Below are positions 1-64,000 of a stretch of DNA of 64,000 nucleotides, one piece after another. The translations under genes were made by a program, and so were the position numbers. How positions within the stretch are numbered: position 1 is the first letter of the stretch; every line of letters begins with the position of its first letter. The notes beneath the pieces are model-generated. The model saw only the letters and a list, made by a program, of their open reading frames with translations. It did no database searches and was not told where the DNA came from. Location: NCBI RefSeq assembly GCF_016820445.1, contig NZ_JADHDT010000002.1, positions 434,001 through 498,000 on the forward strand. The letters run 5' to 3'. This stretch comes from Sphingomonas beigongshangi. Its GTDB lineage: Bacteria > Pseudomonadota > Alphaproteobacteria > Sphingomonadales > Sphingomonadaceae.

Positions 1-104
1 GTTGGGCAGCTAAGAGCTTTTGTGGCCGATCCGATCGGAACAATGTCCGACCAAGGTGGATCGGCCATGCAGCCTGCCCTTAATCGAGCGGACAAAGAGG
101 AATC

Positions 105-989
105 ATGATCGTCGATGCCACCCCCCGTCTGCGCCAGATCGTCGCCGAGGTCTGGCGCCCGCTGACCATCCTGTTCTTCTGGGACGTCGCGGTGACCGTC
201 ACTTACTATTTCCTGCCCTTTCGCGCGCCGTCGCTGCCGCTGACGCTGTTCGGCACGGTGCTGGCGCTGTTCCTCGGCTTTCGCAGCAATTCGGCCTATG
301 CGCGCTGGTGGGAGGGGCGCTCGCTCTGGGGGCTGATGATCAACGCCTCGCGCAACCTCAGCCGCGAGGCGCGCAACTTCCTGCCGGGCGACGAGGCGCG
401 CGACCTGCGCCGCTCGATCGTGTTGCGCCAGATCGCTTATGTGAACGCGCTCCGCTGCCAGCTTCGTCGCCAGCCGGTCGACGAACAGGTGCTGCGATTC
501 CTGTCGCGCGGCGAGGCGACCCCGTCGCTGTCGCGAACCAACATCGCGAATGGGCTGCTCGACGGCACCGGTCGGCGGATCGACGATGCCAGGCGTCAGG
601 GCTGGATCGACACCATCCAGCAGACGCAGATGGAATCGGTGCTGGTCGACATCGCCAATGCGCAGGGCGGCATGGAGCGGTTGAAGAACACCCCGCTGCC
701 CAATCAATACCGCTTCTTCCCGACGCTGTTCGTGCACCTGTTCTGCGTGCTGCTGCCCATCGGCCTCGTCGAGACGCTGGGGTTCGCGACGCCGCTCGGA
801 TCGACGATGGCGGGTCTGATGTTCCTCGCGGTGCTCGCGATCGGCGACGATCTGGTCGATCCCTTCGCCAATACCGTCCACGATCTGCCGCTGTCGGCGA
901 TGTGCCGCACGATCGAGATCGACCTGCTCCAGTCGATCGGCGACGAAGCGCCGGCTCCGCTGCAGCCGGAGCATGGCGTACTCTGGTGA
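105..989 (+). CDS. bestrophin-family (UPF0187) anion channel-like membrane protein
   Basis: The 294-aa product has the bacterial bestrophin layout. An N-terminal hydrophobic block (about residues 18-60, including FFWDVAVTVTYYFLPF) is followed by the motif FRSNSAYARWWEGR near residues 59-72, and a second hydrophobic pair lies around 205-255. The SNxAYxRWWEGR motif is a hallmark of the YneE/bestrophin family. Bacterial homologues form pentameric ion channels in the inner membrane; the ion carried here cannot be read from sequence. The ATG follows an AAAGAGGA ribosome site. It converges on the response regulator downstream, with only 21 bp between the stop codons, and no partner gene is evident. 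The 104 bp before it hold the leader only and no other recognisable feature. Confidence 0.85.
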   Translation: MIVDATPRLRQIVAEVWRPLTILFFWDVAVTVTYYFLPFRAPSLPLTLFGTVLALFLGFRSNSAYARWWEGRSLWGLMINASRNLSREARNFLPGDEARDLRRSIVLRQIAYVNALRCQLRRQPVDEQVLRFLSRGEATPSLSRTNIANGLLDGTGRRIDDARRQGWIDTIQQTQMESVLVDIANAQGGMERLKNTPLPNQYRFFPTLFVHLFCVLLPIGLVETLGFATPLGSTMAGLMFLAVLAIGDDLVDPFANTVHDLPLSAMCRTIEIDLLQSIGDEAPAPLQPEHGVLW

Positions 990-1010
990 CGCGGCGCGTG
1001 TCGCACGCGA

Positions 1011-2423
1011 TCAGGCGGCGTTGTCGATGCCCAGCTCGCCGAGCTTGCGATACAAGGTCGACCGACCGATCCCGAGCCGCCGCGCGACCTCCGTCATCCG
1101 GCCGCGATAATGGCCGATGGCGAGTCGGATGACATCGGCCTCGATGTCCTCCAGCGGACGCAGATTGCCGTCCGGCCGGAACAGCGTGACCCCCGCGCCC
1201 GATGCGGGCGCGACGACGCCGCCGCGACGCTGGCCGAGCGCGGCGATCTGCGGGAAGTCGGCGCGCGTCAGCGCATCGCCCTCACACAGGATCGCGGCGC
1301 GGAACAATGCGTTCTGCAACTGCCGCACGTTGCCCGGCCAATCGTAGCCGACGAGCAGCGCCAGCGCCTCGTCGGTGATGCCAAGCGGACGAAGTCCCGG
1401 CTGGTGCGCGATCCGCGCCAGCAGGTGCCGGGCCAATGCGGGAATGTCGCCGGATCGCTCGCGCAGGGGCGGGATCGTCACCTGCACGACGTTGAGCCGG
1501 TAATAGAGGTCTTCGCGGAACCGGCCGGCCTCGACCTCCTCGATCAGCCGCTTGTTGGTCGCGGCGATCACGCGGACGTCGACCTCGCGGGCGTGGCGCG
1601 CGCCGATCGGCTGTACCTCTCCCGACTGCAGCACGCGCAACAGCTTGACCTGCGCGTCGAGCGGCATTTCGCCGACCTCGTCCAGGAACAGGGTACCGCC
1701 GTCGGCATCGACGAATTTGCCGATCTTGCGCTCGAACGCGCCGGTGAAGGCGCCCTTCTCGTGCCCGAACAGCTCCGATTCGACGAGGTTCGCGGGGATG
1801 GCGCCGCAGTTGACCGTCACCATCGGTCGCCGCGCGCGTGGGCTGGCGGCGTGGATCGCATCCGCGACCACTTCCTTGCCGACGCCGCTCTCGCCTTCGA
1901 TCAGCACCGGCACGCGCGCGCGCGCCGCCTTGGCGGCGATGGCCAGCGCGGCGCGGAACTCGGGCGCGGAGCCGACGATCTCGTCGAAGGCGAGCAGCGC
2001 GGGGATCTTCTCGGTCAGCGGGCGCAACTCTCCCGCCGCGGTGCCCGCGACCGCCGCCTCGAGCGCGGCGAGCAGCCGTTCCGGGGCAAGCGGCTTGACC
2101 AGGAAGTCGGTGGCGCCCGCGCGCATGGCGGCTACCGCATGCGCGACCGATCCGTTCGCGGTCAGCATCAGGATCGGCAGCGCCGGACGCTGGCTGCGCA
2201 GCGCCGCGATCGCGTCCGCCGTATCCGCGTCGGGCGCCCGGTGGTCGAGCAATATCGCATCCAGCTGCATGCCGTCCTGCGTGCCGAGCTGCGCCAGGGC
2301 CATCTCGCCGTCATTGGCGAAGATGGAGCGCCACCCGGCGCGCGCCGCCAGCGCGGCGACCAGCCTGCGCTGTGCCGGTTCGTCGTCGATCAGCAAAAGC
2401 AACCGCTGTCCGTTACGGGTCAT
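1011..2423 (-). CDS. NtrC-type sigma-54-dependent response regulator
   Basis: The 470-aa protein has three parts in order. A receiver domain (about 8-125) has the acidic pair D13/D14 and the likely phospho-acceptor D60. A central AAA+ domain (about 150-380) carries GESGVGKE (Walker A), the sigma-54 contact loop GAFTGA and GGTLFLDEVGEM (Walker B). A C-terminal Fis-type helix-turn-helix ends in IGRSTLYRKLGELGI. It should activate sigma-54 promoters after phosphorylation by a histidine kinase, but no kinase gene is nearby, so the signal is unknown. The start is placed at the second in-frame ATG because GGGACGAG lies about 8 nt before it; an ATG 27 nt further upstream (2450) has no ribosome site. 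The DNA-binding end is complete. Confidence 0.9.
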   Translation of the reverse strand: MTRNGQRLLLLIDDEPAQRRLVAALAARAGWRSIFANDGEMALAQLGTQDGMQLDAILLDHRAPDADTADAIAALRSQRPALPILMLTANGSVAHAVAAMRAGATDFLVKPLAPERLLAALEAAVAGTAAGELRPLTEKIPALLAFDEIVGSAPEFRAALAIAAKAARARVPVLIEGESGVGKEVVADAIHAASPRARRPMVTVNCGAIPANLVESELFGHEKGAFTGAFERKIGKFVDADGGTLFLDEVGEMPLDAQVKLLRVLQSGEVQPIGARHAREVDVRVIAATNKRLIEEVEAGRFREDLYYRLNVVQVTIPPLRERSGDIPALARHLLARIAHQPGLRPLGITDEALALLVGYDWPGNVRQLQNALFRAAILCEGDALTRADFPQIAALGQRRGGVVAPASGAGVTLFRPDGNLRPLEDIEADVIRLAIGHYRGRMTEVARRLGIGRSTLYRKLGELGIDNAA

Positions 2424-2552
2424 CGTCGATCTCGTCCCATTTCGGATCATCGCTTAGCCCGGCGACGGTAAAGGTCGGCTTAAGCGCATCGTACGTGCCG
2501 CTGCTTGACGGCGGCGGAGCTTTGCGGGCAGGGTTCGTTCCGGACCAGAACG

Positions 2553-2566
2553 ACCCCTGCAGGGGT
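2553..2566. promoter_or_regulatory. 14-bp perfect palindrome upstream of the transhydrogenase operon
   Basis: ACCCCTGCAGGGGT is a perfect palindrome, 20 bp before the start codon of the small oxidase subunit-like gene and next to a looser inverted pair (CGTTC/GAACG). Its position fits an operator or 5' untranslated structure. No factor can be assigned from sequence. Confidence 0.3.
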
Positions 2567-2585
2567 GCAAGCCAGGGAACAGAGG

Positions 2586-2708
2586 ATGGCCGGCAACGGG
2601 GACATGCACGCGCACGAGGCGACCTATGGCAGCGTCATCGGGATGCTGAAGTGGGGCGCGGTCGGGTGTGCGATCATCGCCGCCTTCGTGATCTGGCTGA
2701 TCGCGTAA
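2586..2708 (+). CDS. aa3-type cytochrome c oxidase subunit IV-like peptide
   Basis: This 40-aa product reads as a short charged head with HAHEATYGSVIGMLKW followed by one membrane helix (about 20-39) ending in FVIWLIA. That is the pattern of the alphaproteobacterial aa3-oxidase subunit IV family (COX4_pro_2): a His-rich amphipathic start, then a single helix. The start was chosen at the ATG preceded by AACAGAGG; a longer frame from 2505 adds an unlikely Arg/Thr-rich leader. It lies 10 bp before pntAA and is probably co-transcribed with it, so it may associate with transhydrogenase or with a respiratory complex encoded elsewhere. The family match is good; the role is inferred. Confidence 0.7.
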   Translation: MAGNGDMHAHEATYGSVIGMLKWGAVGCAIIAAFVIWLIA

Positions 2709-2718
2709 GGATCGCGCC

Positions 2719-3843
2719 ATGAAGATCGCCGTCCTCCGCGAACGAGCAGACGGCGAGCGTCGCGTTGCCGCGACCCCCGAAACCGTCCGCAAATTCGGTG
2801 CGCTCGGTGCCGAAGTTGCCGTCGAATCGGGGGCGGGGTCGGCCGCCTCCTACGACGATGCCGGCTATGCCGAGGCGGGGGCACGCATCGGCGACCGTGG
2901 GGCGACGCTAGCGGGGGCGGACATCGTCCTGGGCGTGCAAGGACCCGACCCGGCGGAACTCGGCGCTGTGTCGCCGGGCGCCTGGATCGTCGCGGGGCTC
3001 AACCCCTTCGGCGCGCGCGACCGGGTCGACGCCTATGCGGCGGCGGGGCTGGAGGCGCTGGCGATGGAGCTGATGCCGCGGATCACGCGCGCGCAGTCCA
3101 TGGATATCCTGTCGTCCCAGTCGAACCTGTCGGGGTACAAGGCGGTGCTCGACGCGGCGGCGGCATATGGCCGCGCCTTTCCGATGATGATGACGGCGGC
3201 GGGCACCGTCAGCGCCGCGCGGGTGTTCGTGATGGGCGTCGGCGTCGCCGGGCTGCAGGCGATCGCCACCGCGCGTCGGCTGGGGGCGCAGGTCTCCGCC
3301 ACCGACGTCCGCTCCGCGACCAAGGAACAGATCCTAAGCCTCGGCGCCAAGCCGGTGTTCGTCGAAAATGTCGCCGGCATCGAGGGCGAGGGCGCCGGGG
3401 GCTATGCCGGCGAGATGAGCCCGGCATATCAGGCGGCGCAGGCCGAACTCGTCTCCGCGCACATCGCCCGGCAGGACATCGTCATCACCACGGCGCTCAT
3501 CCCAGGCCGCCCCGCGCCGCGGCTGATCAGCGACGCGCAGGTGGCGAGCATGAAGCCGGGCAGCGTCATCGTCGACCTCGCGGTCGAGCAGGGCGGCAAT
3601 GTCGAAGGCGCCGTCCCGGGCGAGATCGTCGAGCGGCACGGCGTCCGCATCGTCGGTCATCGCAACGTGCCCTCGCGCCTGGCGGCGGATGCCTCGGCGC
3701 TGTTCGCGCGCAATCTCTACAACTTCCTGTCGACCTTCTGGGACAAGGAGGCGGGGCGACCCGTGCTGGATGCGGAGATCGGCGATGCGATCCGCCTGAC
3801 GCGCGACGGGCAGGTGGTTCACGCCCGGCTGCTCGGCGCATGA
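2719..3843 (+). CDS. pntAA: NAD(P) transhydrogenase subunit alpha part 1 (NAD(H)-binding domain I)
   Basis: The 374-aa protein matches the soluble NAD(H)-binding component of the three-polypeptide, Rhodospirillum-type proton-translocating transhydrogenase. It starts MKIAVLRERADGERRVAATP, typical of the alanine dehydrogenase/PNT N-terminal fold. The QSMDILSSQSNLSGYKAV region and the Rossmann stretch VMGVGVAGLQAIATARRLGA lie in the middle. The enzyme couples hydride transfer between NADH and NADP+ to proton entry and supplies NADPH. The gene starts 10 bp after the small subunit IV-like gene and is followed by pntAB and pntB. The 138 bp between it and pntAB hold no gene. Confidence 0.95.
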   Translation: MKIAVLRERADGERRVAATPETVRKFGALGAEVAVESGAGSAASYDDAGYAEAGARIGDRGATLAGADIVLGVQGPDPAELGAVSPGAWIVAGLNPFGARDRVDAYAAAGLEALAMELMPRITRAQSMDILSSQSNLSGYKAVLDAAAAYGRAFPMMMTAAGTVSAARVFVMGVGVAGLQAIATARRLGAQVSATDVRSATKEQILSLGAKPVFVENVAGIEGEGAGGYAGEMSPAYQAAQAELVSAHIARQDIVITTALIPGRPAPRLISDAQVASMKPGSVIVDLAVEQGGNVEGAVPGEIVERHGVRIVGHRNVPSRLAADASALFARNLYNFLSTFWDKEAGRPVLDAEIGDAIRLTRDGQVVHARLLGA

Positions 3844-3981
3844 ACCGCCCGTCCCGACTCCCGATGCCGCCTTGCGACCCAGGGGAAGGCGTGGGGACGG
3901 CAGAGCGGCGCGACGGGTCGCCCGATTCGCCGACGTGGAAAGCCGGGCCGGCGCCCGTGCGATCGGTAGGAGACTGAAACC

Positions 3982-4284
3982 ATGGACTTCGTCGCGATCC
4001 TGTCGATCTTCGTGCTCGCCTGCTTCGTCGGCTATTACGTGGTCTGGTCGGTCACGCCGGCGCTGCACACCCCGCTGATGGCGGTGACCAATGCGATCTC
4101 GTCGGTGATCATCGTCGGCGCGCTGATCGCCGGGGCGGCGGCGGGGTCGCCGGTGGCGAAGTGGCTGGGGCTTGCCGCCGTCGTGCTCGCCAGCATCAAC
4201 ATCTTCGGCGGCTTCGCGGTCACGCAGCGGATGCTCGCCATGTACAAGAAGAAGGACCGGCCGGCGGCCGCCGCGAAGCACTGA
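3982..4284 (+). CDS. pntAB: NAD(P) transhydrogenase subunit alpha part 2 (membrane)
   Basis: The 100-aa membrane protein has three to four predicted helices (about 5-25, 35-58, 62-85). It contains the conserved HTPLMAVTNAISS stretch of the PntA C-terminal membrane domain. With the membrane part of PntB it forms the proton channel (domain II) of transhydrogenase. GGAGA lies about 9 nt before the ATG. It sits between pntAA and pntB, as in other alphaproteobacteria with the split alpha subunit. The protein ends in a short Lys/Ala tail. Confidence 0.93.
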   Translation: MDFVAILSIFVLACFVGYYVVWSVTPALHTPLMAVTNAISSVIIVGALIAGAAAGSPVAKWLGLAAVVLASINIFGGFAVTQRMLAMYKKKDRPAAAAKH

Positions 4285-4375
4285 ACGCGTCACCCCGGCG
4301 CGGGCCGGGGTCCACTCATCCACTTGCGCTCGCGGCGCGGTGGATCCCGGCTTCCGCCGGGATGACGGCAAGGGG
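4285..4375. repeat. palindromic REP-like repeat between pntAB and pntB
   Basis: Two hairpins face each other. CACCCCGGCGCGGGCCGGGG occurs early, and later GGATCCCGGC pairs with GCCGGGAT. The module with CCCGGC/GCCGGG ending in GATGACG is the kind of dispersed intergenic repeat common in Sphingomonas genomes. It fills the 97-bp gap inside the transhydrogenase operon, so it is transcribed and could affect mRNA stability between pntAB and pntB. No coding content is seen. Confidence 0.6.
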
Positions 4376-4381
4376 GACAGG

Positions 4382-5902
4382 ATGGAACACGCAACCGCCG
4401 GCAGCTCGTTCGCGGCGCTCGCCTATCTGATCGCCGGGGTGTGCTTCATCCTCGCGCTGCGCGGCCTGTCGTCGCCGACCTCCAGCCAGCGCGGCAATCG
4501 CTTCGGCATGATCGGCATGACGATCGCGGTGGTGACGACGTTGGTGACCCACGTGCCGCTTCAGGCGGTCGGCCTCGTGCTGACGGACCCATCCGGCGTG
4601 GTCGCTTCGACCGGACCGTTGTTCGAGCGGATCGACTGGCTCACCGTCCTCGAAATCCTCGCCGCCATAGGCATCGGCGCGGTGATCGGCATCAGCACCG
4701 CGCGCCGCATCGCGATGACCGCGATGCCGCAGCTCGTCGCCGCCTTCCACAGCCTCGTCGGCCTCGCCGCGGTGCTGGTCGCCGCCGCCGCCTATCTCAA
4801 CCCTTCCGCGTTCGGCATCGCCGACCTCGTCGTGCCGCTGATCGGCCCGCCCTTCGCCGTCATCCATCAGGTCAGCCGGATCGAGATGGGCCTGGGCGTC
4901 GCGATCGGCGCGATCACCTTTTCCGGCAGCGTCATCGCGTTCCTGAAGCTCAACGGCAACATGGGCGGCAAGCCGATCCTGCTGCCCGGTCGCCACGTCC
5001 TCAACCTCGGCGTGCTGGCCGCCATCCTGTTGCTCGTCGCCTATTTCACGCAGGACCAGAGCCCCTGGGTGTTCTGGACGATCACCGCGCTCAGCTTCGC
5101 GATCGGCTTCCTGCTCATCATCCCGATCGGCGGCGCGGACATGCCGGTCGTGGTCAGCATGCTCAACAGCTATTCGGGCTGGGCGGCGGCGGCGATGGGC
5201 TTCACGCTGCACAACAGCGCGATGATCATCACCGGCGCGCTGGTCGGATCGTCGGGCGCGATCCTCAGCTACATCATGTGCCGCGCGATGAACCGCAGCT
5301 TCCTCAGCGTCATCGCGGGCGGCTTCGGCGCGGATTCGGGTGGCGCCAGCGGCGGCGCGGCGCAGGTGGACCGGCCGTGGAAGCGGGGCTCGGCGGAGGA
5401 TGCCGCCTTCCTGATGAGCCAGGCCGAGCAGGTCGTCATCGTTCCCGGCTATGGCATGGCGGTGGCGCAGGCGCAGCACGTGCTGCGCGAGATGGCCGAC
5501 AAGCTCAAGGCGCATGGCGTCCGCGTCAAATATGCGATCCATCCCGTCGCGGGCCGCATGCCGGGGCATATGAACGTGCTGCTCGCCGAAGCGAACGTGC
5601 CCTATGACGAGGTATTCGAGCTGGAGGACATCAACGCCGAATTCGCCCAGACCGATGTCGCCTTCGTCATCGGCGCAAACGATGTCACTAACCCCGCCGC
5701 CAAGACGGACAAGTCATCCCCCATCTATGGCATGCCCGTGCTCGACGTCGAAAAGGCGAAGACGGTGCTGTTCGTCAAGCGATCGATGGGGGGCGTCGGC
5801 TATGCCGGCGTCGACAACGACGTCTTCTATCGTGACAACACGATGATGTTGCTCGCCGATGCCAAGAAGATGGTCGAGGACATCGTCAAAAGCTTGGACT
5901 GA
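4382..5902 (+). CDS. pntB: NAD(P) transhydrogenase subunit beta
   Basis: The 506-aa protein combines about nine membrane helices (residues 8-300) with a C-terminal NADP(H)-binding domain III. Visible family motifs are IPIGGADMPVVVSMLNSYSG and HNSAMIITGALVGSSGAIL in the membrane half. The soluble half has VVIVPGYGMAVAQAQH and PVAGRMPGHMNVLLAEANVP, and later GANDVTNPAA. It completes the proton-pumping transhydrogenase with pntAA and pntAB. The start MEHATAG follows AAGGGGGACAGG. Translation from further upstream would run through the palindromic repeat and is unlikely. Confidence 0.95.
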   Translation: MEHATAGSSFAALAYLIAGVCFILALRGLSSPTSSQRGNRFGMIGMTIAVVTTLVTHVPLQAVGLVLTDPSGVVASTGPLFERIDWLTVLEILAAIGIGAVIGISTARRIAMTAMPQLVAAFHSLVGLAAVLVAAAAYLNPSAFGIADLVVPLIGPPFAVIHQVSRIEMGLGVAIGAITFSGSVIAFLKLNGNMGGKPILLPGRHVLNLGVLAAILLLVAYFTQDQSPWVFWTITALSFAIGFLLIIPIGGADMPVVVSMLNSYSGWAAAAMGFTLHNSAMIITGALVGSSGAILSYIMCRAMNRSFLSVIAGGFGADSGGASGGAAQVDRPWKRGSAEDAAFLMSQAEQVVIVPGYGMAVAQAQHVLREMADKLKAHGVRVKYAIHPVAGRMPGHMNVLLAEANVPYDEVFELEDINAEFAQTDVAFVIGANDVTNPAAKTDKSSPIYGMPVLDVEKAKTVLFVKRSMGGVGYAGVDNDVFYRDNTMMLLADAKKMVEDIVKSLD

Positions 5903-6034
5903 TCGCCGTCGCATCCGTTATGGATGGAAAATGGTCGCACGCGGACGGGCGTGGCGAGCTTCCCCTCCGAAACGGAGAGGAATCCGCACGCTGACCCGCT
6001 TATCAAGGACCTATCCTATCGTCATGGGGGGACG

Positions 6035-6988
6035 ATGACGACGAGCGGCCTTGCGACGGGATATGCCACGACGACACGGCCGGTGCTCCTGATCGCCGAG
6101 GCGTCGATGGCGAGCGATGCCGAACAGGCTATCGCGCGTGCCGGGAGCCGGATGCTGCGGCGGATCGGCTGGGCCGATGTGCCGCACCGACTGGCGGAAC
6201 CGATGCTCGCGCCGCTGCTCATGGCGGAGGCGCGCGGCGTGGCAGCCGATGTCCTCGATCTGGCGCTGGCGCGGCTCGAGGGTTTTGCCGTCGCGCTCGA
6301 CGTGCCGCTGATCCTCAGCTTCGGACGCGATCAGCTCGACCAGGTCGCCGCCGCACTGTCTCTCGCCGAGGTCACGCTGCTGTGCGACCCCGAACCCTTC
6401 GACCGCATCCTCGCGCTGGCCATGGCCGGCCATCCGCACGGCCCGCCCATGCTGAGCGACAGCCTGCGCGAGAACGACGGGGTGAGGTTGCAGCGGCTCA
6501 ACGACGAGGTGGCGCGGATCGCGGAAATCCTGGCGCGGCTCGCGCGGGCCGACCACGGCCCGGGCGGCGATGCCTATGATCTGGCGGACCGGCATCGCGG
6601 CTATGACGCAGGCCCCACCAGCGGCGGCGAGCCCGTCGAGCCGACCGAAGTCCGCAGGCTGATCCAGCTGCGCCGCCTGCGCGGCAAGTTCTTCGGTGGC
6701 TTTGGACAGGGCCTGTTCGAGGATCCGGCATGGGACATGCTGCTCGACCTGTACGCGGCCGAGCTGGAGGACCGGCAGGTCAGCGTATCGAGCCTGTGCA
6801 TCGCCGCTGCAGTCGCGCCGACCACGGCGCTGCGCTGGATCGCCAAGATGACGGACCTGGGTCTGCTCGCGCGCCATCCCGACCCCGCCGACCGTCGCCG
6901 GGCGTTCATGGCCCTGTCGCGGCGCGCGTCGGAGGCGATGCGCAACTACATGGTCGCGGCGCGCCGCGTAGAGGGAAGTTTGGGCTGA
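6035..6988 (+). CDS. MarR-like winged-helix regulator with an N-terminal extension
   Basis: The 317-aa protein has a C-terminal winged helix (about 220-310). ELEDRQVSVSSLCIAAAVAP precedes the recognition stretch TTALRWIAKMTDLGLLARHP and the wing DPADRRRAFMALS, the MarR pattern. The first ~170 residues form an alpha/beta domain with no motif I can name; a Leu/Ala-rich helix (RLNDEVARIAEILARLA) links the two. The ATG at 6035 is used because the alternative start at 5924 adds 37 residues of low-complexity leader; the chosen start follows GGGGGGACG. The target genes and ligand are unknown. It stands alone between pntB and tRNA-Val. Confidence 0.7.
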   Translation: MTTSGLATGYATTTRPVLLIAEASMASDAEQAIARAGSRMLRRIGWADVPHRLAEPMLAPLLMAEARGVAADVLDLALARLEGFAVALDVPLILSFGRDQLDQVAAALSLAEVTLLCDPEPFDRILALAMAGHPHGPPMLSDSLRENDGVRLQRLNDEVARIAEILARLARADHGPGGDAYDLADRHRGYDAGPTSGGEPVEPTEVRRLIQLRRLRGKFFGGFGQGLFEDPAWDMLLDLYAAELEDRQVSVSSLCIAAAVAPTTALRWIAKMTDLGLLARHPDPADRRRAFMALSRRASEAMRNYMVAARRVEGSLG

Positions 6989-7062
6989 TCGACGCCGCCG
7001 CGATGCGACGGGGCTTGCGCGGACGCCGCCGCTTTGGCATCGCCCGTCACACCCGCAATCGG

Positions 7063-7138
7063 GGGCGCTTAGCTCAGCTGGTAGAGCGGCTCGTTTACAC
7101 CGAGTAGGTCGGCGGTTCGAACCCGTCAGCGCCCACCA
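7063..7138 (+). tRNA. tRNA-Val (anticodon UAC)
   Basis: The acceptor stem GGGCGCT pairs with AGCGCCC and the encoded 3' end is ACCA. The D arm is GCTCAGCTGGTAGAGC. The anticodon stem GCTCG/CGAGT encloses loop TTTACAC with TAC at positions 34-36. The T arm contains GGTTCGAACCC. Total length is 76 nt. No integrase or direct repeat lies alongside, so it is not marked as an island attachment site. Confidence 0.96.
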
Positions 7139-7151
7139 TCCGCGCCGCGGT

Positions 7152-7583
7152 TCAGGAGCCCGGCCACCGATCGCGCATCGGCCGCTGGATCGGGCAGGCC
7201 TTCCCTCTCAAATCCCACGCCTGCTGATGGCGATCCGCCGTCTGTCCGTCACGAAGCATCGCCAGCATCGCGTCGCGCGGCGTGGCGCCGACCTGCGTGT
7301 CCGGCGCATCGATCTGCGCACGGATGGCACGCAGCGCCTCGGCGACCCGGCGCTGCCGTGCCGGGGACGGCGAACCGCGCGTGATCGCCCGCCACATCGC
7401 GTCGAAGGGGCCGCGATCACGGCGCCCCGGCGGTATGGCGGCATGAAGGAACGCGAGGACGAAGCGCAGCAACGAATCGGGCGCGACCGATTCGCTGCGC
7501 GCGCGCGCCGCCGATTCATCGAGCGCGCTCAGCGCCTTGGCCACCAGGTCGTCATCGAGTCGCATGGGATGCGCATGGAACAC
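7152..7583 (-). CDS. hypothetical protein, 143 aa
   Basis: I do not recognise a family. The product is mostly helical, Ala/Arg/Asp-rich and soluble, with SVAPDSLLRFVLAFLHAAIP as the most hydrophobic helix and no signal peptide. A second ATG at 7565 (MRLDDDL) would give 137 aa and is equally possible, since neither start has a clear ribosome site. It lies 32 bp after the XpaC-like gene on the same strand and may be the last gene of that operon. Its end faces tRNA-Val, 13 bp away. The opposite-strand frame over this stretch is Arg-rich and looks like a shadow. Confidence 0.5.
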   Translation of the reverse strand: MFHAHPMRLDDDLVAKALSALDESAARARSESVAPDSLLRFVLAFLHAAIPPGRRDRGPFDAMWRAITRGSPSPARQRRVAEALRAIRAQIDAPDTQVGATPRDAMLAMLRDGQTADRHQQAWDLRGKACPIQRPMRDRWPGS

Positions 7584-7615
7584 ATCATGAACGCGATCCG
7601 CAACCCCCGAGCGTC

Positions 7616-8359
7616 TCAGCCCTGGCGATTGTCCGGAGCAGGCTCATCGCCGCGGTATTTCACCTCGAGATAGCGGCCGCGGGTCGACAGGCTGTCGAGA
7701 TCGTCCTGCGCCAGCCGCCGCGTCATGTCGGCGATCTCCTGCTCGATCAGACGCAAGCCCGCGACGAGTTCGGTATCGGGCGTGCGACCGTTGCGCTCGA
7801 CCTTGCGCAACGGCTCGGGCACGCGGGCATAATCGTTGACGAAGGCGGGGAGTTGCTCGCCGATCAACCGCCGCACCTCATAGGCTTCCTCGTCGCGGCC
7901 CTCCAGCCGCCCCAGCTGCGGGGACAGCGTCTCGAGCCGCTGGCCGATCTGGTCGACGATCGCGCGCGCCGGCGCGGGCAGGGCGGGACGCTGCGCCTCG
8001 AGCCAACGCTCCGTCTTCGCCGGCAGCGCCTTGATGTCACCCTCGCGCAGCGCGCGTTCGCTCGGCGCCCGCGCGGCGGGGGCGAGGCCGATGAGCAACG
8101 TCGCCGCCACCATCAGCAAAAGCACGCCGAGCGCACCGAAGATGCCGAGCGGAAAGATCATGCCCAGAATTGCCGCCGCGATCAGGATCGCCGCGTCGAC
8201 CGCCGCGATCACCGCGAGCCGCCGCCCGGCGCTGACCGCGCGCCGCTTCAGCCGCTTGCCGTGGACGCGATACTGGTCGCGCACCTGCCCGCCGTAATCC
8301 GCACTGATCCGCGCCATCGTGGCGCGCGCGCGGGCGATCTGTTCGTCGACTTCGGTCAT
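7616..8359 (-). CDS. XpaC-like membrane protein partner of TelA
   Basis: The 247-aa protein starts with a charged helix (IARARATMARISADYGGQVR), then two adjacent membrane helices (about 47-92, containing VIAAVDAAILIAAAILGMIF). A long soluble helical C-terminal half ends in a Tyr/Glu-rich tail. This topology and its position 7 bp downstream of telA match the 5-bromo-4-chloroindolyl phosphate hydrolysis (XpaC) family, which is usually paired with TelA. The molecular function is not established. Translation is probably coupled to telA. Confidence 0.6.
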   Translation of the reverse strand: MTEVDEQIARARATMARISADYGGQVRDQYRVHGKRLKRRAVSAGRRLAVIAAVDAAILIAAAILGMIFPLGIFGALGVLLLMVAATLLIGLAPAARAPSERALREGDIKALPAKTERWLEAQRPALPAPARAIVDQIGQRLETLSPQLGRLEGRDEEAYEVRRLIGEQLPAFVNDYARVPEPLRKVERNGRTPDTELVAGLRLIEQEIADMTRRLAQDDLDSLSTRGRYLEVKYRGDEPAPDNRQG

Positions 8360-8366
8360 CTCGGCC

Positions 8367-9575
8367 TTACAACGATTCCAGGCGATATTGGTCGCCGGGG
8401 CCCTTCAGCGCCCCCTGCGTGGCACCTTCGGCGCGCGCGATATAGCCCTTCGACTTCTCGACCTCGTTGCCGAGCGCGTTGACCGTGGTCTTCATCGAAT
8501 CGAGCGCCTTGACCTTGAAGGTGTCGATCGCGTCCATCGTGTCGTAGATGTTCTGGAACGCGCGCTGCAGCGTCTCCAGCGGGATCGTCGAGGCGGCGGC
8601 CTGCTCGTGGATCGCGGCGGTGTTCGAGCGCAGCAGCTTGCCGGTCGAATCGATGATGTTCGCGGTCGTCGTGTTGAGCTGCGTGATGCTTTCTAGCACC
8701 AGTTTCTGGTTGGTCAGCGCCTGCGCCACCGTCACCGCGGTGCGCAGCGCGGACACGGTCGTGGTCGAGGCGCGATCGACGCCCTTGATCAGCTCGACGT
8801 TATTCTTCTTGACGAGGTCGAGCGCCAGATAGCCCTGCACCGTCACCGCCATCTGCGTCAGCAGGTCCTGCGTGCGCTGGCGGGTGTAGAACAGCGCGGT
8901 CTCGCGGATCGCCTTAGCCTTGGCGGGATCGGTGTGGTCGAGGTCGTTGGCGGTCTCTTCCAGCTTCGCGTCCATTGCCTTGGACAGATGGATCATCTGC
9001 TCCAGCCGGCCCATCGCGGACCAGAGATTGGCGCGCTCGGTGTCGATCGCGGCGTTGTCCATCAACAGCTCGTCCTTGCCGGACGCCAGGCTCTTCAGGA
9101 TCGAGCTGATATGCGTCTGCGACGATTTGTAGCTGTCGAAATAGTCGCGCATCTTCGACCCGAACGGGATCACGCCGAAGATCTTCTTCGGCCCCGACAG
9201 CGCGCCCTTCTTACCGGGATCGAGATCCTCGATCACACGACGCAGCTGCGCCAGATCGGCGCCGACGCCCGTGTCCTTGTCCATCGCGCGGATCGGGCGA
9301 TCGAGAAAGCGGTTGGACTGGCCCGCCGCCTCGCGGATCTCCTTCGCGCCCATCGCGGTGATCGCATCGACGCGCTTGCCGAATTCGGGGCTGTTGACGT
9401 CCTCCGCCACCAGGTCGCGCACGAAAGTGTCGACGCGCTGCTCGAGCTGCGACTTCTTGGTGTCGTCGATTGGCACCAGCCCGGCGGCACGCTCCGCCTG
9501 CACCGTCGGCACGGGATCGGGCGGGGTCAGCACCAGGTCCGGTTGCGCGGTCAGCGTGTCGGCGGAAGTGGCCAT
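8367..9575 (-). CDS. toxic anion resistance protein TelA family
   Basis: The 402-aa soluble protein is almost entirely helical. It contains the family stretches FGVIPFGSKMRDYFDSYKSS (about 130-150), LSKAMDAKLEETANDLDHTD and ALFYTRQRTQDLLTQMAVTV. TelA/KlaA proteins were named for tellurite resistance on plasmids. Chromosomal copies paired with XpaC-like proteins are linked to envelope stress, and the biochemistry is unresolved. The gene is divergent from typA with a 373-bp shared upstream region. Confidence 0.88.
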   Translation of the reverse strand: MATSADTLTAQPDLVLTPPDPVPTVQAERAAGLVPIDDTKKSQLEQRVDTFVRDLVAEDVNSPEFGKRVDAITAMGAKEIREAAGQSNRFLDRPIRAMDKDTGVGADLAQLRRVIEDLDPGKKGALSGPKKIFGVIPFGSKMRDYFDSYKSSQTHISSILKSLASGKDELLMDNAAIDTERANLWSAMGRLEQMIHLSKAMDAKLEETANDLDHTDPAKAKAIRETALFYTRQRTQDLLTQMAVTVQGYLALDLVKKNNVELIKGVDRASTTTVSALRTAVTVAQALTNQKLVLESITQLNTTTANIIDSTGKLLRSNTAAIHEQAAASTIPLETLQRAFQNIYDTMDAIDTFKVKALDSMKTTVNALGNEVEKSKGYIARAEGATQGALKGPGDQYRLESL

Positions 9576-9948
9576 CGTCGTCCTCCAGCGGGCATCGGCC
9601 CGGTCGTCCTTCGCAATGTGCCGGTTGCCGGCGCGGGGTTCAAGTGTGTCATGCGAATAATACGCTTATAGCGATGCCATGGCGTCCGGTCACGTGCGGA
9701 CAGGTACGTGCGGACAGGCACGCGCGGACATGGACGACGTGGACGGCCCGCCCGCGTCGAAACCGCTTCCGTGCGAGGGCAAAGCGATCGGGAGGAGACG
9801 GCGTCACATGGCCTTGCGTCACGGCCTGTCCGATCGCCCGGCGTCCTCCCACGACCCCGCCGCACCCGGGTCCGCCGCCCGCCCTTCCCGCGGCGCAACA
9901 AATCCGCTATGGGCGCGCGAACTTCCCTCTTCCCGATCAGGATTTCCC
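9576..9948. other. 373-bp divergent intergenic region between telA and typA
   Basis: The region holds the promoters of both genes and no supported reading frame of its own. A frame open from 9679 runs into typA but its Arg/Pro-rich reading and lack of a ribosome site argue against use. The only clear structure is the 14-bp tandem repeat at 9691-9732. An AT-rich patch with TACGCTTATAG at 9661-9671 is the best place for a promoter. Confidence 0.5.
9691..9732. repeat. three tandem copies of a 14-bp unit
   Basis: Three head-to-tail units read CACGTGCGGACAGG, TACGTGCGGACAGG and CACGCGCGGACATG. Copies one and two differ at one base, and copy three at two or three. It lies about 215 bp before the typA start codon. 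It could be a multi-site protein-binding array or a simple slippage repeat. Confidence 0.75.
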
Positions 9949-11772
9949 ATGAGCCTCCGCAACGTGGCGATCATCGCGCACGTCGATCACGGCAAGACCA
10001 CGCTCGTCGACCAGCTGTTCCGCCAGTCCGGCACCTTCCGCGACAACCAGCGCGTCGAGGAACGCGCGATGGATTCGAACGACCTCGAAAAGGAGCGCGG
10101 GATCACCATCCTCGCCAAGCCGACGTCGGTCGAATGGCAGGGCACGCGTATCAACATCGTCGACACGCCCGGCCACGCCGACTTCGGCGGCGAGGTGGAG
10201 CGCATCCTGTCGATGGTCGACGGCGTCATCCTGCTCGTCGATTCGTCGGAAGGCGCGATGCCGCAGACGAAGTTCGTCACCGGCAAGGCGCTGGCGCTGG
10301 GCCTGAAGCCGATCGTCGTCGTCAACAAGGTCGACCGCGCCGACGCGCGCATCCAGGAAGTGCTGGACGAGGTGTTCGACTTGTTCGTGTCGCTCGACGC
10401 GAACGACGAGCAGCTCGACTTCCCCGTGCTCTATGCGTCGGGTCGCAACGGCTATGCCTCGACCGACATGGACGCGCGCGAGGGCACGCTGACCCCGATG
10501 TTCGAGCTGATCGTCAGCCACGTGCCCGAGCCGAAGGTCGACGTCGACGCGCCGTTCAGCTTCCTGGTGACGCTGCTCGACCGCGACAACTTCCTGGGCC
10601 GCATCCTGACGGGCCGCGTCAACACCGGCACGCTCAAGCTCAACCAGGCGATCCACGCGCTCGACGCCGACGGCAACGTCATCGAGACGGGCCGCGCGTC
10701 GAAGATCATGTCGTTCCGCGGGCTGGAGCGCGTGCCGGTCGAGGAAGCGCAGGCGGGCGACATCATCAGCCTCGCCGGCCTGACCATCGCGACGGTCGCC
10801 AACACGATCGCCGACGTCAGCGTCTCAACCCCGATCAAGGCGCAGCCGATCGATCCGCCGACGCTGTCGATGCGCTTCGCCGTCAACGATTCGCCGATGG
10901 CGGGTCGCGAGGGCAGCAAGGTGACGAGCCGCATGATCCGCGACCGCCTGATGCGCGAGGCGGAATCGAACGTCGCGATCAAAGTGACCGAGAGCGAGGA
11001 TCGCGACAGCTTCGAGGTCGCCGGCCGCGGCGAACTGCAGCTGGGCGTGCTGATCGAGACGATGCGCCGCGAGGGCTTCGAGCTCGGCATCAGCCGGCCG
11101 CGCGTGCTGTTCGGCGAGGACGAGGACGGCAAGAAGACCGAGCCGTACGAGACCGTCGTGATCGACGTCGACGACGAATATTCGGGCACGGTCGTCGACA
11201 AGATGAACCAGCGCAAGGCCGAGATGACCGATATGCGCCCGTCGGGCGGCGGCAAGACGCGCATCACCTTCTCCGCGCCGAGCCGCGGCCTGATCGGCTA
11301 TCACGGCGAGTTCCTGTCGGACACGCGCGGCACCGGCATCATGAACCGGCTGTTCGAGAAGTACGGTCCGCACAAGGGCAACATCGAAGGCCGCAAGAAC
11401 GGCGTGCTGATCTCGAACGGCGCCGGCGAGGCGCAGGGCTATGCGCTGGGGCCGCTCGAGGAGCGCGGCATCCTGTTCGTCGGCCACGGCGAGGCGCTGT
11501 ACGAGGGCATGATCATCGGCGAGAACGCCAAGACGGATGACCTCGAGGTCAATCCGATGAAGGCGAAGCAGCTGACCAACTTCCGCGCCAGCGGCGGCAA
11601 GGACGACGCGATCCGCCTGACCCCGCCGAAGAAGATGACGCTGGAGCAGGCGATCGCCTATATCGACGATGACGAGATGGTCGAAGTCACGCCCAAGTCG
11701 ATCCGGCTGCGCAAGCGCTACCTCGACCCGCACGAGCGCAAGCGCGCCAGCCGCGCGAAGCAGGCGGCCTGA
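9949..11772 (+). CDS. typA: translational GTPase TypA/BipA
   Basis: The 607-aa protein is a full-length ribosome-binding GTPase of the EF-G type. The start [20 protein letters not shown] gives the G1 P-loop, followed by [10 protein letters not shown] (switch I), [14 protein letters not shown] (G3) and [11 protein letters not shown] (G4). Domains II and III follow, and then the BipA-specific C-terminal domain, including [20 protein letters not shown]. TypA acts on 50S assembly and stress translation, especially in the cold. The start is the ATG whose residues align with the family N-terminus; in-frame upstream codons add about 90 implausible residues. A strong terminator follows 26 bp after the stop. 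Confidence 0.97.
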
Positions 11773-11798
11773 CTGTTTCGGGCTTCGGCCAAAAGGAA

Positions 11799-11830
11799 GG
11801 GCCGGTGGAGCGATCCACCGGCCCTTTTTT
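11799..11830 (+). terminator. intrinsic terminator of typA
   Basis: GGGCCGGTGGA pairs perfectly with TCCACCGGCCC (11-bp stem, 4-nt loop), directly followed by six T. It lies 26 bp after the typA stop. Confidence 0.95.
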
Positions 11831-11891
11831 CATGCCCCGGGAGAGCAGCGTTCGGACGTTCCGTCATCCCGCGGTGCGGGCGTCGTACCGT

Positions 11892-11945
11892 CCATCCACC
11901 GTTCCCCAAACACACACGCCGTCGCGTTTGAGTAACGGTGGATGG
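11892..11945. repeat. 12-bp inverted repeat downstream of the TonB receptor gene
   Basis: CCATCCACCGTT and its exact complement AACGGTGGATGG are separated by 30 bp. No T-run follows on either strand. The site lies between the typA terminator and the convergent end of the TonB receptor gene and may end or stabilise the receptor mRNA. The rest of the 199-bp gap shows no gene. Confidence 0.6.
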
Positions 11946-11971
11946 AGGGCGAAGCAGAGTAAGCTAAGCTC

Positions 11972-14317
11972 TTACTTGAACCGCCCGCTCAGCGAGACGC
12001 CGATGATGCGGGGCTCGTTGAAGACGGCGGCCATGTAGTTCTCGATCACGCCCTTCAGGTTCTTCTGGTTGGTGATGTTGCGCGCGAAAGCGGCGACCTC
12101 ATAGGCGTTGTCCGGCGTGGTGTAGCCGATCTTCAGGCCACCCTCGAAGTTGCCGTCCGCGTAGAACTCCTTCGTCCGATAGAGGACGAAATTCGTATAG
12201 CCCTGGACGTTCCAGTCGGTCGCGGCGAACAGCTTCCCGCCATTGGCGAGCGGCACGTCGTAGCGCGCGGTGGCGTTCAGGTTCCACTTGGGCGCGTTGG
12301 GCAGCGGGTTGCCGTCGATCTGCGCGAAGGTGTTGGCGCCGACCTTGATCGTCGGGTCGAGCACGGTGCACACGACGACGCCGTTGAGCTGGCAGACCTG
12401 CGCATAGACGCGGCTGTCCTCGATCTTCGACTTGAGCGCGCTGGCGCCGAGCGTGATCGCCAGGTTGCGCACCGGACGGAATTCCGCGTCCAGCTCCATG
12501 CCCCAGGCGCGCGCCTTGTTGGCGTTGAACAGCACGCCGTTGCCGTTGATGTCGTTGCCGTTCAGCTGGATGTCGTCGACGGTGTAGGTGAACAGCGCGG
12601 TGTTGAGCCGCAGGCGACCGTCGAGGAAGATGCCCTTCGAGCCGATTTCATAGGAGGTGATCGTCTCGCTGTTCGCGGTGGTGAAATCGGAGTTGAACAC
12701 CGCCGAACGGCCCTGGATCGTCGGGCCGCGGAAACCGCGCGCGACGCGGGCATAGACGCTGTTTTCCGGATCGACCTGGTAGAGCGCCGACACGTCCCAG
12801 CTCGGCGTGGTGTCGGACAGGCGCACGTAGCGACGGCCGCCATAGGTCGAGACGTTGGCGATCGTGTTCGCGGTCTTGACCAGCGCGGTCTTCTTCGTGT
12901 CGTTCGTCTCGCGCGCGCCGGCGGTGATGGTGAAGTCCGGCGTCACCTTGAAGCTGGCCTGGCCGAAGGCGGCCCAGCTGGTGTTGTTGTCGCGCAGCCG
13001 CACCCAGTTGTTTGGATTAGGCAGCGTGCCGTTGACGTCCGGCTTCAGCAGGAAATAGGCCCGCTGGTAGAAGTCCGTCGTGTCCTTCTGGTTGAAGTAG
13101 AAGCCGCCGAACTGCCAGGTGAAGCGCTGGTCGCCGGGCGAGGCGAGGCGCACCTCCTGCGTATATTGGTCGAGGTCGCGGATGTTGCCCTGGCTCTGGC
13201 CGAAGCCATTGGCGCGGCCGCCGACCGGATAATTGGCCGCCGCACCGCCGTCGGTATCGCCGCGGCTGAAGCCCGAGGTCGTCTCATAGGCGCTGATCGA
13301 GGTCAGCGTCGCCGCGCCGAAGTCGTAGGCGGCGTTCACCGACCAGCCGTAGGTGTCGTAATTCTGCGGGTTGTTCTGCGCCTCGTCATAGGCGACGCGG
13401 TCGCGCGGCTCGGCATCGACCGAATTGGAGCCCTTCACCAGCGCGGCGCGATGGAACAGCGTCGAGGTGCCCTCATAGCCGCGCGCATGGCCGGAGACGT
13501 TGACGGTGAAGCGGTCCGTCGGCGTCAGCAGGATCTGGAGGCGCGCGTCCTTTTCGGTGAAGCCGCCCATCGCGTTGCGGAGCGGCGTCGTCGTGCCGTC
13601 GGGGCTCGAGCCGGTGAAGACGTTGTCGACCCAGTCGTTGCGATGCTGGATCAGGCCCGACAGGCGGATCGCCACCTTGTCGGTGACGATCGGACCGCCG
13701 ACGCCCGCGTCATAGGTGAAGGTGCCGTACTCGCCGGCGGAGGCAGACATTCTCCCCTGCCAGGTCTGCGTCGGACGGATCGTGTCGAACTTGATGATGC
13801 CGGCGGTCGTGTTGCGGCCGAACAAGGATCCCTGCGGACCGCGCAGGACTTCGACCTGGGCGACGTCGTAGACGGGATTGGACTTGAGCACGACATGCTC
13901 GAGAACGACATCGTCCTGGATGATGGATACGGGCTGGCTGGCGCCCAGGTAGAAATCGATGTTGCCGAGACCGCGGATATAATAGCGCGGGAAGATGCGG
14001 CCCGTGGTGGTTTCCGCAAAGAGTCCGGGGACGCGACCCGACAGCGCCAGCGTATCCTCGCCGCCCGACTGGAAGGCGCGCAGGTCGCTGCCGCCGACGA
14101 CGGCGACCGACAGCGGCACGCGCTGCAAATTCTCCGCGCGGCGTTCCGCGGTGACGACGATGTCGCCCACTTCGCCCGCATCGGTCGAGGCGGTTTCGAC
14201 CGACGGGTCGGTCGCACCGGCCTGTGCGGGTGCGGTCGTCGATTGCGCGAGGGCGGGCGAGGCGGCGCCGGCGACGCCGACGAGCAGCATGGCTTTCAGA
14301 AGATGACGATTGGTCAC
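11972..14317 (-). CDS. TonB-dependent outer-membrane receptor
   Basis: The 781-aa protein has a signal peptide (MTNRHLLKAMLLVGVAGAAS, cleavage after PALA) and a TonB box-like start of the plug (GDIVVTAERRAENLQRVPLS). The plug domain (about 55-170) contains RYYIRGLGN and VEVLRGPQGSLFGRNTTAG. A C-terminal beta-barrel ends in a Phe-type last strand (VSLSGRFK). It should import a ligand such as a siderophore, cobalamin or a plant-derived compound using TonB energy. The substrate cannot be told from sequence, and no enzyme genes lie alongside. Its 288-bp upstream region is shared with the divergent small envelope protein gene. Confidence 0.93.
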   Translation of the reverse strand: MTNRHLLKAMLLVGVAGAASPALAQSTTAPAQAGATDPSVETASTDAGEVGDIVVTAERRAENLQRVPLSVAVVGGSDLRAFQSGGEDTLALSGRVPGLFAETTTGRIFPRYYIRGLGNIDFYLGASQPVSIIQDDVVLEHVVLKSNPVYDVAQVEVLRGPQGSLFGRNTTAGIIKFDTIRPTQTWQGRMSASAGEYGTFTYDAGVGGPIVTDKVAIRLSGLIQHRNDWVDNVFTGSSPDGTTTPLRNAMGGFTEKDARLQILLTPTDRFTVNVSGHARGYEGTSTLFHRAALVKGSNSVDAEPRDRVAYDEAQNNPQNYDTYGWSVNAAYDFGAATLTSISAYETTSGFSRGDTDGGAAANYPVGGRANGFGQSQGNIRDLDQYTQEVRLASPGDQRFTWQFGGFYFNQKDTTDFYQRAYFLLKPDVNGTLPNPNNWVRLRDNNTSWAAFGQASFKVTPDFTITAGARETNDTKKTALVKTANTIANVSTYGGRRYVRLSDTTPSWDVSALYQVDPENSVYARVARGFRGPTIQGRSAVFNSDFTTANSETITSYEIGSKGIFLDGRLRLNTALFTYTVDDIQLNGNDINGNGVLFNANKARAWGMELDAEFRPVRNLAITLGASALKSKIEDSRVYAQVCQLNGVVVCTVLDPTIKVGANTFAQIDGNPLPNAPKWNLNATARYDVPLANGGKLFAATDWNVQGYTNFVLYRTKEFYADGNFEGGLKIGYTTPDNAYEVAAFARNITNQKNLKGVIENYMAAVFNEPRIIGVSLSGRFK

Positions 14318-14532
14318 GAAGGTCCCCTTTGATGATTCGGCAAAGGAGGCGTGGCCGTGCCGTCTCGTCCGCGCCGTTCCCGGCGCCGTCTCCGCACGTC
14401 TGTCGATGGTCCCGCCCCCCTGGCGTCGCGCCCGGCTAGCCGCGGAATGTGTCCGCTTTGTGAATGCAGCGCGCCTAAACAGCGGCTTAACGCGCCATTC
14501 CGGATCGGTTCAGCGCGACTCGGCCATAGACC

Positions 14533-14559
14533 GGAAACACGCTCGCACCCTTGTGCGTT
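14533..14559 (+). promoter_or_regulatory. possible EcfG-type general stress promoter
   Basis: GGAAAC, a 17-bp spacer and CGTT resemble the alphaproteobacterial general-stress sigma factor signal (GGAAC, 16-17 bp, CGTT) apart from one extra A. It ends 46 bp before the start codon of the small Gly/Tyr-rich protein gene. Confidence 0.35.
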
Positions 14560-14605
14560 CAACAGAGGCGGACCGGGCGTTTGTGAGTATGAGGAGGTTC
14601 GAGCA

Positions 14606-14956
14606 ATGAACGGCTTGTTGAAGAAGGTAGGCCTCGGCGTCGCCCTTGCGACGACCGCACTGAGCGCGGCGGCACCGGCCGAGGCGCAGCGTTGGGGCCG
14701 TTATGGCGGCTACGGCGGCTATCGCCATTATGATCGGGGCGGCAATGTTGCGGCGGGCGCGCTGCTCGGGGGCATCGTCGGCCTGGGCATCGGCGCGGCG
14801 ATCGCCGATTCCAACCGTCCCCGCTATTATTACGACCGTCGCTATTATTACGACGCGCCGCCGCCGCCGCCGCGGGTCTATTACCAGGAGCGGTATTACG
14901 CGCCGCCGCCGCCCCCGCCGCCGGTCGTCTATCGCGACTATTACTACGGCTATTGA
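14606..14956 (+). CDS. small secreted Gly/Tyr/Pro-rich envelope protein
   Basis: The 116-aa protein has a clear signal peptide (LKKVGLGVALATTALSAAAP, cleavage around AEAQ), then a Gly/Tyr stretch, then a glycine-zipper-like hydrophobic helix (AAGALLGGIVGLGIGAAIAD, about 49-69). The tail is built of Tyr clusters and two runs of six to seven prolines. Such proteins are common in sphingomonads as small envelope proteins of unknown role. A GAGGAGG ribosome site lies 8 nt before the ATG. It is monocistronic, with a stress-type promoter candidate in front and a perfect terminator behind. Function is unknown. Confidence 0.75.
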   Translation: MNGLLKKVGLGVALATTALSAAAPAEAQRWGRYGGYGGYRHYDRGGNVAAGALLGGIVGLGIGAAIADSNRPRYYYDRRYYYDAPPPPPRVYYQERYYAPPPPPPPVVYRDYYYGY

Positions 14957-14984
14957 GGCCAGCGGTCCCCAGGTTAACCGGGGA

Positions 14985-15018
14985 GGCGGCGCCGGTTCGT
15001 CCGGCGCCGCCTTTTTTT
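14985..15018 (+). terminator. intrinsic terminator after the small envelope protein gene
   Basis: GGCGGCGCCGG pairs perfectly with CCGGCGCCGCC around loop TTCGT, followed by seven T. It lies 28 bp after the stop codon. Confidence 0.95.
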
Positions 15019-15055
15019 GTGGAGCGGGTGGCGCCATCCCGCTAAGCGCAGCGCC

Positions 15056-15343
15056 ATGACCGATACGCCCCCCGACCGCCTGTCCACCGATCCGTCGAGC
15101 CCCTATTTCGACCAGCCCAAGCTGGAGCGCGGCATCGGCATTCGTTTCAAGGGCAACGAGCGGCGCGATGTCGAGGAATATTCGATCTCGGAAGGCTGGA
15201 TCCGCGTCGCGCTGGGCAAAAAGGTCGATCGCCACGGCCGTCCGCTGACGCTCAAGCTGAGCGGAGAGGTCGAAGCCTGGTACGAGCGTCCCGCGGAGGG
15301 TGAGGGCACTGGCGAAGGCGGGGACGAGGGCGAGACGGCCTGA
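15056..15343 (+). CDS. DUF3297 family protein
   Basis: The 95-aa acidic protein contains the family core DQPKLERGIGIRFKGNER, followed by DVEEYSISEGWIRVALGKK and LTLKLSGEVEAWYE, as in the proteobacterial DUF3297 family. It is cytoplasmic, with no signal or membrane segment, and ends in a Gly/Glu tail of low complexity. Its function is not known. It starts 38 bp after a terminator, so it has its own promoter in a very short space or depends on read-through. Confidence 0.8.
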   Translation: MTDTPPDRLSTDPSSPYFDQPKLERGIGIRFKGNERRDVEEYSISEGWIRVALGKKVDRHGRPLTLKLSGEVEAWYERPAEGEGTGEGGDEGETA

Positions 15344-15436
15344 CGTCCGGTCCCGCGATACCGGCGCGGCAGCGGCGTCGGCATCGCCACCCCGCACGCG
15401 AACCGTGCGCGGGCGCCTGGCGGACCTCCGTCAGCC

Positions 15437-15509
15437 TCTAGCGTGCGATCCAGCAAAGCTGGATCGGCGAGGGCCGGTGCCGCTTCCACGCACGTGGATC
15501 ACACTCTAG
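15437..15509. repeat. mosaic intergenic repeat, short form (copy A)
   Basis: Bounded by TCTAG at both ends. The left half holds the perfect hairpin GATCCAGCAAAGCTGGATC and the right half GCTTCCACGCACGTGGATCA. The two halves meet at GAGGGCCGGTGCC. The same halves recur at 17424, 19361, 24737, 39254 and 41311. The stop codon of the ArsR gene (TGA on the minus strand, 15499-15501) lies inside the right half. Confidence 0.9.
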
Positions 15510-15813
15510 CCGAGCGGACCGCGCTTCCGACGTCAGACCATCGGCCGCCGATCGCGTCCAGATAGGCGCGGGCGCCGTCAAGCGCCTCCGGGCGATAGAT
15601 GAAGTGCGTTTCCCTGCCGCTTTGCTCCACACGAAGCAGACCGACGCGTTCCAGGATCTTGAGATGCTTGGTGACCGCTTGCCGCGTCATGGCGCTCGTC
15701 GCGGCGAGACGGGCAATCGAGCGCGTGCCGCCGCTCCGCAGCGCGACGAGCAGCGCCAGCCGCGTCGGGTCGCCAAGCGCGGCGAAGATGTCTGCTGGGC
15801 TGGAACTTGGCAT
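15499..15813 (-). CDS. ArsR-family winged-helix repressor
   Basis: The 104-aa protein is a compact ArsR/SmtB-type regulator. ADIFAALGDPTRLALLVALR is the classic first helix pair, and IARLAATSAMTRQAVTKHLK is the recognition helix. The wing GLLRVEQSGRETHFIYRPEA and a C-terminal dimer helix follow. No Cys is present, so it is not an arsenic or metal sensor of the ELCVCDL type. The region upstream carries three copies of GCAAC-N6-GTTGC, the first directly before the start codon, which strongly suggests autoregulation. No divergent target gene is visible; the upstream gene on the same strand is the methyltransferase. Confidence 0.9.
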   Translation of the reverse strand: MPSSSPADIFAALGDPTRLALLVALRSGGTRSIARLAATSAMTRQAVTKHLKILERVGLLRVEQSGRETHFIYRPEALDGARAYLDAIGGRWSDVGSAVRSARV

Positions 15814-15814
15814 G

Positions 15815-15924
15815 GCAACCGACGTGTTGCATGAATCCGACCGATCGGCAACGATGCGGTTGCTAACCCTAATCCGCAGTCCATAGGTTGCGAATCGAAG
15901 TTTTTATAGCAACCGGCCCGTTGC
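15815..15924. promoter_or_regulatory. three-site operator array (GCAAC-N6-GTTGC) of the ArsR gene
   Basis: Three 16-bp inverted repeats with identical arms and identical 6-bp spacers lie at 15815-15830, 15848-15863 and 15909-15924 (spacers CGACGT, GATGCG, CGGCCC). Start-to-start distances are 33 and 61 bp, close to three and six helical turns. The first touches the ArsR start codon. This is the expected geometry for a dimeric winged-helix repressor. The remaining bases up to 16000 show no gene, but hold a weak copy of the mosaic repeat at 15957-16003. Confidence 0.75.
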
Positions 15925-16000
15925 CTATCCCCTTGTGTCATGACCCGATCAGCGAGCGGAGGCCGGTGCCGCGTCGACCCAGATTTGATGGATCGTTACC

Positions 16001-16870
16001 TTAGACGATCCCGACGATTGGTGCCTTATAGCATAAGGGGATCGTACGGTCGGTCAAACCGTGTGCGGCGAACGGTTTCACGCGGCCACCGGTAAACGGC
16101 ACGAACAATGCGGGCCCCAGCCGGCAACGGTCGAGGGTTCCGTCGGGGCGCTTGGTCATGCGCAGCAATTGCGTGGCGGTGTCGGTCGCGCCGATCGGCA
16201 TGACGATCCGGCCTCCGACCCTGAGCTGGTCGATCAGCGGCTGCGGCACGGCCGCTGCGCTGGCGGCGACGACGATCCCGTCGAACGGCGCATGCTCGGG
16301 CCACCCCAGAAAGCCGTCGCCTGCCCGGATGTCGATGTTCGTGTAACCCATTCGGCGAATGCGTTCGTCTGCGCTGTGCGCCAGCGGTTCGACAATCTCG
16401 ACCGAGGCTACCTGGTGGGCGACATGCGCGAGTACCGCAGCCTGATAGCCGGAGCCCGTGCCGATATCGAGCACATTGGCGCTCCGGTCAGCCGGCAGGT
16501 CGAGCTGGGCCGTCATCACGGCGACGACATAGGGATCGGAGATCGTCTGGCCGTAGCCGATGTCCTGGGGCAGATCGACATAGGCGGCAGCACGGCCGCC
16601 CGGCGCCACGAACCTCTCGCGCGGGATGATCGCGATCGCCGCGAGCGCGCGTTCGAGCGCGGGTGTGTCGGCAGTGGGATCGGCGGCGCGGATGTCGGCG
16701 CGGATGTCGCGCACCATCGCGGCCCGCTGTTCGACCGGCGACCGGCCAGCCCGGACCTTCGCCATCCTGTCCAGCAGACCGGTGCCACGCGGTTGCGCCG
16801 CGCAACCTGCCAGCGCCAGTGCCGCGACGCAGGACAGACGCGCGAGGTCGGACGAGAAACGCATGGCCAT
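16001..16870 (-). CDS. pcm: protein-L-isoaspartate O-methyltransferase with lipoprotein signal
   Basis: The 289-aa protein has the PCMT fold. IIPRERFVAPGGRAAAYVDL and the active-site region PQDIGYGQTISDPYVVAVMT lead into the SAM-binding motif VLDIGTGSGYQAAVLA, and FDGIVVAASAAAVPQPLIDQ follows. It repairs isoaspartyl residues by methylation. Unusually, it begins with a lipoprotein signal (VAALALAGC lipobox), followed by about 70 extra residues before the catalytic domain, so it is probably an envelope protein. The start at 16870 is preferred because GGAG lies 6 nt upstream; a start 12 nt earlier (16882) is possible. It lies upstream of the ArsR gene on the same strand. Confidence 0.85.
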   Translation of the reverse strand: MAMRFSSDLARLSCVAALALAGCAAQPRGTGLLDRMAKVRAGRSPVEQRAAMVRDIRADIRAADPTADTPALERALAAIAIIPRERFVAPGGRAAAYVDLPQDIGYGQTISDPYVVAVMTAQLDLPADRSANVLDIGTGSGYQAAVLAHVAHQVASVEIVEPLAHSADERIRRMGYTNIDIRAGDGFLGWPEHAPFDGIVVAASAAAVPQPLIDQLRVGGRIVMPIGATDTATQLLRMTKRPDGTLDRCRLGPALFVPFTGGRVKPFAAHGLTDRTIPLCYKAPIVGIV

Positions 16871-17038
16871 GCGCCGCTCCATCGGCTGTCATGGAAGCGG
16901 CCGCAACGAAACTTTCGTTCATCAAGCAGAGGCAGGGGGCGCCTATCGTCGACACGCGAAGGAGGCTGGTCACGCCTACGGTCGGGACACCGCTTCCGCC
17001 ATCGGTCTGCGCACCGCCGCCCCTGCCGGCAGACGACC

Positions 17039-17209
17039 GCCAACGTACTGCACCTGTTCGTCAGCGATGCAGCAGCGCTGGCGGCGCGATGTGCCGCTGC
17101 CGGAGCACGGATCGCGAAGGATCTGAAGCCACAGGAGTACGGCCAGCGCGCCTTCGTCGTCGCCGATCCCGATGGCAATCGCCTGCATAGCGGGGAACGG
17201 CTGCGTTAA
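17039..17209 (+). pseudogene. remnant of a glyoxalase/VOC-family gene (C-terminal ~55 codons)
   Basis: The frame reads VLHLFVSDAAALAARCAAAG, then LKPQEYGQRAFVVADPDGNR and LHSGE before a stop. This is the C-terminal strand-helix-strand unit of glyoxalase/bleomycin-resistance (VOC) proteins, including the conserved DPDGNxLxxGE end with the metal-ligand Glu. No start codon or N-terminal half is found in any frame upstream, so the gene is truncated. The rest of the 582-bp gap between the methyltransferase start and the ABC-F gene (16871-17452) shows no supported gene. Confidence 0.65.
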
Positions 17210-17423
17210 CCATATCGGTGCCGGCGAGAGGGGGACGACGGTATCGCCCGCCGCTCGTACGAACCGTCCAGTCATGGTGGCGATCGGGCCTGCCGCCGAC
17301 ATGGACGCGGGGCGCGGCCTTTCCATGCCCGGCCGGGCTTCGTCGTCGGCGGCGATCCGACCGGCACCCTCGTGCGGGTCGACCGGATGCGCGTCGGGCC
17401 GGCGGCGGCGATCGCCCGGTCCG

Positions 17424-17456
17424 CTACCGCTTCCACGCACTTGGATCAGGCTCTAG
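17424..17456. repeat. mosaic repeat, right half only (copy B)
   Basis: TACCGCTTCCACGCACTTGG followed by ATCAGGCTCTAG matches the right half of copy A with few changes. The TAG stop codon of the ABC-F gene (minus strand, 17453-17455) is the terminal CTAG of the repeat. The left half is missing. Confidence 0.8.
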
Positions 17457-19315
17457 GCCGCCGCCTCCAGCGCCTCGTTCGCCTCCAGCCAGCGGAGTTC
17501 GGCCGCGTCGATACGCTCCTGCAGATCGGCGCGCCGCTTCATCAATTCGGTCATCGTCAGCTTCGCGAGCGTCGGCGTCGCCTGCTTCGGATCGAACATC
17601 GCCGCATCGACCGCATTGCGTTCCGCGGTGAGCCTGGCGGTTTCGGCTTCCGCGTCGCGGATCGCCTTCTTGCGCGCCTTTTCCGCGTCGCGTGCGGCGG
17701 CGATCGCTTCCTTCGACAATTTCTCCTTCTTCACCTTGGGTTCGGCGGGCTTGTCGTCACCGGCCAGGATGAAGGCGATGTAATCGTCGAGGCTGCCGTC
17801 GAACTCGCGCGCGGTGCCCTGGTCGACGAGGACGAGGCGGTCGGCGGTCAGCTCGACCATGTGGCGATCGTGGCTGACGAGGATGACCGCGCCGGTATAG
17901 CCGTTCAACGCCTGTACCAGCGCCTCGCGCGCGTCGACGTCGAGGTGGTTGGTCGGCTCGTCGAGGATAAGCAGGTGCGGCGCGTCGCGCGTGATGAGCG
18001 CGAGCGCGAGCCGCGCCTTCTCGCCGCCCGACATCTTGCCGACCTGCCCCGTCGCGCGGTCGCCGGAGAAGCCGAACCGGCCGAGCTGCGCGCGGACCGC
18101 CGCCGGGCTGGCGTCCTTCATCACGCGGGTCATGTGCGCGAGCGGCGTGTCGTCGCCGTCGAGTTCCTCGACCTGATATTGGGTGAAATAGCCGACCTTC
18201 ATCTTGCCCGACGCGGCCATGTCGCCCTCCATCGGCGCCAGCTGCGCGGCGAGCAGGCGGGCGAGCGTCGTCTTGCCGTTGCCGTTGCGGCCCAGCAACG
18301 CGATGCGGTCGTCGGGGTCGATGCGCAGGTTGAGCCGCTTCAGGATCGGCACGTCGGCATAGCCGACGCTGGCGAGGTCGAGCGTGATCAGCGGCGGGCG
18401 CAGCGGGCTGGGGTCGGGGAAGTCGAAGGACAGCGACGGATCGTTCGCCATTTCCGCGATCGGCTGCATCTTGGCGAGCATCTTCTGCCGGCTCTGCGCC
18501 TGTTTGGCGGTCGAGGCGCGCGCGGAGTTGCGGGCGATGTAATCCTGCAGCTTGGCGCGCTGCGCGTCCTGGTTCGCGCGCGCGGCGGCGAGCTGCGCCA
18601 TCCGCTCGGCGCGCTGGCGTTCGAAACTGTCGTAGCCGCCGGGGTAGAGCGTGATCTTGCCGCCCTGCAGGTGGAGGATGTGGTCGACGATGTTGTTGAG
18701 GAAGTCGCGCTCGTGACTGACGACGACGATCGTCGCCCTGTAGCTCTTCAGGAAATCCTCCAGCCACATCACCGCCTCGAGGTCGAGGTGATTCGACGGT
18801 TCGTCGAGCAGCAGCAGGTCGGGCTGCGAGAAGAGCAGCGCGGCGAGCGCGACGCGCATCTTCCACCCGCCCGAGAAACTGTCGAGCGGGCGCTGCTGCA
18901 TGGCCTCGTCGAAGCCGAGGCCGAGCAGGATCTGCGCGGCGCGGGCCGGCGCGGTATAGGCGTCGATCGCGATCAGCCGCTCGTAGACGTCGCCCAGCCG
19001 GTCCGGATCCTCGCAGGTTTCCGATTCCGCCATCAGCGCGGCGCGTTCGGTGTCGGCGGCGAGCACGGTGTCGAACGGCGTCGCGGTGCCCGACGGCGCT
19101 TCCTGCGCGATATAGCCCAGCCGGCTGCCGCGCGGCATTGCGGCGGTGCCGCTGTCGGGTTCGAGCAGGCCGGCGATGACGCGCACCAGCGTCGACTTGC
19201 CCGCGCCGTTGCGGCCGATCAGGCCGACGCGGCTGCCCGGCGGCAGCGCGGCGGACGCATTGTCGAGGATCGTGCGGCCGCCGAGGCGCACGGTGATGCC
19301 GTTGAGGTTGAGCAT
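17453..19315 (-). CDS. ABC-F family ATP-binding protein
   Basis: The 620-aa protein has two ABC ATPase domains in one chain and no membrane segments. Domain 1 has GLIGRNGAGKSTL (Walker A), the signature LDSFSGGWKMR and LLLLDEPSNHLD. Domain 2 has ALLGRNGNGKTTL, KMSGGEKARLALA and LILDEPTNHLD. A linker with KQAQSRQKMLAKMQ joins them, and a Lys/Glu-rich coiled coil follows (about 530-620). ABC-F proteins act on the ribosome or in DNA metabolism (Uup, EttA, YheS). The C-terminal coiled coil recalls Uup/YheS, but I cannot choose between them. The start codon is the ATG of MLNLNGITVRLGG; in-frame upstream codons lie in a repeat. Confidence 0.9.
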   Translation of the reverse strand: MLNLNGITVRLGGRTILDNASAALPPGSRVGLIGRNGAGKSTLVRVIAGLLEPDSGTAAMPRGSRLGYIAQEAPSGTATPFDTVLAADTERAALMAESETCEDPDRLGDVYERLIAIDAYTAPARAAQILLGLGFDEAMQQRPLDSFSGGWKMRVALAALLFSQPDLLLLDEPSNHLDLEAVMWLEDFLKSYRATIVVVSHERDFLNNIVDHILHLQGGKITLYPGGYDSFERQRAERMAQLAAARANQDAQRAKLQDYIARNSARASTAKQAQSRQKMLAKMQPIAEMANDPSLSFDFPDPSPLRPPLITLDLASVGYADVPILKRLNLRIDPDDRIALLGRNGNGKTTLARLLAAQLAPMEGDMAASGKMKVGYFTQYQVEELDGDDTPLAHMTRVMKDASPAAVRAQLGRFGFSGDRATGQVGKMSGGEKARLALALITRDAPHLLILDEPTNHLDVDAREALVQALNGYTGAVILVSHDRHMVELTADRLVLVDQGTAREFDGSLDDYIAFILAGDDKPAEPKVKKEKLSKEAIAAARDAEKARKKAIRDAEAETARLTAERNAVDAAMFDPKQATPTLAKLTMTELMKRRADLQERIDAAELRWLEANEALEAAA

Positions 19316-19360
19316 GCGCGCGCCCGTAGCAGAGACGCGCCGGGTTGGGAATGTGGCGCC

Positions 19361-19489
19361 CTGACGTGCGATTGCACGCCTCGATGGGGCGGTACCGCCC
19401 TCACCCCACCCGGCCGCCCCCACAGCGTATCTTGGATGGGCGGCCGGGTGGGGGTGAGGGCCGGCACCGCATGCGTGCAAGCATTCCTA
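19361..19489. repeat. mosaic repeat, long form with core palindrome (copy C)
   Basis: A degenerate left end is followed by a 63-bp palindrome (19398-19460) with arms CCCTCACCCCACCCGGCCGC and GCGGCCGGGTGGGGGTGAGG around the core CACAGCGTATCTTGG. The right end closes with CCTAG. The stop codon of the XRE gene (19487-19489) is within the final CTAG. It fills the space between that gene and the ABC-F start, so the ABC-F promoter must lie in or across it. Confidence 0.9.
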
Positions 19490-20050
19490 GAGCGCGCGGA
19501 CGAGGCGAACGGGGCGTGCGATCCATTTGGGATGCTCGACCGCCACGGGCTTCGCGCCGGGCGTTAGCGGCAGCAGATAGACCGCGCCCGCCTCGATCGC
19601 GAGCAGCCGGCCGAACGCCATGTCGCCCGCGGGCTGCGGCGCGAGCACGTCGTGCAGCAGCGCGGTGGCGAAGGCGTCGGGGGCCAGCATCGCGCACCAC
19701 AATTCGTCGCCTGCGCGATAATCGCCGATCCCGCCCGAGATGGTGATCGCGACGCCTCCGGCCGGCGCGGGAGGCACCGCGATGGTCTGCGGCCGACGCA
19801 GCGGGGCGGCCCCCTCCGGCCCCAGCGTCGCGACCACGGGGAGTGCCGGCCGGTCGGGCAGCGTCACCAGCGCGGCTGGCTCGACCTCCAGCGCGGCGGC
19901 GATACGATTGAGCCAGCCGACGGAGACGGTCCGCGTCCCCATCTCCAGCCGTCCGATCGTCTGCGCCGTGGTCGGCGGCACGCAGCGGCGCGCCACCTCC
20001 TCCAGCGTCAGGCCCTTGGCACGGCGAACGTCGCGGATGGCGGTAATCAT
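19487..20050 (-). CDS. XRE-family repressor with a degenerate S24-like C-terminal domain (RogA-like)
   Basis: The 187-aa protein begins with a helix-turn-helix (about 4-62, including LTLEEVARRCVPPTTAQTIG and NRIAAALEVEPAALVTL). A Pro/Ala linker leads to a beta-rich domain (ITISGGIGDYRAGDELWCAM, LLAIEAGAVYLLPLTPG) that resembles the LexA/S24 fold but lacks an obvious Ser-Lys dyad. It is divergent from a DUF6456 gene, with 44 bp between the start codons. In Caulobacter the XRE protein RogA represses the gafYZ activators of the gene transfer agent. The gene pair, the nearby GTA operon and a shared motif make the same role likely here, by inference. Confidence 0.75.
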   Translation of the reverse strand: MITAIRDVRRAKGLTLEEVARRCVPPTTAQTIGRLEMGTRTVSVGWLNRIAAALEVEPAALVTLPDRPALPVVATLGPEGAAPLRRPQTIAVPPAPAGGVAITISGGIGDYRAGDELWCAMLAPDAFATALLHDVLAPQPAGDMAFGRLLAIEAGAVYLLPLTPGAKPVAVEHPKWIARPVRLVRAL

Positions 20051-20061
20051 CGAGGGTTCCT

Positions 20062-20074
20062 AACCAGATAGGTT
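20062..20074. promoter_or_regulatory. operator-like inverted repeat AACC-N5-GGTT
   Basis: AACCAGATAGGTT lies midway between the divergent starts of the XRE and DUF6456 genes. Its complement AACCTATCTGG recurs exactly at 22721-22731 upstream of the GTA operon. It is a plausible binding site for the XRE protein. Confidence 0.5.
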
Positions 20075-20094
20075 TTTACGCTTTCCTACAAACC

Positions 20095-20586
20095 ATGGGC
20101 CGTGGCAAGCCCCGCCATGCGATTCGGGTACATCGGGAGGCGAGGCGGATGCGACGGGATCTTCGTGAGGCGCGGCTGGCGTCGGGGCGACGGGTGACGG
20201 TGAACGTGGCGGAATCGCCGCTGGGCTGGCTGCGTGCGCGCGGGCTGGTCGACGCGCGCCAGTGCGAGGCGGGCGAGCGGCTGCGGCAGGATTATGAGCG
20301 CGCGGCGCTGGCGCCACGGGTGACGATGGGCTGGGACGGCGTCCGCGTCGACGGCGGCGGCGGTGGGGGACTGGATCCGGCGGCGGCGCAGATCGCGGCG
20401 AAGCGGCGGTTCGACGCCGCGGTGACCGAACTGGGACCGGGCCTGTCCGACGTCGCGTGGCGGGTGATCTGCGCGGGCGAGGCGCTGCCGGCGGCGGAGA
20501 AGGCGCTGGGCTGGCCGGCGCGTGCGGGGCGCCTCGTGCTGACGCTGGCGCTGGACCGGCTGGCAGGCCATTACCGGCTGCCCTGA
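20095..20586 (+). CDS. DUF6456 protein, GafZ-like GTA regulator candidate
   Basis: The 163-aa basic protein contains the DUF6456 pattern. ESPLGWLRARGLVDARQCEA is followed by GERLRQDYERAALAPRVTM, and later AKRRFDAAVTELGPGLSDVA, WRVICAGE and a closing LGWPARAGRLVLTLALDRLA helix-turn-helix-like segment. To my knowledge the same domain forms the C-terminal part of GafA of Rhodobacter and GafZ of Caulobacter, which switch on GTA transcription, GafZ as an RNA polymerase-binding antiterminator. The divergent XRE gene and the GTA operon 2.3 kb downstream support that role. No separate GafY-like gene is seen. The family is confident; the role is inferred. Confidence 0.75.
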   Translation: MGRGKPRHAIRVHREARRMRRDLREARLASGRRVTVNVAESPLGWLRARGLVDARQCEAGERLRQDYERAALAPRVTMGWDGVRVDGGGGGGLDPAAAQIAAKRRFDAAVTELGPGLSDVAWRVICAGEALPAAEKALGWPARAGRLVLTLALDRLAGHYRLP

Positions 20587-20681
20587 TATCCGCTAGGGGA
20601 ACGGCGACGGGCGCCGCGCGTTGAGCGGGGACCGGAGGAGAGGGTGCGGCGGCGCGAGCCGCCTTGTGGGGTAGGCAAGTC

Positions 20682-21635
20682 GTGCGTTTCGAGTTCGTGA
20701 AGTGCCATGGGTCCGGTAACGATTTTCCGCTGATCGACGCGCGGCATCTGATCCTGAGCGACCGGGTGTGGGCGCAGGTCGCGCGCGCGCTGGCCGATCG
20801 GCGCGGGCCGGTCGGCGGCGACGGCCTGCTGCTGCTGGCGCCGGGGCGCGACGGCGCCGATTTCGCGATGCGCATGTTCAACGCGGACGGCAGCGAGGCG
20901 GAGACGTGCCTGAACGGGCTGCGCTGCGTCGCGCGGCTGGGCTTCGAGGCGACCGACCGCGACAGCGCGCTGGTGTCGCTCAAGACGTCGACCGCGACGG
21001 TAGAGCGCGACGCGGCGGTTGCGCCCGGTGTCGTGACGATCCGGGAAACGGCGGGACCGGCGGGCCTGAGCCTCGCCGACTGGCCGATGCACGGCATCGA
21101 CGACGACCGGATCGTCGACGCGCCCGTGCCGCCGCTGGGCAGCGACAGGCGGTTCACGGCGGTGACGATGCCCAATCCGCACCTGGTCGCCTTCGTCGAT
21201 GCCGTCGACGAGGCGGAACTGGTCGCGATCGGCACCGCATGCGAGGCCGCGCCCGACTGGCTGCCCCATCGCGCCAACGTGTCCTTCGTCGAGGTGCGTG
21301 GACCCGACCTGTTCGTGCGCACCTTCGAACGCGGCGTCGGCCTTACCGACAGCTGCGGCAGCGCGATGGCGGCATCGAGCTTCGCCGCCTGCCTGACCGG
21401 GCGGCTGGGCTATGACGCGCCGATCACGGTGTTCAACAAGGGCGGCCTGGTCCGCGCCCGCGTCGCGCGCGACGCGATGGTGCAGCTGTCGGGCAACGCC
21501 ACCTGGGAATGGTCGGGCTCGATCGCGGTCGACCCCGACTCGGGGCAAGCGGGCGACCTGACGGTCGATCGCCACTTCGACGACGAGATCGCCGCCTGGG
21601 CGAAGGTTGCGGACGGGGTAAGCCGACACCGCTGA
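20682..21635 (+). CDS. dapF: diaminopimelate epimerase
   Basis: The 317-aa protein has the DapF double hot-dog fold. CHGSGNDFPLIDARH is at the start, NADGSEAETCLNGLRCVARL carries the first catalytic Cys, and ERGVGLTDSCGSAM the second. Substrate-contact segments such as VTMPNPHLVAFVD lie between. It converts LL- to meso-diaminopimelate for lysine and peptidoglycan. The start is a GTG (VRFEFVKCHG), which aligns with the family N-terminus. Small departures from the usual motifs (GNDFPLID, CGSAM) are noted; a related epimerase of the same fold cannot be fully excluded. It lies between the GTA regulator and two small unknown genes. Confidence 0.85.
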   Translation: MRFEFVKCHGSGNDFPLIDARHLILSDRVWAQVARALADRRGPVGGDGLLLLAPGRDGADFAMRMFNADGSEAETCLNGLRCVARLGFEATDRDSALVSLKTSTATVERDAAVAPGVVTIRETAGPAGLSLADWPMHGIDDDRIVDAPVPPLGSDRRFTAVTMPNPHLVAFVDAVDEAELVAIGTACEAAPDWLPHRANVSFVEVRGPDLFVRTFERGVGLTDSCGSAMAASSFAACLTGRLGYDAPITVFNKGGLVRARVARDAMVQLSGNATWEWSGSIAVDPDSGQAGDLTVDRHFDDEIAAWAKVADGVSRHR

Positions 21636-21747
21636 CGTGCCGGGACGCCGTGCGTCCCATATTCGCCTTCAACGCACGTGATGGTCGCGCCGCCGCCCGC
21701 AGGGCAGGTGTCGCCAAATCGCTGACTTCCAACGAAATGTACGAACG

Positions 21748-21930
21748 ATGCAGGACGATAGCAGCTATTTCTACGACCGGGCGGAGACCGAGCTGGAGCT
21801 CGCCCAGCGCGCCGTGCATCCCATGGCGGTGCGCGCGCACTACATCATCGCCAACCATTACCTCGACCGTTGCTACGGCAGCGGCGACGCCGTGACCGAC
21901 ACGCCCGACGAGGATGCGGTCGCGGCCTGA
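21748..21930 (+). CDS. small acidic hypothetical protein, 60 aa
   Basis: MQDDSSYFYDRAETELELAQ starts a short acidic, soluble protein with a helix containing RAHYIIANHYLDRCY and an acidic tail. I do not recognise a named family. There is no good ribosome site, but coding character and the conserved-looking Tyr/His helix support it. The 112 bp before it contain no other feature. Confidence 0.5.
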   Translation: MQDDSSYFYDRAETELELAQRAVHPMAVRAHYIIANHYLDRCYGSGDAVTDTPDEDAVAA

Positions 21931-22014
21931 CACGATCGCGACGCGCGCCTTGATCGTCGCGTGAACCCTTGATGCCGCCGTTCGTTGATCGCCCTGGAGA
22001 CGCAGGGGTGTCCC

Positions 22015-22359
22015 ATGGACGAACGGCATCAGGACGAGGACGCGCTGAAGGCGGCGCAGGACGGACGGCTCTATCCCGTCGGTCGCGCGCTGCGTGCGAC
22101 CTATAATGCCGAAAACCACGATACGCTGGGACGCGACGTGACGGGCCTGATGATCAACCTGTCGCACATCCCCTATCCCGGCGAGCAGCCGCTGCGCGAC
22201 CGCGCGACGCGTGATGGTGCCGCCCAGGCGCACCATGCCGGTATCGTGACCCAACCGGCGGAAGACGCCGGACTGGCGCGGCGTCTGGCCCAATGGTGGC
22301 GGCGGATCGTCCCGCGCGGTTCGGCAGGCACGAACGGCGAAAAACCCGCGCAGCACTGA
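22015..22359 (+). CDS. hypothetical protein, 114 aa
   Basis: The soluble protein has an N-terminal half (YPVGRALRATYNAENHDTLG, then RDVTGLMINLSHIPYPGEQP) that looks well ordered and a more variable basic C-terminal half (RRLAQWWRRIVPRG). No motif of known function is visible. A ribosome site GGGGTG lies 6 nt before the ATG. It is the last gene before the control region of the GTA operon. Confidence 0.55.
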   Translation: MDERHQDEDALKAAQDGRLYPVGRALRATYNAENHDTLGRDVTGLMINLSHIPYPGEQPLRDRATRDGAAQAHHAGIVTQPAEDAGLARRLAQWWRRIVPRGSAGTNGEKPAQH

Positions 22360-22901
22360 GACGCGCTGCGATCTTCGCCTCGCCCGCCGCGGCGAGTCGC
22401 GAGTCGATGACGCTGGCGACGGTCCTGCAGCCGCTTTCCGATCCCGAAGCGTCTGAGCGGACGCGCGTTTAATCAGCGACGGTCGGGACGGATGTCGCCG
22501 AACCCACGGTCGCGATCGTCCGCCAGGGAGGACGGTAACCCTTTCCGGCTCACCGATAGGTCCATGCCGACCATCGCGCCGCCCGGCGCTTCGTGATCGC
22601 CGAGCAGGGAGGCGCGCGTCCTGTCGACGGCATGCAAGCGGCGACGGAGGGCGAAGAGGTCCCCGGAGTCCTGCGTCGCAGCCCGACACTGCCCGCCAAC
22701 CCTCTGCTGTTCCAGAGTATAACCTATCTGGCACATTGCGCTTGACATCGTCACGCTGTTATGGCACAAAACAGGAACATCGACGAGGTGCGGCAGCGGA
22801 GCCGGTGGTGCCGTCCCGCCTCGATCCCTCAGCGCAAGACCATCGGGACGGTGGGACCCTCCGGCCCGGGATGCGCGGCCACAAGCGACAGGAGAGGCGA
22901 C
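22360..22901. other. 542-bp control region upstream of the GTA operon
   Basis: No gene is supported here. Relevant elements are AACCTATCTGG at 22721-22731 (same as the site in the XRE/DUF6456 region) and TTGACA at 22742-22747, 10 bp further on, with no convincing -10 box. About 150 nt of leader with a CCGTCCC/GGGACGG inverted pair lies before the terminase gene. Further reading frames on either strand are Arg-rich and look non-coding. Confidence 0.5.
22721..22731. promoter_or_regulatory. motif shared with the GTA regulator intergenic region
   Basis: AACCTATCTGG is an exact 11-bp match to the complement of the site at 20064-20074, in AT-rich sequence immediately before a TTGACA hexamer. It is likely a regulator site of the GTA operon promoter. 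Confidence 0.5.
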
Positions 22902-23393
22902 ATGGCGCAGGACGAGACGCAGCCCGGTTCGACCGCGATGCGGCCGCGCGGACAGTGGATCCGCTGGAATCGCCAGATGACGGAAGCCTTCCTCAGCCAC
23001 CTGGCGGGCAGCTGCAACGTCGCGGCCTCCGCCCGCGCGACGGGCGTGACACCGACGCAGGTGCACCACCGTCGTCGCACCAACACGGCCTTCGCTCAGG
23101 CCTGGGCGGCGGCGCTGGAGGCTGGATATCAATTGCTCGAGACGCGGCTGCTCGGCCATGTGTTGCGGGGCGGCGGCGACGACACCATCGCGCCGGACGA
23201 TCCTGATTGTGTCGGACCCGTCGACTGGGACGGCGGCATCAAGCTGCTGACCCTGTATCGCGCGCGCCGCGACGGCCGGGCGAAGGCGGGCGGCATCAAG
23301 CCGGTCGTCGCAACGCGCGACGAAACCGATGACGCGATCCTCAAGAAGCTGGCGGTGATCGCCGCGGCGCGAACGCGGCAGGGGGAGGCGTGA
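22902..23393 (+). CDS. GTA small terminase-like protein (gp1 position)
   Basis: The 163-aa protein has a central helix-turn-helix (about 28-70: FLSHLAGSCNVAASARATGV, then TPTQVHHRRRTNTAFAQAWA) that suits a DNA-recognition subunit of the packaging terminase. A helical region with LLTLYRARRDGRAKAGG follows. It is the first gene of the head-tail operon. Its stop overlaps the terminase start (TGATG), implying coupled translation. The ATG at 22902 follows GGAGAGG. The frame is open further upstream, but that part shows no coding character. Confidence 0.7.
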   Translation: MAQDETQPGSTAMRPRGQWIRWNRQMTEAFLSHLAGSCNVAASARATGVTPTQVHHRRRTNTAFAQAWAAALEAGYQLLETRLLGHVLRGGGDDTIAPDDPDCVGPVDWDGGIKLLTLYRARRDGRAKAGGIKPVVATRDETDDAILKKLAVIAAARTRQGEA

Positions 23394-24739
23394 TGGCGGG
23401 TGATGGCGAACGGCCGCCGCAAGCAAGCGTCGATATCATCGCCGCGCTGGCCGCCCTTCCCGAGGACGAGCGACGCGCGCTTGTCCGCAGCCTGACCAGG
23501 CCGATGCAGCGGGAGTTGCTGGAGCGCTGGGTCGGCGGCTGGGCGCAGCCCGGCCAGGCGCCGCCCCCCGATGCGCTCTGGCGCATCTGGCTGATCCGCG
23601 CGGGCCGCGGGTTCGGCAAGACGCGCGCCGGCGCGGAATGGGTGACGGCGGTGGCCGTCGGCAACGACGATGCGCGGATCGCACTGGTCGGCGCGACCGC
23701 CGAGGATGTCCGCCGGGTGATGGTCGACGGGCCGAGCGGGCTGCGGGCGGTGGCACGGTTCAACAAGGCGCCGCGCTTTCTGCAACACAGGGGCGAAGTG
23801 CGCTGGCCGGGCGGCGCGGTCGCCTATGTCTATTCGGCCGATGCGCCCGACCAATTGCGTGGTCCGGAGCATGATGCGGCATGGTGCGACGAGCTGGCCA
23901 AATGGCGCCGTGGCGACGCCGCCTGGGACAATCTGATGATGGGCATGCGGCGCGGCGCGCATCCGCGCGTGGTGGTGACGACGACGCCGCGCCCGACCGC
24001 CCTGATGCGGCGCGTGATGCGCAGCCGGGGCCTCGTCGAGACGCGGGGACGGACGCGCGACAATGCCTATCTGCCGCGCGCCTTCGTCGAGCAGGTCGAG
24101 GACACCTATGGCGGCACGACGCTCGGCCGCCAGGAACTGGACGGCGAGATGATCGACGATATCCCCGGCGCGCTGTGGACGCGCGCGCTGCTCGACGCGG
24201 CGGCGAGCGGGGAGCGGCCCGCGCCGGTACGCGTCGTCGTCGGCGTCGACCCGCCCGCCGGCGACGGACAGAGCGGCGGCGACGCCTGCGGGATCGTCGC
24301 GGTCGCGCTGGACGGGGACGGTATCGGCCATGTGCTGGAGGATGCGAGCGTCGCCGGCGGGTCGCCGGAGAGCTGGGCCCGCGCGGTCGCGGCCTGCGCC
24401 GCGCGGCACGGCGCGGATCGCGTGGTGGCGGAGGCGAACCAGGGCGGTGCGATGGTGCGGTCGGTGCTGCTCGCGGCGGACGTGACGCTGCCGGTCAGGC
24501 TGGTGCGCGCCAGCCGCGGCAAGGCCGCCCGGGCAGAACCGGTCGCGGCGCTCTACGAACGCGGCAAGGTCCGGCATTGCGGCCGCTTTCCGGCGCTGGA
24601 GGATGAAATGTGCGGCCTGGTCGCCGGCGGCGGCTACCAGGGGCCGGGACATTCGCCCGATCGGGCGGATGCGCTCGTCTGGGCGGTCACCGCCCTGATG
24701 CTGGGGCAGAAGACGCAGGCGGGGGTACGGCGCGTCTAA
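23393..24739 (+). CDS. GTA large terminase (packaging ATPase/nuclease, gp2)
   Basis: The 448-aa protein has the Walker A segment WLIRAGRGFGKTRAGAEWV near residue 70. An ATPase core follows with SADAPDQLRGPEHDAAWCDE and VVVTTTPRPTALMRRVM. The C-terminal RNase H-like nuclease domain starts with VVGVDPPAGDG near 284 and has a late acidic motif PDRADALVWAV. It cuts and pumps DNA into GTA heads. The start overlaps the stop of gp1; a GTG one codon earlier is also possible. The stop codon coincides with the beginning of mosaic repeat D. Confidence 0.95.
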   Translation: MAGDGERPPQASVDIIAALAALPEDERRALVRSLTRPMQRELLERWVGGWAQPGQAPPPDALWRIWLIRAGRGFGKTRAGAEWVTAVAVGNDDARIALVGATAEDVRRVMVDGPSGLRAVARFNKAPRFLQHRGEVRWPGGAVAYVYSADAPDQLRGPEHDAAWCDELAKWRRGDAAWDNLMMGMRRGAHPRVVVTTTPRPTALMRRVMRSRGLVETRGRTRDNAYLPRAFVEQVEDTYGGTTLGRQELDGEMIDDIPGALWTRALLDAAASGERPAPVRVVVGVDPPAGDGQSGGDACGIVAVALDGDGIGHVLEDASVAGGSPESWARAVAACAARHGADRVVAEANQGGAMVRSVLLAADVTLPVRLVRASRGKAARAEPVAALYERGKVRHCGRFPALEDEMCGLVAGGGYQGPGHSPDRADALVWAVTALMLGQKTQAGVRRV

Positions 24740-24846
24740 AGTGCGATCCAGCAAAGCCGGATCGGCGCGGTACCGGCCCTCACCCCCATGCGGCCGCCCA
24801 GCCAGGATATGCTGCGTGAGCGGAGGGTGGGGGCGGGGGCCGGATC
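24737..24846. repeat. mosaic repeat, long form (copy D), inside the GTA operon
   Basis: CTAAAGTGCGATCCAGCAAA begins the element at the terminase stop codon. The hairpin GATCCAGCAAAGCCGGATC is followed by a core palindrome (GGCCCTCACCCCC to GGGGGCGGGGGCC) whose centre is inverted relative to copies C and E. The far right half is replaced or lost. The 179-bp gap between terminase and portal genes has no coding sequence. Confidence 0.85.
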
Positions 24847-24918
24847 GCGACGGAGTTGCGCGGCGCGACTTTGATCGTCCGCCCGCCGGCCGGAAGGTCG
24901 AGAGCCAGGAGAGATGGG

Positions 24919-26028
24919 ATGCGGTTGTTCGGAAAACGGACGCGCGACGGCGCGCGCCCGGCACTGGCGCGTGGCGCGGGACCGATGGAGGCGGGGACGT
25001 GGCCCCGGTCCTATGAGGCGCAATTGCGCGAGGGCTTTGCCGGCAATCCGATCGCGCAGCGCGCGGTCAAGCTGATCGCCGAGGCCGTGGGCGGCGCGCC
25101 GCTGGTCGCGTCGGCGCCCGCGCTCGCCGCCATGGTCGCCGCGCGCGACGGCGGACAGGCGCTGCTGGAGACCGCGGCGGCGCAGCTGCTGCTGCACGGC
25201 AACGCCTATGTGCAGGTGCTGCGCGATCCGGAGGGCGGCGCGGTCGCGCTTTATGCGCTGCGGCCCGAGCGCGTGTCGGTCGAGGTCGACGCCGGCGGCT
25301 GGCCCGCCGCCTATCGCTATCGCGTGGGCGAGCGGGTGGCGCGGCTGACGGCCGAGGGGCCACGGCCGGACGTGATCCACGTCCGCAGCTTCAATCCGCT
25401 CGACGACCATTACGGCATGGGGTGCCTGGGCGTCGCCGCGCCGGGGATCGCGATCCACAATGCGGCGGCACGGTGGAACAAGGCGCTGCTCGACAATGCC
25501 GCCCGGCCGTCCGGGGCGCTGGTCTACGATCCCGGCGACGGATCGGCCCTGTCGGCGGACCAGTTCGACCGGCTGAAGGCGGAGATGGAGGCGGGATTCG
25601 CGGGGGCGGGCAATGCCGGGCGGCCGATGCTGCTGGAAGGCGGGCTAAAATGGCAGGCGCTGTCGCTGTCGCCCGCCGACATGGACTTCGTCGGGCTGAA
25701 GGCGACGGCGGCGCGCGACATCGCGCTCGCCTTCGGCGTGCCGCCGATGCTGCTCGGCCTGCCCGGCGATGCGACCTATGCGAATTATCGCGAGGCGAAC
25801 CGGGCCCTGTGGCGCCTGACGGTGCTGCCGCTCGCCGACACGCTGCTGCGGGGCCTGGCGCAGGGGCTGGCGGGCTGGTTCGAGGGGGCGGCGCTGGCGG
25901 TCGACCTCGACCATGTGCCGGCGCTGGCGGAGGAGCGCGCGCAATTGTGGGCCTCCGTCACCGCGGCGGATTTCCTGACGCTGGACGAGAAGCGGGCGAT
26001 GCTCGGGATCGGGGAGGCGCGGCGATGA
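24919..26028 (+). CDS. GTA portal protein (HK97 type, gp3)
   Basis: The 369-aa protein carries the portal signature. NPIAQRAVKLIAEAVGGAPL is followed by LLLHGNAYVQVLRDPEGGAV and VIHVRSFNPLDDHYGMGCLG. A later stretch, KATAARDIALAFGVPPMLLG with YANYREANRALWRLTVLPL, is typical of phage portal proteins. Twelve copies would form the DNA entry ring of the head. The start MRLFGKR follows AGGAGAGATGGG. The stop overlaps the next start (ATGA). Confidence 0.95.
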   Translation: MRLFGKRTRDGARPALARGAGPMEAGTWPRSYEAQLREGFAGNPIAQRAVKLIAEAVGGAPLVASAPALAAMVAARDGGQALLETAAAQLLLHGNAYVQVLRDPEGGAVALYALRPERVSVEVDAGGWPAAYRYRVGERVARLTAEGPRPDVIHVRSFNPLDDHYGMGCLGVAAPGIAIHNAAARWNKALLDNAARPSGALVYDPGDGSALSADQFDRLKAEMEAGFAGAGNAGRPMLLEGGLKWQALSLSPADMDFVGLKATAARDIALAFGVPPMLLGLPGDATYANYREANRALWRLTVLPLADTLLRGLAQGLAGWFEGAALAVDLDHVPALAEERAQLWASVTAADFLTLDEKRAMLGIGEARR

Positions 26029-26318
26029 GCGGTGACGTGCTGACGCAGCTGCTGGCGCAGGGCGCGCGCGAGGGCGCGGACGTGACGACGCTGCGCGCGA
26101 TCGTCGAGGAGGCGGGCGAGCTGGGGGCGACGCGGGCGCTGACGCGGCTGGGGCTGGCGGACGAGGCGGCGCATGGCGACCTTGCCGAACTGCGCCAGCT
26201 GATCGGTGCGTGGCGGGCGGCCAAGACCTCCGCGTGGAAGGCGGCGGCGGGCTGGTGCGCGGCGCTGTTGCTGACGGGACTGGCGATCAAGCTGGGGTTC
26301 GGCGCGTGGCTGCGCTGA
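26025..26318 (+). CDS. small membrane-anchored protein in the GTA operon (DUF6127-like)
   Basis: The 97-aa protein has a helical soluble part (VTTLRAIVEEAGELGATRAL, then LAELRQLIGAWRAAKTSAWK) and one C-terminal membrane helix (about 75-96: AGWCAALLLTGLAIKLGFGA). In sphingomonad GTA clusters a small protein of this layout (DUF6127, as I recall it) sits between portal and protease genes, like gp3.5 in Rhodobacter. Its role is unknown. It overlaps the portal stop by 4 bp and the protease start by 13 bp. Confidence 0.65.
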   Translation: MSGDVLTQLLAQGAREGADVTTLRAIVEEAGELGATRALTRLGLADEAAHGDLAELRQLIGAWRAAKTSAWKAAAGWCAALLLTGLAIKLGFGAWLR

Positions 26319-26677
26319 GCTTCGCGGGCTATGCCGCCGTGTTCGACCGCGTCGACCGTGCCGGCGACGTTATGCGGGCCGGCGCCTTTGCCGGGGCGGA
26401 CGCGGTGCCGCTGCTGCGCGATCATCGCGGCGCGCCGGTGGGGCGGATCGATGCGATCGGGGAGGATGCGCGCGGCCTGCGCGTCACCGGGACGATCGAC
26501 GATGCGGCGGTGGCGCGGCTCGTGCGCTGCGGCGCGCTGGCGGGGCTGTCGGTCGGCTATCGGCCGCTGGCGGTGCGCCAGGGCGCGCGGCGCGAACTGC
26601 TGCGCGTCGCGCTGGCGGAAGTGAGCCTGGTGGCGGTGCCGATGCAGCCGCTGGCACGGATCGACCGACTCGGCTGA
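26306..26677 (+). CDS. GTA prohead protease (HK97 family, gp4)
   Basis: The 123-aa protein begins VAALSFAGYAAVFDRVDRAG, the usual start of HK97 prohead proteases. The likely catalytic His is in PLLRDHRGAPVGRI, the Ser in ALAGLSVGYRPLAV, and VALAEVSLVAVPMQP follows. It trims capsid subunits during head maturation. The start is taken as GTG because the preceding in-frame codons overlap the upstream gene and do not match the family. It is a short family member without a C-terminal extension. Confidence 0.88.
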   Translation: MAALSFAGYAAVFDRVDRAGDVMRAGAFAGADAVPLLRDHRGAPVGRIDAIGEDARGLRVTGTIDDAAVARLVRCGALAGLSVGYRPLAVRQGARRELLRVALAEVSLVAVPMQPLARIDRLG

Positions 26678-26706
26678 GCGGCGGGTTTCAACGAGGGAGA
26701 AAAGGC

Positions 26707-27705
26707 ATGGACGTGGTCGAGAGGCCGGCGCTGGACGGCGCGCGGGCGGAAGAGAGCGGGGCGTTCGCGAGCTTCGTGCGGAGCGGCGCGACGCTGGAGA
26801 TGAAGGCGTTCACCGGCGTCAGCGGCGACGCCGGCGGCTATGCGGTGCCGCGCGAGATCGACGCGCAGATCGCGTCGGTGATGAAGACCATCTCGCCGAT
26901 CCGCGGCATCGCGCAGGTGGTGCAGGTCGGGTCGGCGGGCTATCGCAAGCTGATTACCACCGGCGGGACGCCGTCCGGCTGGGCGGCGGAGACCGCGGCG
27001 CGGCCCGAGACGGCGACGCCCGTCTTCGCCGAACTCGTGCCGCCGATGGGCGAGCTATACGCCAATCCCAGCGCGAGCCAGGCGATGCTGGACGACGCGG
27101 CGTTCGACGTCGAGCAATGGCTGGCGGGCGAGATCGGCCAGGAATTCGCCAGGGCGGAGGGCGCGGCCTTCGTCAACGGCAGCGGCGTCAACCGTCCCAA
27201 GGGGTTCCTGCAGGCGCCGACCGCGGCGGCGAAGGACGGCGCGCGGCCGCTGGGGACGCTGCAATATCTGGCGACGGGCAGCGCGGGCGATTTCGGCGCG
27301 GGCGCGGACGAGCGGCTGGTCGATCTGGTCCAGAGCCTGCGCGCGCCGTACCGGCAGGGCGCGTGCTTCGTCATGAACGCCGCGACGCTGGCCCGCATCC
27401 GCAAGCTGAAGAGCGGCGACGGCGTTCCCCTGTGGCAGCCGAGCCTGGCGGGCGGGCAGCCGGCGACGCTGCTCGGCTATCCGGTCGTCGAGGCGGAGGA
27501 CATGCCCGACATCGCGCCGAACAGCCTGTCGATCGCGTTCGGCAATTTCCGGGCCGGCTATCTGATCGCCGAGCGCAGCGAGACCGCGATCCTGCGCGAT
27601 CCCTATACCAACAAGCCGTTCGTCAGCTTCTACGCGACGCGGCGCATCGGTGGGTGCGTCGCCGACAGCGAGGCGATCAAGCTGATGAAGTTCGCGGCGG
27701 CGTGA
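26707..27705 (+). CDS. GTA major capsid protein (HK97 fold, gp5)
   Basis: The 332-aa protein matches HK97-type capsids. GGYAVPREIDAQIASVMKTI begins the E-loop side, FVNGSGVNRPKGFL is the conserved NG-GxGxxxPxGfl motif, and LLGYPVVEAEDMPDIAPNSL with IAFGNFRAGYLIAERSETAI lies in the A and P domains. The first ~35 residues form a short delta-like segment. GAGGGAGAAAAGG gives a good ribosome site. High expression would be expected during GTA production. Confidence 0.96.
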   Translation: MDVVERPALDGARAEESGAFASFVRSGATLEMKAFTGVSGDAGGYAVPREIDAQIASVMKTISPIRGIAQVVQVGSAGYRKLITTGGTPSGWAAETAARPETATPVFAELVPPMGELYANPSASQAMLDDAAFDVEQWLAGEIGQEFARAEGAAFVNGSGVNRPKGFLQAPTAAAKDGARPLGTLQYLATGSAGDFGAGADERLVDLVQSLRAPYRQGACFVMNAATLARIRKLKSGDGVPLWQPSLAGGQPATLLGYPVVEAEDMPDIAPNSLSIAFGNFRAGYLIAERSETAILRDPYTNKPFVSFYATRRIGGCVADSEAIKLMKFAAA

Positions 27706-27813
27706 GGCGACGGGCGAGGGGGTGGGTCCGGGCGGGGGCCGCCCGAAGGGGGGGCGGTGCCGGGCGGGCGCCGCTCCCTCGCACGGGCGGAGCGATGAAG
27801 GCGGGAGGCGCGA

Positions 27814-28335
27814 ATGGCGGAGGGGGCATTTCCCGCCGCGGCGGTCGCGGATGCGGCGGCGGCGGCGGGCGCATATCTGCGCGTCGAGGCGGATGCGGTG
27901 ATGGCGCGATGCGCCGACTGCGCGCTCGGCGTGGCGGAGGACTTTTGCGGACGGACCTGGATCCGGCGCACGCACGAAGCGGTGATCGGCGCGGGCAACG
28001 GCTGGCAGCGGCTGGCGCGGGCGCCGGTCGCCGGGATCACTGGCGCGGTCGGCCTGCCGGCGGAGGGCGCGCCGTTCGTGCTGCCGGTCGAGGCCTATGG
28101 CTATGACATCGACAGCGGCGGCGTCGGCTGGGTGCGCGTGCTGGCGCCCGGCGCGGCGGGGCGGGTGGCGATCAGCTATGTCGCGGGGCTGGGCGATTGG
28201 GGCGACCTGCCGGGGCCCGTCGCGACGGGCGTCACGCTGATCGCGGCGCATCTGTTCGAGCATCGCGAGGCGGACGCGCAGCCGCCCGCGGCGGTCGCCG
28301 CGCTGCTGCGGCCCTATCGTCAGGTGCGGCTGTGA
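27814..28335 (+). CDS. GTA head-tail connector (gp6 position)
   Basis: The 173-aa protein has an Ala-rich helical start (AVADAAAAAGAYLRVEADAV), CALGVAEDFCGRTWI and the conserved end AAHLFEHREADAQPPAAVAA followed by LLRPYRQVRL, as in head-tail connector proteins of the gp6 type. It should sit below the portal. No separate gp7-like stopper gene follows; the next gene is the DUF3168 tail terminator. The 108-bp gap before it is GC-rich and shows no gene. Confidence 0.82.
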   Translation: MAEGAFPAAAVADAAAAAGAYLRVEADAVMARCADCALGVAEDFCGRTWIRRTHEAVIGAGNGWQRLARAPVAGITGAVGLPAEGAPFVLPVEAYGYDIDSGGVGWVRVLAPGAAGRVAISYVAGLGDWGDLPGPVATGVTLIAAHLFEHREADAQPPAAVAALLRPYRQVRL

Positions 28336-28715
28336 ACGGCGCGGGCGAGGCGCTGCGCGCGGCCATGCTCCGCCAGCTCGCGCCGCTCCGCGTGTTCGAT
28401 GCGCCGCCGGTGCGCGCCGCGCTGCCCTATGCGGTGGTCGGCGAGCCGGTGCTGGCGGCGATCGACGCGGCGGGCCTGAGCGGGCGCGGCGGCACGATCG
28501 TGATCGCGGCGGAGGACGAGGGGGAGGCACCCGACCGGCTGCGCCGTCTGCTGGCGGGGGTGGAAGCGGCGGTTGACGCGATGCCGACGGACCTCGGCGC
28601 GGGCGGCTGGCGGCTGGCGAGCGTCGCGCTCTCGCGCAGCCGGATCGTGGGCAAAGGGCGGCGCTGGACCGGCATGACCGAATTCGCGGTGCGCCTGTAC
28701 CGCGCGAACGGGTGA
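28332..28715 (+). CDS. GTA tail terminator protein (DUF3168, gp8)
   Basis: The 127-aa protein fits DUF3168. MLRQLAPLRVFDAPPVRAAL and PYAVVGEPVLAAIDAAGLSG are followed by APDRLRRLLAGVEAAVDAMP and a closing strand with RIVGKGRRWTGMTEFAVRLY. In the Rhodobacter GTA this protein caps the tail tube. The start is a GTG overlapping the connector stop (GTGA), so translation is coupled. The stop is followed by a 37-bp gap with a ribosome site for the major tail gene. Confidence 0.85.
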   Translation: MNGAGEALRAAMLRQLAPLRVFDAPPVRAALPYAVVGEPVLAAIDAAGLSGRGGTIVIAAEDEGEAPDRLRRLLAGVEAAVDAMPTDLGAGGWRLASVALSRSRIVGKGRRWTGMTEFAVRLYRANG

Positions 28716-28752
28716 CGGGCCCGCACCGCATGACAACGAAGGGAGACGGGAT

Positions 28753-29160
28753 ATGGCAGTGGAACGGGGCAGCGCGTTTCTGCTCAAGGTCGGCGACGGC
28801 GGGGCGAACCCCGTCTTCGCGACGGTGGCGGGACTGCGCACGACGCAGCTCAGCATCAACGGCGAGACGGTGGTGGTGACCACCAAGGATTCGGGCGGCT
28901 GGCGGCAATTGCTGTCCGGCGCCGGCGTGCGCAGCGTCAGCGTGTCGGGCGCGGGCGTCTTCACCGGATCGGCGGCGGAAGCGCGGATCAAGGGCAATGC
29001 GCTCGCCGGCACGACCGACGATTATCGGCTGAGCTTCGAGGGGGGCGACAGCCTGACCGGGCGCTTCCTCGTCACGCGCCTGGACTATGCGGGCGATTTC
29101 AACGGCGAACGCTCGTACACATTGAGCCTGGAGAGCGCCGGCCCGGTGGTGGCGGCATGA
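28753..29160 (+). CDS. GTA major tail protein (TP901-1 family, gp9)
   Basis: The 135-aa protein has the TP901-1 tail tube pattern: RGSAFLLKVGDGG, AGLRTTQLSINGETVVVTTK, DSGGWRQLLSGAGVRSVSVS and a late LDYAGDFNGERSYTLSLESA. It polymerises into the tail tube. AAGGGAGA lies before the ATG. The stop overlaps the following gp10 start. Confidence 0.93.
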   Translation: MAVERGSAFLLKVGDGGANPVFATVAGLRTTQLSINGETVVVTTKDSGGWRQLLSGAGVRSVSVSGAGVFTGSAAEARIKGNALAGTTDDYRLSFEGGDSLTGRFLVTRLDYAGDFNGERSYTLSLESAGPVVAA

Positions 29161-29471
29161 CGGCGCCGGCCAATCCGATGCGCGGCGAGGCGGCCGTGCG
29201 GGTCAACGGCACGGACCTGGTGCTGCGCCCCAGCTTCCAGGCGCTGGTCGCGGCGGAGGGCGAACTGGGGCCGCTCTTCGCGCTGGTCGAACGCGCCGTC
29301 GCGGGCAGACTGTCGCTCGCCGAGACGGTGGCGCTGTTCTGGCATTGCCTGCGCGAGGTGCCGGAGGGGGTGACGCGCGAGGTGCTGGGCGAGGCGCTGG
29401 CGGCGATGGGGCTGGCGAAACTGGCGCCGGTGCTGCGCGTGCTGCTGAGCCAGATCCTGGCGGGGCGCTGA
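29157..29471 (+). CDS. GTA gp10-like tail assembly protein
   Basis: The 104-aa protein matches the GTA gp10 family: NPMRGEAAVRVNGTDLVLRP, SFQALVAAEGELGPLFALVE, then a helix with LSLAETVALFWHCLREVP and an end LAKLAPVLRVLLSQILAG. It is thought to be a tail assembly chaperone acting with gp10.1. Start and stop are tightly packed against its neighbours (ATGA overlap, 1-bp gap). Confidence 0.88.
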   Translation: MTAPANPMRGEAAVRVNGTDLVLRPSFQALVAAEGELGPLFALVERAVAGRLSLAETVALFWHCLREVPEGVTREVLGEALAAMGLAKLAPVLRVLLSQILAGR

Positions 29472-29472
29472 A

Positions 29473-29676
29473 ATGTCGACGTTCGGGGAGGGGGCGGCGC
29501 GGCTGGCGGGGATCGTCGGGGCGGGGCTGGGGTGGAGCCCCGACGCCTTCTGGCAGGCGACGCCGGCGGAGATCGCCGCCGTGGTCGCGGGCGTCGCTGC
29601 GCCCCAGGGCGCAACGGTGCCGCCCGCCGATGCGGCGCTGATTGCGCGGTTGCAGAAGGAGCATCCCGATGGATGA
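29473..29676 (+). CDS. GTA tail assembly chaperone (gp10.1)
   Basis: The 67-aa protein contains AARLAGIVGAGLGWSPDAFW and TPAEIAAVVAGVAA, the WxPxxFWxATPxEl pattern of phage tail assembly chaperones of GTA clusters. It overlaps the tape measure gene by 8 bp. No frameshift site of the lambda G/GT type is needed here because gp10 and gp10.1 are separate genes. Confidence 0.85.
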   Translation: MSTFGEGAARLAGIVGAGLGWSPDAFWQATPAEIAAVVAGVAAPQGATVPPADAALIARLQKEHPDG

Positions 29677-30214
29677 CCTGGAGACGATGGCGACGCGGGT
29701 ACGGCTGGATACGGGCGCGTTCGCGCGCGAGGTCGAGGCGATGCGCGGCACGCTGGAGGGCACGCTGGGCCTGGGTGCGATGCGGGCGGGGCGATCGATC
29801 GAGACCGCGCTGCTGCGCGCGGCCAAACAGGGCGCATTCGGCTTCGACCAGTTGAAGAGCGTGGCGCTGGCCGCGCTCGGCGAGATCGCGCGTGCGGCGA
29901 TCGGGGCGGGCGTGGGCGCGGCGACGGGCGGCCAGGCGCAGACGCTGGGCGGGGCGCTGGTAAGCCTGCTCGGCCTTGCCGGGCGCGCGACGGGCGGTCC
30001 GGTGTCGCCGGGACAAGCCTATATGGTCGGCGAGCGCGGCCCCGAACTGTTCGTGCCGACCAGCGCCGGACGGGTGGAACCGTCGCCGCCGGCCGCGGCA
30101 CGCGACTTACGAGTCGCCATCACCGTGCGCGCGGAGCCCGGCGCGGCGCCGGCGGCTTTGCAGCAATCGAGCCGGCAGGTGGCGCGCGCGGTCAAGGCCG
30201 CGCTGGAGGGGTGA
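29669..30214 (+). CDS. GTA tail tape measure protein (gp11), short form
   Basis: The 181-aa protein has an amphipathic helical start (VRLDTGAFAREVEAMRGTLE), a Gly/Ala hydrophobic segment (LAALGEIARAAIGAGVGAAT) and the characteristic RATGGPVSPGQAYMVGERGP followed by ELFVPTSAGRV of tape measure C-termini. Its small size fits the very short tails of GTAs. It overlaps gp10.1 by 8 bp. Confidence 0.88.
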   Translation: MDDLETMATRVRLDTGAFAREVEAMRGTLEGTLGLGAMRAGRSIETALLRAAKQGAFGFDQLKSVALAALGEIARAAIGAGVGAATGGQAQTLGGALVSLLGLAGRATGGPVSPGQAYMVGERGPELFVPTSAGRVEPSPPAAARDLRVAITVRAEPGAAPAALQQSSRQVARAVKAALEG

Positions 30215-30300
30215 GGCGGTCACGTCCGGCCGGCCTGTCCCGGGCGAAAGGGCGATCGCCGCCTTTTCCGTGCGATCGCAATCACAGGGAGACACGCGCC

Positions 30301-32580
30301 ATGGGGCATTGGTTGTGCCGCGCGCGGGCCGGGCAGGTCGAAGGCGTGGTGACGCGGTTCGACCCGCGTTTCTGGACGGTCAACTTTCCGCGCCCGATGA
30401 TGGCGGCGGTGACGACGACCGCGTCGGACGCGCTGCGCGTCGATGCGGTCTTCTACAAGCGCGACGATCTCGCCGGGCTGATCTGGGAGGCGGAGGATCG
30501 CTGGGACCATCCGCTGCTGCGCTATGCGACCGCGCGCGATTTCCGCGACTGCCGCCTGCACTTCCGCTGGCGCTCGCAGGGGGTGCGCGCGCTCGACGCG
30601 GTCAACGGCCCGGTGCTGACGATCGAGGGGCGCGACAGCCTGGGGCAGCCGCGATCCTGGTACGTTCGGCTGTGGAATTATGCGACCGGCACGCCCGAGG
30701 ACGCGCGGGTCACCATCGATTTCGCGCGTGTCGCGGGCGGGTTCCTGTTGCCGGGCGAGGCGGATCCGGTGTGGGCGGGCGACGTGGATCGCATGTTCGT
30801 GTCGCTGGTGCCGCCCGGGTACGACGGTGTCGACGGACCGCTTCCGGTGGCGCAGGAGGCCTGGGTCGAGCTGACCGACATCGGGTGCGAGGGGCCGGGA
30901 TCGGTGCTGGCGATCGGCGACGCGGTGTTGCCGGAACAGGTCTTCCAGATCGCCAGCGGCTATGACGACAGCTACAATCTGACGCCGGCGCGGCTGCTCC
31001 GCAACGCGCTGCATCTCGGCTATCGCGGCGCGATCACGCATTATGTCGGGATGAGCCACTATTTCCGGCTCGAGGCACTGTACGGCGGCTATTACGTCAG
31101 CCTGTCCGGCGGTGCGCTCAACACCGCCTGCGCCGCCTGGCATCGCGATTTCGCGGCACGCGCGCAGGCGCTGGGCTATGACATCATCTGGTCGATGAGC
31201 TACGAGCTGTTCGACGCGCATTGCTGGAACGACTGGAAGCAGCGCGCCGCCGACGGCAGTCCGGCGCTGACCGGCTGGACGCCGCCGTCGACGTTGCTCA
31301 GCCCCGCCCATGCGGGTGCGATGGCCTATCTGCGACAGGTCGCGGCGGCATTCATGGGACTGGCGGTCGCAGCCGGCCTGGCGGCGAAATTCCAGGTCGG
31401 CGAGCCGTGGTGGTGGACGATGGCCGACGGGCGGCCATGCCTCTACGATGCGGCGGCGGTGGCGGCGTTCGCACCGGCGGCGATCCCCACGCTGCGCGCA
31501 CCGTTGAGCGCGGACCAGCGCGCGACGCTGGATCGTGCGGGGGCCTGCCTGGCCGCATCGACCGCGGCCCTGTGCGCGGCGGCCAGAGCGGTCGCACCGG
31601 GCTGCGTCACGCACCTCCTCACGTTCCTGCCGACGGTGCTCGATACCGCGGCGCCGGAGGCGAAGCGGGCCAACATGCCGGTCGGCTGGGCCTATCCGGC
31701 GTTCGATGTGCTCCAGCTGGAGGATTACGACTGGGTCACCGCGGGCGACAGCGTCGCCACGACGCGCGGCGTCGCGGCGGCGGAGGCACGGCTGCGCTAT
31801 CCGCCGGCGCGGCAGCATTACCTGTCCGGGTTCGTGCTCGATGCCGCGAAAGCCGATCAGTGGACCATGATCGAGGCGGCGGCCGCGGCGGCAAGGGCGC
31901 GCGGCGTCGCCTCGGTGGTGCTGTGGGCCCTCCCGCAGGTGATGCGCGACGGCTTCATACGTTTCGACGATGCGGACGGCGGCGGGGAGGATGCGATGCA
32001 GGCCTATGACGACGTGCTGTTCCCGATCGCGCTGGGACGCGAGGCACAGGTCTCGCCGACCTTCTCGACGGATATCCTGACGGCGGCCGGCGGTGCGGAA
32101 CAGCGCAATGCCCGCTGGGCGGAGGCGCGGACGCATTACGATATCGGCCCCGGCCTGCGCGCCGAGGCGGATGTCGCGATCCTGCTCGCCTTCTTTCGCG
32201 CCCGGATGGGGCCGGCGCGGGCGTTCCGCCTGCGCGACCCCTTCGACAGTCGCGGCGTCGACGAGGCGATCGGCACCGGCGACGGCGTGACGCGACGCTT
32301 CCCGCTGGTGCGGCATTATGGCGAGGCGACGCGGCGCATCGTGCGCCCGGTCCCGGGCAGCGTCAGCATCGCGGTCGCCGGCCAGCCCACGCAGGGCTTT
32401 TCGGTGGACGGCGACGGCGTGGTGACGCTGGACGCCGCGCCGGCGGCGGGCGCGGCGGTGACGGCGAGCTTCACCTTCGACGTGGTGGTGCGGTTCGCGG
32501 AGGACCGGCTGACCGTCAATCGCGCGACCTTCCTCGCCGGCGAGGCGCCGTCGGTGCCGCTGATCGAGGTGCGGCCATGA
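30301..32580 (+). CDS. GTA distal tail protein (DUF2460, gp12) fused to a large N-terminal domain
   Basis: The 759-aa protein ends (about 580-759) in a DUF2460 domain: EAQVSPTFSTDILTAAGGAE, ILLAFFRARMGPARAFRLRD and a VRFAEDRLTV-APSVPLIEVR end, as in Rhodobacter gp12 (about 210 aa). The first ~575 residues are extra. A beta-rich part (1-210) is followed by a TIM-barrel-like section with aromatic-rich strands (GYRGAITHYVGMSHYFRLEA, ALGYDIIWSMSYELFDAHCW, KFQVGEPWWWTMADGRPCLY) that looks like a glycoside hydrolase or carbohydrate-binding fold. Such long DUF2460 proteins occur in other sphingomonads. The start follows AGGGAGACACGC. The role of the extension, perhaps cell-surface glycan recognition, is inferred. 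Confidence 0.85.
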   Translation: MGHWLCRARAGQVEGVVTRFDPRFWTVNFPRPMMAAVTTTASDALRVDAVFYKRDDLAGLIWEAEDRWDHPLLRYATARDFRDCRLHFRWRSQGVRALDAVNGPVLTIEGRDSLGQPRSWYVRLWNYATGTPEDARVTIDFARVAGGFLLPGEADPVWAGDVDRMFVSLVPPGYDGVDGPLPVAQEAWVELTDIGCEGPGSVLAIGDAVLPEQVFQIASGYDDSYNLTPARLLRNALHLGYRGAITHYVGMSHYFRLEALYGGYYVSLSGGALNTACAAWHRDFAARAQALGYDIIWSMSYELFDAHCWNDWKQRAADGSPALTGWTPPSTLLSPAHAGAMAYLRQVAAAFMGLAVAAGLAAKFQVGEPWWWTMADGRPCLYDAAAVAAFAPAAIPTLRAPLSADQRATLDRAGACLAASTAALCAAARAVAPGCVTHLLTFLPTVLDTAAPEAKRANMPVGWAYPAFDVLQLEDYDWVTAGDSVATTRGVAAAEARLRYPPARQHYLSGFVLDAAKADQWTMIEAAAAAARARGVASVVLWALPQVMRDGFIRFDDADGGGEDAMQAYDDVLFPIALGREAQVSPTFSTDILTAAGGAEQRNARWAEARTHYDIGPGLRAEADVAILLAFFRARMGPARAFRLRDPFDSRGVDEAIGTGDGVTRRFPLVRHYGEATRRIVRPVPGSVSIAVAGQPTQGFSVDGDGVVTLDAAPAAGAAVTASFTFDVVVRFAEDRLTVNRATFLAGEAPSVPLIEVRP

Positions 32581-33377
32581 GCGGGGATCTGCGCACGATC
32601 GCCCTGTGCTGGCGGGTCGAGCGACGCGACGGGGTGGCGATCGGCCTGACCGCGCACGACCGCGACCTGACCATCGACGGTCTGATCCACCGGGCCTCGC
32701 CCGGGATGACGCCGTCCGCGGTCGTGCGGGCGGCCGGACTCGAGCCGGACACGATGGACGTCGCGGGCGCGCTGACGAGCGGTGCGATCGGAGAGACGGA
32801 CCTGATCGCGGGACGCTGGGACGGCGCGCGGGTGCGGGTGTTCGCGGTCGACTGGTCGGACGGTACGGTCGTCGCGGAGCTGGGCGAGGGGACGATCGGC
32901 GCGGTCGAGCTCGCGCAGGGTGGGTTCACGGCGGAACTGGCGGGGGTGACGGCGGCGCTGGCGCTGCCGGTGGCAGAGGAGACGTCGCCGGAATGCCGTG
33001 CCGAGCTGGGCGATACGCGCTGCCGCATCGCGATGGCGGGCCGGCGGCGGTTCGTTCGTGTCGTCGCGGCGGCCGGGCGGATGATCACGGTCGATGCCGA
33101 CGAACCGTCGGGCGGCGCCTATGCCGATGGGCGGCTGCGCTGGTTCGGCGGTGCCAATGCCGGGCTCGACCAGGCGATCGCCGCGTCGGACGGGCGGACG
33201 GTCGCACTGGCGCAGCCGCCCGCCTTTGCCGTCGCGCCCGGTGCGCTCGTCGAACTGGCCGAGGGATGCGACAAGAGCCTCGCCACCTGCGCAGGCCGGT
33301 TCGGCAATGCCGCGAACTTCCGGGGCGAGCCGCATCTGCCGGGCATCGACCTGCTGACGCGTTACCCCGGTGGGTGA
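32577..33377 (+). CDS. GTA hub protein (DUF2163, gp13)
   Basis: The 266-aa protein has both DUF2163 parts. The N-terminal part has IALCWRVERRDGVAIGLTAH, DRDL, and later DVAGALTSGAIGETDLIAGR. The C-terminal part carries SPECRAELGDTRCRIAM and the Cys-rich EGCDKSLATCAGRFGNAANF with the RGEPHLPGIDLLTRYPGG end typical of phage BR0599/gp13 proteins. In Rhodobacter GTA the conserved Cys bind an iron-sulfur cluster in the baseplate hub. The gene overlaps gp12 by 4 bp and gp14 by 8 bp. Confidence 0.93.
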   Translation: MSGDLRTIALCWRVERRDGVAIGLTAHDRDLTIDGLIHRASPGMTPSAVVRAAGLEPDTMDVAGALTSGAIGETDLIAGRWDGARVRVFAVDWSDGTVVAELGEGTIGAVELAQGGFTAELAGVTAALALPVAEETSPECRAELGDTRCRIAMAGRRRFVRVVAAAGRMITVDADEPSGGAYADGRLRWFGGANAGLDQAIAASDGRTVALAQPPAFAVAPGALVELAEGCDKSLATCAGRFGNAANFRGEPHLPGIDLLTRYPGG

Positions 33378-34020
33378 GGCGGGGGCGGCCGCCGCGCGGG
33401 CGCTGATCGGCACGCGCTTCCGCCTCCACGGCCGCGATGGTGCCGGCGCGGACTGCCTGGGCGTGGCGGTCGCCGCGCTGCGCGCGGACGGATGGGATGG
33501 CGGCGTTCCGACGGGCTATGCGCTGCGCGGCGGCGTCGCGGCGACCGTGGTGGCCCGGCTCGACGCGGTGCTGGAACGTACGGCGGTCGCGGGCCCCGGC
33601 GACATACTGCTCTTCGTGGCCGGGCCGGGGCAACTGCATTTCGCCGTGCGGACGGCGGTCGGCATCGTCCATGCGGACGCCGGATTGGGCCGGGTCGTCG
33701 AACGCCGGGGCGCGGCGGACTGGCCGATGCTGGGGGCTTGGCGGGTGCCGGCATGGCGGAGTGGGGAGGGTGACGATGGCGACCTTGATACTGACCGCGG
33801 TGGGAACGGCACTGGGCGGGCCGGTCGGCGGCGCGATCGGCTCGCTGCTGGGCCAGGGCGTGGACCAGAGGCTGTTCCGCGCACCCGCGCGCGACGGCCC
33901 CCGCCTGTCCGAACTGGCCGTCCAGACGTCGAGCTATGGCACGACGATCCCGAAGCTGTTCGGGCGCATCCGGGTCGCGGGCACGGTGATCTGGGCGACC
34001 GACCTGATCGAGACCAGTGA
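33370..34020 (+). CDS. GTA NlpC/P60-type peptidase (gp14), 3' end uncertain
   Basis: The N-terminal ~133 residues match phage cell-wall peptidases. The catalytic Cys lies in GRDGAGADCLGVAVAA (C29) and the His in GPGQLHFAVRTAVG (H90), with a closing LGAWRVPAWR. It should cut peptide bonds of peptidoglycan during DNA injection. The frame has no stop where expected. It runs 245 bp into gp15 as an Arg/Asp-rich stretch without family similarity. A TGA at 33771-33773, 2 bp before the gp15 start, lies in another frame, so a small frameshift or sequencing indel in the G-rich end is likely. The start is a GTG overlapping gp13. Confidence 0.8.
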   Translation: MGEAGAAAARALIGTRFRLHGRDGAGADCLGVAVAALRADGWDGGVPTGYALRGGVAATVVARLDAVLERTAVAGPGDILLFVAGPGQLHFAVRTAVGIVHADAGLGRVVERRGAADWPMLGAWRVPAWRSGEGDDGDLDTDRGGNGTGRAGRRRDRLAAGPGRGPEAVPRTRARRPPPVRTGRPDVELWHDDPEAVRAHPGRGHGDLGDRPDRDQ

Positions 34021-35932
34021 ACGCGCGGGGGGCGGCAAGGGCGGCGGCGGGACGAACCGCTACAGCTATGCGGCCTCGTTCGCGGTCGCGCTCTCGGGAC
34101 GGCCGATCCGGTCGGTGGGGCGGATCTGGGCCGAGGGGCAATTGATCCGCGGCGCGGCGGGCGACTGGAAGCTGACGACCGGCTTTCGCCTCCATCGCGG
34201 CGGGGAGGACCAGCCGGCCGATCCGCTGATCGCCTCGGCGGAAGACGCGACGCCCGCCTATCGCGGGATCGCCTATGCGGTGTTCGAGCGGCTGCCGCTG
34301 GAGCGGTTCGGCAATCGTATTCCCTCGCTGACCTTCGAGGTGGAGGCGGATGACGGACCGATGGCCAGCGGTGCGATCGCGGCGGCGCTGTGCCCGGAAG
34401 TGGCGGCTGACGGCGGCGTCATGCTGGGCGGTTTCGCCGCAAGCGGCAGCGTGCGGGGCACGCTGGAGACGCTGACCGCGATCGACGGCGGCTGGTGGCG
34501 GGCCGATGGCGGGCGGCTGGTCCGCGGCGAGCGGGCGGACGCACCCGTGCTGACCGACGCGGGTTTCGCGGCGGGACGGCCCGTCGGGACCGGGCGACGC
34601 AGCGTCGCCGCCGCCGACGGCGTGCCGCGCGAGATCGCGGTCGCGCACCACGATCCGGCGCGGGACTATCAGATCGGCGTGCAGCGCGTGCGTCGCGGCG
34701 GACCGGGTGTGCGCGGCGACCGGATCGATCTGCCGGCGGTGATCGACGCGCCCGGCGCCAAGGGTATCGCCGCGGCGATGCTGGCGCGCGCGGAGGCGGC
34801 GCGGACGCGACGGGACATCGCCGCCGGGCTCGACGCGATCGGGGTGGTACCGGGGCAGTGCGTTACGCTCGACGCGGTGCCGTGGCGCGTCGTGCGGGTG
34901 CGCATCGAGGCGATGGCGCCGACGCTCACGCTGGAGCCCCCCGCCGACCTGCCGCACCCCGCCGCGGCGAGCAGCGGCAGGGTGCTGGCGGCACCCGACC
35001 TGACGATCGGCCGGACACTGCTGTCGGTGGTGGAGCTTCCCGGGCTCGACGACGTGCCGGCTTCCGCGCCGCGCGTGTCGATCTTCGCGGCGGGCACCGG
35101 ACCGGGGTGGCGGCAGGCGAGCCTGTTCTACAGCCTGGATGACGGCGCGAGCTGGGTCGCGATCGGCGCGACGGCGGCGCCCGCGCTGCTCGGCGTCGTC
35201 GCCATTCCCCCGGTTTGCGCGGCGCCGGGACTGATCGACCGCGCCAGCCGGATGGAGGTCCGGTTCCCGGACGATCGCGCGGCGCTGGCCGATGCGGACG
35301 GGGCCGGTTGGGCACGCGGCGCGAACCTGGCGCTGGTCGGCGACGAGCTGCTGCAGTTCGGCACCGCGACACGGATCGCGCCCGGCCGTTGGCGGCTGGA
35401 GCTGCTCCGGCGAGGGCTGCGCGGCACGGAGGCGGCGATCGGAACGCAGGGGGAGGGCACCTCCTTCGTCCTGATCGAGGCGGCGGCGACGACGGTGCTG
35501 GCGCTACCGGCGGACGCGATCGGCCGGACGGTCCGGGTGATGGCGAGCGGCGTCGGCGACGGCGACGCGCCGGCGACCGCCGCGGTGCGGCTGGACGGCC
35601 GGTCGGTGGCGCCGCCGCCGCCCGTCCACCTCGCGCTGGAGCGCGATGCCGATGGCGCGACGCTGCGCTGGACGCGGCGGAGCCGCTCGGGATGGACCTG
35701 GGCCGACGATCTGGATGCGCCGCTTGGCGAGGAACGGGAGGCCTATCGCGTCACGCTGTCCGATCCGCTGCGCGGCGACGGTGCCGATCGCACGATCGCG
35801 ACCGCCGAACCGCGGCTGCGGATCGACGCCGATGCGCTGCCCGGGCCCGGGGGGCGCGTCAGCGTGGTGCAATGCGGCACGCTGGCGACCTCGGCGCCGG
35901 CCCGCCTCGAAATGGAAAGGCATGTCGGATGA
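33776..35932 (+). CDS. GTA megatron tail/host-specificity protein (gp15), short form
   Basis: The 718-aa protein begins MATLILTAVGTALGGPVGGA with a glycine-zipper-like helix. It continues with LSELAVQTSSYGTTIPKLFG, RIRVAGTVIWATDLIET and SYAASFAVALSGRPIRSVGR, the phage tail/GTA TIM-barrel baseplate pattern. The C-terminal part (about 450-718) is beta-rich with HLALERDADGATLRWTRRS. The Rhodobacter homologue is nearly twice as long; the missing TIM-barrel mass may be what is fused onto gp12 here. It is the central baseplate fibre and probably contacts the recipient cell. The start follows GGGAGGGTGACG. Confidence 0.88.
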   Translation: MATLILTAVGTALGGPVGGAIGSLLGQGVDQRLFRAPARDGPRLSELAVQTSSYGTTIPKLFGRIRVAGTVIWATDLIETSERAGGGKGGGGTNRYSYAASFAVALSGRPIRSVGRIWAEGQLIRGAAGDWKLTTGFRLHRGGEDQPADPLIASAEDATPAYRGIAYAVFERLPLERFGNRIPSLTFEVEADDGPMASGAIAAALCPEVAADGGVMLGGFAASGSVRGTLETLTAIDGGWWRADGGRLVRGERADAPVLTDAGFAAGRPVGTGRRSVAAADGVPREIAVAHHDPARDYQIGVQRVRRGGPGVRGDRIDLPAVIDAPGAKGIAAAMLARAEAARTRRDIAAGLDAIGVVPGQCVTLDAVPWRVVRVRIEAMAPTLTLEPPADLPHPAAASSGRVLAAPDLTIGRTLLSVVELPGLDDVPASAPRVSIFAAGTGPGWRQASLFYSLDDGASWVAIGATAAPALLGVVAIPPVCAAPGLIDRASRMEVRFPDDRAALADADGAGWARGANLALVGDELLQFGTATRIAPGRWRLELLRRGLRGTEAAIGTQGEGTSFVLIEAAATTVLALPADAIGRTVRVMASGVGDGDAPATAAVRLDGRSVAPPPPVHLALERDADGATLRWTRRSRSGWTWADDLDAPLGEEREAYRVTLSDPLRGDGADRTIATAEPRLRIDADALPGPGGRVSVVQCGTLATSAPARLEMERHVG

Positions 35933-36432
35933 ATGACTTCACAACGGACCGATTCGCGCTGCCGCTGCTCGCGGCCGGTCAGGCGGGCAAGGAAATCACG
36001 CATAACGAAGCGTTGGTCACGATTGATTTGGCGCTCGGCGCGGCGGTGATCGGCCTGGGCGTCGACGCGCCGCCCGCCGATCCCCGGCCGGGCGATTGCT
36101 GGATCGTGGGCCAGGCGCCGGTCGGCGCCTGGCTTGGCAGGGCGGGCGCGATCGCAGGATGGACGACCGCGGGCTGGCGCTTCGTAGAACCCCGGGAGGA
36201 CATGACCGTCTGGAATAGTTTCGCCTCTAGAACAATCACTTACCATGGGGATATGTGGCATGATGGTGACGTTTCTGGCGCGCGGCTGATGATCGATGGC
36301 CTGCCCGTGGTCGGTGCCCGCGGCGCGGCCATTGCGGACCCCGCCGGCGGCTCGATCGCGGACGCCGAAGCCCGGGGCGCGATCGCCGGGATACTCGCTG
36401 CGCTGCGCCGACATGGCCTGATCGCGGCATGA
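35929..36432 (+). CDS. DUF2793 protein at the end of the GTA operon
   Basis: The 167-aa protein matches DUF2793: TDRFALPLLAAGQAGKEITH, NEALVTIDLALGAAVIGLGV, RPGDCWIVG and GWRFVEPREDMTVWN. DUF2793 proteins often follow sphingomonad and erythrobacter GTA clusters and are candidate tail-fibre or head-spike parts. It overlaps the megatron stop by 4 bp, so it belongs to the operon. A segment around 36215-36275 is clearly AT-richer than the rest, and the C-terminal ~50 residues are an Ala-rich helix. Confidence 0.8.
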   Translation: MNDFTTDRFALPLLAAGQAGKEITHNEALVTIDLALGAAVIGLGVDAPPADPRPGDCWIVGQAPVGAWLGRAGAIAGWTTAGWRFVEPREDMTVWNSFASRTITYHGDMWHDGDVSGARLMIDGLPVVGARGAAIADPAGGSIADAEARGAIAGILAALRRHGLIAA

Positions 36433-36542
36433 CGATGTGGCTTTTCGGCAACAGCCCGATCCTTTTGTGCGCTTGCGCGGAAACCAAGCTCCAGATAGTG
36501 AGTTTGCGCTGTCCGTAGTGACACTCAAGAAAGGGGACTTCT

Positions 36543-37664
36543 ATGCGGAAGCTTGCTGCCGTTCTGGCATTGGCATCCACCGCTCTCGCCTCTCCTGCCC
36601 TCGCCCGCGACAAGTCGTGGTACGTCGGCATCGAAGGCGGCGCGATGATTGTCGAAGATATCGACTATGACATCGGTGCGACTGCCAAGGCGGGTACCGT
36701 CAACCACAACTATGGCTATGACGTCGATGGCGTCGTCGGCTATGACTTCGGCGGCTTCCGCGTCGAGACCGAGGTCGGCTATCGCCGTGCCACCGTCGAC
36801 AGCTACCGCTCGACCCTGACCACGCCGACTTACACCGCGGCTGGCCTGGGCAACTCGGCCGCCGGCCAGTACGACTATGCCGGTGGTTCGACCTCGGCGC
36901 TCAGCTTCATGCTGAACGGCCTGCTCGACTTCGGTGCTGACGACGGCATCCAAGGCTTCGTCGGCGGCGGTGTCGGTGTCGCGCGCGTCAAGGCCAAGTA
37001 CGGCCTGAACACCCGCGGCAACTTCCTCGACGACTCGGACACCGTGTTCGCGTGGCAGGGCCTCGCCGGCATCCGTGCGCCGCTGACCGACCACATCGAC
37101 GCGACGCTGAAGTATCGCTTCTTCAACGCCGACAACGTCAAGCTGGTCGACGTTTCGAACCGTACGTTCGACGGTCGCTATCGTTCGCACAGCATCCTGG
37201 GCGGCGTGACCTACAACTTCGGATCGCCGACCCCGCCGCCGCCGCCGCCTCCGCCGCCGCCGCCGCCTCCCCCGCCGCCCCCGCCGCCGCCGCCGGTCGC
37301 GGAGCCTGCGGTCTGCTCGCCGGGACCGTTCATCGTGTTCTTCGAGTGGGACAAGTCGGACATCACGCCGGAAGCAGCGTCGATCCTCGACAACGCCGTG
37401 ACGCAGTATCAGAGCTGCGGCAATGCGCAGGTCATGGTCGCCGGCTTCACCGACACCTCGGGCTCGGCCCAGTACAACGTCGGTCTGTCGCAGCGCCGTG
37501 CCGACGCGGTGAAGGCGTACCTGACGTCGCATGCGATCCCGGACGGTGTCGTGTCGACCCAGGCGTACGGCGAAACCCGCCTTCGCGTTCAGACCGCGGA
37601 CGGCGTCCGCGAGGTCCAGAACCGTCGCGTCGAGATCACCTACGGTCCGGGCGCGGGGCAATAA
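36543..37664 (+). CDS. OmpA-family outer membrane protein with poly-proline linker
   Basis: The 373-aa protein has a signal peptide (MRKLAAVLALASTALASPAL, cleavage before RDK) and an eight-stranded beta-barrel (about 24-227, starting with WYVGIEGGAMI and closing with GGVTYNFGS). A run of about 21 prolines is followed by an OmpA peptidoglycan-binding domain (about 260-373) with FFEWDKSDITPEAASILDNA and the cell-wall contact motif TDTSGSAQYNVGLSQRRADA. It anchors the outer membrane to peptidoglycan. AAAGGGGAC lies before the ATG. The 110 bp upstream are AT-richer than the surroundings and should hold its promoter. A terminator follows. Confidence 0.95.
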   Translation: MRKLAAVLALASTALASPALARDKSWYVGIEGGAMIVEDIDYDIGATAKAGTVNHNYGYDVDGVVGYDFGGFRVETEVGYRRATVDSYRSTLTTPTYTAAGLGNSAAGQYDYAGGSTSALSFMLNGLLDFGADDGIQGFVGGGVGVARVKAKYGLNTRGNFLDDSDTVFAWQGLAGIRAPLTDHIDATLKYRFFNADNVKLVDVSNRTFDGRYRSHSILGGVTYNFGSPTPPPPPPPPPPPPPPPPPPPPPVAEPAVCSPGPFIVFFEWDKSDITPEAASILDNAVTQYQSCGNAQVMVAGFTDTSGSAQYNVGLSQRRADAVKAYLTSHAIPDGVVSTQAYGETRLRVQTADGVREVQNRRVEITYGPGAGQ

Positions 37665-37698
37665 GCCTCCTACCGAACCAGACGGTTTCGAAGAATTG

Positions 37699-37729
37699 GG
37701 GAGGTCGGCATCGCCGGCCTCCCTTTTTC
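37699..37729 (+). terminator. intrinsic terminator of the OmpA gene
   Basis: GGGAGGTCGGC pairs with GCCGGCCTCCC (one G-U pair) around a 3-nt loop and runs into five T. It lies 35 bp after the stop. Confidence 0.9.
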
Positions 37730-37879
37730 TTTGTCCGTTTGCCGACGCACCCCGCCGCCGGGCTTTGCGGCCGACCGGCGCGCGTCGCGTGGCATTGCCG
37801 CCCCGGTCTTTGCCGCCTAGAGGCCGACGGATCCTCTGCGGCCGGCCTGCGGCCCTGCCTCTCCAGCGATGGATGACAC

Positions 37880-39193
37880 ATGCGCATTACGATGATCGGT
37901 TCGGGCTATGTGGGTCTGGTATCGGGGGCGTGTTTTTCGGACTTCGGGCATGAGGTGACCTGCGTCGACAAGGACGAGGGGAAGATCGCGGCGCTGAAGG
38001 CGGGTCGGATGCCGATCTACGAGCCGGGTCTGGAGGCGCTGGTCGCGAAGAACGTGGCGGCGGGTCGTCTGAGCTTCACGACGGACCTGTCGGCATCGGT
38101 TGCGGGGGCGGATGCGATCTTCATCGCGGTGGGCACGCCGTCGCGGCGTGGCGACGGGCATGCCGATCTGTCCTATGTCTTCGGGGCGACGGAGGAGATC
38201 GCCGCGGCGGTGACGGGGCCGACGGTGGTGGTGACCAAGTCGACGGTGCCGGTCGGCACGGGCGACAAGGTCGAGGCGATCCTGCGCGAGAAGCGCCCGG
38301 ACGTCGCCGTCCAGGTCGTCTCCAACCCCGAGTTCCTGCGCGAGGGCGCCGCGATCGGCGACTTCAAGCGGCCCGACCGCATCGTCATCGGCACCGACGA
38401 CGAGGGCGCGCGCAAGGTGATGCAGGGCGTCTACCGCCCGCTGTACCTCAACGAGAGCCCGATCCTGTTCACCGGCCGGCGCACGAGCGAGCTGATCAAA
38501 TATGCCGCCAACGCCTTTCTGGCGACCAAGATCACCTTCATCAACGAGATCGCCGACCTGTGCGAGGCGGTGGGGGCGAACGTGCAGGACGTCAGCCGCG
38601 GCATCGGGCTGGACAACCGCATCGGCAAGAAGTTCCTGCACGCCGGGCCGGGCTATGGCGGCTCGTGCTTCCCCAAGGACACGCTGGCGCTGCTCAAGAC
38701 CGCCGAGGATTTCGAGAGCCCGGTCCACATCGTCGAGGCGGTGGTCAAGGTGAACGACAGCCGCAAGCGCGCGATGGGCCGCAAGGTGCTCGCCGCGCTC
38801 GGCGAGCGGGGCCATGGCGAGGCCAAGGGCAAGACGGTGGCGCTGCTCGGGCTGACCTTCAAGCCCAATACCGACGACATGCGCGATGCTCCCGCGATCG
38901 CGATCGCGCAGGCGCTCGGCGATGCCGGGGTGACGGTGCGCGCCTATGACCCCGAGGGCATGGACGCGGCGAAGCGGATGATGCCCGACCTTGCCTATTG
39001 CAGCGACGCCTATGAAGCCGCGCAGGGCGCCGACGCGGTCGTCATCGTCACCGAATGGGACGCCTTCCGCGCGCTCGACCTCACCCGCCTCAAGCAGACC
39101 ATGGCCGCCCCCGTCCTCGTCGACCTGCGCAACATCTATCGCCGCGACGACGTCGAAGCCCTCGGCTTCACCTATTCCGCCGTCGGGCGCTGA
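37880..39193 (+). CDS. ugd: UDP-glucose 6-dehydrogenase
   Basis: The 437-aa protein is full length. MIGSGYVGLVSGACFSDFGH is the NAD-binding start, TKSTVPVGTGDKVEAIL and VVSNPEFLREGAAIGDFKRP are conserved, and the catalytic Cys lies in GPGYGGSCFPKDTLALL. The C-terminal UDP-binding domain has ALLGLTFKPNTDDMRDAPA. It oxidises UDP-glucose to UDP-glucuronate for exopolysaccharide or lipid precursors; sphingans contain glucuronate. No polysaccharide genes are adjacent. The 215 bp upstream contain the OmpA terminator and no other gene. Confidence 0.95.
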   Translation: MRITMIGSGYVGLVSGACFSDFGHEVTCVDKDEGKIAALKAGRMPIYEPGLEALVAKNVAAGRLSFTTDLSASVAGADAIFIAVGTPSRRGDGHADLSYVFGATEEIAAAVTGPTVVVTKSTVPVGTGDKVEAILREKRPDVAVQVVSNPEFLREGAAIGDFKRPDRIVIGTDDEGARKVMQGVYRPLYLNESPILFTGRRTSELIKYAANAFLATKITFINEIADLCEAVGANVQDVSRGIGLDNRIGKKFLHAGPGYGGSCFPKDTLALLKTAEDFESPVHIVEAVVKVNDSRKRAMGRKVLAALGERGHGEAKGKTVALLGLTFKPNTDDMRDAPAIAIAQALGDAGVTVRAYDPEGMDAAKRMMPDLAYCSDAYEAAQGADAVVIVTEWDAFRALDLTRLKQTMAAPVLVDLRNIYRRDDVEALGFTYSAVGR

Positions 39194-39253
39194 GCTCGGT
39201 TCCCCGTCCAGAATTGATACGGCCGTTCCGGCTCGATGCGACCGCGTCGCTCT

Positions 39254-39394
39254 GCTAGAGTTTGATCCACGTGCGTGGAAGCGGTGCCGGCCCTCTCAGC
39301 CACCCGACCGCCCATCCACGATACGCTGTGTGGGCGGTCGGGTGGGGGTGAGGGCCGGAACCGCGCCGATCCAGCCTTGCTGGATCACATACTA
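39254..39394. repeat. mosaic repeat, complete long form (copy E)
   Basis: CTAGAGTTTGATCCACGTGC opens the element. A core palindrome follows with arms CACCCGACCGCCCA and TGGGCGGTCGGGTG around ATCCACGATACGCTGTG. The hairpin end GATCCAGCCTTGCTGGATC and ACTA close it. The stop codon of the folate-binding protein gene (minus strand, 39392-39394) is the terminal CTA. This copy lies in the opposite orientation to A. Confidence 0.9.
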
Positions 39395-40117
39395 AGCCTC
39401 GCGCAGCGCGCCTTCCAGCCAGGCCGGGACGAGTGCGTCGCCGAGCGCGTCGACCCGGCGATGCTCGACCATCACGCCGCGATCGGGATAGGTCGTGCGC
39501 GTGCGCTCACCGGGTTCGCCGAGCGGCGCCACGACGAGCCGGCGGTTGACCTTGCTGCGGTGATGCATGCGCGCGGTGTTTTCCTGCCCGACATAGCACC
39601 CCTTGGTGAAGCTGACGCCATGCAGTTCGCCCGCATTGCATTCCAGCCACAAGGTTTCCCCGCTGCCGAGTTCGGCAACGCCCTCGGTGACGCCGAGCGA
39701 CAGGCGATGGGTGTGCCAGCCGTCGGCGACCGCCGCCGCCGGCGCGATCCAGCGGCGGCCGAGCGCTGGCAGGCGTGGATCGGCCGGGCCGGGGCCGTCG
39801 GACGGAGACCAATGGACGCGCCGGTCCTCGACGGGCTCGATCGCGATGGCGCGACGCAGGCGATACATGGCAAGGCGACGCGCCAGCGCATCACGCTGGC
39901 CCGACTCTACGTCGACGAGGACCGCGTCACCGTCGTCCCAGAGGATGAAGTCGAACAAGGCCTTGCCCTGCGGCGTCAGCAGCCCTGCCCAGAGCGGTGC
40001 CTCGGGCGCCAACAGGTTCAGGTCGTTGGTGACGAGTCCCTGCAGGAAGTCGCGCACGCCGTCACCCGAGAGGCGCAGCAGCGAACGGTCGGCGAGCATC
40101 GTGGCGTTCATCGGCAT
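39392..40117 (-). CDS. ygfZ: YgfZ/GcvT-like folate-binding protein
   Basis: The 241-aa protein has the GcvT-type N-terminal half (LLRLSGDGVRDFLQGLVTND, LTPQGKALFDFILWDDGDA) and the YgfZ signature FTKGCYVGQENTARMHHRSK with the conserved Cys. YgfZ (IbaG/IBA57-like) proteins help assemble or repair [4Fe-4S] clusters using tetrahydrofolate. It is divergent from pyrC with 138 bp between starts. The start at 40117 (MPMNATMLADR) is chosen by family alignment; a second ATG at 40111 is possible and neither has a clear ribosome site. Confidence 0.9.
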   Translation of the reverse strand: MPMNATMLADRSLLRLSGDGVRDFLQGLVTNDLNLLAPEAPLWAGLLTPQGKALFDFILWDDGDAVLVDVESGQRDALARRLAMYRLRRAIAIEPVEDRRVHWSPSDGPGPADPRLPALGRRWIAPAAAVADGWHTHRLSLGVTEGVAELGSGETLWLECNAGELHGVSFTKGCYVGQENTARMHHRSKVNRRLVVAPLGEPGERTRTTYPDRGVMVEHRRVDALGDALVPAWLEGALREA

Positions 40118-40255
40118 CACATAGGGAGGGAGGGGGCCACCTGAAAGCCGCGTGGTGCTGGAGCGCGGGGACCCTCCCACGGCATCGGATCATGTCACAC
40201 CGGGCGCCGCGGCGTTCGGCTGGCGCATTTTGCCCGGCGGCATTAGGACGCCGGC

Positions 40256-41293
40256 ATGACCGACCGCCTGACCATCCGCCGCCCCGACGACTGGCACGTC
40301 CACCTGCGCGATGGCGCGATGCTGAAGGCCGTGGCCGGTGCGACCGCGCGCCAGTTCGCCCGCGCCATCGTCATGCCCAATCTGACCCCACCGGTGACCG
40401 ACGTCGCCGCGGCGGAAGCCTATCGCGCGCGGATCCTGGAGGCCGTCGGGCCCGACAGCGGGTTCGTGCCGCTGATGACCTGTTATCTGACCGATCACAG
40501 CGATCCGGCGGAGATTCGCCGCGGCTATGAGACAGGTGTCTTCGCCGCGTGCAAGCTCTATCCCGCGCACGCCACCACCAACTCCGCACATGGCGTGACC
40601 GACGTGCTGGCGCTTGGGCCGGTGCTCGAAACGATGCAGCGCATCGGCATGCCGCTGCTCATCCATGGCGAGGTCACGGACCCGGCGATCGACATATTCG
40701 ATCGGGAGGCGGTGTTCCTGGAGCGCGTGCTGACGCCGCTGATCCGCGCCTATCCCGCGCTGAAGATCGTGATGGAGCATATCACCACGGCGGAGGCGGC
40801 CGCGTTCGTCGCGCAGGCGGATCACCCGATCGCCGCGACGATCACGCCCCAGCATCTGATCATCAACCGCAACGCGATCTTCGAAGGCGGTCTGCGTCCG
40901 CATGCCTATTGCCTGCCGGTCGCCAAGCGCGAGGCGCATCGGCTGGCGGTGCGCAAGGCGGCGGTGTCGGGCAGTCCGCGGTTTTTTCTGGGGACCGACA
41001 GCGCACCGCACGTCGTCGGCGCAAAGGAATCGGGGTGCGGCTGCGCGGGCATCTACAATGCGCCCTTCGCTCTCGAGGCCTATCTGCAGGTGTTCGACGA
41101 GGAAGGGGCGCTGGACCGGTTCGAAGGGTTCGCCGCGGAGCATGGCGCCCGCTTCTACGGCCTGCCGCTTAACGAGGGCAGCGTGACGCTGATCCGCACG
41201 CCGGTGGAGGTTCCGGCGATGACCGGCGCGGGCGAGACGGCGGTCGTGCCGTTCCTGGCGGGGCGCACTTTGGCCTGGCGGTTGGAGGCATGA
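40256..41293 (+). CDS. pyrC: dihydroorotase (type II, homodimeric)
   Basis: The 345-aa protein is a class II dihydroorotase. RPDDWHVHLRDGAML provides the HxH zinc ligands, VFAACKLYPAHATTNS the carboxylated Lys, and PLLIHGEVTDP and VMEHITTAEAA the other His ligands. FLGTDSAPHVVGAKES carries the catalytic Asp. It closes the pyrimidine ring in de novo synthesis (carbamoyl-aspartate to dihydroorotate). It stands apart from other pyr genes. Confidence 0.96.
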   Translation: MTDRLTIRRPDDWHVHLRDGAMLKAVAGATARQFARAIVMPNLTPPVTDVAAAEAYRARILEAVGPDSGFVPLMTCYLTDHSDPAEIRRGYETGVFAACKLYPAHATTNSAHGVTDVLALGPVLETMQRIGMPLLIHGEVTDPAIDIFDREAVFLERVLTPLIRAYPALKIVMEHITTAEAAAFVAQADHPIAATITPQHLIINRNAIFEGGLRPHAYCLPVAKREAHRLAVRKAAVSGSPRFFLGTDSAPHVVGAKESGCGCAGIYNAPFALEAYLQVFDEEGALDRFEGFAAEHGARFYGLPLNEGSVTLIRTPVEVPAMTGAGETAVVPFLAGRTLAWRLEA

Positions 41294-41310
41294 CCCTTTC
41301 GGCCGCCGCC

Positions 41311-41437
41311 TAACGGGCGATCCGGCAAGGCTGAATCGAGGCGGTGCCGCTTCCGGCTGCGTGGATCAGATTCTAGGGGCCAATCCAGCGAGGCTCAATC
41401 GGGCCGGCGCCGCCTCGCGCACGTGGATCGCGCCTAG
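41311..41437. repeat. two tandem short-form mosaic repeats (copies F1 and F2)
   Basis: F1 (41311-41376) reads from GCGATCCGGCAAGGC to GGATCAGATTCTAG, and F2 (41377-41437) from CCAATCCAGCGAGGC to CACGTGGATCGCGCCTAG. Both keep the left-hairpin/right-hairpin order of copy A. The stop codon of the DUF1134 gene (41434-41436) is in the final CTAG of F2. They fill the gap between the convergent pyrC and DUF1134 genes. Confidence 0.85.
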
Positions 41438-42207
41438 AAGGGCAGCCACTTCGCCTTGTGCGTGAATTTCATGTAGCCGACGTTGACGCCGGCGCGATAG
41501 CCGACCCCCAGCCGGATCGGGATGAGCACGACATTGCCGCGCCGCAGATAGGTCGCGGCGAACCCGCCGACGAGATACAGTCGGCCTTCCGCGGCGGGAA
41601 AGCGGTGGAACAGCTCCTCGCTGTCGTAGAGGTTGTAGACGAGCACGAAGACCTTGTTGGCGTCGCCGCCGACGTCGAACCCGACGGACGGCCCCGTCCA
41701 GTAGACGGGCATCTGCCCTTCCACCTTGTGCGACATGATCCCCGAGCCGTAGCGAAGGCCGACGACGAAGGCCCCGGCCGCCTCGCGCCCCGCGATATAG
41801 GCGTTGGGTCGCCCCTGTTCCTTGAGGACCTTCTCGAGGATGCCGGCCAGGCCCGCGGCGCCCTTGCCGAACACGCCCTCGCCGGCCGCCAGCAGGTCTT
41901 CGCGTTCGTACGTCGTATCCGCACGCTGTGTCGCCTCGGCGCGCGCCTGTTGCTGGGCGGTCGCGGGATCGACGGGCGGCGGGGGGGCGGCGGGCGCCGA
42001 ATCGTCGAAGCCGGGCTGCGGCTGCGCGGAAGTCGCAGTGTCCGGCGCAGGGGAGGGGCGGACCGGGCGGGCCGACTGGCGGGCGGGCGGCGCGCTGGTC
42101 GCGAGATCGCCGTCGATCGCACGATTGGGGTCGATGGTCGCCACCTGGGCCGAGGCACCGCTGGCAAGAAGCGCCGCCAGCGCAGAAAAGCCGATCACGC
42201 GCTTCAT
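41434..42207 (-). CDS. DUF1134/EipA-like periplasmic protein
   Basis: The 257-aa protein has a signal peptide (VIGFSALAALLASGASAQ) and a long Pro/Ala/Gln-rich disordered part (25-95). The DUF1134 domain follows: GAAGLAGILEKVLKEQGRPN, AYIAGREAAGAFVVGLRYGS, GPSVGFDVGGDANKVFVLVY and GGFAATYLRRGNVVLIPIRL. The Brucella member EipA is a small periplasmic beta-barrel needed for envelope integrity. The same role is likely but inferred. Its stop codon is supplied by mosaic repeat F2. Confidence 0.88.
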   Translation of the reverse strand: MKRVIGFSALAALLASGASAQVATIDPNRAIDGDLATSAPPARQSARPVRPSPAPDTATSAQPQPGFDDSAPAAPPPPVDPATAQQQARAEATQRADTTYEREDLLAAGEGVFGKGAAGLAGILEKVLKEQGRPNAYIAGREAAGAFVVGLRYGSGIMSHKVEGQMPVYWTGPSVGFDVGGDANKVFVLVYNLYDSEELFHRFPAAEGRLYLVGGFAATYLRRGNVVLIPIRLGVGYRAGVNVGYMKFTHKAKWLPF

Positions 42208-42373
42208 GTCATTTGCCCCTCGTCAGACCCCGTCACGCGCACGGTAAACCACCGGCGCGCTTGCGGGGCAATGAACGAAGCCTCGGCTAGGGGCGAATTT
42301 GCGTCCTGTTGCCGCAACGAGCCCGGTTGATCCCCCGGCGGACCGCCGCTATAGCCGCGATCCTGCCGCAGCC

Positions 42374-42463
42374 GGAGACGTGGGTGAGTGGCTGAAACCA
42401 ACGCTTTGCTAAAGCGTCGTACGGGAAACCGTACCGAGGGTTCGAATCCCTCCGTCTCCGCCA
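42374..42463 (+). tRNA. tRNA-Ser (anticodon GCU)
   Basis: Acceptor stem GGAGACG/CGTCTCC with encoded GCCA. The anticodon loop around TTTGCTAAA sits on stem ACGC/GCGT. A long variable arm (CGTACGGGAAACCGTACC) and T arm GGGTTCGAATCCC follow. The 90-nt length and variable arm are typical of tRNA-Ser. No integrase lies next to it. Confidence 0.96.
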
Positions 42464-42653
42464 CATATCCGCCCTGACGGGCTCCGCTGGCGGCAATGCG
42501 GTTGCGTTCCCAGCTTCTGTTTCTGTCGCGCGGTGGCTGTGGAATTTGATATGCCACGGCCCCTGCAAGCTGAGTGATCCCCTTTCCGCCCGGCGAAACG
42601 CGTGTCGGACGGCCTGCCGCGCGAAGGGTGCGCCGCCCGCGCCCGCCGTCGCG

Positions 42654-43928
42654 CTACGGCGCCAAGTCCTCGTCTGCGGCGGCGCTGCGCTCGGTCAGCA
42701 GCGTCGCGAGCGCGAGATCGGCGGTGACGTTCGCGCTCGTCGCGAACATATCGGGGATCGTGTCGACGGCCAGAAACAGCGGCAGGAGGTCGATCGGGAC
42801 GCCGACCGCCAGCGCGACAGGCGCATAGGCCGCGAAGAAGCTGATCTGGTTCGGCAGGCCAGCGATCACCAGATTGTTGAGCACGGCGAGTATCGCCACG
42901 AGCATGATCTGGGGAAGACCGAGATCGATGCCGTTCAGACGCGCGAGCGCCAGCACGGCGAGGCTGATGGCGGTCGGCGCGCTGATGCGGAACAGCGCGA
43001 CGGCAAGCGGGAGCACGGTGCCGACCTGTCGCTCCGGCAGGCCGAGCGTGCGCGAGGCTTGCAGCATCGCCGGCAGGGATGCCAGCGACGATTGGGTGCT
43101 GAAGGCGACCGATTGCGCGGGCAGCGCGGCGCGCAGGAACGCGCGCAGCGGCGTCCGCCCGAACACCCCCACCAGCGCGACGAAGGCGGCGGCCAGCGCG
43201 ATGCCGCCGATGATCCGCGCCAGCACGTACCAGGCCAACAAGGCGCCGACCGCCAGCCCGCTCCGCGCCGCGACGTCGAAGGCGAGGGCGAAGACGCCGA
43301 TCGGCGCAAGCAATAGCACCCACCCGATGATCACGAGCAGCGTGTCCGCGACGCCCCTGAACAGCTCGGTGATCGCCGCGGCGCGCGGGCGATCGATGCG
43401 GCGTAGCGCGACGGCGAATATCAGCGCGAAGAGCACCACGGGTACGATCGCACCGCTCGCGGCCGACCCGATCGGGTTGACCGGCACGAGCGCGCGCAAC
43501 GTGTCGCCCAGCGGGGGCAGGGGCGGCAGCTTTTCGGTGCCGCCACGCACGGCGTCGAGGCCCGCGACCTGCCAGTCGCTGAACATCGCCGCCCCGAACG
43601 AGACGCCGAAGACGGCGGACGCGAGCAGGAAACACGCAAAGGCGACGATCGCGCGACGGGCCGAGCGCGTCGATCCGTCAACGTCGGTTCCGCCGCCGAG
43701 GCCGGTGATGACCAGCGCGAAGACCAGCGGGATGATGGGCATGCGCAAGGCATCGAGCCACAGGCCGCCGATCGTCCCGAAAGCCGGAAGGGCGGCGTTT
43801 TCCGGTCCGGCGCAATAGCCGGCGGCGAGGCCGGCGACGAGGCCGATGAGGATGCGGGCGGCAACCGGCAGTCGCGGCACCGGGAAGCGCCGTGACGCGG
43901 ACCGGGCGGAGGGTAGGGCGTTGATCAT
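42654..43928 (-). CDS. dicarboxylate/amino acid:cation symporter (DAACS family)
   Basis: The 424-aa membrane protein has eight predicted helices and two re-entrant segments. Family motifs include NPIGSAASGAIVPVVLFALI, AFSTQSSLASLPAMLQASRT (the serine-rich hairpin 1 region), ALFRISAPTAISLAVLALAR and a C-terminal FLAVDTIPDMFATSANVTAD. It should import dicarboxylates or acidic amino acids with H+ or Na+. The start MINALPSARS is the first ATG matching the family start; an in-frame opening far upstream is a shadow. The 444-bp region to the divergent CsbD gene holds no other gene. Confidence 0.92.
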   Translation of the reverse strand: MINALPSARSASRRFPVPRLPVAARILIGLVAGLAAGYCAGPENAALPAFGTIGGLWLDALRMPIIPLVFALVITGLGGGTDVDGSTRSARRAIVAFACFLLASAVFGVSFGAAMFSDWQVAGLDAVRGGTEKLPPLPPLGDTLRALVPVNPIGSAASGAIVPVVLFALIFAVALRRIDRPRAAAITELFRGVADTLLVIIGWVLLLAPIGVFALAFDVAARSGLAVGALLAWYVLARIIGGIALAAAFVALVGVFGRTPLRAFLRAALPAQSVAFSTQSSLASLPAMLQASRTLGLPERQVGTVLPLAVALFRISAPTAISLAVLALARLNGIDLGLPQIMLVAILAVLNNLVIAGLPNQISFFAAYAPVALAVGVPIDLLPLFLAVDTIPDMFATSANVTADLALATLLTERSAAADEDLAP

Positions 43929-44243
43929 GCTCCAGCAGGTGCCAGCGGAGGCGCGGTGCCGCCAAGCAGCATGGCCTAGCGTGCGGACAAGATTAGCTTG
44001 TCCATGCGGGACCGCGACAGCGCCGGCTTGTGCCCAAGGAAATGGGTAGTCGGCTTTCCCCCGGTTCCTGCCGTCCGGCGGCACGCCGGGCGCGCGCTGC
44101 CGAAAAGCGCTTCCCGGATCGTGCTGCGGGCTATCGCCGCACCGACGCGTCCTTCGATATCGGGCGGCCGCGGCGTGATGCACGACATAGATCGCCATGA
44201 CGCGCGCGTCGCGGCATGCGGCCGCGCATGGGGGGCGAGGCGC

Positions 44244-44270
44244 GGCAACCCGAACGCTTCCGGTGCGTTT
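44244..44270 (+). promoter_or_regulatory. possible EcfG-type general stress promoter of the CsbD gene
   Basis: GGCAAC, a 16-bp spacer and CGTTT resemble the general-stress sigma factor signal GGAAC-N16-17-CGTT. It ends about 100 bp before the CsbD start. CsbD proteins are stress-induced in many bacteria, which fits. Otherwise the 43929-44372 region shows nothing definite. Confidence 0.35.
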
Positions 44271-44372
44271 CCAGCCCCCGACCCCCCGCGCGATGCCTCG
44301 TTGCATCCCGGAGGCTCTCGGCAACGGCGGGACAGTCGTCGTTGCCTCGGATCGCAACAAGGGAGACGAGCG

Positions 44373-44645
44373 ATGAACACGGATACGCTGACCGGCGCCG
44401 CGACCAACCTGGGCGGCAAGATCAAGGATGGCCTCGGCGAGGCGACGGGCGATCAGGGCCTGCGCGCCGAGGGCAAGGCCGACCAGCTGAGCGGTACGGC
44501 GCAGAAGGCCTATGGCGAGGCGAAGGACGCGGTGCGTCCGGCGATCGATTACGTCCGCCAGTTCGCCCGCGAGCGTCCGTTCGCCGCTGCGGCTCTGGGC
44601 GGCGTGCTCGGGATCGCGCTGATCAACACGCTGCGCGGCAAGTAA
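44373..44645 (+). CDS. CsbD family stress protein
   Basis: The 90-aa protein begins with the CsbD repeat (GGKIKDGLGEATGDQGLRAE, GKADQLSGTAQKAYGEAKDA), a hydrophilic helical region. It ends in a hydrophobic helix (ERPFAAAALGGVLGIALINT) like those of the DUF883/ElaB tail anchors. It is probably a small inner-membrane-attached stress protein. GGGAGACGAGCG precedes the ATG and a terminator follows. Its molecular role is not known. Confidence 0.85.
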   Translation: MNTDTLTGAATNLGGKIKDGLGEATGDQGLRAEGKADQLSGTAQKAYGEAKDAVRPAIDYVRQFARERPFAAAALGGVLGIALINTLRGK

Positions 44646-44713
44646 GCCGGCGAACCCCCGTCCCGTGCACCGTGCGCATAGCCTTAGCGGACGGGCGCGC
44701 CGGAACGGCGAAG

Positions 44714-44741
44714 GGGCAGGGCGGTCACGTCCTGCCCTTTT
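44714..44741 (+). terminator. intrinsic terminator after the CsbD gene
   Basis: GGGCAGG pairs with CCTGCCC around a 10-nt loop and is followed by four T, 68 bp after the stop. Confidence 0.7.
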
Positions 44742-44828
44742 CGTCGGTGATGCGGTGCGCCGCCTCGAAGGCGCGGCGGGGGGCGACACGCGCGACCCGG
44801 GACGCTTGATGCCGGGCAAGGTGACGGG

Positions 44829-45395
44829 ATGAGCTTGGAAAAGGGCACAAGGATGCGTGTGGCGGTGCGGCCCTACCGGCCGGACGATCGCGCGGCAGTG
44901 CTGGCTATCTTCGACGGCAACGCGGCGCACTATTTCGGCGCGGGCGATCGCGGCTGGCTCGCCGAGACGCTGGACGAGCCCGATGGTCCGGCGTTCGTCG
45001 TCACCGTGGGGGCGCAGGTCGCGGCCTTCGGCGGTTACGAGATCTGGGATCATTACAACAAGGCGCTGCTCTATTGGGGCATGGCGGACCGGCGCTATCA
45101 TGGCGCCGGCCTCGGCCGGTTGCTGCTGCTCGCGCGGCTGCTGCACGTCGCGGAGCATGCCGAACCGCCGACGCGCTATGTCACCGTCGATACCTCGCCG
45201 ATGGTGGCGCCGTTTTTCCTCGCCTGCGGATTCGAGCGGACGGCGATCTGGCCGGAAGGGTATCGGTCGGGCATGGAGATGCACGAGCTGCGCTTCGACC
45301 TCGCCGCGACGGACGTCGACCGGCTGCGCGCGGCGCTCGATGACGCGCATGCGCGCGCAGAGGCAGCGATCGGAGAAAATTCCCGCGCGTCGTAA
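44829..45395 (+). CDS. GNAT-family N-acetyltransferase
   Basis: The 188-aa protein has the GNAT fold. MRVAVRPYRPDDRAAVLAIF is strand 1/helix 1, AFVVTVGAQVAAFGGYEIWD is the central sheet, and YHGAGLGRLLLLARLLH is the acetyl-CoA motif A. VDTSPMVAPFFLACGFERTA is motif B. The first ATG (MSLEKGTRM) may be replaced by the internal ATG of MRVAVRP. The substrate cannot be predicted. It lies upstream of the aspartyl protease-like gene on the same strand, 83 bp apart. Confidence 0.85.
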   Translation: MSLEKGTRMRVAVRPYRPDDRAAVLAIFDGNAAHYFGAGDRGWLAETLDEPDGPAFVVTVGAQVAAFGGYEIWDHYNKALLYWGMADRRYHGAGLGRLLLLARLLHVAEHAEPPTRYVTVDTSPMVAPFFLACGFERTAIWPEGYRSGMEMHELRFDLAATDVDRLRAALDDAHARAEAAIGENSRAS

Positions 45396-45478
45396 GCGCA
45401 TTGTCAGCTTCCCGGGCTAGCGTCGCCTGCGCCGCGAACCGCGGCCGGCCCGGCCAGGGCCATCATGGGGGACGAGCG

Positions 45479-47251
45479 GTGGCGAAACGAACGGGCGGCG
45501 CGCGGGCGAAGGTGGTGGCGGCGGTCGCCAGCATCGTGGCGACGATCGCCGCACATCCCGCTGCGGCGGAAAACTGCAAGATCGGGAAGATCGCCGAACT
45601 GGCGGTGACGATGCAGGGCCTGCGACCGGTCGTCCAGACGACGATCAACGGAAAGCCCGCCCCCTTCATCGTCGACAGCGGCGCCTTCTTCAGCAACATC
45701 TCGCCGCCCGTCGCGAAGAGCCTGAGCCTGCCACAGCGCGCCTATCCCGGCCTGCGCGTCAACGGCATCGGCGGCAGCAGCGAGGCGAGCGTCGCGACCG
45801 TCCGCCACTTCGGGCTGGCCGGCGTGGACATCCCGAACGTCGAATTCGTCGTCAGCGGCAGCGACATCGGTCAGACCGGGCTGATCGGACAGAATGTGCT
45901 GGGTCTGGCCGACGTCGAATATGACCTGCCCGGCGGCGCGGTGCGCCTTTTCCGGCCGCAGGGCTGCAGCAAGACGGCGTTGGCCTATTGGTCGGCGGGC
46001 AAACCGTTCTTCATGCTGCCGATCGAGAGCAAGGAGGAAGCGCGCAACCACACCGTCGGCGCTATCGAACTGGATGGCGCGAAGCTGCGGGCGACGTTCG
46101 ATACCGGGGCGCCGCAGACGGTGTTGACCCTGCGCGCGGCTGCGCGAGCCGGGGTCCATCCGGGTGATCCGGGCGTCGAGAAGGCGGGCTGGGAATCGGG
46201 CCTCGGCAGCCGTGTCGTCCAGGGCTGGATCGGACATTTCAAGCTGCTCAAGATCGGCGACGAGGAATTGCACAACGTGCGGCTGCGCATGGCGGACCTC
46301 GGACCGCTCGACACCGACATGCTGCTCGGCGCCGACTATTTCGTGTCGCACCGTATCTATGTCTCCAACGCGCAGCACCGGATGTACTTCACCTATACCG
46401 GCGGCAGGTTGTTCAGCACGGGCACGCGTGTCGACGCGACGACGAACATCGCGGTGCAGGGTGGCGCGACCGAGGGGGCCGAACCGGCCGATGCCGAGGG
46501 GTATAGCCGCCGCGGCGCGATGGCGCAGACGCAACGCGACCTGCCCGGCGCGATCGAGGCCTATTCGCATGCCATGGCGCTTGCGCCGAAGGATCCTCGC
46601 TTCCCGCTGCAGCGGGCACTGGCCTATCTGGCAGCGCGGCGCCCGGTCCTCGCGATGGACGACCTCAACACCGTGCTGACGCTCGACCCGGCGGATCGGC
46701 GCGCGCGCCTGCTGCGCGCGGAGGTGCGGCTGCGTGCCGGCAACCCGGAAGGCGCGATCGCCGATCTCGACGCGCTGAGCGCCGCGATGCCGCGCGAGGA
46801 TATGGAGCGGCTGCACGTCGCGCAGCTTTATTCCGGCGCGGACGCGTTCGACGCCGCCATCGGCCAATATGACATATGGCTGGCGACGCACCACGACGAC
46901 AGCCAGCGCAGCGTCGCGCAGAACGGACGGTGCTGGGCGCGCGCGCTGGCCAACAAGGATCTCGACAAGGCGCGGGGCGACTGCGACGCGGCCGTGCGCG
47001 CGGTGAAGGGCAATGCGAGCTATCTCGACTCCCGCGGGCTCCTCGCGTTCCGACGCGGCGACGACGCGGCGGCGATCGCCGACCTCACCGCTGCACTGGC
47101 GCTCAATCCCAAACTCGCCTGGTCGCTGTACATCCGCTCCCTGGCCGAGCGGCGGCAGGGCCGGACGGCGGACGCCGATCGCGATCGCGATGCCGCGCTC
47201 GCACTCGATCGGCGCCTGGCGGACCGTGCGAAGCGCTATGGTCTGAGCTGA
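45479..47251 (+). CDS. secreted protein with two retropepsin-like domains and TPR repeats
   Basis: The 590-aa protein has a signal-like N-terminus (KVVAAVASIVATIAAHPAAA) and two aspartyl protease half-domains. The first has FIVDSGAFFSNI (D66, DSG instead of DTG), the second ATFDTGAPQTVL (D208). Late LLGADYFVSHRIYVS matches the Ile-Leu-Gly motif. From about residue 345 to the end there are five to six tetratricopeptide-like helix pairs (AIEAYSHAMALAPKDPRFPL, AIADLTAALALNPKLAWSLY). It may be a periplasmic protease or a catalytically weak binding protein. The start is a GTG preceded by GGGGGACGA. It converges on the carboxylesterase gene, with 4 bp between them. Confidence 0.8.
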   Translation: MAKRTGGARAKVVAAVASIVATIAAHPAAAENCKIGKIAELAVTMQGLRPVVQTTINGKPAPFIVDSGAFFSNISPPVAKSLSLPQRAYPGLRVNGIGGSSEASVATVRHFGLAGVDIPNVEFVVSGSDIGQTGLIGQNVLGLADVEYDLPGGAVRLFRPQGCSKTALAYWSAGKPFFMLPIESKEEARNHTVGAIELDGAKLRATFDTGAPQTVLTLRAAARAGVHPGDPGVEKAGWESGLGSRVVQGWIGHFKLLKIGDEELHNVRLRMADLGPLDTDMLLGADYFVSHRIYVSNAQHRMYFTYTGGRLFSTGTRVDATTNIAVQGGATEGAEPADAEGYSRRGAMAQTQRDLPGAIEAYSHAMALAPKDPRFPLQRALAYLAARRPVLAMDDLNTVLTLDPADRRARLLRAEVRLRAGNPEGAIADLDALSAAMPREDMERLHVAQLYSGADAFDAAIGQYDIWLATHHDDSQRSVAQNGRCWARALANKDLDKARGDCDAAVRAVKGNASYLDSRGLLAFRRGDDAAAIADLTAALALNPKLAWSLYIRSLAERRQGRTADADRDRDAALALDRRLADRAKRYGLS

Positions 47252-47255
47252 GGCG

Positions 47256-48872
47256 TCATTTCATCCCGAGCAGGAGCGGCGTCGCGGCGACGTAGCGGCG
47301 CTGCTCGACGAACGGCTGGCTGTGCGTGTCGACGTCGATCACCTGGCGCGTGATGGCGGCCGTATCGGCGGTGGCGGCGGGCCAATGCGGCAGGCCGGGG
47401 CCATTGGGATCGCCCGTCTTGATGAAATCGGCGAAATAGCCGCTCATCGTCGCCGATACCCGCCGGTCGGCGTCGGTCCAGGCGTAGAGCGGGTTCACGT
47501 CGAGATTGCCGAGCGCATATTCGATTTCCGCGCTGTGCACCGCGCCCCACGCCGGCGGCGCGCCGGACGTATCGGCGAGCGCACGCGGCCGGACATGGGC
47601 ATAATGATAGAGATAGGTCGGCGCGCCGGTGCGACGGCTCAGGTCGAACCACATCCACGTCGGCAGCGCGAGGAAGGCGTCGCTCGCCAGCGCGGTGGCG
47701 GCAGGGACGACATCCGCGTCCGACGCGGCGGGATAGAGCGCGAAGACCGCATCCGCCTGTGCGCCGAACCGCGCCGCAAGCGCCGTGCGATAGGTCGACA
47801 CCGATGGCGTGGCGGCGCCGAGCAGCGCGGCGGCCCCTGCCTCCTGCGAGTTGGTCCCGACCAGCAGCGGCACGCGCGCCGCGCGCCCCGCGGCAAAGGT
47901 CGCCTCCGGCGCCTCGGTCAGCGCATAGCCGTCGATGACGGGGCGCAGCATCAGGTCACGGGCGGCGCCCTGCGCGGCCAGCAGCCGGTCGGCGGACAGC
48001 GCCCGCATCGCCGCCGCGGTCGCCGGGGCGTTCGACTGCGGGATACCCGCGGCCACGCCGAACGCCGCGCCCTGCGCTTCCGCCTGCGCGAGGGAAACAG
48101 GGCTCAGGCGGTGCATCACGGCGCCGCTCTCGCCGATCGCGCCTGCGATCGATCCGCGCGACAAGGGCGACACCATCAGCGCGCTGACCGACATCGACCC
48201 CGCCGATTCGCCGCCGATCGTGATACGATCCGGATCGCCGCCGAAGGCGGCGACGTTGCGACGTACCCAGGAGAGCGCCGCCACCTGATCGAGCAAGCCG
48301 TAATTGCCCGAGGCATGCCGCGGCGATTCGGCGGTCAGCGCCGGATGGGCAAGCCATCCAAAGACACCGAGCCGGTAGTTCAGCGTGACGACGACGATGC
48401 CCCGCCGTGCCAGAGCCGCGCCGTCGTAGCGCTTCTCGGAGCCATCGCCCGCCATGAAGCCGCCGCCATAGATATAGACGAGCACCGGAAGCTTGGCCGC
48501 CGGCTGCCGGCCGAGCCGCGCGGGTGTCCAGACGTTGAGGAAGAGGCAATCCTCGCTGACGCCGGGCGACCGGAACATCATGTCGGCAAACAGCGGTTGC
48601 TGCATGCAGCGGGCGCCGAACTGCGTCGCCTGGCGGATGCCGGACCAGTGCGGCACGGGCGCGGGTGGCTGCCAGCGTCGTGCGCCCACCGGCGCGGCGG
48701 CGAAGGGCACGCCGCGGAAGATCGCGATGTCGCCGGCACCGTCGCCGGTCTGGCTGGTCTCGCGGAGCCCCTGCAACCGACCGCTGTCGACGCGCACCAC
48801 CGGTCCCTGCTGCGCCAGCGCCGGGGCCGCCGTCGCCAGCGCCAGGCCGGCCGCCCATTGCATCATCCTCAT
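47256..48872 (-). CDS. secreted type-B carboxylesterase
   Basis: The 538-aa protein has a signal peptide (MRMMQWAAGLALATAAPALA) and the carboxylesterase/lipase type-B fold. The oxyanion region is LPVLVYIYGGGFMAGDGS, EDCLFLNVWTP is family-specific, and the nucleophile lies in ITIGGESAGSMSV (about S223). The Glu is in GTNSQEAGA and the His in WGAVHSAEIEYALGN. It hydrolyses esters of unknown identity outside the cytoplasm. The ATG at 48872 fits the signal peptide; a GTG at 48902 adds ten charged residues. It is divergent from the NRPS operon, sharing a 258-bp region. Confidence 0.92.
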   Translation of the reverse strand: MRMMQWAAGLALATAAPALAQQGPVVRVDSGRLQGLRETSQTGDGAGDIAIFRGVPFAAAPVGARRWQPPAPVPHWSGIRQATQFGARCMQQPLFADMMFRSPGVSEDCLFLNVWTPARLGRQPAAKLPVLVYIYGGGFMAGDGSEKRYDGAALARRGIVVVTLNYRLGVFGWLAHPALTAESPRHASGNYGLLDQVAALSWVRRNVAAFGGDPDRITIGGESAGSMSVSALMVSPLSRGSIAGAIGESGAVMHRLSPVSLAQAEAQGAAFGVAAGIPQSNAPATAAAMRALSADRLLAAQGAARDLMLRPVIDGYALTEAPEATFAAGRAARVPLLVGTNSQEAGAAALLGAATPSVSTYRTALAARFGAQADAVFALYPAASDADVVPAATALASDAFLALPTWMWFDLSRRTGAPTYLYHYAHVRPRALADTSGAPPAWGAVHSAEIEYALGNLDVNPLYAWTDADRRVSATMSGYFADFIKTGDPNGPGLPHWPAATADTAAITRQVIDVDTHSQPFVEQRRYVAATPLLLGMK

Positions 48873-49130
48873 CCCGAAATTCCCGTCGTTTCGCTTTGAC
48901 ACCAGCTATTTGCGCCGGTGGCCCAGGTGTCAACGCGGCAAATGGCGGGTCCGATCGGGGGCCAGCCAGAGAGGACGGCGGCGACCCCGTGTCGCACGCG
49001 CAAGCCGCGAGGCGACCGATTTCGGACATTCGCGTCGGATCGGAGCTTGATCCAGGCGTCGTTTGTTCCTGTAGGAGGATCGAGTGAAGGGTTGCCGCCG
49101 AGGGCAGCCGGTGATGGACGAGGCGTATCG

Positions 49131-52100
49131 ATGAGTGACAGGTTCGAGGATGCGCCGGCGCCCGTGATCAACACCGATCATCCGACCGTGTTCGCGCCGA
49201 TCGCGCCGCTCGCCGCGTTGCGCGAGGAGGAGCCTTATGCGCGCGACGAGCTTCTGCAGGAGCTTTTCGAGGCGGCCGTCCGGCGGTTCGCACGCAACTG
49301 CGCGACGCGGATGCTCGTCGACGATCCCGAGAGCGAGCGGCGGACGGCGCTCAGCTATGTCGAGTTGCGCGACCGGGCGGTGCGCTTCGCACGACAGCTG
49401 CGTGCCCTCGGCGTCGGCCGTGGCGACCGCGTGGTCATCTGCCTGCCGCGCGGGCTCGACCAGTATATGGCGATCCTGGGTACGCTATGGGCGGGCGCCT
49501 GTTACGTTCCCGTCGACTGGACCTATCCGCAGGATCGCATCGATTTCATCGCCGAGGACAGCGACGCCGCGCTGATCGTCACGGACAGCGACCGGGCAGG
49601 CGCGATGCCGCGGCGAACGCTCGTCGTCGACGAGACGCTAGGCGATCTCGCCGCGCTCGACGCGACGCCGCTGACGCGCGCCGACACCGGCGCGGAGCCC
49701 GGCGACCTCGCCTATATCATCTACACCTCCGGCACGACGGGCCGGCCGAAGGGCGTGATGATCACCCAGGCCAATGCCTGCCACCTGGTACGGTCCGAAA
49801 GTGCGATCCTGGCGCTGGAGGAAAGCGACAAGGTTTTCGGCGGCTTCAGCCTGGCGTTCGACATGTCGGTGGAGACGATGTGGAGCGCCTTCTTCGTCGG
49901 TGCCGAACTGCTCGTCGCGGACGAGGCGCTCGCCAAGGCGGGGCCCGACATGGCGGAGGTGCTGGCGCGCGAGGGCGTGACGATCTGGCACGTCGTGCCG
50001 TCGCTGCTGACGCTGGTCGAGACGCCGATGCCCTCGCTGCGCCTGCTCAACCTCGGGGGCGAGGCCTGTCCGCCCGACCTCGTCGATCGCTGGTCGCGGC
50101 CGGGCCTGCGGATGCTCAACACCTATGGGCCGACCGAAACGACGGTGACGGCGACCTGGACCGAGGTGCAACCGGGGCGCCGCGTCACCATCGGCCGGCC
50201 GCTGCCCGGCTATACCGCGTGGATCGTCGACGAAAAGCTGTGGCCGGTCGACGCGGGGACGGAGGGCGAACTGGTCATCGGCGGCCCCGGCGTCGGCGCG
50301 GGCTACGTCAACCGGCCCGACCTCACCGCCGACAAGTTCGTGACGACGCCCTTCGCCGGACCCGACGGCAAGTCCGCGCTGGTCTATCGTTCGGGCGACC
50401 TCGTGCGGCTGGATGCCGTCGGCGACATCGACTTCATCGGCCGCATCGACACGCAGGTGAAGATCCGCGGGTTCCGCGTCGAGCTGGGCGAGATCGAGGC
50501 GGTGATCGCCGACGATCCCGCCGTGGCGCAGGCGGTCGTGCATCTGTTCAAGGACGAGGACGGCGCGGAATTCCTGGCCGCCTTCCTCGTCGCGCGTGGC
50601 GACGCGACGATCGACATGGACGCGGTCCGCGCCCGCGTGCGCGACCGGCTGCCCGTCTACATGCGCCCCGCTGCCTATCAGCGCCTCGATGCGCTGCCGA
50701 CGCTGCCCGCCTCGGGCAAGGTGGATCGCAAGGCGCTGGTGCGCCCGGTCGTCGTCGCCGACGAGACGCGCGAGGCCGTCGCGCCCGCGACGCCGCTGGA
50801 GGAGACGCTCCAGGCGATCTGGGCGGAGGCCTTCGCGCCGCAGAAGGTCGGCGTGACCGACGATCTGTTCGAGGATCTGGGCGGCCATTCACTCAAGGCA
50901 GCGCGGCTCGTCTCCGCGATCCGCAAGGCACCCGGACTTGCCGGCGTGTCCATCCAGGACCTGTACGCGGCCCCGACGATCCGCGCGCTCGCCGCGCGGC
51001 TGGACGGTAACGGCCTGGCCGCCGCCGCCCCCGAGGAACCGTTCCACCGCATCGCCGATGCGAAGCGGTGGCTCTGCTACGCCGCGCAGACGCTGCTGCT
51101 GCTGCCCATTTATGCGGTGGCCGGATTGCAGTGGTTCTTCCCCTATATCGCCTATACGCGCCTCGCCGATCAGGTCGACCGCGTGCCGGCACTGCTGCTC
51201 AGCGGCTTCAGCTTCGTCTTCATCCCCCCGCTGGCGATGCTCGCCTCCATCCTGATCAAATGGCTGGTGATCGGCCGCTTCCGCGCGGGCGACTATCCGC
51301 TGTGGGGCAGCTATTACCTGCGCTGGTGGTTCGTGCGCCGCTTCTCGGAGGTGATCGCGACGCCCTATCTTGCGGGTACGCCGATGATCCGCGCCTATTA
51401 CCGGCTGCTGGGCGCGAAGGTGGGCAAGGATGCGTTCATCGGCCGCGGCAACATCGACGCGGCCGATCTGGTGACGATCGGCGAGGGCGCGATCGTCAGC
51501 GACTATGCGATGCTCGCCACGACCTCCGTCGAGCGGGGGCTGCTCCGCCTCGGCACCGCGCGCATCGGCGATCGTGCGTTCGTGGGATCGATGGCCGTGG
51601 TCGGACGCGACTGCGCGATCGGTGCGGGAGCCCAGCTGGAGGATCTGTCCGCGCTGCCGGTAGGGACGCAGGTGCCGGCGGGCGAGTGCTGGAGCGGTTC
51701 GCCCGCGACCTCGCACGGGATGGTCGCCACGCAGGCGGCGCCGCCGGCCAGCGGTACGCGCCGCCTCGCCGTCGGCCTCGCGCTCGCGCTGGGCGCCTTG
51801 CTGCTGCCGCTGGTCGCGATCCTCCCGATCGCGCCGGGCCTCGTCACGCTCATCGAGCTCGACTGGCGCAGCGAGAGCTACACCTATTTGCTGCTCGCAC
51901 CCGCGCTTGCCATCACCTACGTCATCCTGATGTGCGTGCTGACGGTGGCGGCGAAACGGCTGTTCCTCGGACGGGTGCGGCCGGGTCGCTACCCCATCCA
52001 CAGCTGGTTCTACGTGCGCTTCTGGTTCGTGCAGCAGGTCAACGACCTGGCGCTGCGCCTGCTGCATCCGATCTATGCGACGCTCTATGTCGTGCCCTGG

Positions 52101-53162
52101 TATCGCGCGCTGGGCGTGAAGGTCGGCAAGCGCGCCGAGATATCGACCGCGGCGGCGATCGTCCCGGATCTCGTCGACATCGGCGCGGAAAGCTTCATCG
52201 CGGATGCGGTGCTGTTCGGGGCGGCGCGCGTCGAGCCCGGCGCGATCCGGCTTGCCCATACCCGCATCGGTCGACGCAGCTTCATCGGCAATTCCGCGTT
52301 GCTGCCGACGGGGGCCAGTGTCGGCGACGGCGTGCTGATCGGCGTGCTCTCCAAACCTCCCGCGGACGGCGGCGCCGAGAAGCCGGACGGCACCTGGTTC
52401 GGCTCGCCGCCGATCTCGCTGCCGGTCCGGCAGACGGTCGGGCTGTTCGACGAAGGCGCGCGCTTCAATCCGGGGCGCCGGCTGGTCGCGACGCGCCTCG
52501 GCATCGAATATGTCCGCGTCACCCTGTCGCTGACGCTGTTCCTCGCCTTCTTCAGCCTGTTGCTGTCGGCGGTCGGGACGATCGACGACCTGGGCAACGG
52601 CGCCTGGCTGGTGCCGCTGACCTTTCCGTTCCTCTACATCGGCTTCGCGCTGGCGTGCGGCCTGTCCGTGGTGCTGCTCAAGTGGCTGGTGGTCGGCCGC
52701 TATCGCCAGACGACCGCGCCCCTGTGGAGCACCTTCGTGTGGCGGACGGAGCTGGTCACCGCGACCTACGAGAATCTTGCCGTGCCGAACCTGCTGGAGC
52801 CGTTGCGCGGCACACCGTGGCTGCCCGCCTATCTGCGACTGCTGGGATGCCGGATCGGCAAGCGCTGCTACATGGACACTACCGACGTCACCGAACACGA
52901 TCTGGTCGATATCGGCGACGATGTCGCGCTCAACGATTTCGCCGGGTTGCAGACGCACCTGTTCGAGGATCGCGTGATGAAGGTGAGCGGGGTCAGCGTG
53001 CGCGACCGGGCGACGATCGGGTCCTATGCGATCGTCCTCTACGATGCCGAGATCGGCGAAGACGCGCAGCTCGGCGATCTGTCGGTGGTGATGAAGGGAG
53101 AGACGTTGCCGCCGGGCACGTCGTGGGAGGGTTCGCCCGCACGACTCGTCCGCAACGGATGA
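49131..53162 (+). CDS. Pls/PosA-type single-module NRPS with three membrane-beta-helix units
   Basis: The 1343-aa protein starts with an adenylation domain (about 40-560: YIIYTSGTTGRPKGV near 195, NTYGPTETTVTATW, YRSGDLVRLDAVGDIDFIGR, LPASGKVDRKAL). A carrier domain follows with LFEDLGGHSLKAARL (phosphopantetheine Ser at S587). There is no condensation or thioesterase domain. The rest holds three similar units of membrane helices plus left-handed beta-helix repeats (about 645-860, 880-1100, 1120-1343; for example GAKVGKDAFIGRG, GVKVGKRAEISTAA, GCRIGKRCYMDTTD). This is the architecture of epsilon-poly-L-lysine synthetase Pls, which polymerises one amino acid on the membrane. Substrate-pocket residues read by hand include D-M-E at the first three positions, which fits a basic amino acid. 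The PPTase gene is coupled by a 4-bp overlap. Confidence 0.85.
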   Translation: MSDRFEDAPAPVINTDHPTVFAPIAPLAALREEEPYARDELLQELFEAAVRRFARNCATRMLVDDPESERRTALSYVELRDRAVRFARQLRALGVGRGDRVVICLPRGLDQYMAILGTLWAGACYVPVDWTYPQDRIDFIAEDSDAALIVTDSDRAGAMPRRTLVVDETLGDLAALDATPLTRADTGAEPGDLAYIIYTSGTTGRPKGVMITQANACHLVRSESAILALEESDKVFGGFSLAFDMSVETMWSAFFVGAELLVADEALAKAGPDMAEVLAREGVTIWHVVPSLLTLVETPMPSLRLLNLGGEACPPDLVDRWSRPGLRMLNTYGPTETTVTATWTEVQPGRRVTIGRPLPGYTAWIVDEKLWPVDAGTEGELVIGGPGVGAGYVNRPDLTADKFVTTPFAGPDGKSALVYRSGDLVRLDAVGDIDFIGRIDTQVKIRGFRVELGEIEAVIADDPAVAQAVVHLFKDEDGAEFLAAFLVARGDATIDMDAVRARVRDRLPVYMRPAAYQRLDALPTLPASGKVDRKALVRPVVVADETREAVAPATPLEETLQAIWAEAFAPQKVGVTDDLFEDLGGHSLKAARLVSAIRKAPGLAGVSIQDLYAAPTIRALAARLDGNGLAAAAPEEPFHRIADAKRWLCYAAQTLLLLPIYAVAGLQWFFPYIAYTRLADQVDRVPALLLSGFSFVFIPPLAMLASILIKWLVIGRFRAGDYPLWGSYYLRWWFVRRFSEVIATPYLAGTPMIRAYYRLLGAKVGKDAFIGRGNIDAADLVTIGEGAIVSDYAMLATTSVERGLLRLGTARIGDRAFVGSMAVVGRDCAIGAGAQLEDLSALPVGTQVPAGECWSGSPATSHGMVATQAAPPASGTRRLAVGLALALGALLLPLVAILPIAPGLVTLIELDWRSESYTYLLLAPALAITYVILMCVLTVAAKRLFLGRVRPGRYPIHSWFYVRFWFVQQVNDLALRLLHPIYATLYVVPWYRALGVKVGKRAEISTAAAIVPDLVDIGAESFIADAVLFGAARVEPGAIRLAHTRIGRRSFIGNSALLPTGASVGDGVLIGVLSKPPADGGAEKPDGTWFGSPPISLPVRQTVGLFDEGARFNPGRRLVATRLGIEYVRVTLSLTLFLAFFSLLLSAVGTIDDLGNGAWLVPLTFPFLYIGFALACGLSVVLLKWLVVGRYRQTTAPLWSTFVWRTELVTATYENLAVPNLLEPLRGTPWLPAYLRLLGCRIGKRCYMDTTDVTEHDLVDIGDDVALNDFAGLQTHLFEDRVMKVSGVSVRDRATIGSYAIVLYDAEIGEDAQLGDLSVVMKGETLPPGTSWEGSPARLVRNG

Positions 53163-53791
53163 CGGAGCCCGCCTGGGCGACCGGGCCGCTCGCGGCGATC
53201 CCGGCGGGGCACGGGCCGGTGGCGTGGTTGCTGCGGCTGGACGACGCGCAAACGGCGGCGGACGCCAGGCGCGCGGCCGTGTCGGCGCAGGATCTCGCCG
53301 ACCTGGCGGACCGGCCGCAGGCGGCGATGCGTGCGCTCCGGCGGCGGCTGGCCAAGGCGCTGATCGCACGGATGGCCGGGGTACACCCGGATCTGGTGCG
53401 CATCGCGCGGAACGAGGCCGGCGCGCCGATCGTCATCGCACCCGACGGCTGGCATGTCAGCGTCGCCGGCCGCTGGCCGCTCGCGCTGATCGGGGTGGCG
53501 CGGATCGGGATCGGCGTCGACGTCGAACCGCTGGATGCGCCGCCCCCGCCGCCCGATGCCTTCACCATCGCCGAACGGGTGGCGATGCGCGAAGATCAGG
53601 CGCTTGCCCGCTGGGTGACGAAGGAGGCGCACGCCAAGCGCCTCGGCATCGCGTCGCGCATCGCGGCGGAGGCGATCGAGACACGCGCGCTCGGCGGCTT
53701 GGCCTTCGCGGCCGCCTCGGCGGAAGGCGGCAGCCTGGCCTGGTGTACCGTTCGCGGCGGCGCGATCGCGGCCGCCGCGATACCGGTCTGA
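53159..53791 (+). CDS. 4'-phosphopantetheinyl transferase (Sfp type)
   Basis: The 210-aa protein has the two PPTase signatures. RIGIGVDVEPL (about 115-125) supplies the Mg2+-binding Asp/Glu, and LARWVTKEAHAKRLG (about 148-162) is the WxxKEAxxK motif. An upstream helix with RRRLAKALIARMAG and RNEAGAPIV (the RNExGxP-type strand) also fits. It transfers phosphopantetheine from CoA to carrier proteins. It overlaps the NRPS gene by 4 bp (ATGA), so the natural substrate is very likely S587 of that enzyme. Its end is 4 bp from the convergent putA stop. Confidence 0.9.
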   Translation: MTEPAWATGPLAAIPAGHGPVAWLLRLDDAQTAADARRAAVSAQDLADLADRPQAAMRALRRRLAKALIARMAGVHPDLVRIARNEAGAPIVIAPDGWHVSVAGRWPLALIGVARIGIGVDVEPLDAPPPPPDAFTIAERVAMREDQALARWVTKEAHAKRLGIASRIAAEAIETRALGGLAFAAASAEGGSLAWCTVRGGAIAAAAIPV

Positions 53792-53795
53792 ACGA

Positions 53796-56700
53796 TCAGC
53801 TGGTCGGCAGGACCATCAGGCTGGCGTTGCCGCCCGCCGCGGTGGTGTTGATCGACGTCGACACCTCCTCGACCAGCCAGTCGAGGCGATAGCCCGCGCC
53901 GGACGCCTGCGGCAGCACGATCGGCCCGGGAAGCTCCGCCAGTGCCGCCAGCGCCTCGGCGACGGTGGCGGCGTCGCCCTCGATCAGCGCGCCGGCATAG
54001 GCGCTTTCGCGCCGCCAGTCGCGCGACCAGCGCAGCCGGTGGGCGACGCTGTCGGGCAACGGCTGCAGCGCCGAGCGCAGGTCGTCTTCGGCGACGACCA
54101 CCGGGTCGTTGCCGCCCGCCAGGGCCGCGCCGAGCTGCTCGACCAGACCCGCGCGGGTCTGGGGCATCAGCAGCACCCGGCCGCGCGGATGCAGCGCATA
54201 GACGTTGGTCTCGCCCACGGGTCCTTCCAGCTCCGTCTGGGCCCCGAGCAGCGACGCGGCGATTGCGTCGCGGACCTGCCGTGCGCCCGCGACATCGCCG
54301 CGCTCCTCCAGCCACACGGCGAAGTCGCGCGCCGCGGGATCGGCATGGTCGCTCGCGATGGGCGGCGGCAGCGGCGCTCCCGCGACCAGGCGGCCCAGGT
54401 AGAGCGGTCCACCCGCCTTCGGTCCCGTGCCGGACAATCCGCGTCCGCCGAACGGCTGCACGCCGACCACCGCGCCGATCACGTTGCGGTTGATGTAGAG
54501 ATTGCCTGCCTTCACCCGGCTGGTGACGTGCGCGATCGTTTCGTCGAGGCGCGTGTGCAGGCCAAAGGTGAGGCCGTAGCCCGTCGCGTTGATCCGATCG
54601 ATCAGCCGGTCGAGCTCGGCACGGCGGAAGCGGACGACGTGGAGCACCGGCCCGAAGACCTCGCGCTTCAACTCGCCGATGTCGCCAAGCTCGATGATCG
54701 TCGGCGCGACGAACGTGCCGTGCGCGGTGTCGCCGGCGAGCGGGAGCTGCTCGACGTGGTGGCCGGATGCGCGCATCGCGGCGATATGCGCCTCGATGTT
54801 CGTCTGCGCCTCGGCGGTGATGACGGGGCCGATGTCGGTCTTCAGCGCGTCGGTGCGGCCGATCGACAGCTCGTGCAGCGCGCCCTTGACCATCGCCAGC
54901 GTCCGGTCGGCGACCTCTTCCTGCAGGCACAGCACGCGCAACGCCGAGCAGCGCTGGCCGGCGCTGTCGAAGGCAGAGGCGATGACGTCCGCCACCACCT
55001 GCTCGGCGAGCGCGGAGGAATCGACGATCATCGCATTCTGGCCGCCGGTCTCCGCGATCAGCGGGATCGGCGTGCCGGCGGGCGACAGGCGCCTGGCGAG
55101 CTCCTTCTGGATCAGGCGCGCGACTTCGGTGGAGCCGGTGAACATCACCGCCATGGTTTCGGGCGCCGCGACCAGCGCCGCGCCGATCGAACCATCGCCG
55201 GGCACGAACTGCAGCACGTCGATCGGTACCCCCGCCTGGTGCAGCAGGTCGATGCCCTGCGCGGCGATCAGCGGCGTCTCCTCCGCCGGCTTGGCGAGAA
55301 CGGCGTTGCCGGCGACCAGCGCCGCGGCGACCTGGCCGATGAAGATCGCGAGCGGGAAATTCCACGGGCTGATGCAGGTGACGACACCAAGCGGCATATG
55401 GCCCGCGCCCAATGTGGTCCGCGCCTGCTCGGCATAATAGCGCAGGAAATCGATCGCCTCGCGCACTTCCGCGATCGCGTTGGCCAGCGACTTGCCCGCC
55501 TCGCGCACGAGCAGCGCCAGCAGTTCAGGCATGCGCGCCTGCATCGCGTCTGCCGCGCGGTCGAGGATCGCGGCACGCGCGCTCGGTGCCGTCGCCGCCC
55601 AGCCCGGCGCGGCCGCTGCCGCGACGTGCGCGGCGGCGCGCGCCTGCTCGGGCGACAGTTCGCGGACCAGTCCGACGCGGTCGCGATGATCGGCGGGGTT
55701 GAGGACGTCGCGCGGCGTGCCGTCGACCCCCGCTTCCCAGGGACCGGCGGCGGCCATCGTCTCCGCCAGCATCGCCAGCGTGCGCTCGTCGCTGAGATCG
55801 AGCCCCGCGGAATTGACGCGCGTGCCGTAGAGATCGCGGGGCAGCGCGATATGCGGGTTCTTCTGGCCCGGCACCGCCATCGCGCGCACGCTTTCGACCG
55901 GATCGGCGACGAGGTCGGCGATCGGAACCTCGGGATCGGCGATGCGGTTGACGAACGAGGAATTGGCGCCGTTCTCGAGCAGGCGGCGGACGAGATAGGC
56001 GAGCAAGGTCTCGTGCGTGCCCACCGGCGCGTAGATGCGGCACGGCCGGTTCAGCTTCTCCGCGCCGACCACCTCGTCGTAAAGCGGTTCACCCATGCCG
56101 TGCAGGCACTGGAATTCGTAGTCGCCGACGGTGAAGTCGTCGCCCGCCAGGTGGTAGATGGTGGCCAGCGTCTGCGCATTGTGGGTCGCGAATTGCGGGA
56201 AGACCGCGTCCTTCGCCGCCAGCAACTTGCGAGCGCAGGCGACATAGGCGACATCGGTGTGGATCTTGCGGGTGTAGACCGGGAAGTCGGCAAGGCCGTC
56301 GACCTGCGCCCGCTTGATCTCCGCGTCCCAATAGGCGCCCTTGACCAGGCGGACCATGATGCGACGGTCGGAACGCCGCGCCAGGTCGACGATCCAGTCG
56401 ATGACGAACGGACAACGCTTGCCATAGGCCTGGACCACGAAGCCGAGCCCGTGCCAGTCCGCCAGATCGGGATCGGTCGCGAGGCTCTCCAGCAGGTCGA
56501 GCGACAGTTCGAGCCGATCCGCTTCCTCCGCATCGATGTTGAAGCCGATGTCGTAGCCCTTCGCCAGCACGGCCAGCGCCTTCACCCGCGGCAGCAGCTC
56601 GCCCATGACGCGATCCGCCTGCGCGCGGACGTAACGCGGATGGAGAGCGGACAATTTGATCGAGATGCCCGGGCCGGCATAGATGCCCCGACCCGCCGCA

Positions 56701-57413
56701 GCCTCGCCGATCGCCCGCACCGCATTCTCATAGTCGGCATAATAGCGATCCGCGTCCGCCGCGGTGGTGGCCGCTTCGCCGAGCATGTCGTAGCTGTACC
56801 GGAAACCCCGCGCCTCGAGCGGACGGGCCCGCTTCAGCGCCTCGGCGATCGTCTCGCCGGTGACGAACTGCTCGCCCATCATCCGCATCGCCATGTCGAC
56901 GCCGCGGCGGATCACCGGCTCGCCGGCGCGGGCGATCAGGCGGGTCAGTGCCGCGCCAAGGCCGCTGTCGTTGACGCTGCCGGTCAGCTTGCCGGTGACG
57001 ACCAGCCCCCAGGTCGCCGCGTTGACGAACAGCGATCGACCGTCGCCGACATGGCTTCGCCAGTCGCCGCCCGCGATCTTGTCGCGGATCAGTGCGTCGC
57101 GCGTCGCGGTGTCCGGGATGCGCAGCAGCGCTTCGGCGAGGCACATCAGCGCCACGCCCTCCTGGCTGGACAGGGCATATTCCTGGACCAGTCCCTCGAC
57201 GCCCGTGCCCTTGTGCTTGGCACGCAGCGCGGTGACGAGGCCGGTGGCGGTCGCCGTCGCGGCGTGCCGGATCGCGTCGGGCAGCGTCGCGGCGTCGAGC
57301 AGCGGCGCGAGGCATTCCGGTTCCGGCCGGCGATAGGCCGCGGTGATCGCGTCGCGCAGCGGCGTCGACGGACGGATGGCGGGCGCGAAAGCGGCGAAGG
57401 GCTGGGTCGTCAT
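53796..57413 (-). CDS. putA: bifunctional proline dehydrogenase / L-glutamate-gamma-semialdehyde dehydrogenase
   Basis: The 1205-aa protein lacks the N-terminal ribbon-helix-helix of enterobacterial PutA, so it is not a self-repressor. The PRODH barrel (about 110-480) includes GISIKLSALHPRY, FNIDAEEADRLELSLDLLES and RIMVRLVKGAYWDAEIKRAQ. The aldehyde dehydrogenase part (about 590-1000) has VTCISPWNFPLAIFIGQVAA, LIAETGGQNAMIVDSSA and the catalytic Cys in DSAGQRCSALRVL (C822). The last ~190 residues form the extra ALDH-superfamily-like C-terminal domain of longer PutAs. It converts proline to glutamate with FAD and NAD. It is divergent from the Lrp-type gene. Confidence 0.97.
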   Translation of the reverse strand: MTTQPFAAFAPAIRPSTPLRDAITAAYRRPEPECLAPLLDAATLPDAIRHAATATATGLVTALRAKHKGTGVEGLVQEYALSSQEGVALMCLAEALLRIPDTATRDALIRDKIAGGDWRSHVGDGRSLFVNAATWGLVVTGKLTGSVNDSGLGAALTRLIARAGEPVIRRGVDMAMRMMGEQFVTGETIAEALKRARPLEARGFRYSYDMLGEAATTAADADRYYADYENAVRAIGEAAAGRGIYAGPGISIKLSALHPRYVRAQADRVMGELLPRVKALAVLAKGYDIGFNIDAEEADRLELSLDLLESLATDPDLADWHGLGFVVQAYGKRCPFVIDWIVDLARRSDRRIMVRLVKGAYWDAEIKRAQVDGLADFPVYTRKIHTDVAYVACARKLLAAKDAVFPQFATHNAQTLATIYHLAGDDFTVGDYEFQCLHGMGEPLYDEVVGAEKLNRPCRIYAPVGTHETLLAYLVRRLLENGANSSFVNRIADPEVPIADLVADPVESVRAMAVPGQKNPHIALPRDLYGTRVNSAGLDLSDERTLAMLAETMAAAGPWEAGVDGTPRDVLNPADHRDRVGLVRELSPEQARAAAHVAAAAAPGWAATAPSARAAILDRAADAMQARMPELLALLVREAGKSLANAIAEVREAIDFLRYYAEQARTTLGAGHMPLGVVTCISPWNFPLAIFIGQVAAALVAGNAVLAKPAEETPLIAAQGIDLLHQAGVPIDVLQFVPGDGSIGAALVAAPETMAVMFTGSTEVARLIQKELARRLSPAGTPIPLIAETGGQNAMIVDSSALAEQVVADVIASAFDSAGQRCSALRVLCLQEEVADRTLAMVKGALHELSIGRTDALKTDIGPVITAEAQTNIEAHIAAMRASGHHVEQLPLAGDTAHGTFVAPTIIELGDIGELKREVFGPVLHVVRFRRAELDRLIDRINATGYGLTFGLHTRLDETIAHVTSRVKAGNLYINRNVIGAVVGVQPFGGRGLSGTGPKAGGPLYLGRLVAGAPLPPPIASDHADPAARDFAVWLEERGDVAGARQVRDAIAASLLGAQTELEGPVGETNVYALHPRGRVLLMPQTRAGLVEQLGAALAGGNDPVVVAEDDLRSALQPLPDSVAHRLRWSRDWRRESAYAGALIEGDAATVAEALAALAELPGPIVLPQASGAGYRLDWLVEEVSTSINTTAAGGNASLMVLPTS

Positions 57414-57485
57414 GGCGGGAATCGATCCTCTCAGATGATCCGCCCATAATCTCTTCCGCGCCGGCGATCAGACCGTTATCTGCTT

Positions 57486-57514
57486 CCTCACGATCCGTAT
57501 GCATCGTTGTGAGG
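57486..57514. promoter_or_regulatory. inverted repeat overlapping the putR ribosome site
   Basis: CCTCAC and GTGAGG flank a 17-bp spacer that itself contains ATGCAT. The right arm is part of the putR ribosome-binding site (GTGAGGGG). It may be the PutR operator between putA and putR or an RNA hairpin limiting putR translation. Confidence 0.4.
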
Positions 57515-57518
57515 GGCC

Positions 57519-58004
57519 ATGGCAGGCAAAAATGATAGCGAATCAGCCCTGGACAGTCCTTTGGACTCGTTCGATCGGCGTATCATCGATGTCTTGCGTG
57601 ACGATGGCCGCATTTCCGTCACCGAGCTCGCGCAGCGCGTCGGGCTGTCGAAGACGCCATGCCAGGTCAGGATGCGGCGGCTGATCGCCCGCGGCTATAT
57701 CCTCGGCTTTCGCGCGGTGGTCGATCCGGCGCGGCTCGGCCTCGACCATATCGCCTTCACGGAGGTCAAGCTCTCCGACACGCGCGAGGCCGCGCTCGAC
57801 GAGTTCCGTCGCGCGGTGCTGCGCATTCCGGAGGTCGAGGAATGCCACATGATCGCGAGCAGCTTCGACTATCTGCTGAAGGTGCGCACCGCCGACATCC
57901 GGCGATATCGCGAGGTGCTGGGCGAACGCATCTCCGCGCTGCCGCATGTCGCGAACACATCGACCTTCGTGGCGATGGAGACGATCCGCGACGCCGCGGT
58001 ATAG
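57519..58004 (+). CDS. putR: Lrp/AsnC-family activator of proline catabolism
   Basis: The 161-aa protein has an N-terminal helix-turn-helix (LDSFDRRIIDVLRDDGRISV, TELAQRVGLSKTPCQVRMRR) and a C-terminal RAM ligand-binding domain (IAFTEVKLSDTREAALDEFR, EECHMIASSFDYLLKVRTAD). Divergence from putA with a 105-bp intergenic region is the classic putA-putR arrangement of alphaproteobacteria, where PutR activates putA in the presence of proline. The ribosome site GTGAGGGG precedes the ATG. Confidence 0.93.
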   Translation: MAGKNDSESALDSPLDSFDRRIIDVLRDDGRISVTELAQRVGLSKTPCQVRMRRLIARGYILGFRAVVDPARLGLDHIAFTEVKLSDTREAALDEFRRAVLRIPEVEECHMIASSFDYLLKVRTADIRRYREVLGERISALPHVANTSTFVAMETIRDAAV

Positions 58005-58136
58005 CCGAACGCCGACTATATGCCGGCACTATGCGATACCGGGGTTTCGGCCTCGAATTGCTATGCGCCGCGTGCCTAATCGCCTGCCCTGAAAGGCGCC
58101 CCCGATGGTCGGCGAGCGCCGTCCCGTGGGGCAAGA

Positions 58137-58985
58137 ATGAAAGCTATCCTACCCGTCGCCTGCATCCTTTCGGTCGCCGCGCCCGTCGCGGCACGGGCAC
58201 AGACGGACACGCCGCCGCCGCCGCCGATTACCGTAAGCGGATCGGCGGCCATCGTCTCGGATTACCGGTTCCGCGGCGTGTCGCAGTCGGACGACCATCC
58301 CGCGGTGCAGGCCGGCATCACCGTAGCGCACGAAAGCGGTCTCTATGTCGGTACCTGGGCGTCGAACCTCGCGGGCTGGGGCACGTTCGGCGGCGCCAAC
58401 ATGGAACTCGATCTGATCGGCGGCTTCAAGACCAAGGTCTCGCCGACGGGCATGCTCGACGTCGGCCTGACCTGGTACGTCTACCCCGGCGGCGCCAACA
58501 AGACTGATTATGCCGAGCCCTATGCCAAGCTGTCGGGCAGCGTCGGCCCAGCGACCCTGCTGGCCGGCGTCGCCTATGCGCCCAAGCAGCAGGCGATCGG
58601 CAAATGGTACGATAACGGCGCCAGCGCGGCGGCCGGCGTGTACGACCATCCCGGCGCGAAGGGCGACAATCTCTACCTGTGGGGCGACGGCGCTTATGCG
58701 ATCCACGGCACGCCGTTCACCGCAAAGGCGCATGTCGGCCACAGCTGGGGGCAGAGCGGCCTGGGTCCGAACGCGACCGCCGTCACGCCGACCGGCAGCT
58801 ATTGGGACTGGTCGCTGGGTGCGGACACGACCTACCGCAACCTGACGCTGGGCCTCGCGTGGGTCGACACCGACATTTCGCGCAATCGCAGCGCCTACCT
58901 CCAGCCGAGCTTCAGCAAGGGGCAGGACGGCACCGGCTCGATCGCCGGCAGCCGCCTGCTCGTGTCGCTGACCGCGGCCTTCTGA
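58137..58985 (+). CDS. TorF-family putative outer-membrane porin
   Basis: The 282-aa protein has a signal peptide (MKAILPVACILSVAAPVAAR) and the TIGR02001-type start ITVSGSAAIVSDYRFRGVSQ with SDDHPAVQAGITVAHESGLY. Repeated aromatic beta-strands follow, with a C-terminal LLVSLTAAF ending in Phe. It is predicted to be a beta-barrel porin. It lies 15 bp upstream of the kdp operon's first small frame and may be co-transcribed with it. The 132 bp before it contain an unassigned leader. Confidence 0.88.
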   Translation: MKAILPVACILSVAAPVAARAQTDTPPPPPITVSGSAAIVSDYRFRGVSQSDDHPAVQAGITVAHESGLYVGTWASNLAGWGTFGGANMELDLIGGFKTKVSPTGMLDVGLTWYVYPGGANKTDYAEPYAKLSGSVGPATLLAGVAYAPKQQAIGKWYDNGASAAAGVYDHPGAKGDNLYLWGDGAYAIHGTPFTAKAHVGHSWGQSGLGPNATAVTPTGSYWDWSLGADTTYRNLTLGLAWVDTDISRNRSAYLQPSFSKGQDGTGSIAGSRLLVSLTAAF

Positions 58986-59000
58986 CCGGAGCATCGCGAC

Positions 59001-59084
59001 ATGGACGATCTGATCTGGATTCTCGTCATGGTCGGGCTGGTGGCGGCGACGCTCGCCTACGCCCGGCTGTGCGATGCGGCCTGA
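59001..59084 (+). CDS. 27-aa single-helix membrane peptide ahead of kdpF
   Basis: MDDLIWILVMVGLVAATLAY followed by ARLCDAA is a single membrane helix with a short acidic N-terminus and a Cys-containing tail. A GGAG lies 8 nt before the ATG. The stop codon TGA abuts the GGAGG ribosome site of kdpF, suggesting coupled translation. It is too short for routine gene finding. The size and topology resemble KdpF itself. I do not know a named family; a Kdp accessory peptide is an inference from position. Confidence 0.5.
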   Translation: MDDLIWILVMVGLVAATLAYARLCDAA

Positions 59085-59097
59085 GGAGGCGATAGCC

Positions 59098-59187
59098 ATG
59101 ACCATCGACCTGTGGCTGGCGGCGCTGACCGCGCTCGGCCTCATCATCTATCTGGTGGCGGTGCTGATCCGCCCCGAACGTTTCTGA
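59098..59187 (+). CDS. kdpF: potassium-transporting ATPase subunit KdpF
   Basis: The 29-aa peptide [20 protein letters not shown], followed by AVLIRPERF, is a single membrane helix ending in the typical RPE(K/R)F of KdpF. GGAGG lies 9 nt before the ATG. KdpF stabilises the KdpABC complex. It starts 13 bp before kdpA. Confidence 0.9.
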
Positions 59188-59200
59188 CGGGGAGGGGAGA

Positions 59201-60904
59201 ATGACCTTCCAGGGATGGGCCCTTATCCTGGGCTTCGTCGCGATTCTGATCGCGTTGACCAAGCCGGTCGGCGCGTGGCTGTTCGCGCTTTACGAGGGGC
59301 GGCGCACGCCGCTCCATGTGGTTCTGGGGCCGGTCGAGACCGGCTTCTACAAACTGGCCGGTATCGATCCGGACGAACAGCAGGGCTGGCGCCGTTACGC
59401 GCTGCACATGCTGCTGTTCAACGCCATGCTGATGGCGCTGACCTATGCGGTGCTGCGGCTGCAGGGCGTGCTGCCCGGCAATCCGCAGGGGCTGGCCGGC
59501 CTGTCGCCGCACCTGGCGTTCAACACGGCGATCAGCTTCACTACCAACACCAATTGGCAGAGCTATGCCGGCGAATCGACCATGTCGAACCTCAGCCAGA
59601 TGTTCGGCCTGACGATCCACAACTTCCTGTCGGCGGCGACGGGCATCGCGCTCGCCTTCGCCTTCTTCCGCGGCTTCGCACGGCGCGAAAGCAGGAGCCT
59701 GGGCAACTTCTGGGCGGATGTGACGCGGGTCACGCTCTACCTGCTGCTGCCGCTGTCGATCGTCTATGCCGTGTTCCTGATCGCGAGCGGCGTGCCGCAG
59801 ACGATGGGCGGCGTCGTCGACGTGCAGACGCTGGAGGGTGCCAAGCAGTCGCTGCTGCTCGGGCCCGTCGCCAGCCAGGAAGCGATCAAGATGCTCGGCA
59901 CCAACGGTGGCGGCTTCTTCAACGCCAATAGTGCGCATCCGTTCGAAAATCCGACCGCACTGGTCGATTTCGTCCAGATGCTGTCGATTTTCCTGATCGG
60001 CTTCGGCCTGACCTGGTGCTTCGGCAAGGCGGTCGGCAACACCCGCCAGGGCTGGGCGATCCTGGCCGCGATGGTGATCCTGTTCCTGATGGGCGCCAGC
60101 GTCGCCTATTGGGCGGAAGCGGCGGGCAACCCCGTGCTGCACCATCTGGGTGTGCCGGGCGTCAACATGGAGGGCAAAGAAGTGCGCTTCGGCGTCGCGG
60201 CCAGCGCGCTCTTCGCGGCGGTCACCACGGCGGCCTCGTGCGGCGCGGTCAATGCGATGCATGACAGCTTCACCGCGCTGGGTGGCCTGATCCCGCTGTT
60301 CAACATGCAGCTCGGCGAAGTCGTCATCGGCGGCGTCGGCGCAGGCATCTACGGCTTCCTGTTGTTCGCCATCCTCGCCGTGTTCGTCGCCGGCCTCATG
60401 GTCGGGCGGACGCCGGAATATGTCGGCAAGAAGATCGAGGCGCGCGAGGTCAAGCTCGCCGTGCTTGCCATCGCGGTGCTGCCGCTGTTCATCCTGGGAA
60501 TGACGGCCCTGTCGGCGGTCACCGCGCAGGGGCTGGCGGGTCCGCTCAACAAGGGGCCGCACGGCTTCGGCGAAATCCTCTATGCGTTCACCAGCGCGGT
60601 GGCGAACAACGGCTCCGCCTTCGCCGGCCTGACCGCGAGCACCCCCTGGTACGACGGCCTGCTCGGCGTCGCCATGTGGGTCGGCCGGTTCTTCATCATC
60701 GTGCCGATGCTCGCGATCGCCGGCAGCCTCGCCGCCAAGAAGCACACGCCGGCCTCGGCGGGCTCGTTCCCGACCACCGGCGGCCTGTGGGTCGGCCTGC
60801 TCGTCGGCATCGTGCTGGTGCTGGGCGGGCTCACCTTCCTGCCGAGCCTCGCGCTCGGTCCCATCGCCGATCATCTCGCGATGATCCGCGGTCAACTCTT
60901 CTGA
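59201..60904 (+). CDS. kdpA: potassium-transporting ATPase subunit A (channel-like)
   Basis: The 567-aa membrane protein has about ten helices and the four selectivity-filter loops of the superfamily of K+ transporters, including [60 protein letters not shown] and [19 protein letters not shown]. It binds and passes K+ in the high-affinity KdpFABC pump. GGGGAG precedes the ATG. It is followed by kdpB after 16 bp. Confidence 0.98.
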
Positions 60905-60920
60905 TCGGGAGCGCCGATAC

Positions 60921-62957
60921 GTGGCACAGTCCCAAGCAAAGAGCCTGTTCACCGCCGACCTGATGGTCCCGGCGATCAAGGCGAGTTTCCTGAAGCTCTC
61001 CCCCCGCGAGCTGATCCGCAATCCGGTGATGTTCGTCACCGCCGCCGTCGCGATGCTGCTGACCGTGTTGCTCGTCGTCGGGCACGACGGCCTGGGCATC
61101 GGGTTCAAGCTGCAACTGATCGTCTGGCTGTGGCTCACGGTGCTGTTCGGCACCTTCGCAGAGGCGCTCGCGGAAGGGCGCGGCAAGGCGCAGGCGGCGT
61201 CGCTGCGCGCGACCAAGGCGGAGCTGACCGCCAAGCGGCTCAAGGGCGACGGCCGCCAGCACGAGGACGTACCGGCGAGCGCGTTGAGGATCGGCGACGT
61301 CGTGCTCGTCGAGACCGGGGACCTGATCCCGTCCGACGGCGAGGTCGTGGCGGGCGTGGCCAGCGTCAACGAGGCGGCGATCACCGGCGAAAGCGCGCCG
61401 GTGATCCGCGAGGCGGGCGGCGACCGCTCGGCCGTGACCGCCGGCACGCGCGTCATCTCCGACGAGATCCGCGTGCGCGTCACGGTCAATCCCGGACAGG
61501 GCTTCCTCGATCGCATGATCGCGCTGGTCGAAGGTGCCGAGCGGCAGAAGACGCCCAACGAGATCGCGCTGACCATCCTGCTCGTCGGCCTGACGATCAT
61601 CTTCCTGATCGCCGTCGGCACGATCCCCGCCTTCGCCAAATACGCCGGCGGCAGCATCCCGGTCGCGATCCTCGCGGCGCTGCTGATCACGCTGATCCCG
61701 ACGACGATCGCGGCCCTGCTGTCGGCGATCGGCATCGCCGGCATGGATCGGCTGGTGCGGTTCAACGTGCTCGCCAAGTCGGGCCGCGCGGTGGAGGCGG
61801 CGGGCGACGTCGACGTGCTGCTGCTCGACAAGACGGGCACCATCACGATCGGCGACCGGCAGGCGAGCGAGTTCCGCTGCGTCGGCGGCACCGGCGAGGC
61901 CGAGCTGGCCGAGGCCGCGCTGCTCGCCAGCCTTGCCGACGAGACGCCGGAGGGACGCTCGATCGTAGCGCTCGCCCGCGACAGGTTCCGGGTGACGACG
62001 GCGCAACTGCCGGCGGAGGCGGAGATCATTCCGTTCACGGCACAGACGCGCATTTCCGGCGTGCGGATCGGCGGTTCGCTGATCCAGAAGGGCGCGGTCG
62101 ATTCGATCCTGCGTGCCAATGCCGGGCTCGGCGAAACGGCGGCGGCGACCGAGTTGCGGCGCATCACCGACGAGATCGCCCGCGCCGGCGGCACGCCGCT
62201 GGCGGTGGCGCAGGACGGACGGCTGCTCGGCGCGATCTTCCTCAAGGACGTCGTCAAGGCCGGCATCCGCGAGCGATTCGGCGAATTGCGGCGCATGGGC
62301 ATCCGCACGGTGATGATCACCGGCGACAACCCGCTGACTGCCGCCGCGATCGCGGCCGAGGCGGGCGTCGACGACTTCCTCGCGCAGGCGACGCCGGAGG
62401 ACAAGCTCGCGCTGATCCGCGAGGAGCAGCAGGGCGGCAAGCTCGTCGCGATGTGCGGCGACGGTACCAACGACGCGCCCGCGCTGGCGCAGGCGGATGT
62501 CGGCGTGGCGATGAACACCGGCACGCAGGCGGCGCGCGAGGCGGGCAACATGGTCGATCTCGACAGCGATCCGACCAAGCTGATCGAGGTGGTCGGCCTG
62601 GGCAAGCAGTTGCTGATGACCCGCGGCGCGCTCACCACCTTCTCGGTAGCCAATGACGTGGCGAAATATTTCGCGATCATCCCGGCGATGTTCGTGGCGC
62701 TCTATCCGGGGCTGGGGGTGCTCAACGTGATGGGACTGGCGACGCCGCAATCGGCGATCCTCAGCGCGATCATCTTCAACGCGCTGATCATTCCGCTGCT
62801 CGTGCCGCTGGCGCTGAAGGGCGTGGCGTACAAGCCGATGGGGGCGGGGCCGCTGCTCGCGCGCAACCTCGCGATCTATGGCCTGGGCGGTCTCGTCGCG
62901 CCGTTCGTCGGCATCAAGATCATCGATATCGCCGTGACCGGACTGGGTCTGGCGTAA
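60921..62957 (+). CDS. kdpB: potassium-transporting P-type ATPase subunit B
   Basis: The 678-aa P-type ATPase has [20 protein letters not shown] (actuator TGES), the phosphorylation motif [15 protein letters not shown] (D303), [20 protein letters not shown] and [20 protein letters not shown]. Helices [20 protein letters not shown] and the last membrane block complete it. It hydrolyses ATP to drive K+ import through KdpA. The start is a GTG ([10 protein letters not shown]). The 126-bp gap to kdpC is filled by a palindromic repeat. Confidence 0.98.
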
Positions 62958-62965
62958 CCGTCGGA

Positions 62966-63066
62966 AGCCCCTGCCCTTCGGGGAGGGGAATGGGGGTGGG
63001 GCGAGCGCCGCAACAACCGGCGGCCATGTCTCCCCCACCCCGACCCCTCCCCACCAAAGGGAGGGA
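62966..63066. repeat. large imperfect palindrome between kdpB and kdpC
   Basis: The left arm (AGCCCCTGCCCTTCGGGGAG, then GGGAATGGGGGTGGGGCGAG) is the near-complement of the right arm (TCTCCCCCACCCCGACCCCT, then CCCCACCAAAGGGAGGG). It is unrelated in sequence to the CTAG-ended mosaic repeats. It is transcribed within the kdp operon and could form a long hairpin that sets the KdpB:KdpC ratio. Confidence 0.8.
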
Positions 63067-63083
63067 CCTGAAGGAGAAGAGTT

Positions 63084-63656
63084 ATGAACCAAGACCTCGT
63101 TTCCGCCTTTCGGCCCGCGATCGCGATGACGATCCTGTTCGCGATCCTGCTCGGGCTGGTCTATCCGTTCGCCATGACCGGCATCGGCCAGACGATCTTT
63201 CCCGACCAGGCCAATGGCAGCCTCGTCCGCGATGCCGGAGGCCGGGTGATCGGTTCGTCGGTGGTCGGACAAGCGTTCGTCTCCGACCGGTATTTCCAGA
63301 CGCGCCCATCCGCCGCGGGCAAGGGATATGACGGGCTCGCCTCCTCGGGCTCCAACTACGGTCCGACGAGCCAGGCGCTCGCCGACCGCGTCAAGGCGGA
63401 TGTCGCCAAGCGTCGTGGCGAAGGCGTGGTCGGCACGATGCCGGCCGACCTCGTCACCGCAAGCGGCTCCGGACTGGATCCGGATCTCTCGCCCGCCGCC
63501 GCCGAGGCGCAGGTGCCGCGGATCGCGCGCGTGCGCGGGCTGCCGGTCGCGAAGGTCGCCGCCCTGATCGCGACGAACACGGGGGAGTCGCTTTTCGGCG
63601 ACCCGCACGTCAACGTGCTCGCGCTCAACCGCGCGCTGGATCGGATGACGCAATGA
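63084..63656 (+). CDS. kdpC: potassium-transporting ATPase subunit C
   Basis: The 190-aa protein has one N-terminal membrane helix (AIAMTILFAILLGLVYPFAM) and a periplasmic domain with NGSLVRDAGGRVIGSSVVGQ, YFQTRPSAAGKGYDGLASSG, SNYGP and a late GLDPDLSPAAAEAQVPRIAR. It is the family-typical KdpC that acts as catalytic chaperone of the pump. AAGGAG lies 9 nt before the ATG. It is 16 bp from kdpD. Confidence 0.97.
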   Translation: MNQDLVSAFRPAIAMTILFAILLGLVYPFAMTGIGQTIFPDQANGSLVRDAGGRVIGSSVVGQAFVSDRYFQTRPSAAGKGYDGLASSGSNYGPTSQALADRVKADVAKRRGEGVVGTMPADLVTASGSGLDPDLSPAAAEAQVPRIARVRGLPVAKVAALIATNTGESLFGDPHVNVLALNRALDRMTQ

Positions 63657-63672
63657 TGATGGCGGCGCGCTG

Positions 63673-64000
63673 ATGGCGGGGGACGACACGCGTCCCGATC
63701 CCGATGCCCTGCTGCGCGCGGCCGCGCAGGAAGGGCGCGGGCGCCTGAAGATATTTCTCGGCGCCGCGCCCGGCGTCGGCAAGACGTTCGAGATGCTGTC
63801 GGAAGGCGCCGCCCGTCGGCGCGACGGCGTCGACGTCGTCGTGGCGGTGGTCGAGACGCACGGCCGTGTCGAGACCGAGGCGCTGGTGCGCGGGCAGGAG
63901 GTCGTGCCGCGCCGCGCCGTCCCTTACGAGGGGCGCACGCTGTACGAGATGGATATCGATGCGGTTCTCGCGCGTGGACCGCGCCTCGCCCTGGTCGACG
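63673..64000 (+). CDS. kdpD: KdpD sensor histidine kinase, N-terminal part (cut by window end)
   Basis: Only 109 codons are present. They show the KdpD N-terminal P-loop domain: LKIFLGAAPGVGKTFEMLSE with Walker A, VVVAVVETHGRVETEALVRG and an end LARGPRLALVD leading to Walker B. KdpD senses K+ limitation and phosphorylates KdpE to induce kdp. Its place directly after kdpC suggests that the sensor is made from the same operon. The rest of the gene lies outside the window. Confidence 0.93.
   Translation, partial: MAGDDTRPDPDALLRAAAQEGRGRLKIFLGAAPGVGKTFEMLSEGAARRRDGVDVVVAVVETHGRVETEALVRGQEVVPRRAVPYEGRTLYEMDIDAVLARGPRLALVD

Follow-up and report, generated by a model that had tools for sequence, protein, structure and literature searches.

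The stretch of Sphingomonas beigongshangi DNA analysed here, which is 64,000 nucleotides long and is referred to below as the window, contains on its forward strand a pls/posA-type synthetase gene (pls, positions 49131-53162), a gene for an Sfp-type PPTase (53159-53791) which overlaps it by 4 bp, and a gene for a GNAT-family N-acetyltransferase (44829-45395), a probable third member of the system. According to the open-reading-frame analysis of the window, pls is a single open frame encoding a modular protein of 1343 amino acids. It is composed of an adenylation domain (residues about 70-540, positions 49338-50750, delimited by alignment to PosA 8G95-8G98), a carrier (PCP) domain (residues 559-624, positions 50805-51002, placed by PF00550 and alignment), and a terminal domain with three units of a helix pair and a beta-helix each. 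The Pfam scan assigned PF00501 (269.7 bits) and AMP-binding_C (40.2 bits) to the adenylation part, PF00550 (40.6 bits) to the carrier and hexapeptide repeats in addition, and found no condensation or thioesterase domain in the protein. Serine-587 within the sequence LGGHSL, picked by the usual carrier motif, is presumably the site of phosphopantetheine attachment.

Residues 652-1337 match TIGR02353, designated "Pls/PosA family non-ribosomal peptide synthetase", at 852.6 bits (cut-off 423.1), and profile positions 2-695 of 695 are covered; as the score is about twice the cut-off, the match to Pls/PosA is beyond chance. No second protein above this cut-off is present elsewhere in the genome. An earlier note, made from the letters of this DNA, had recognised adenylation and carrier domains without condensation or thioesterase domains and a Pls/PosA-family layout, and the Pfam scan and the profile search bear out both. 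The terminal units do not align with hexapeptide acyltransferases only, an outcome which that note had named as speaking against its reading: the match to TIGR02353 extends over the whole profile, and among solved structures the pocket region agrees best with PosA and Pls. A canonical NRPS was rejected, since the genome contains no Condensation domain (PF00668) anywhere. For an anti-phage function no PADLOC match was obtained at E 0.001 with pls, the PPTase or the GNAT gene, and scans for promoters (0 sites) and terminators (1 site) gave no excess over shuffled sequences.

Distribution and genomic setting

Two collections were used for comparison: 72 related loci, with flanks of at most about 6 kb as far as the contig permits, and 100 genomes, namely the own genome, 60 others of the genus and 39 from other genera of the order. 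Apart from the own genome, pls occurs in 7 of the 60 genus members and in none of the 39 genomes from other genera. Relatives with about 75% identity are found in Agrobacterium, Aureimonas and Caulobacter (some Caulobacter copies at 61-64%), and relatives are also carried on plasmids. Because of this patchy occurrence, the relatives in other genera and the plasmid location, pls is considered an accessory and probably mobile gene.

Other neighbours in the window are not conserved. The esterase, the aspartyl-protease/TPR gene, PutA and the SDF symporter were each considered as parts of the system and rejected, each being present in 0 of the 72 related loci; the divergent esterase had been singled out in the earlier note. 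The product of the frame at 45401-47251, the longest version of which begins 6 bases past the GNAT gene, has TPR repeats and two stretches that resemble retropepsin-type aspartyl proteases. The putA gene (53796-57413) runs towards the PPTase gene, its frame ending 4 bases past the end of the PPTase frame; it encodes a proline dehydrogenase joined to an aldehyde dehydrogenase and also matches a DNA-binding domain. Divergent from putA lies a gene for an Lrp/AsnC regulator (57519-58004).

The adenylation domain and its predicted substrate

The ten pocket residues of the window Pls (D244, M245, E248, H287, N307, G309, T331, V339, T340 and K530) read DMEHNGTVTK. The code published for PosA is DMEHNGTVSK (PMC10522769), and the Acinetobacter baumannii gene among our loci (L082) reads the same as the published one. 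Nine of the ten positions are therefore identical between PosA and the window protein, with threonine in place of serine at position 9. For PosA, PMC10522769 describes L-ornithine as a substrate, the abolition of activity upon loss of either the aspartate (position 1) or the glutamate (position 3), both of which are present in the window Pls as D244 and E248, a proposed role of the pocket methionine in setting substrate length, and a contact between the serine and the side-chain amine, the exchange S313A lowering efficiency 183-fold. The same source relates position 2 to the substrate, methionine being ornithine-type, alanine Lys-type and phenylalanine DAP/DAB-type. When the pocket region was compared with solved structures, PosA was the best match (188 bits), followed by Pls (126 bits); over the whole adenylation domain, the longer gramicidin-synthetase chains outscore both.

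The code of the window was read in 62 of 70 rows (the window and 69 of the 72 related loci), a count that leans towards this code because DMSVETMW, one of the six patterns used for fetching the loci, spans three pocket residues; of the 61 loci that share the code, 54 contain DMSVETMW and 39 contain that pattern alone. Judged from the pocket residues, L-ornithine is the likely substrate of the adenylation domain, and the identity with PosA at nine positions therefore leads to delta-poly-L-ornithine as the predicted product.

Other pocket codes and gene arrangements were seen in passing. Two Caulobacter loci (L068 and L071), in which a PPTase match beside pls is lacking, have the code DIECNGTVTK. 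On a Skermanella plasmid (L094), ectB, encoding diaminobutyrate transaminase, is located directly upstream of a pls gene with the code DFECLSVVTK, an arrangement fitting a poly-diaminobutyrate product. A Verrucomicrobiales frame of the Pls type (L072, 1749 amino acids, DGESISVVNK) runs into a DUF418 domain (PF04235, 137 bits), and a DUF418 gene is also found near pls on a Streptomyces plasmid (L092). Two Rhodospirillales loci have a gene for an amino-acid permease (PF13520) at the end of pls (L052:9812-11353 and L060:9806-11344), perhaps for uptake of the monomer. The record containing the Acinetobacter gene, NZ_CP104448, is labelled "plasmid" and is chromosome-like in size (4.09 Mb).

The terminal domain

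The terminal domain consists of unit 1 (residues 645-873, positions 51063-51749), unit 2 (residues 874-1104, positions 51750-52442) and unit 3 (residues 1112-1343, positions 52464-53159), the borders of which were derived from hhalign, the structural model and conservation. The earlier note's description of three related units of helices and beta-helix repeats holds: the units are homologous (hhalign probabilities 100, 100 and 99.85), and an AlphaFold2 model of residues 640-1343 (pLDDT 90.6, pTM 0.90) contains three units, each with a helix pair and a beta-strand part forming a beta-helix. The fold matches that of hexapeptide acyltransferases, and we infer that the six helices sit in the membrane.

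Conservation is distributed unequally among the three units. Q1274 and H1276 of unit 3, which belong to the motif QTHLFEDR (residues 1274-1281, positions 52950-52973), are invariant in all 81 rows of the alignment, and H1276 is the only invariant histidine of the whole protein; the resulting Q-x-H motif is likewise present in 120 of 120 close homologues among the matches listed. Where units 1 and 2 align with this motif, neither histidine nor glutamine occurs in any of the 81 rows; in the window protein the residues corresponding to H1276 are T798 and A1032. Unit 2 has an invariant aspartate and asparagine (D1025, N1054), the counterparts of which vary in units 1 and 3, and in unit 1 R731 and W733 are invariant. 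Several glycine and proline positions are common to all three units. Since the invariant histidine is confined to unit 3, the pattern speaks for a single composite active site rather than for three that act in succession; the earlier proposal that the tandem units act as successive ligation sites finds no support in a Q-x-H motif that only unit 3 has kept.

The overlapping PPTase gene

The ATG of the PPTase gene at position 53159 overlaps the stop codon of pls (ATGA), and the frame ends at 53791. The catalytic motifs of Sfp-type PPTases are D-x-E and W-x2-KEA-x2-K, and the window protein has GVDVE and WVTKEAHAK. In an alignment of 19 PPTase sequences, D121, E123, W152, E156, A157 and K160 are invariant and K155 is conserved in at least 90%. 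The pattern W-x2-KEA-x2-K is present in 54 of 57 PPTase frames and a stricter pattern around the aspartate in 23 of 57, many of the others having VDRE at this place. A profile of the 19 sequences matches Bacillus Sfp (1qr0) with an E-value of 3.8e-7; the single window sequence reaches 20.1 bits with PF01648, below the gathering cut-off of 25 that serves as detection threshold, and has no NCBIfam match. An Sfp-type PPTase gene overlapping pls, as the earlier note had read it, is supported.

A PPTase match lies directly 3' of pls in 56 of the 72 related loci, and of 54 loci inspected for overlap, 46 have a possible PPTase start codon that shares 4 bp with the end of pls; among the 16 loci lacking a match, L051 and L062 stop at a contig edge. 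In another of these 16, on a Phycisphaerales contig (L067:5344-10761), Pls and an Sfp-type PPTase are fused in one frame of 1806 amino acids, the PPTase part of which scores 62 bits with PF01648. Within the 100 genomes, the PPTase is present in exactly the eight that contain pls, the own genome included (Fisher p 5.4e-12, kinship being ignored). Apart from this PPTase, just one frame matching PF01648 was found in the own genome; it has 164 amino acids and is AcpS-like by its size. As the overlapping PPTase is tied to pls in eight of eight genomes and the other match looks AcpS-like, it can plausibly be regarded as the activator of the Pls carrier domain.

The GNAT acetyltransferase gene

The GNAT gene lies 3.7 kb upstream of pls, beyond the esterase and protease genes. 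Its product belongs to the GNAT superfamily by its fold and a Pfam match, and the fold similarity is generic: with the single sequence no PDB entry was matched at E 1, GNATs are reached only weakly by a 25-sequence profile (best E 0.0036), and no named NCBIfam family was matched at E 0.01.

The association with pls is seen twice, by co-occurrence in the 100 genomes and by adjacency in a separate pls clade. Strong matches, defined as at least 256 bits by a threshold that was placed at the observed gap (the next match has 79.5 bits), are found in seven of the eight pls genomes and in none of the 92 others (p 5.0e-10). In 33 of the 72 related loci, all belonging to the separate clade, an orthologue is located directly 3' of the PPTase gene, with a possible 4-bp overlap in 30 of these 33 pairs. 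The pls genome G049 lacks a strong match, and so do all 19 further pls genomes from the clade of the window and its neighbours, three of which have relatives at 32-38% identity; the GNAT is therefore not essential. Its gene tree disagrees with the pls tree: the GNAT of the window nests within the group that accompanies another pls clade, a position which would fit either a replacement of pls or a separate acquisition of the GNAT gene.

We consider that the GNAT gene probably belongs to the pls system. The earlier note had held that the two genes pls and PPTase alone could suffice and had seen no separate exporter or degrading enzyme gene nearby apart from the esterase. It missed the gene at 44829-45395, a neighbour of probable relevance, and the sufficiency of the two genes is not supported, the GNAT being statistically tied to pls, though absent from some pls genomes.

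Proposed function and alternative explanations

We propose, with a probability of roughly 0.7, that the locus encodes a Pls/PosA-family synthetase which activates L-ornithine and, with the aid of helper genes, forms short cationic delta-poly-L-ornithine, both substrate and product being predictions. The PPTase would provide the carrier domain with phosphopantetheine at its predicted target S587, and the adenylation domain would load ornithine onto this arm. The acceptor, either free ornithine or the growing chain, would be held non-covalently, as in the published model for Pls (PMC9205021), and its delta-amine would attack the loaded ornithine at a single composite site which the terminal domain forms around H1276 (unit 3), with D1025 and N1054 of unit 2 probably close by, a proximity that we infer. 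The helices would anchor the enzyme in the membrane and may hand the product on, and the GNAT may protect the producer or cap the chain by acetylating alpha-amines that are free on the product or the monomer.

A homopolymer synthetase of the same kind using another diamino acid, such as lysine or diaminobutyrate, or mixed diamino acids, is an unlikely alternative. PosA binds L-Lys and D-Orn in crystals, its exchange M218A increases the efficiency with Lys about tenfold (PMC10522769), and pocket position 9 of the window differs from PosA; against this, methionine at position 2 is ornithine-type by the same source, and the Lys-type (DAESIGTVIK/VVK) and DAP/DAB-type (DFE...) codes occur in separate loci of our collection. 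That the enzyme is not a polymer synthetase at all and transfers single ornithine residues to an acceptor in the membrane, for example a lipid or an amine of the envelope, with the GNAT acting elsewhere, appears very improbable. The terminal domain is predicted to be membrane-bound and has an acyltransferase fold, and a sphingomonad report of such a polymer is absent from the literature matches listed; yet the characterised members of the family, i.e. Pls, PosA and the poly-DAB, poly-DAP and poly-beta-lysine synthetases, form isopeptide oligomers or polymers according to PMC10522769, and architecture and pocket of the window protein are PosA-like.

Three equal ligation sites, with each terminal unit catalysing in turn, could be expected from the homology of the units and their common glycine and proline positions, and a published statement holds that Pls requires each of its three tandem domains (PMC4668381, citing Kito 2013), which is compatible with a composite site and equally with three sites. 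The restriction of Q-x-H to unit 3 (81 of 81 rows, against none for the corresponding positions in the other two units) and of the invariant Asp and Asn to unit 2 makes this mechanism quite unlikely. Somewhat less remote, and still improbable in our opinion, is that in the genome of the window the GNAT gene is an unrelated neighbour: its distance with protease and esterase genes in between, the discordant trees and the lack of strong matches in 19 of 19 further genomes fit such a view, whereas the confinement of strong matches to pls genomes and the 33 loci with directly adjoining genes, 30 with a possible overlap, speak against it.

The enzyme itself is of the already known Pls/PosA kind, since NCBI already names such proteins "Pls/PosA family" and a NAPAA type with a Pls/PosA-like domain is mentioned in a 2026 paper (PMC13291983); of interest are its helper genes and the proposal of a single site. 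A 2022 review describes the catalysis by Pls as poorly understood (PMC9205021). Among the literature matches listed there is none on an association of GNAT or PPTase with pls or on a single site, and none for TIGR02353. Taken together, we tentatively put forward, as a possibility less probable than its opposite, that sphingomonads and their kin share a mobile poly-ornithine module, in which a PosA-type synthetase is combined with an exclusive PPTase and an acetyltransferase that caps alpha-amines and shields the producer, and that the tandem domains of the whole Pls/PosA family form one pseudo-trimeric acyltransferase with a single site to which unit 3 contributes the Q-x-H motif and unit 2 its Asp and Asn. 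How an isopeptide chain of limited length is formed without a condensation domain is the question addressed, and with one invariant histidine in only one of three homologous units it can be tested by exchanging single residues. For the predicted alphaproteobacterial polymer, the partner genes for PPTase and GNAT provide a co-expression set, and the GNAT gene is a candidate for self-protection; PosA-type poly-ornithine is reported to be antifungal (PMC10522769).

Comparison with known systems

The closest characterised system is PosA, the delta-poly-L-ornithine synthetase of A. baumannii, with which the window Pls shares the domain order, the TIGR02353-type terminal domain (37% identity) and the Q-x-H motif (seen in L082). 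The two differ in the Ser/Thr exchange at pocket position 9 and in their setting: posA is a single-gene operon in the account of PMC10522769, whereas the window has an overlapping PPTase gene and a GNAT gene nearby. The poly-lysine synthetase Pls has the same domain order and belongs to the same family, its structure 7WEW being the second-best solved match in the pocket region; its pocket is of the Lys type with alanine at position 2 (PMC10522769), where the window has methionine, and its gene is followed with a 4-bp overlap by pldII for a degrading peptidase (PMC4361855), in contrast to the PPTase gene that follows in the window and the GNAT gene nearby. With the Sfp-type PPTases the window PPTase has the Asp-x-Glu and W-x2-KEA-x2-K motifs and the profile match to 1qr0 in common, and it is distinguished from them by being short, divergent, below the Pfam cut-off and tied to pls. 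The hexapeptide acyltransferases, such as maltose and galactoside O-acetyltransferases and serine acetyltransferase, resemble the terminal domain in fold; unlike them, the window protein combines three fused units with helix pairs, and only one of these units carries the conserved histidine.
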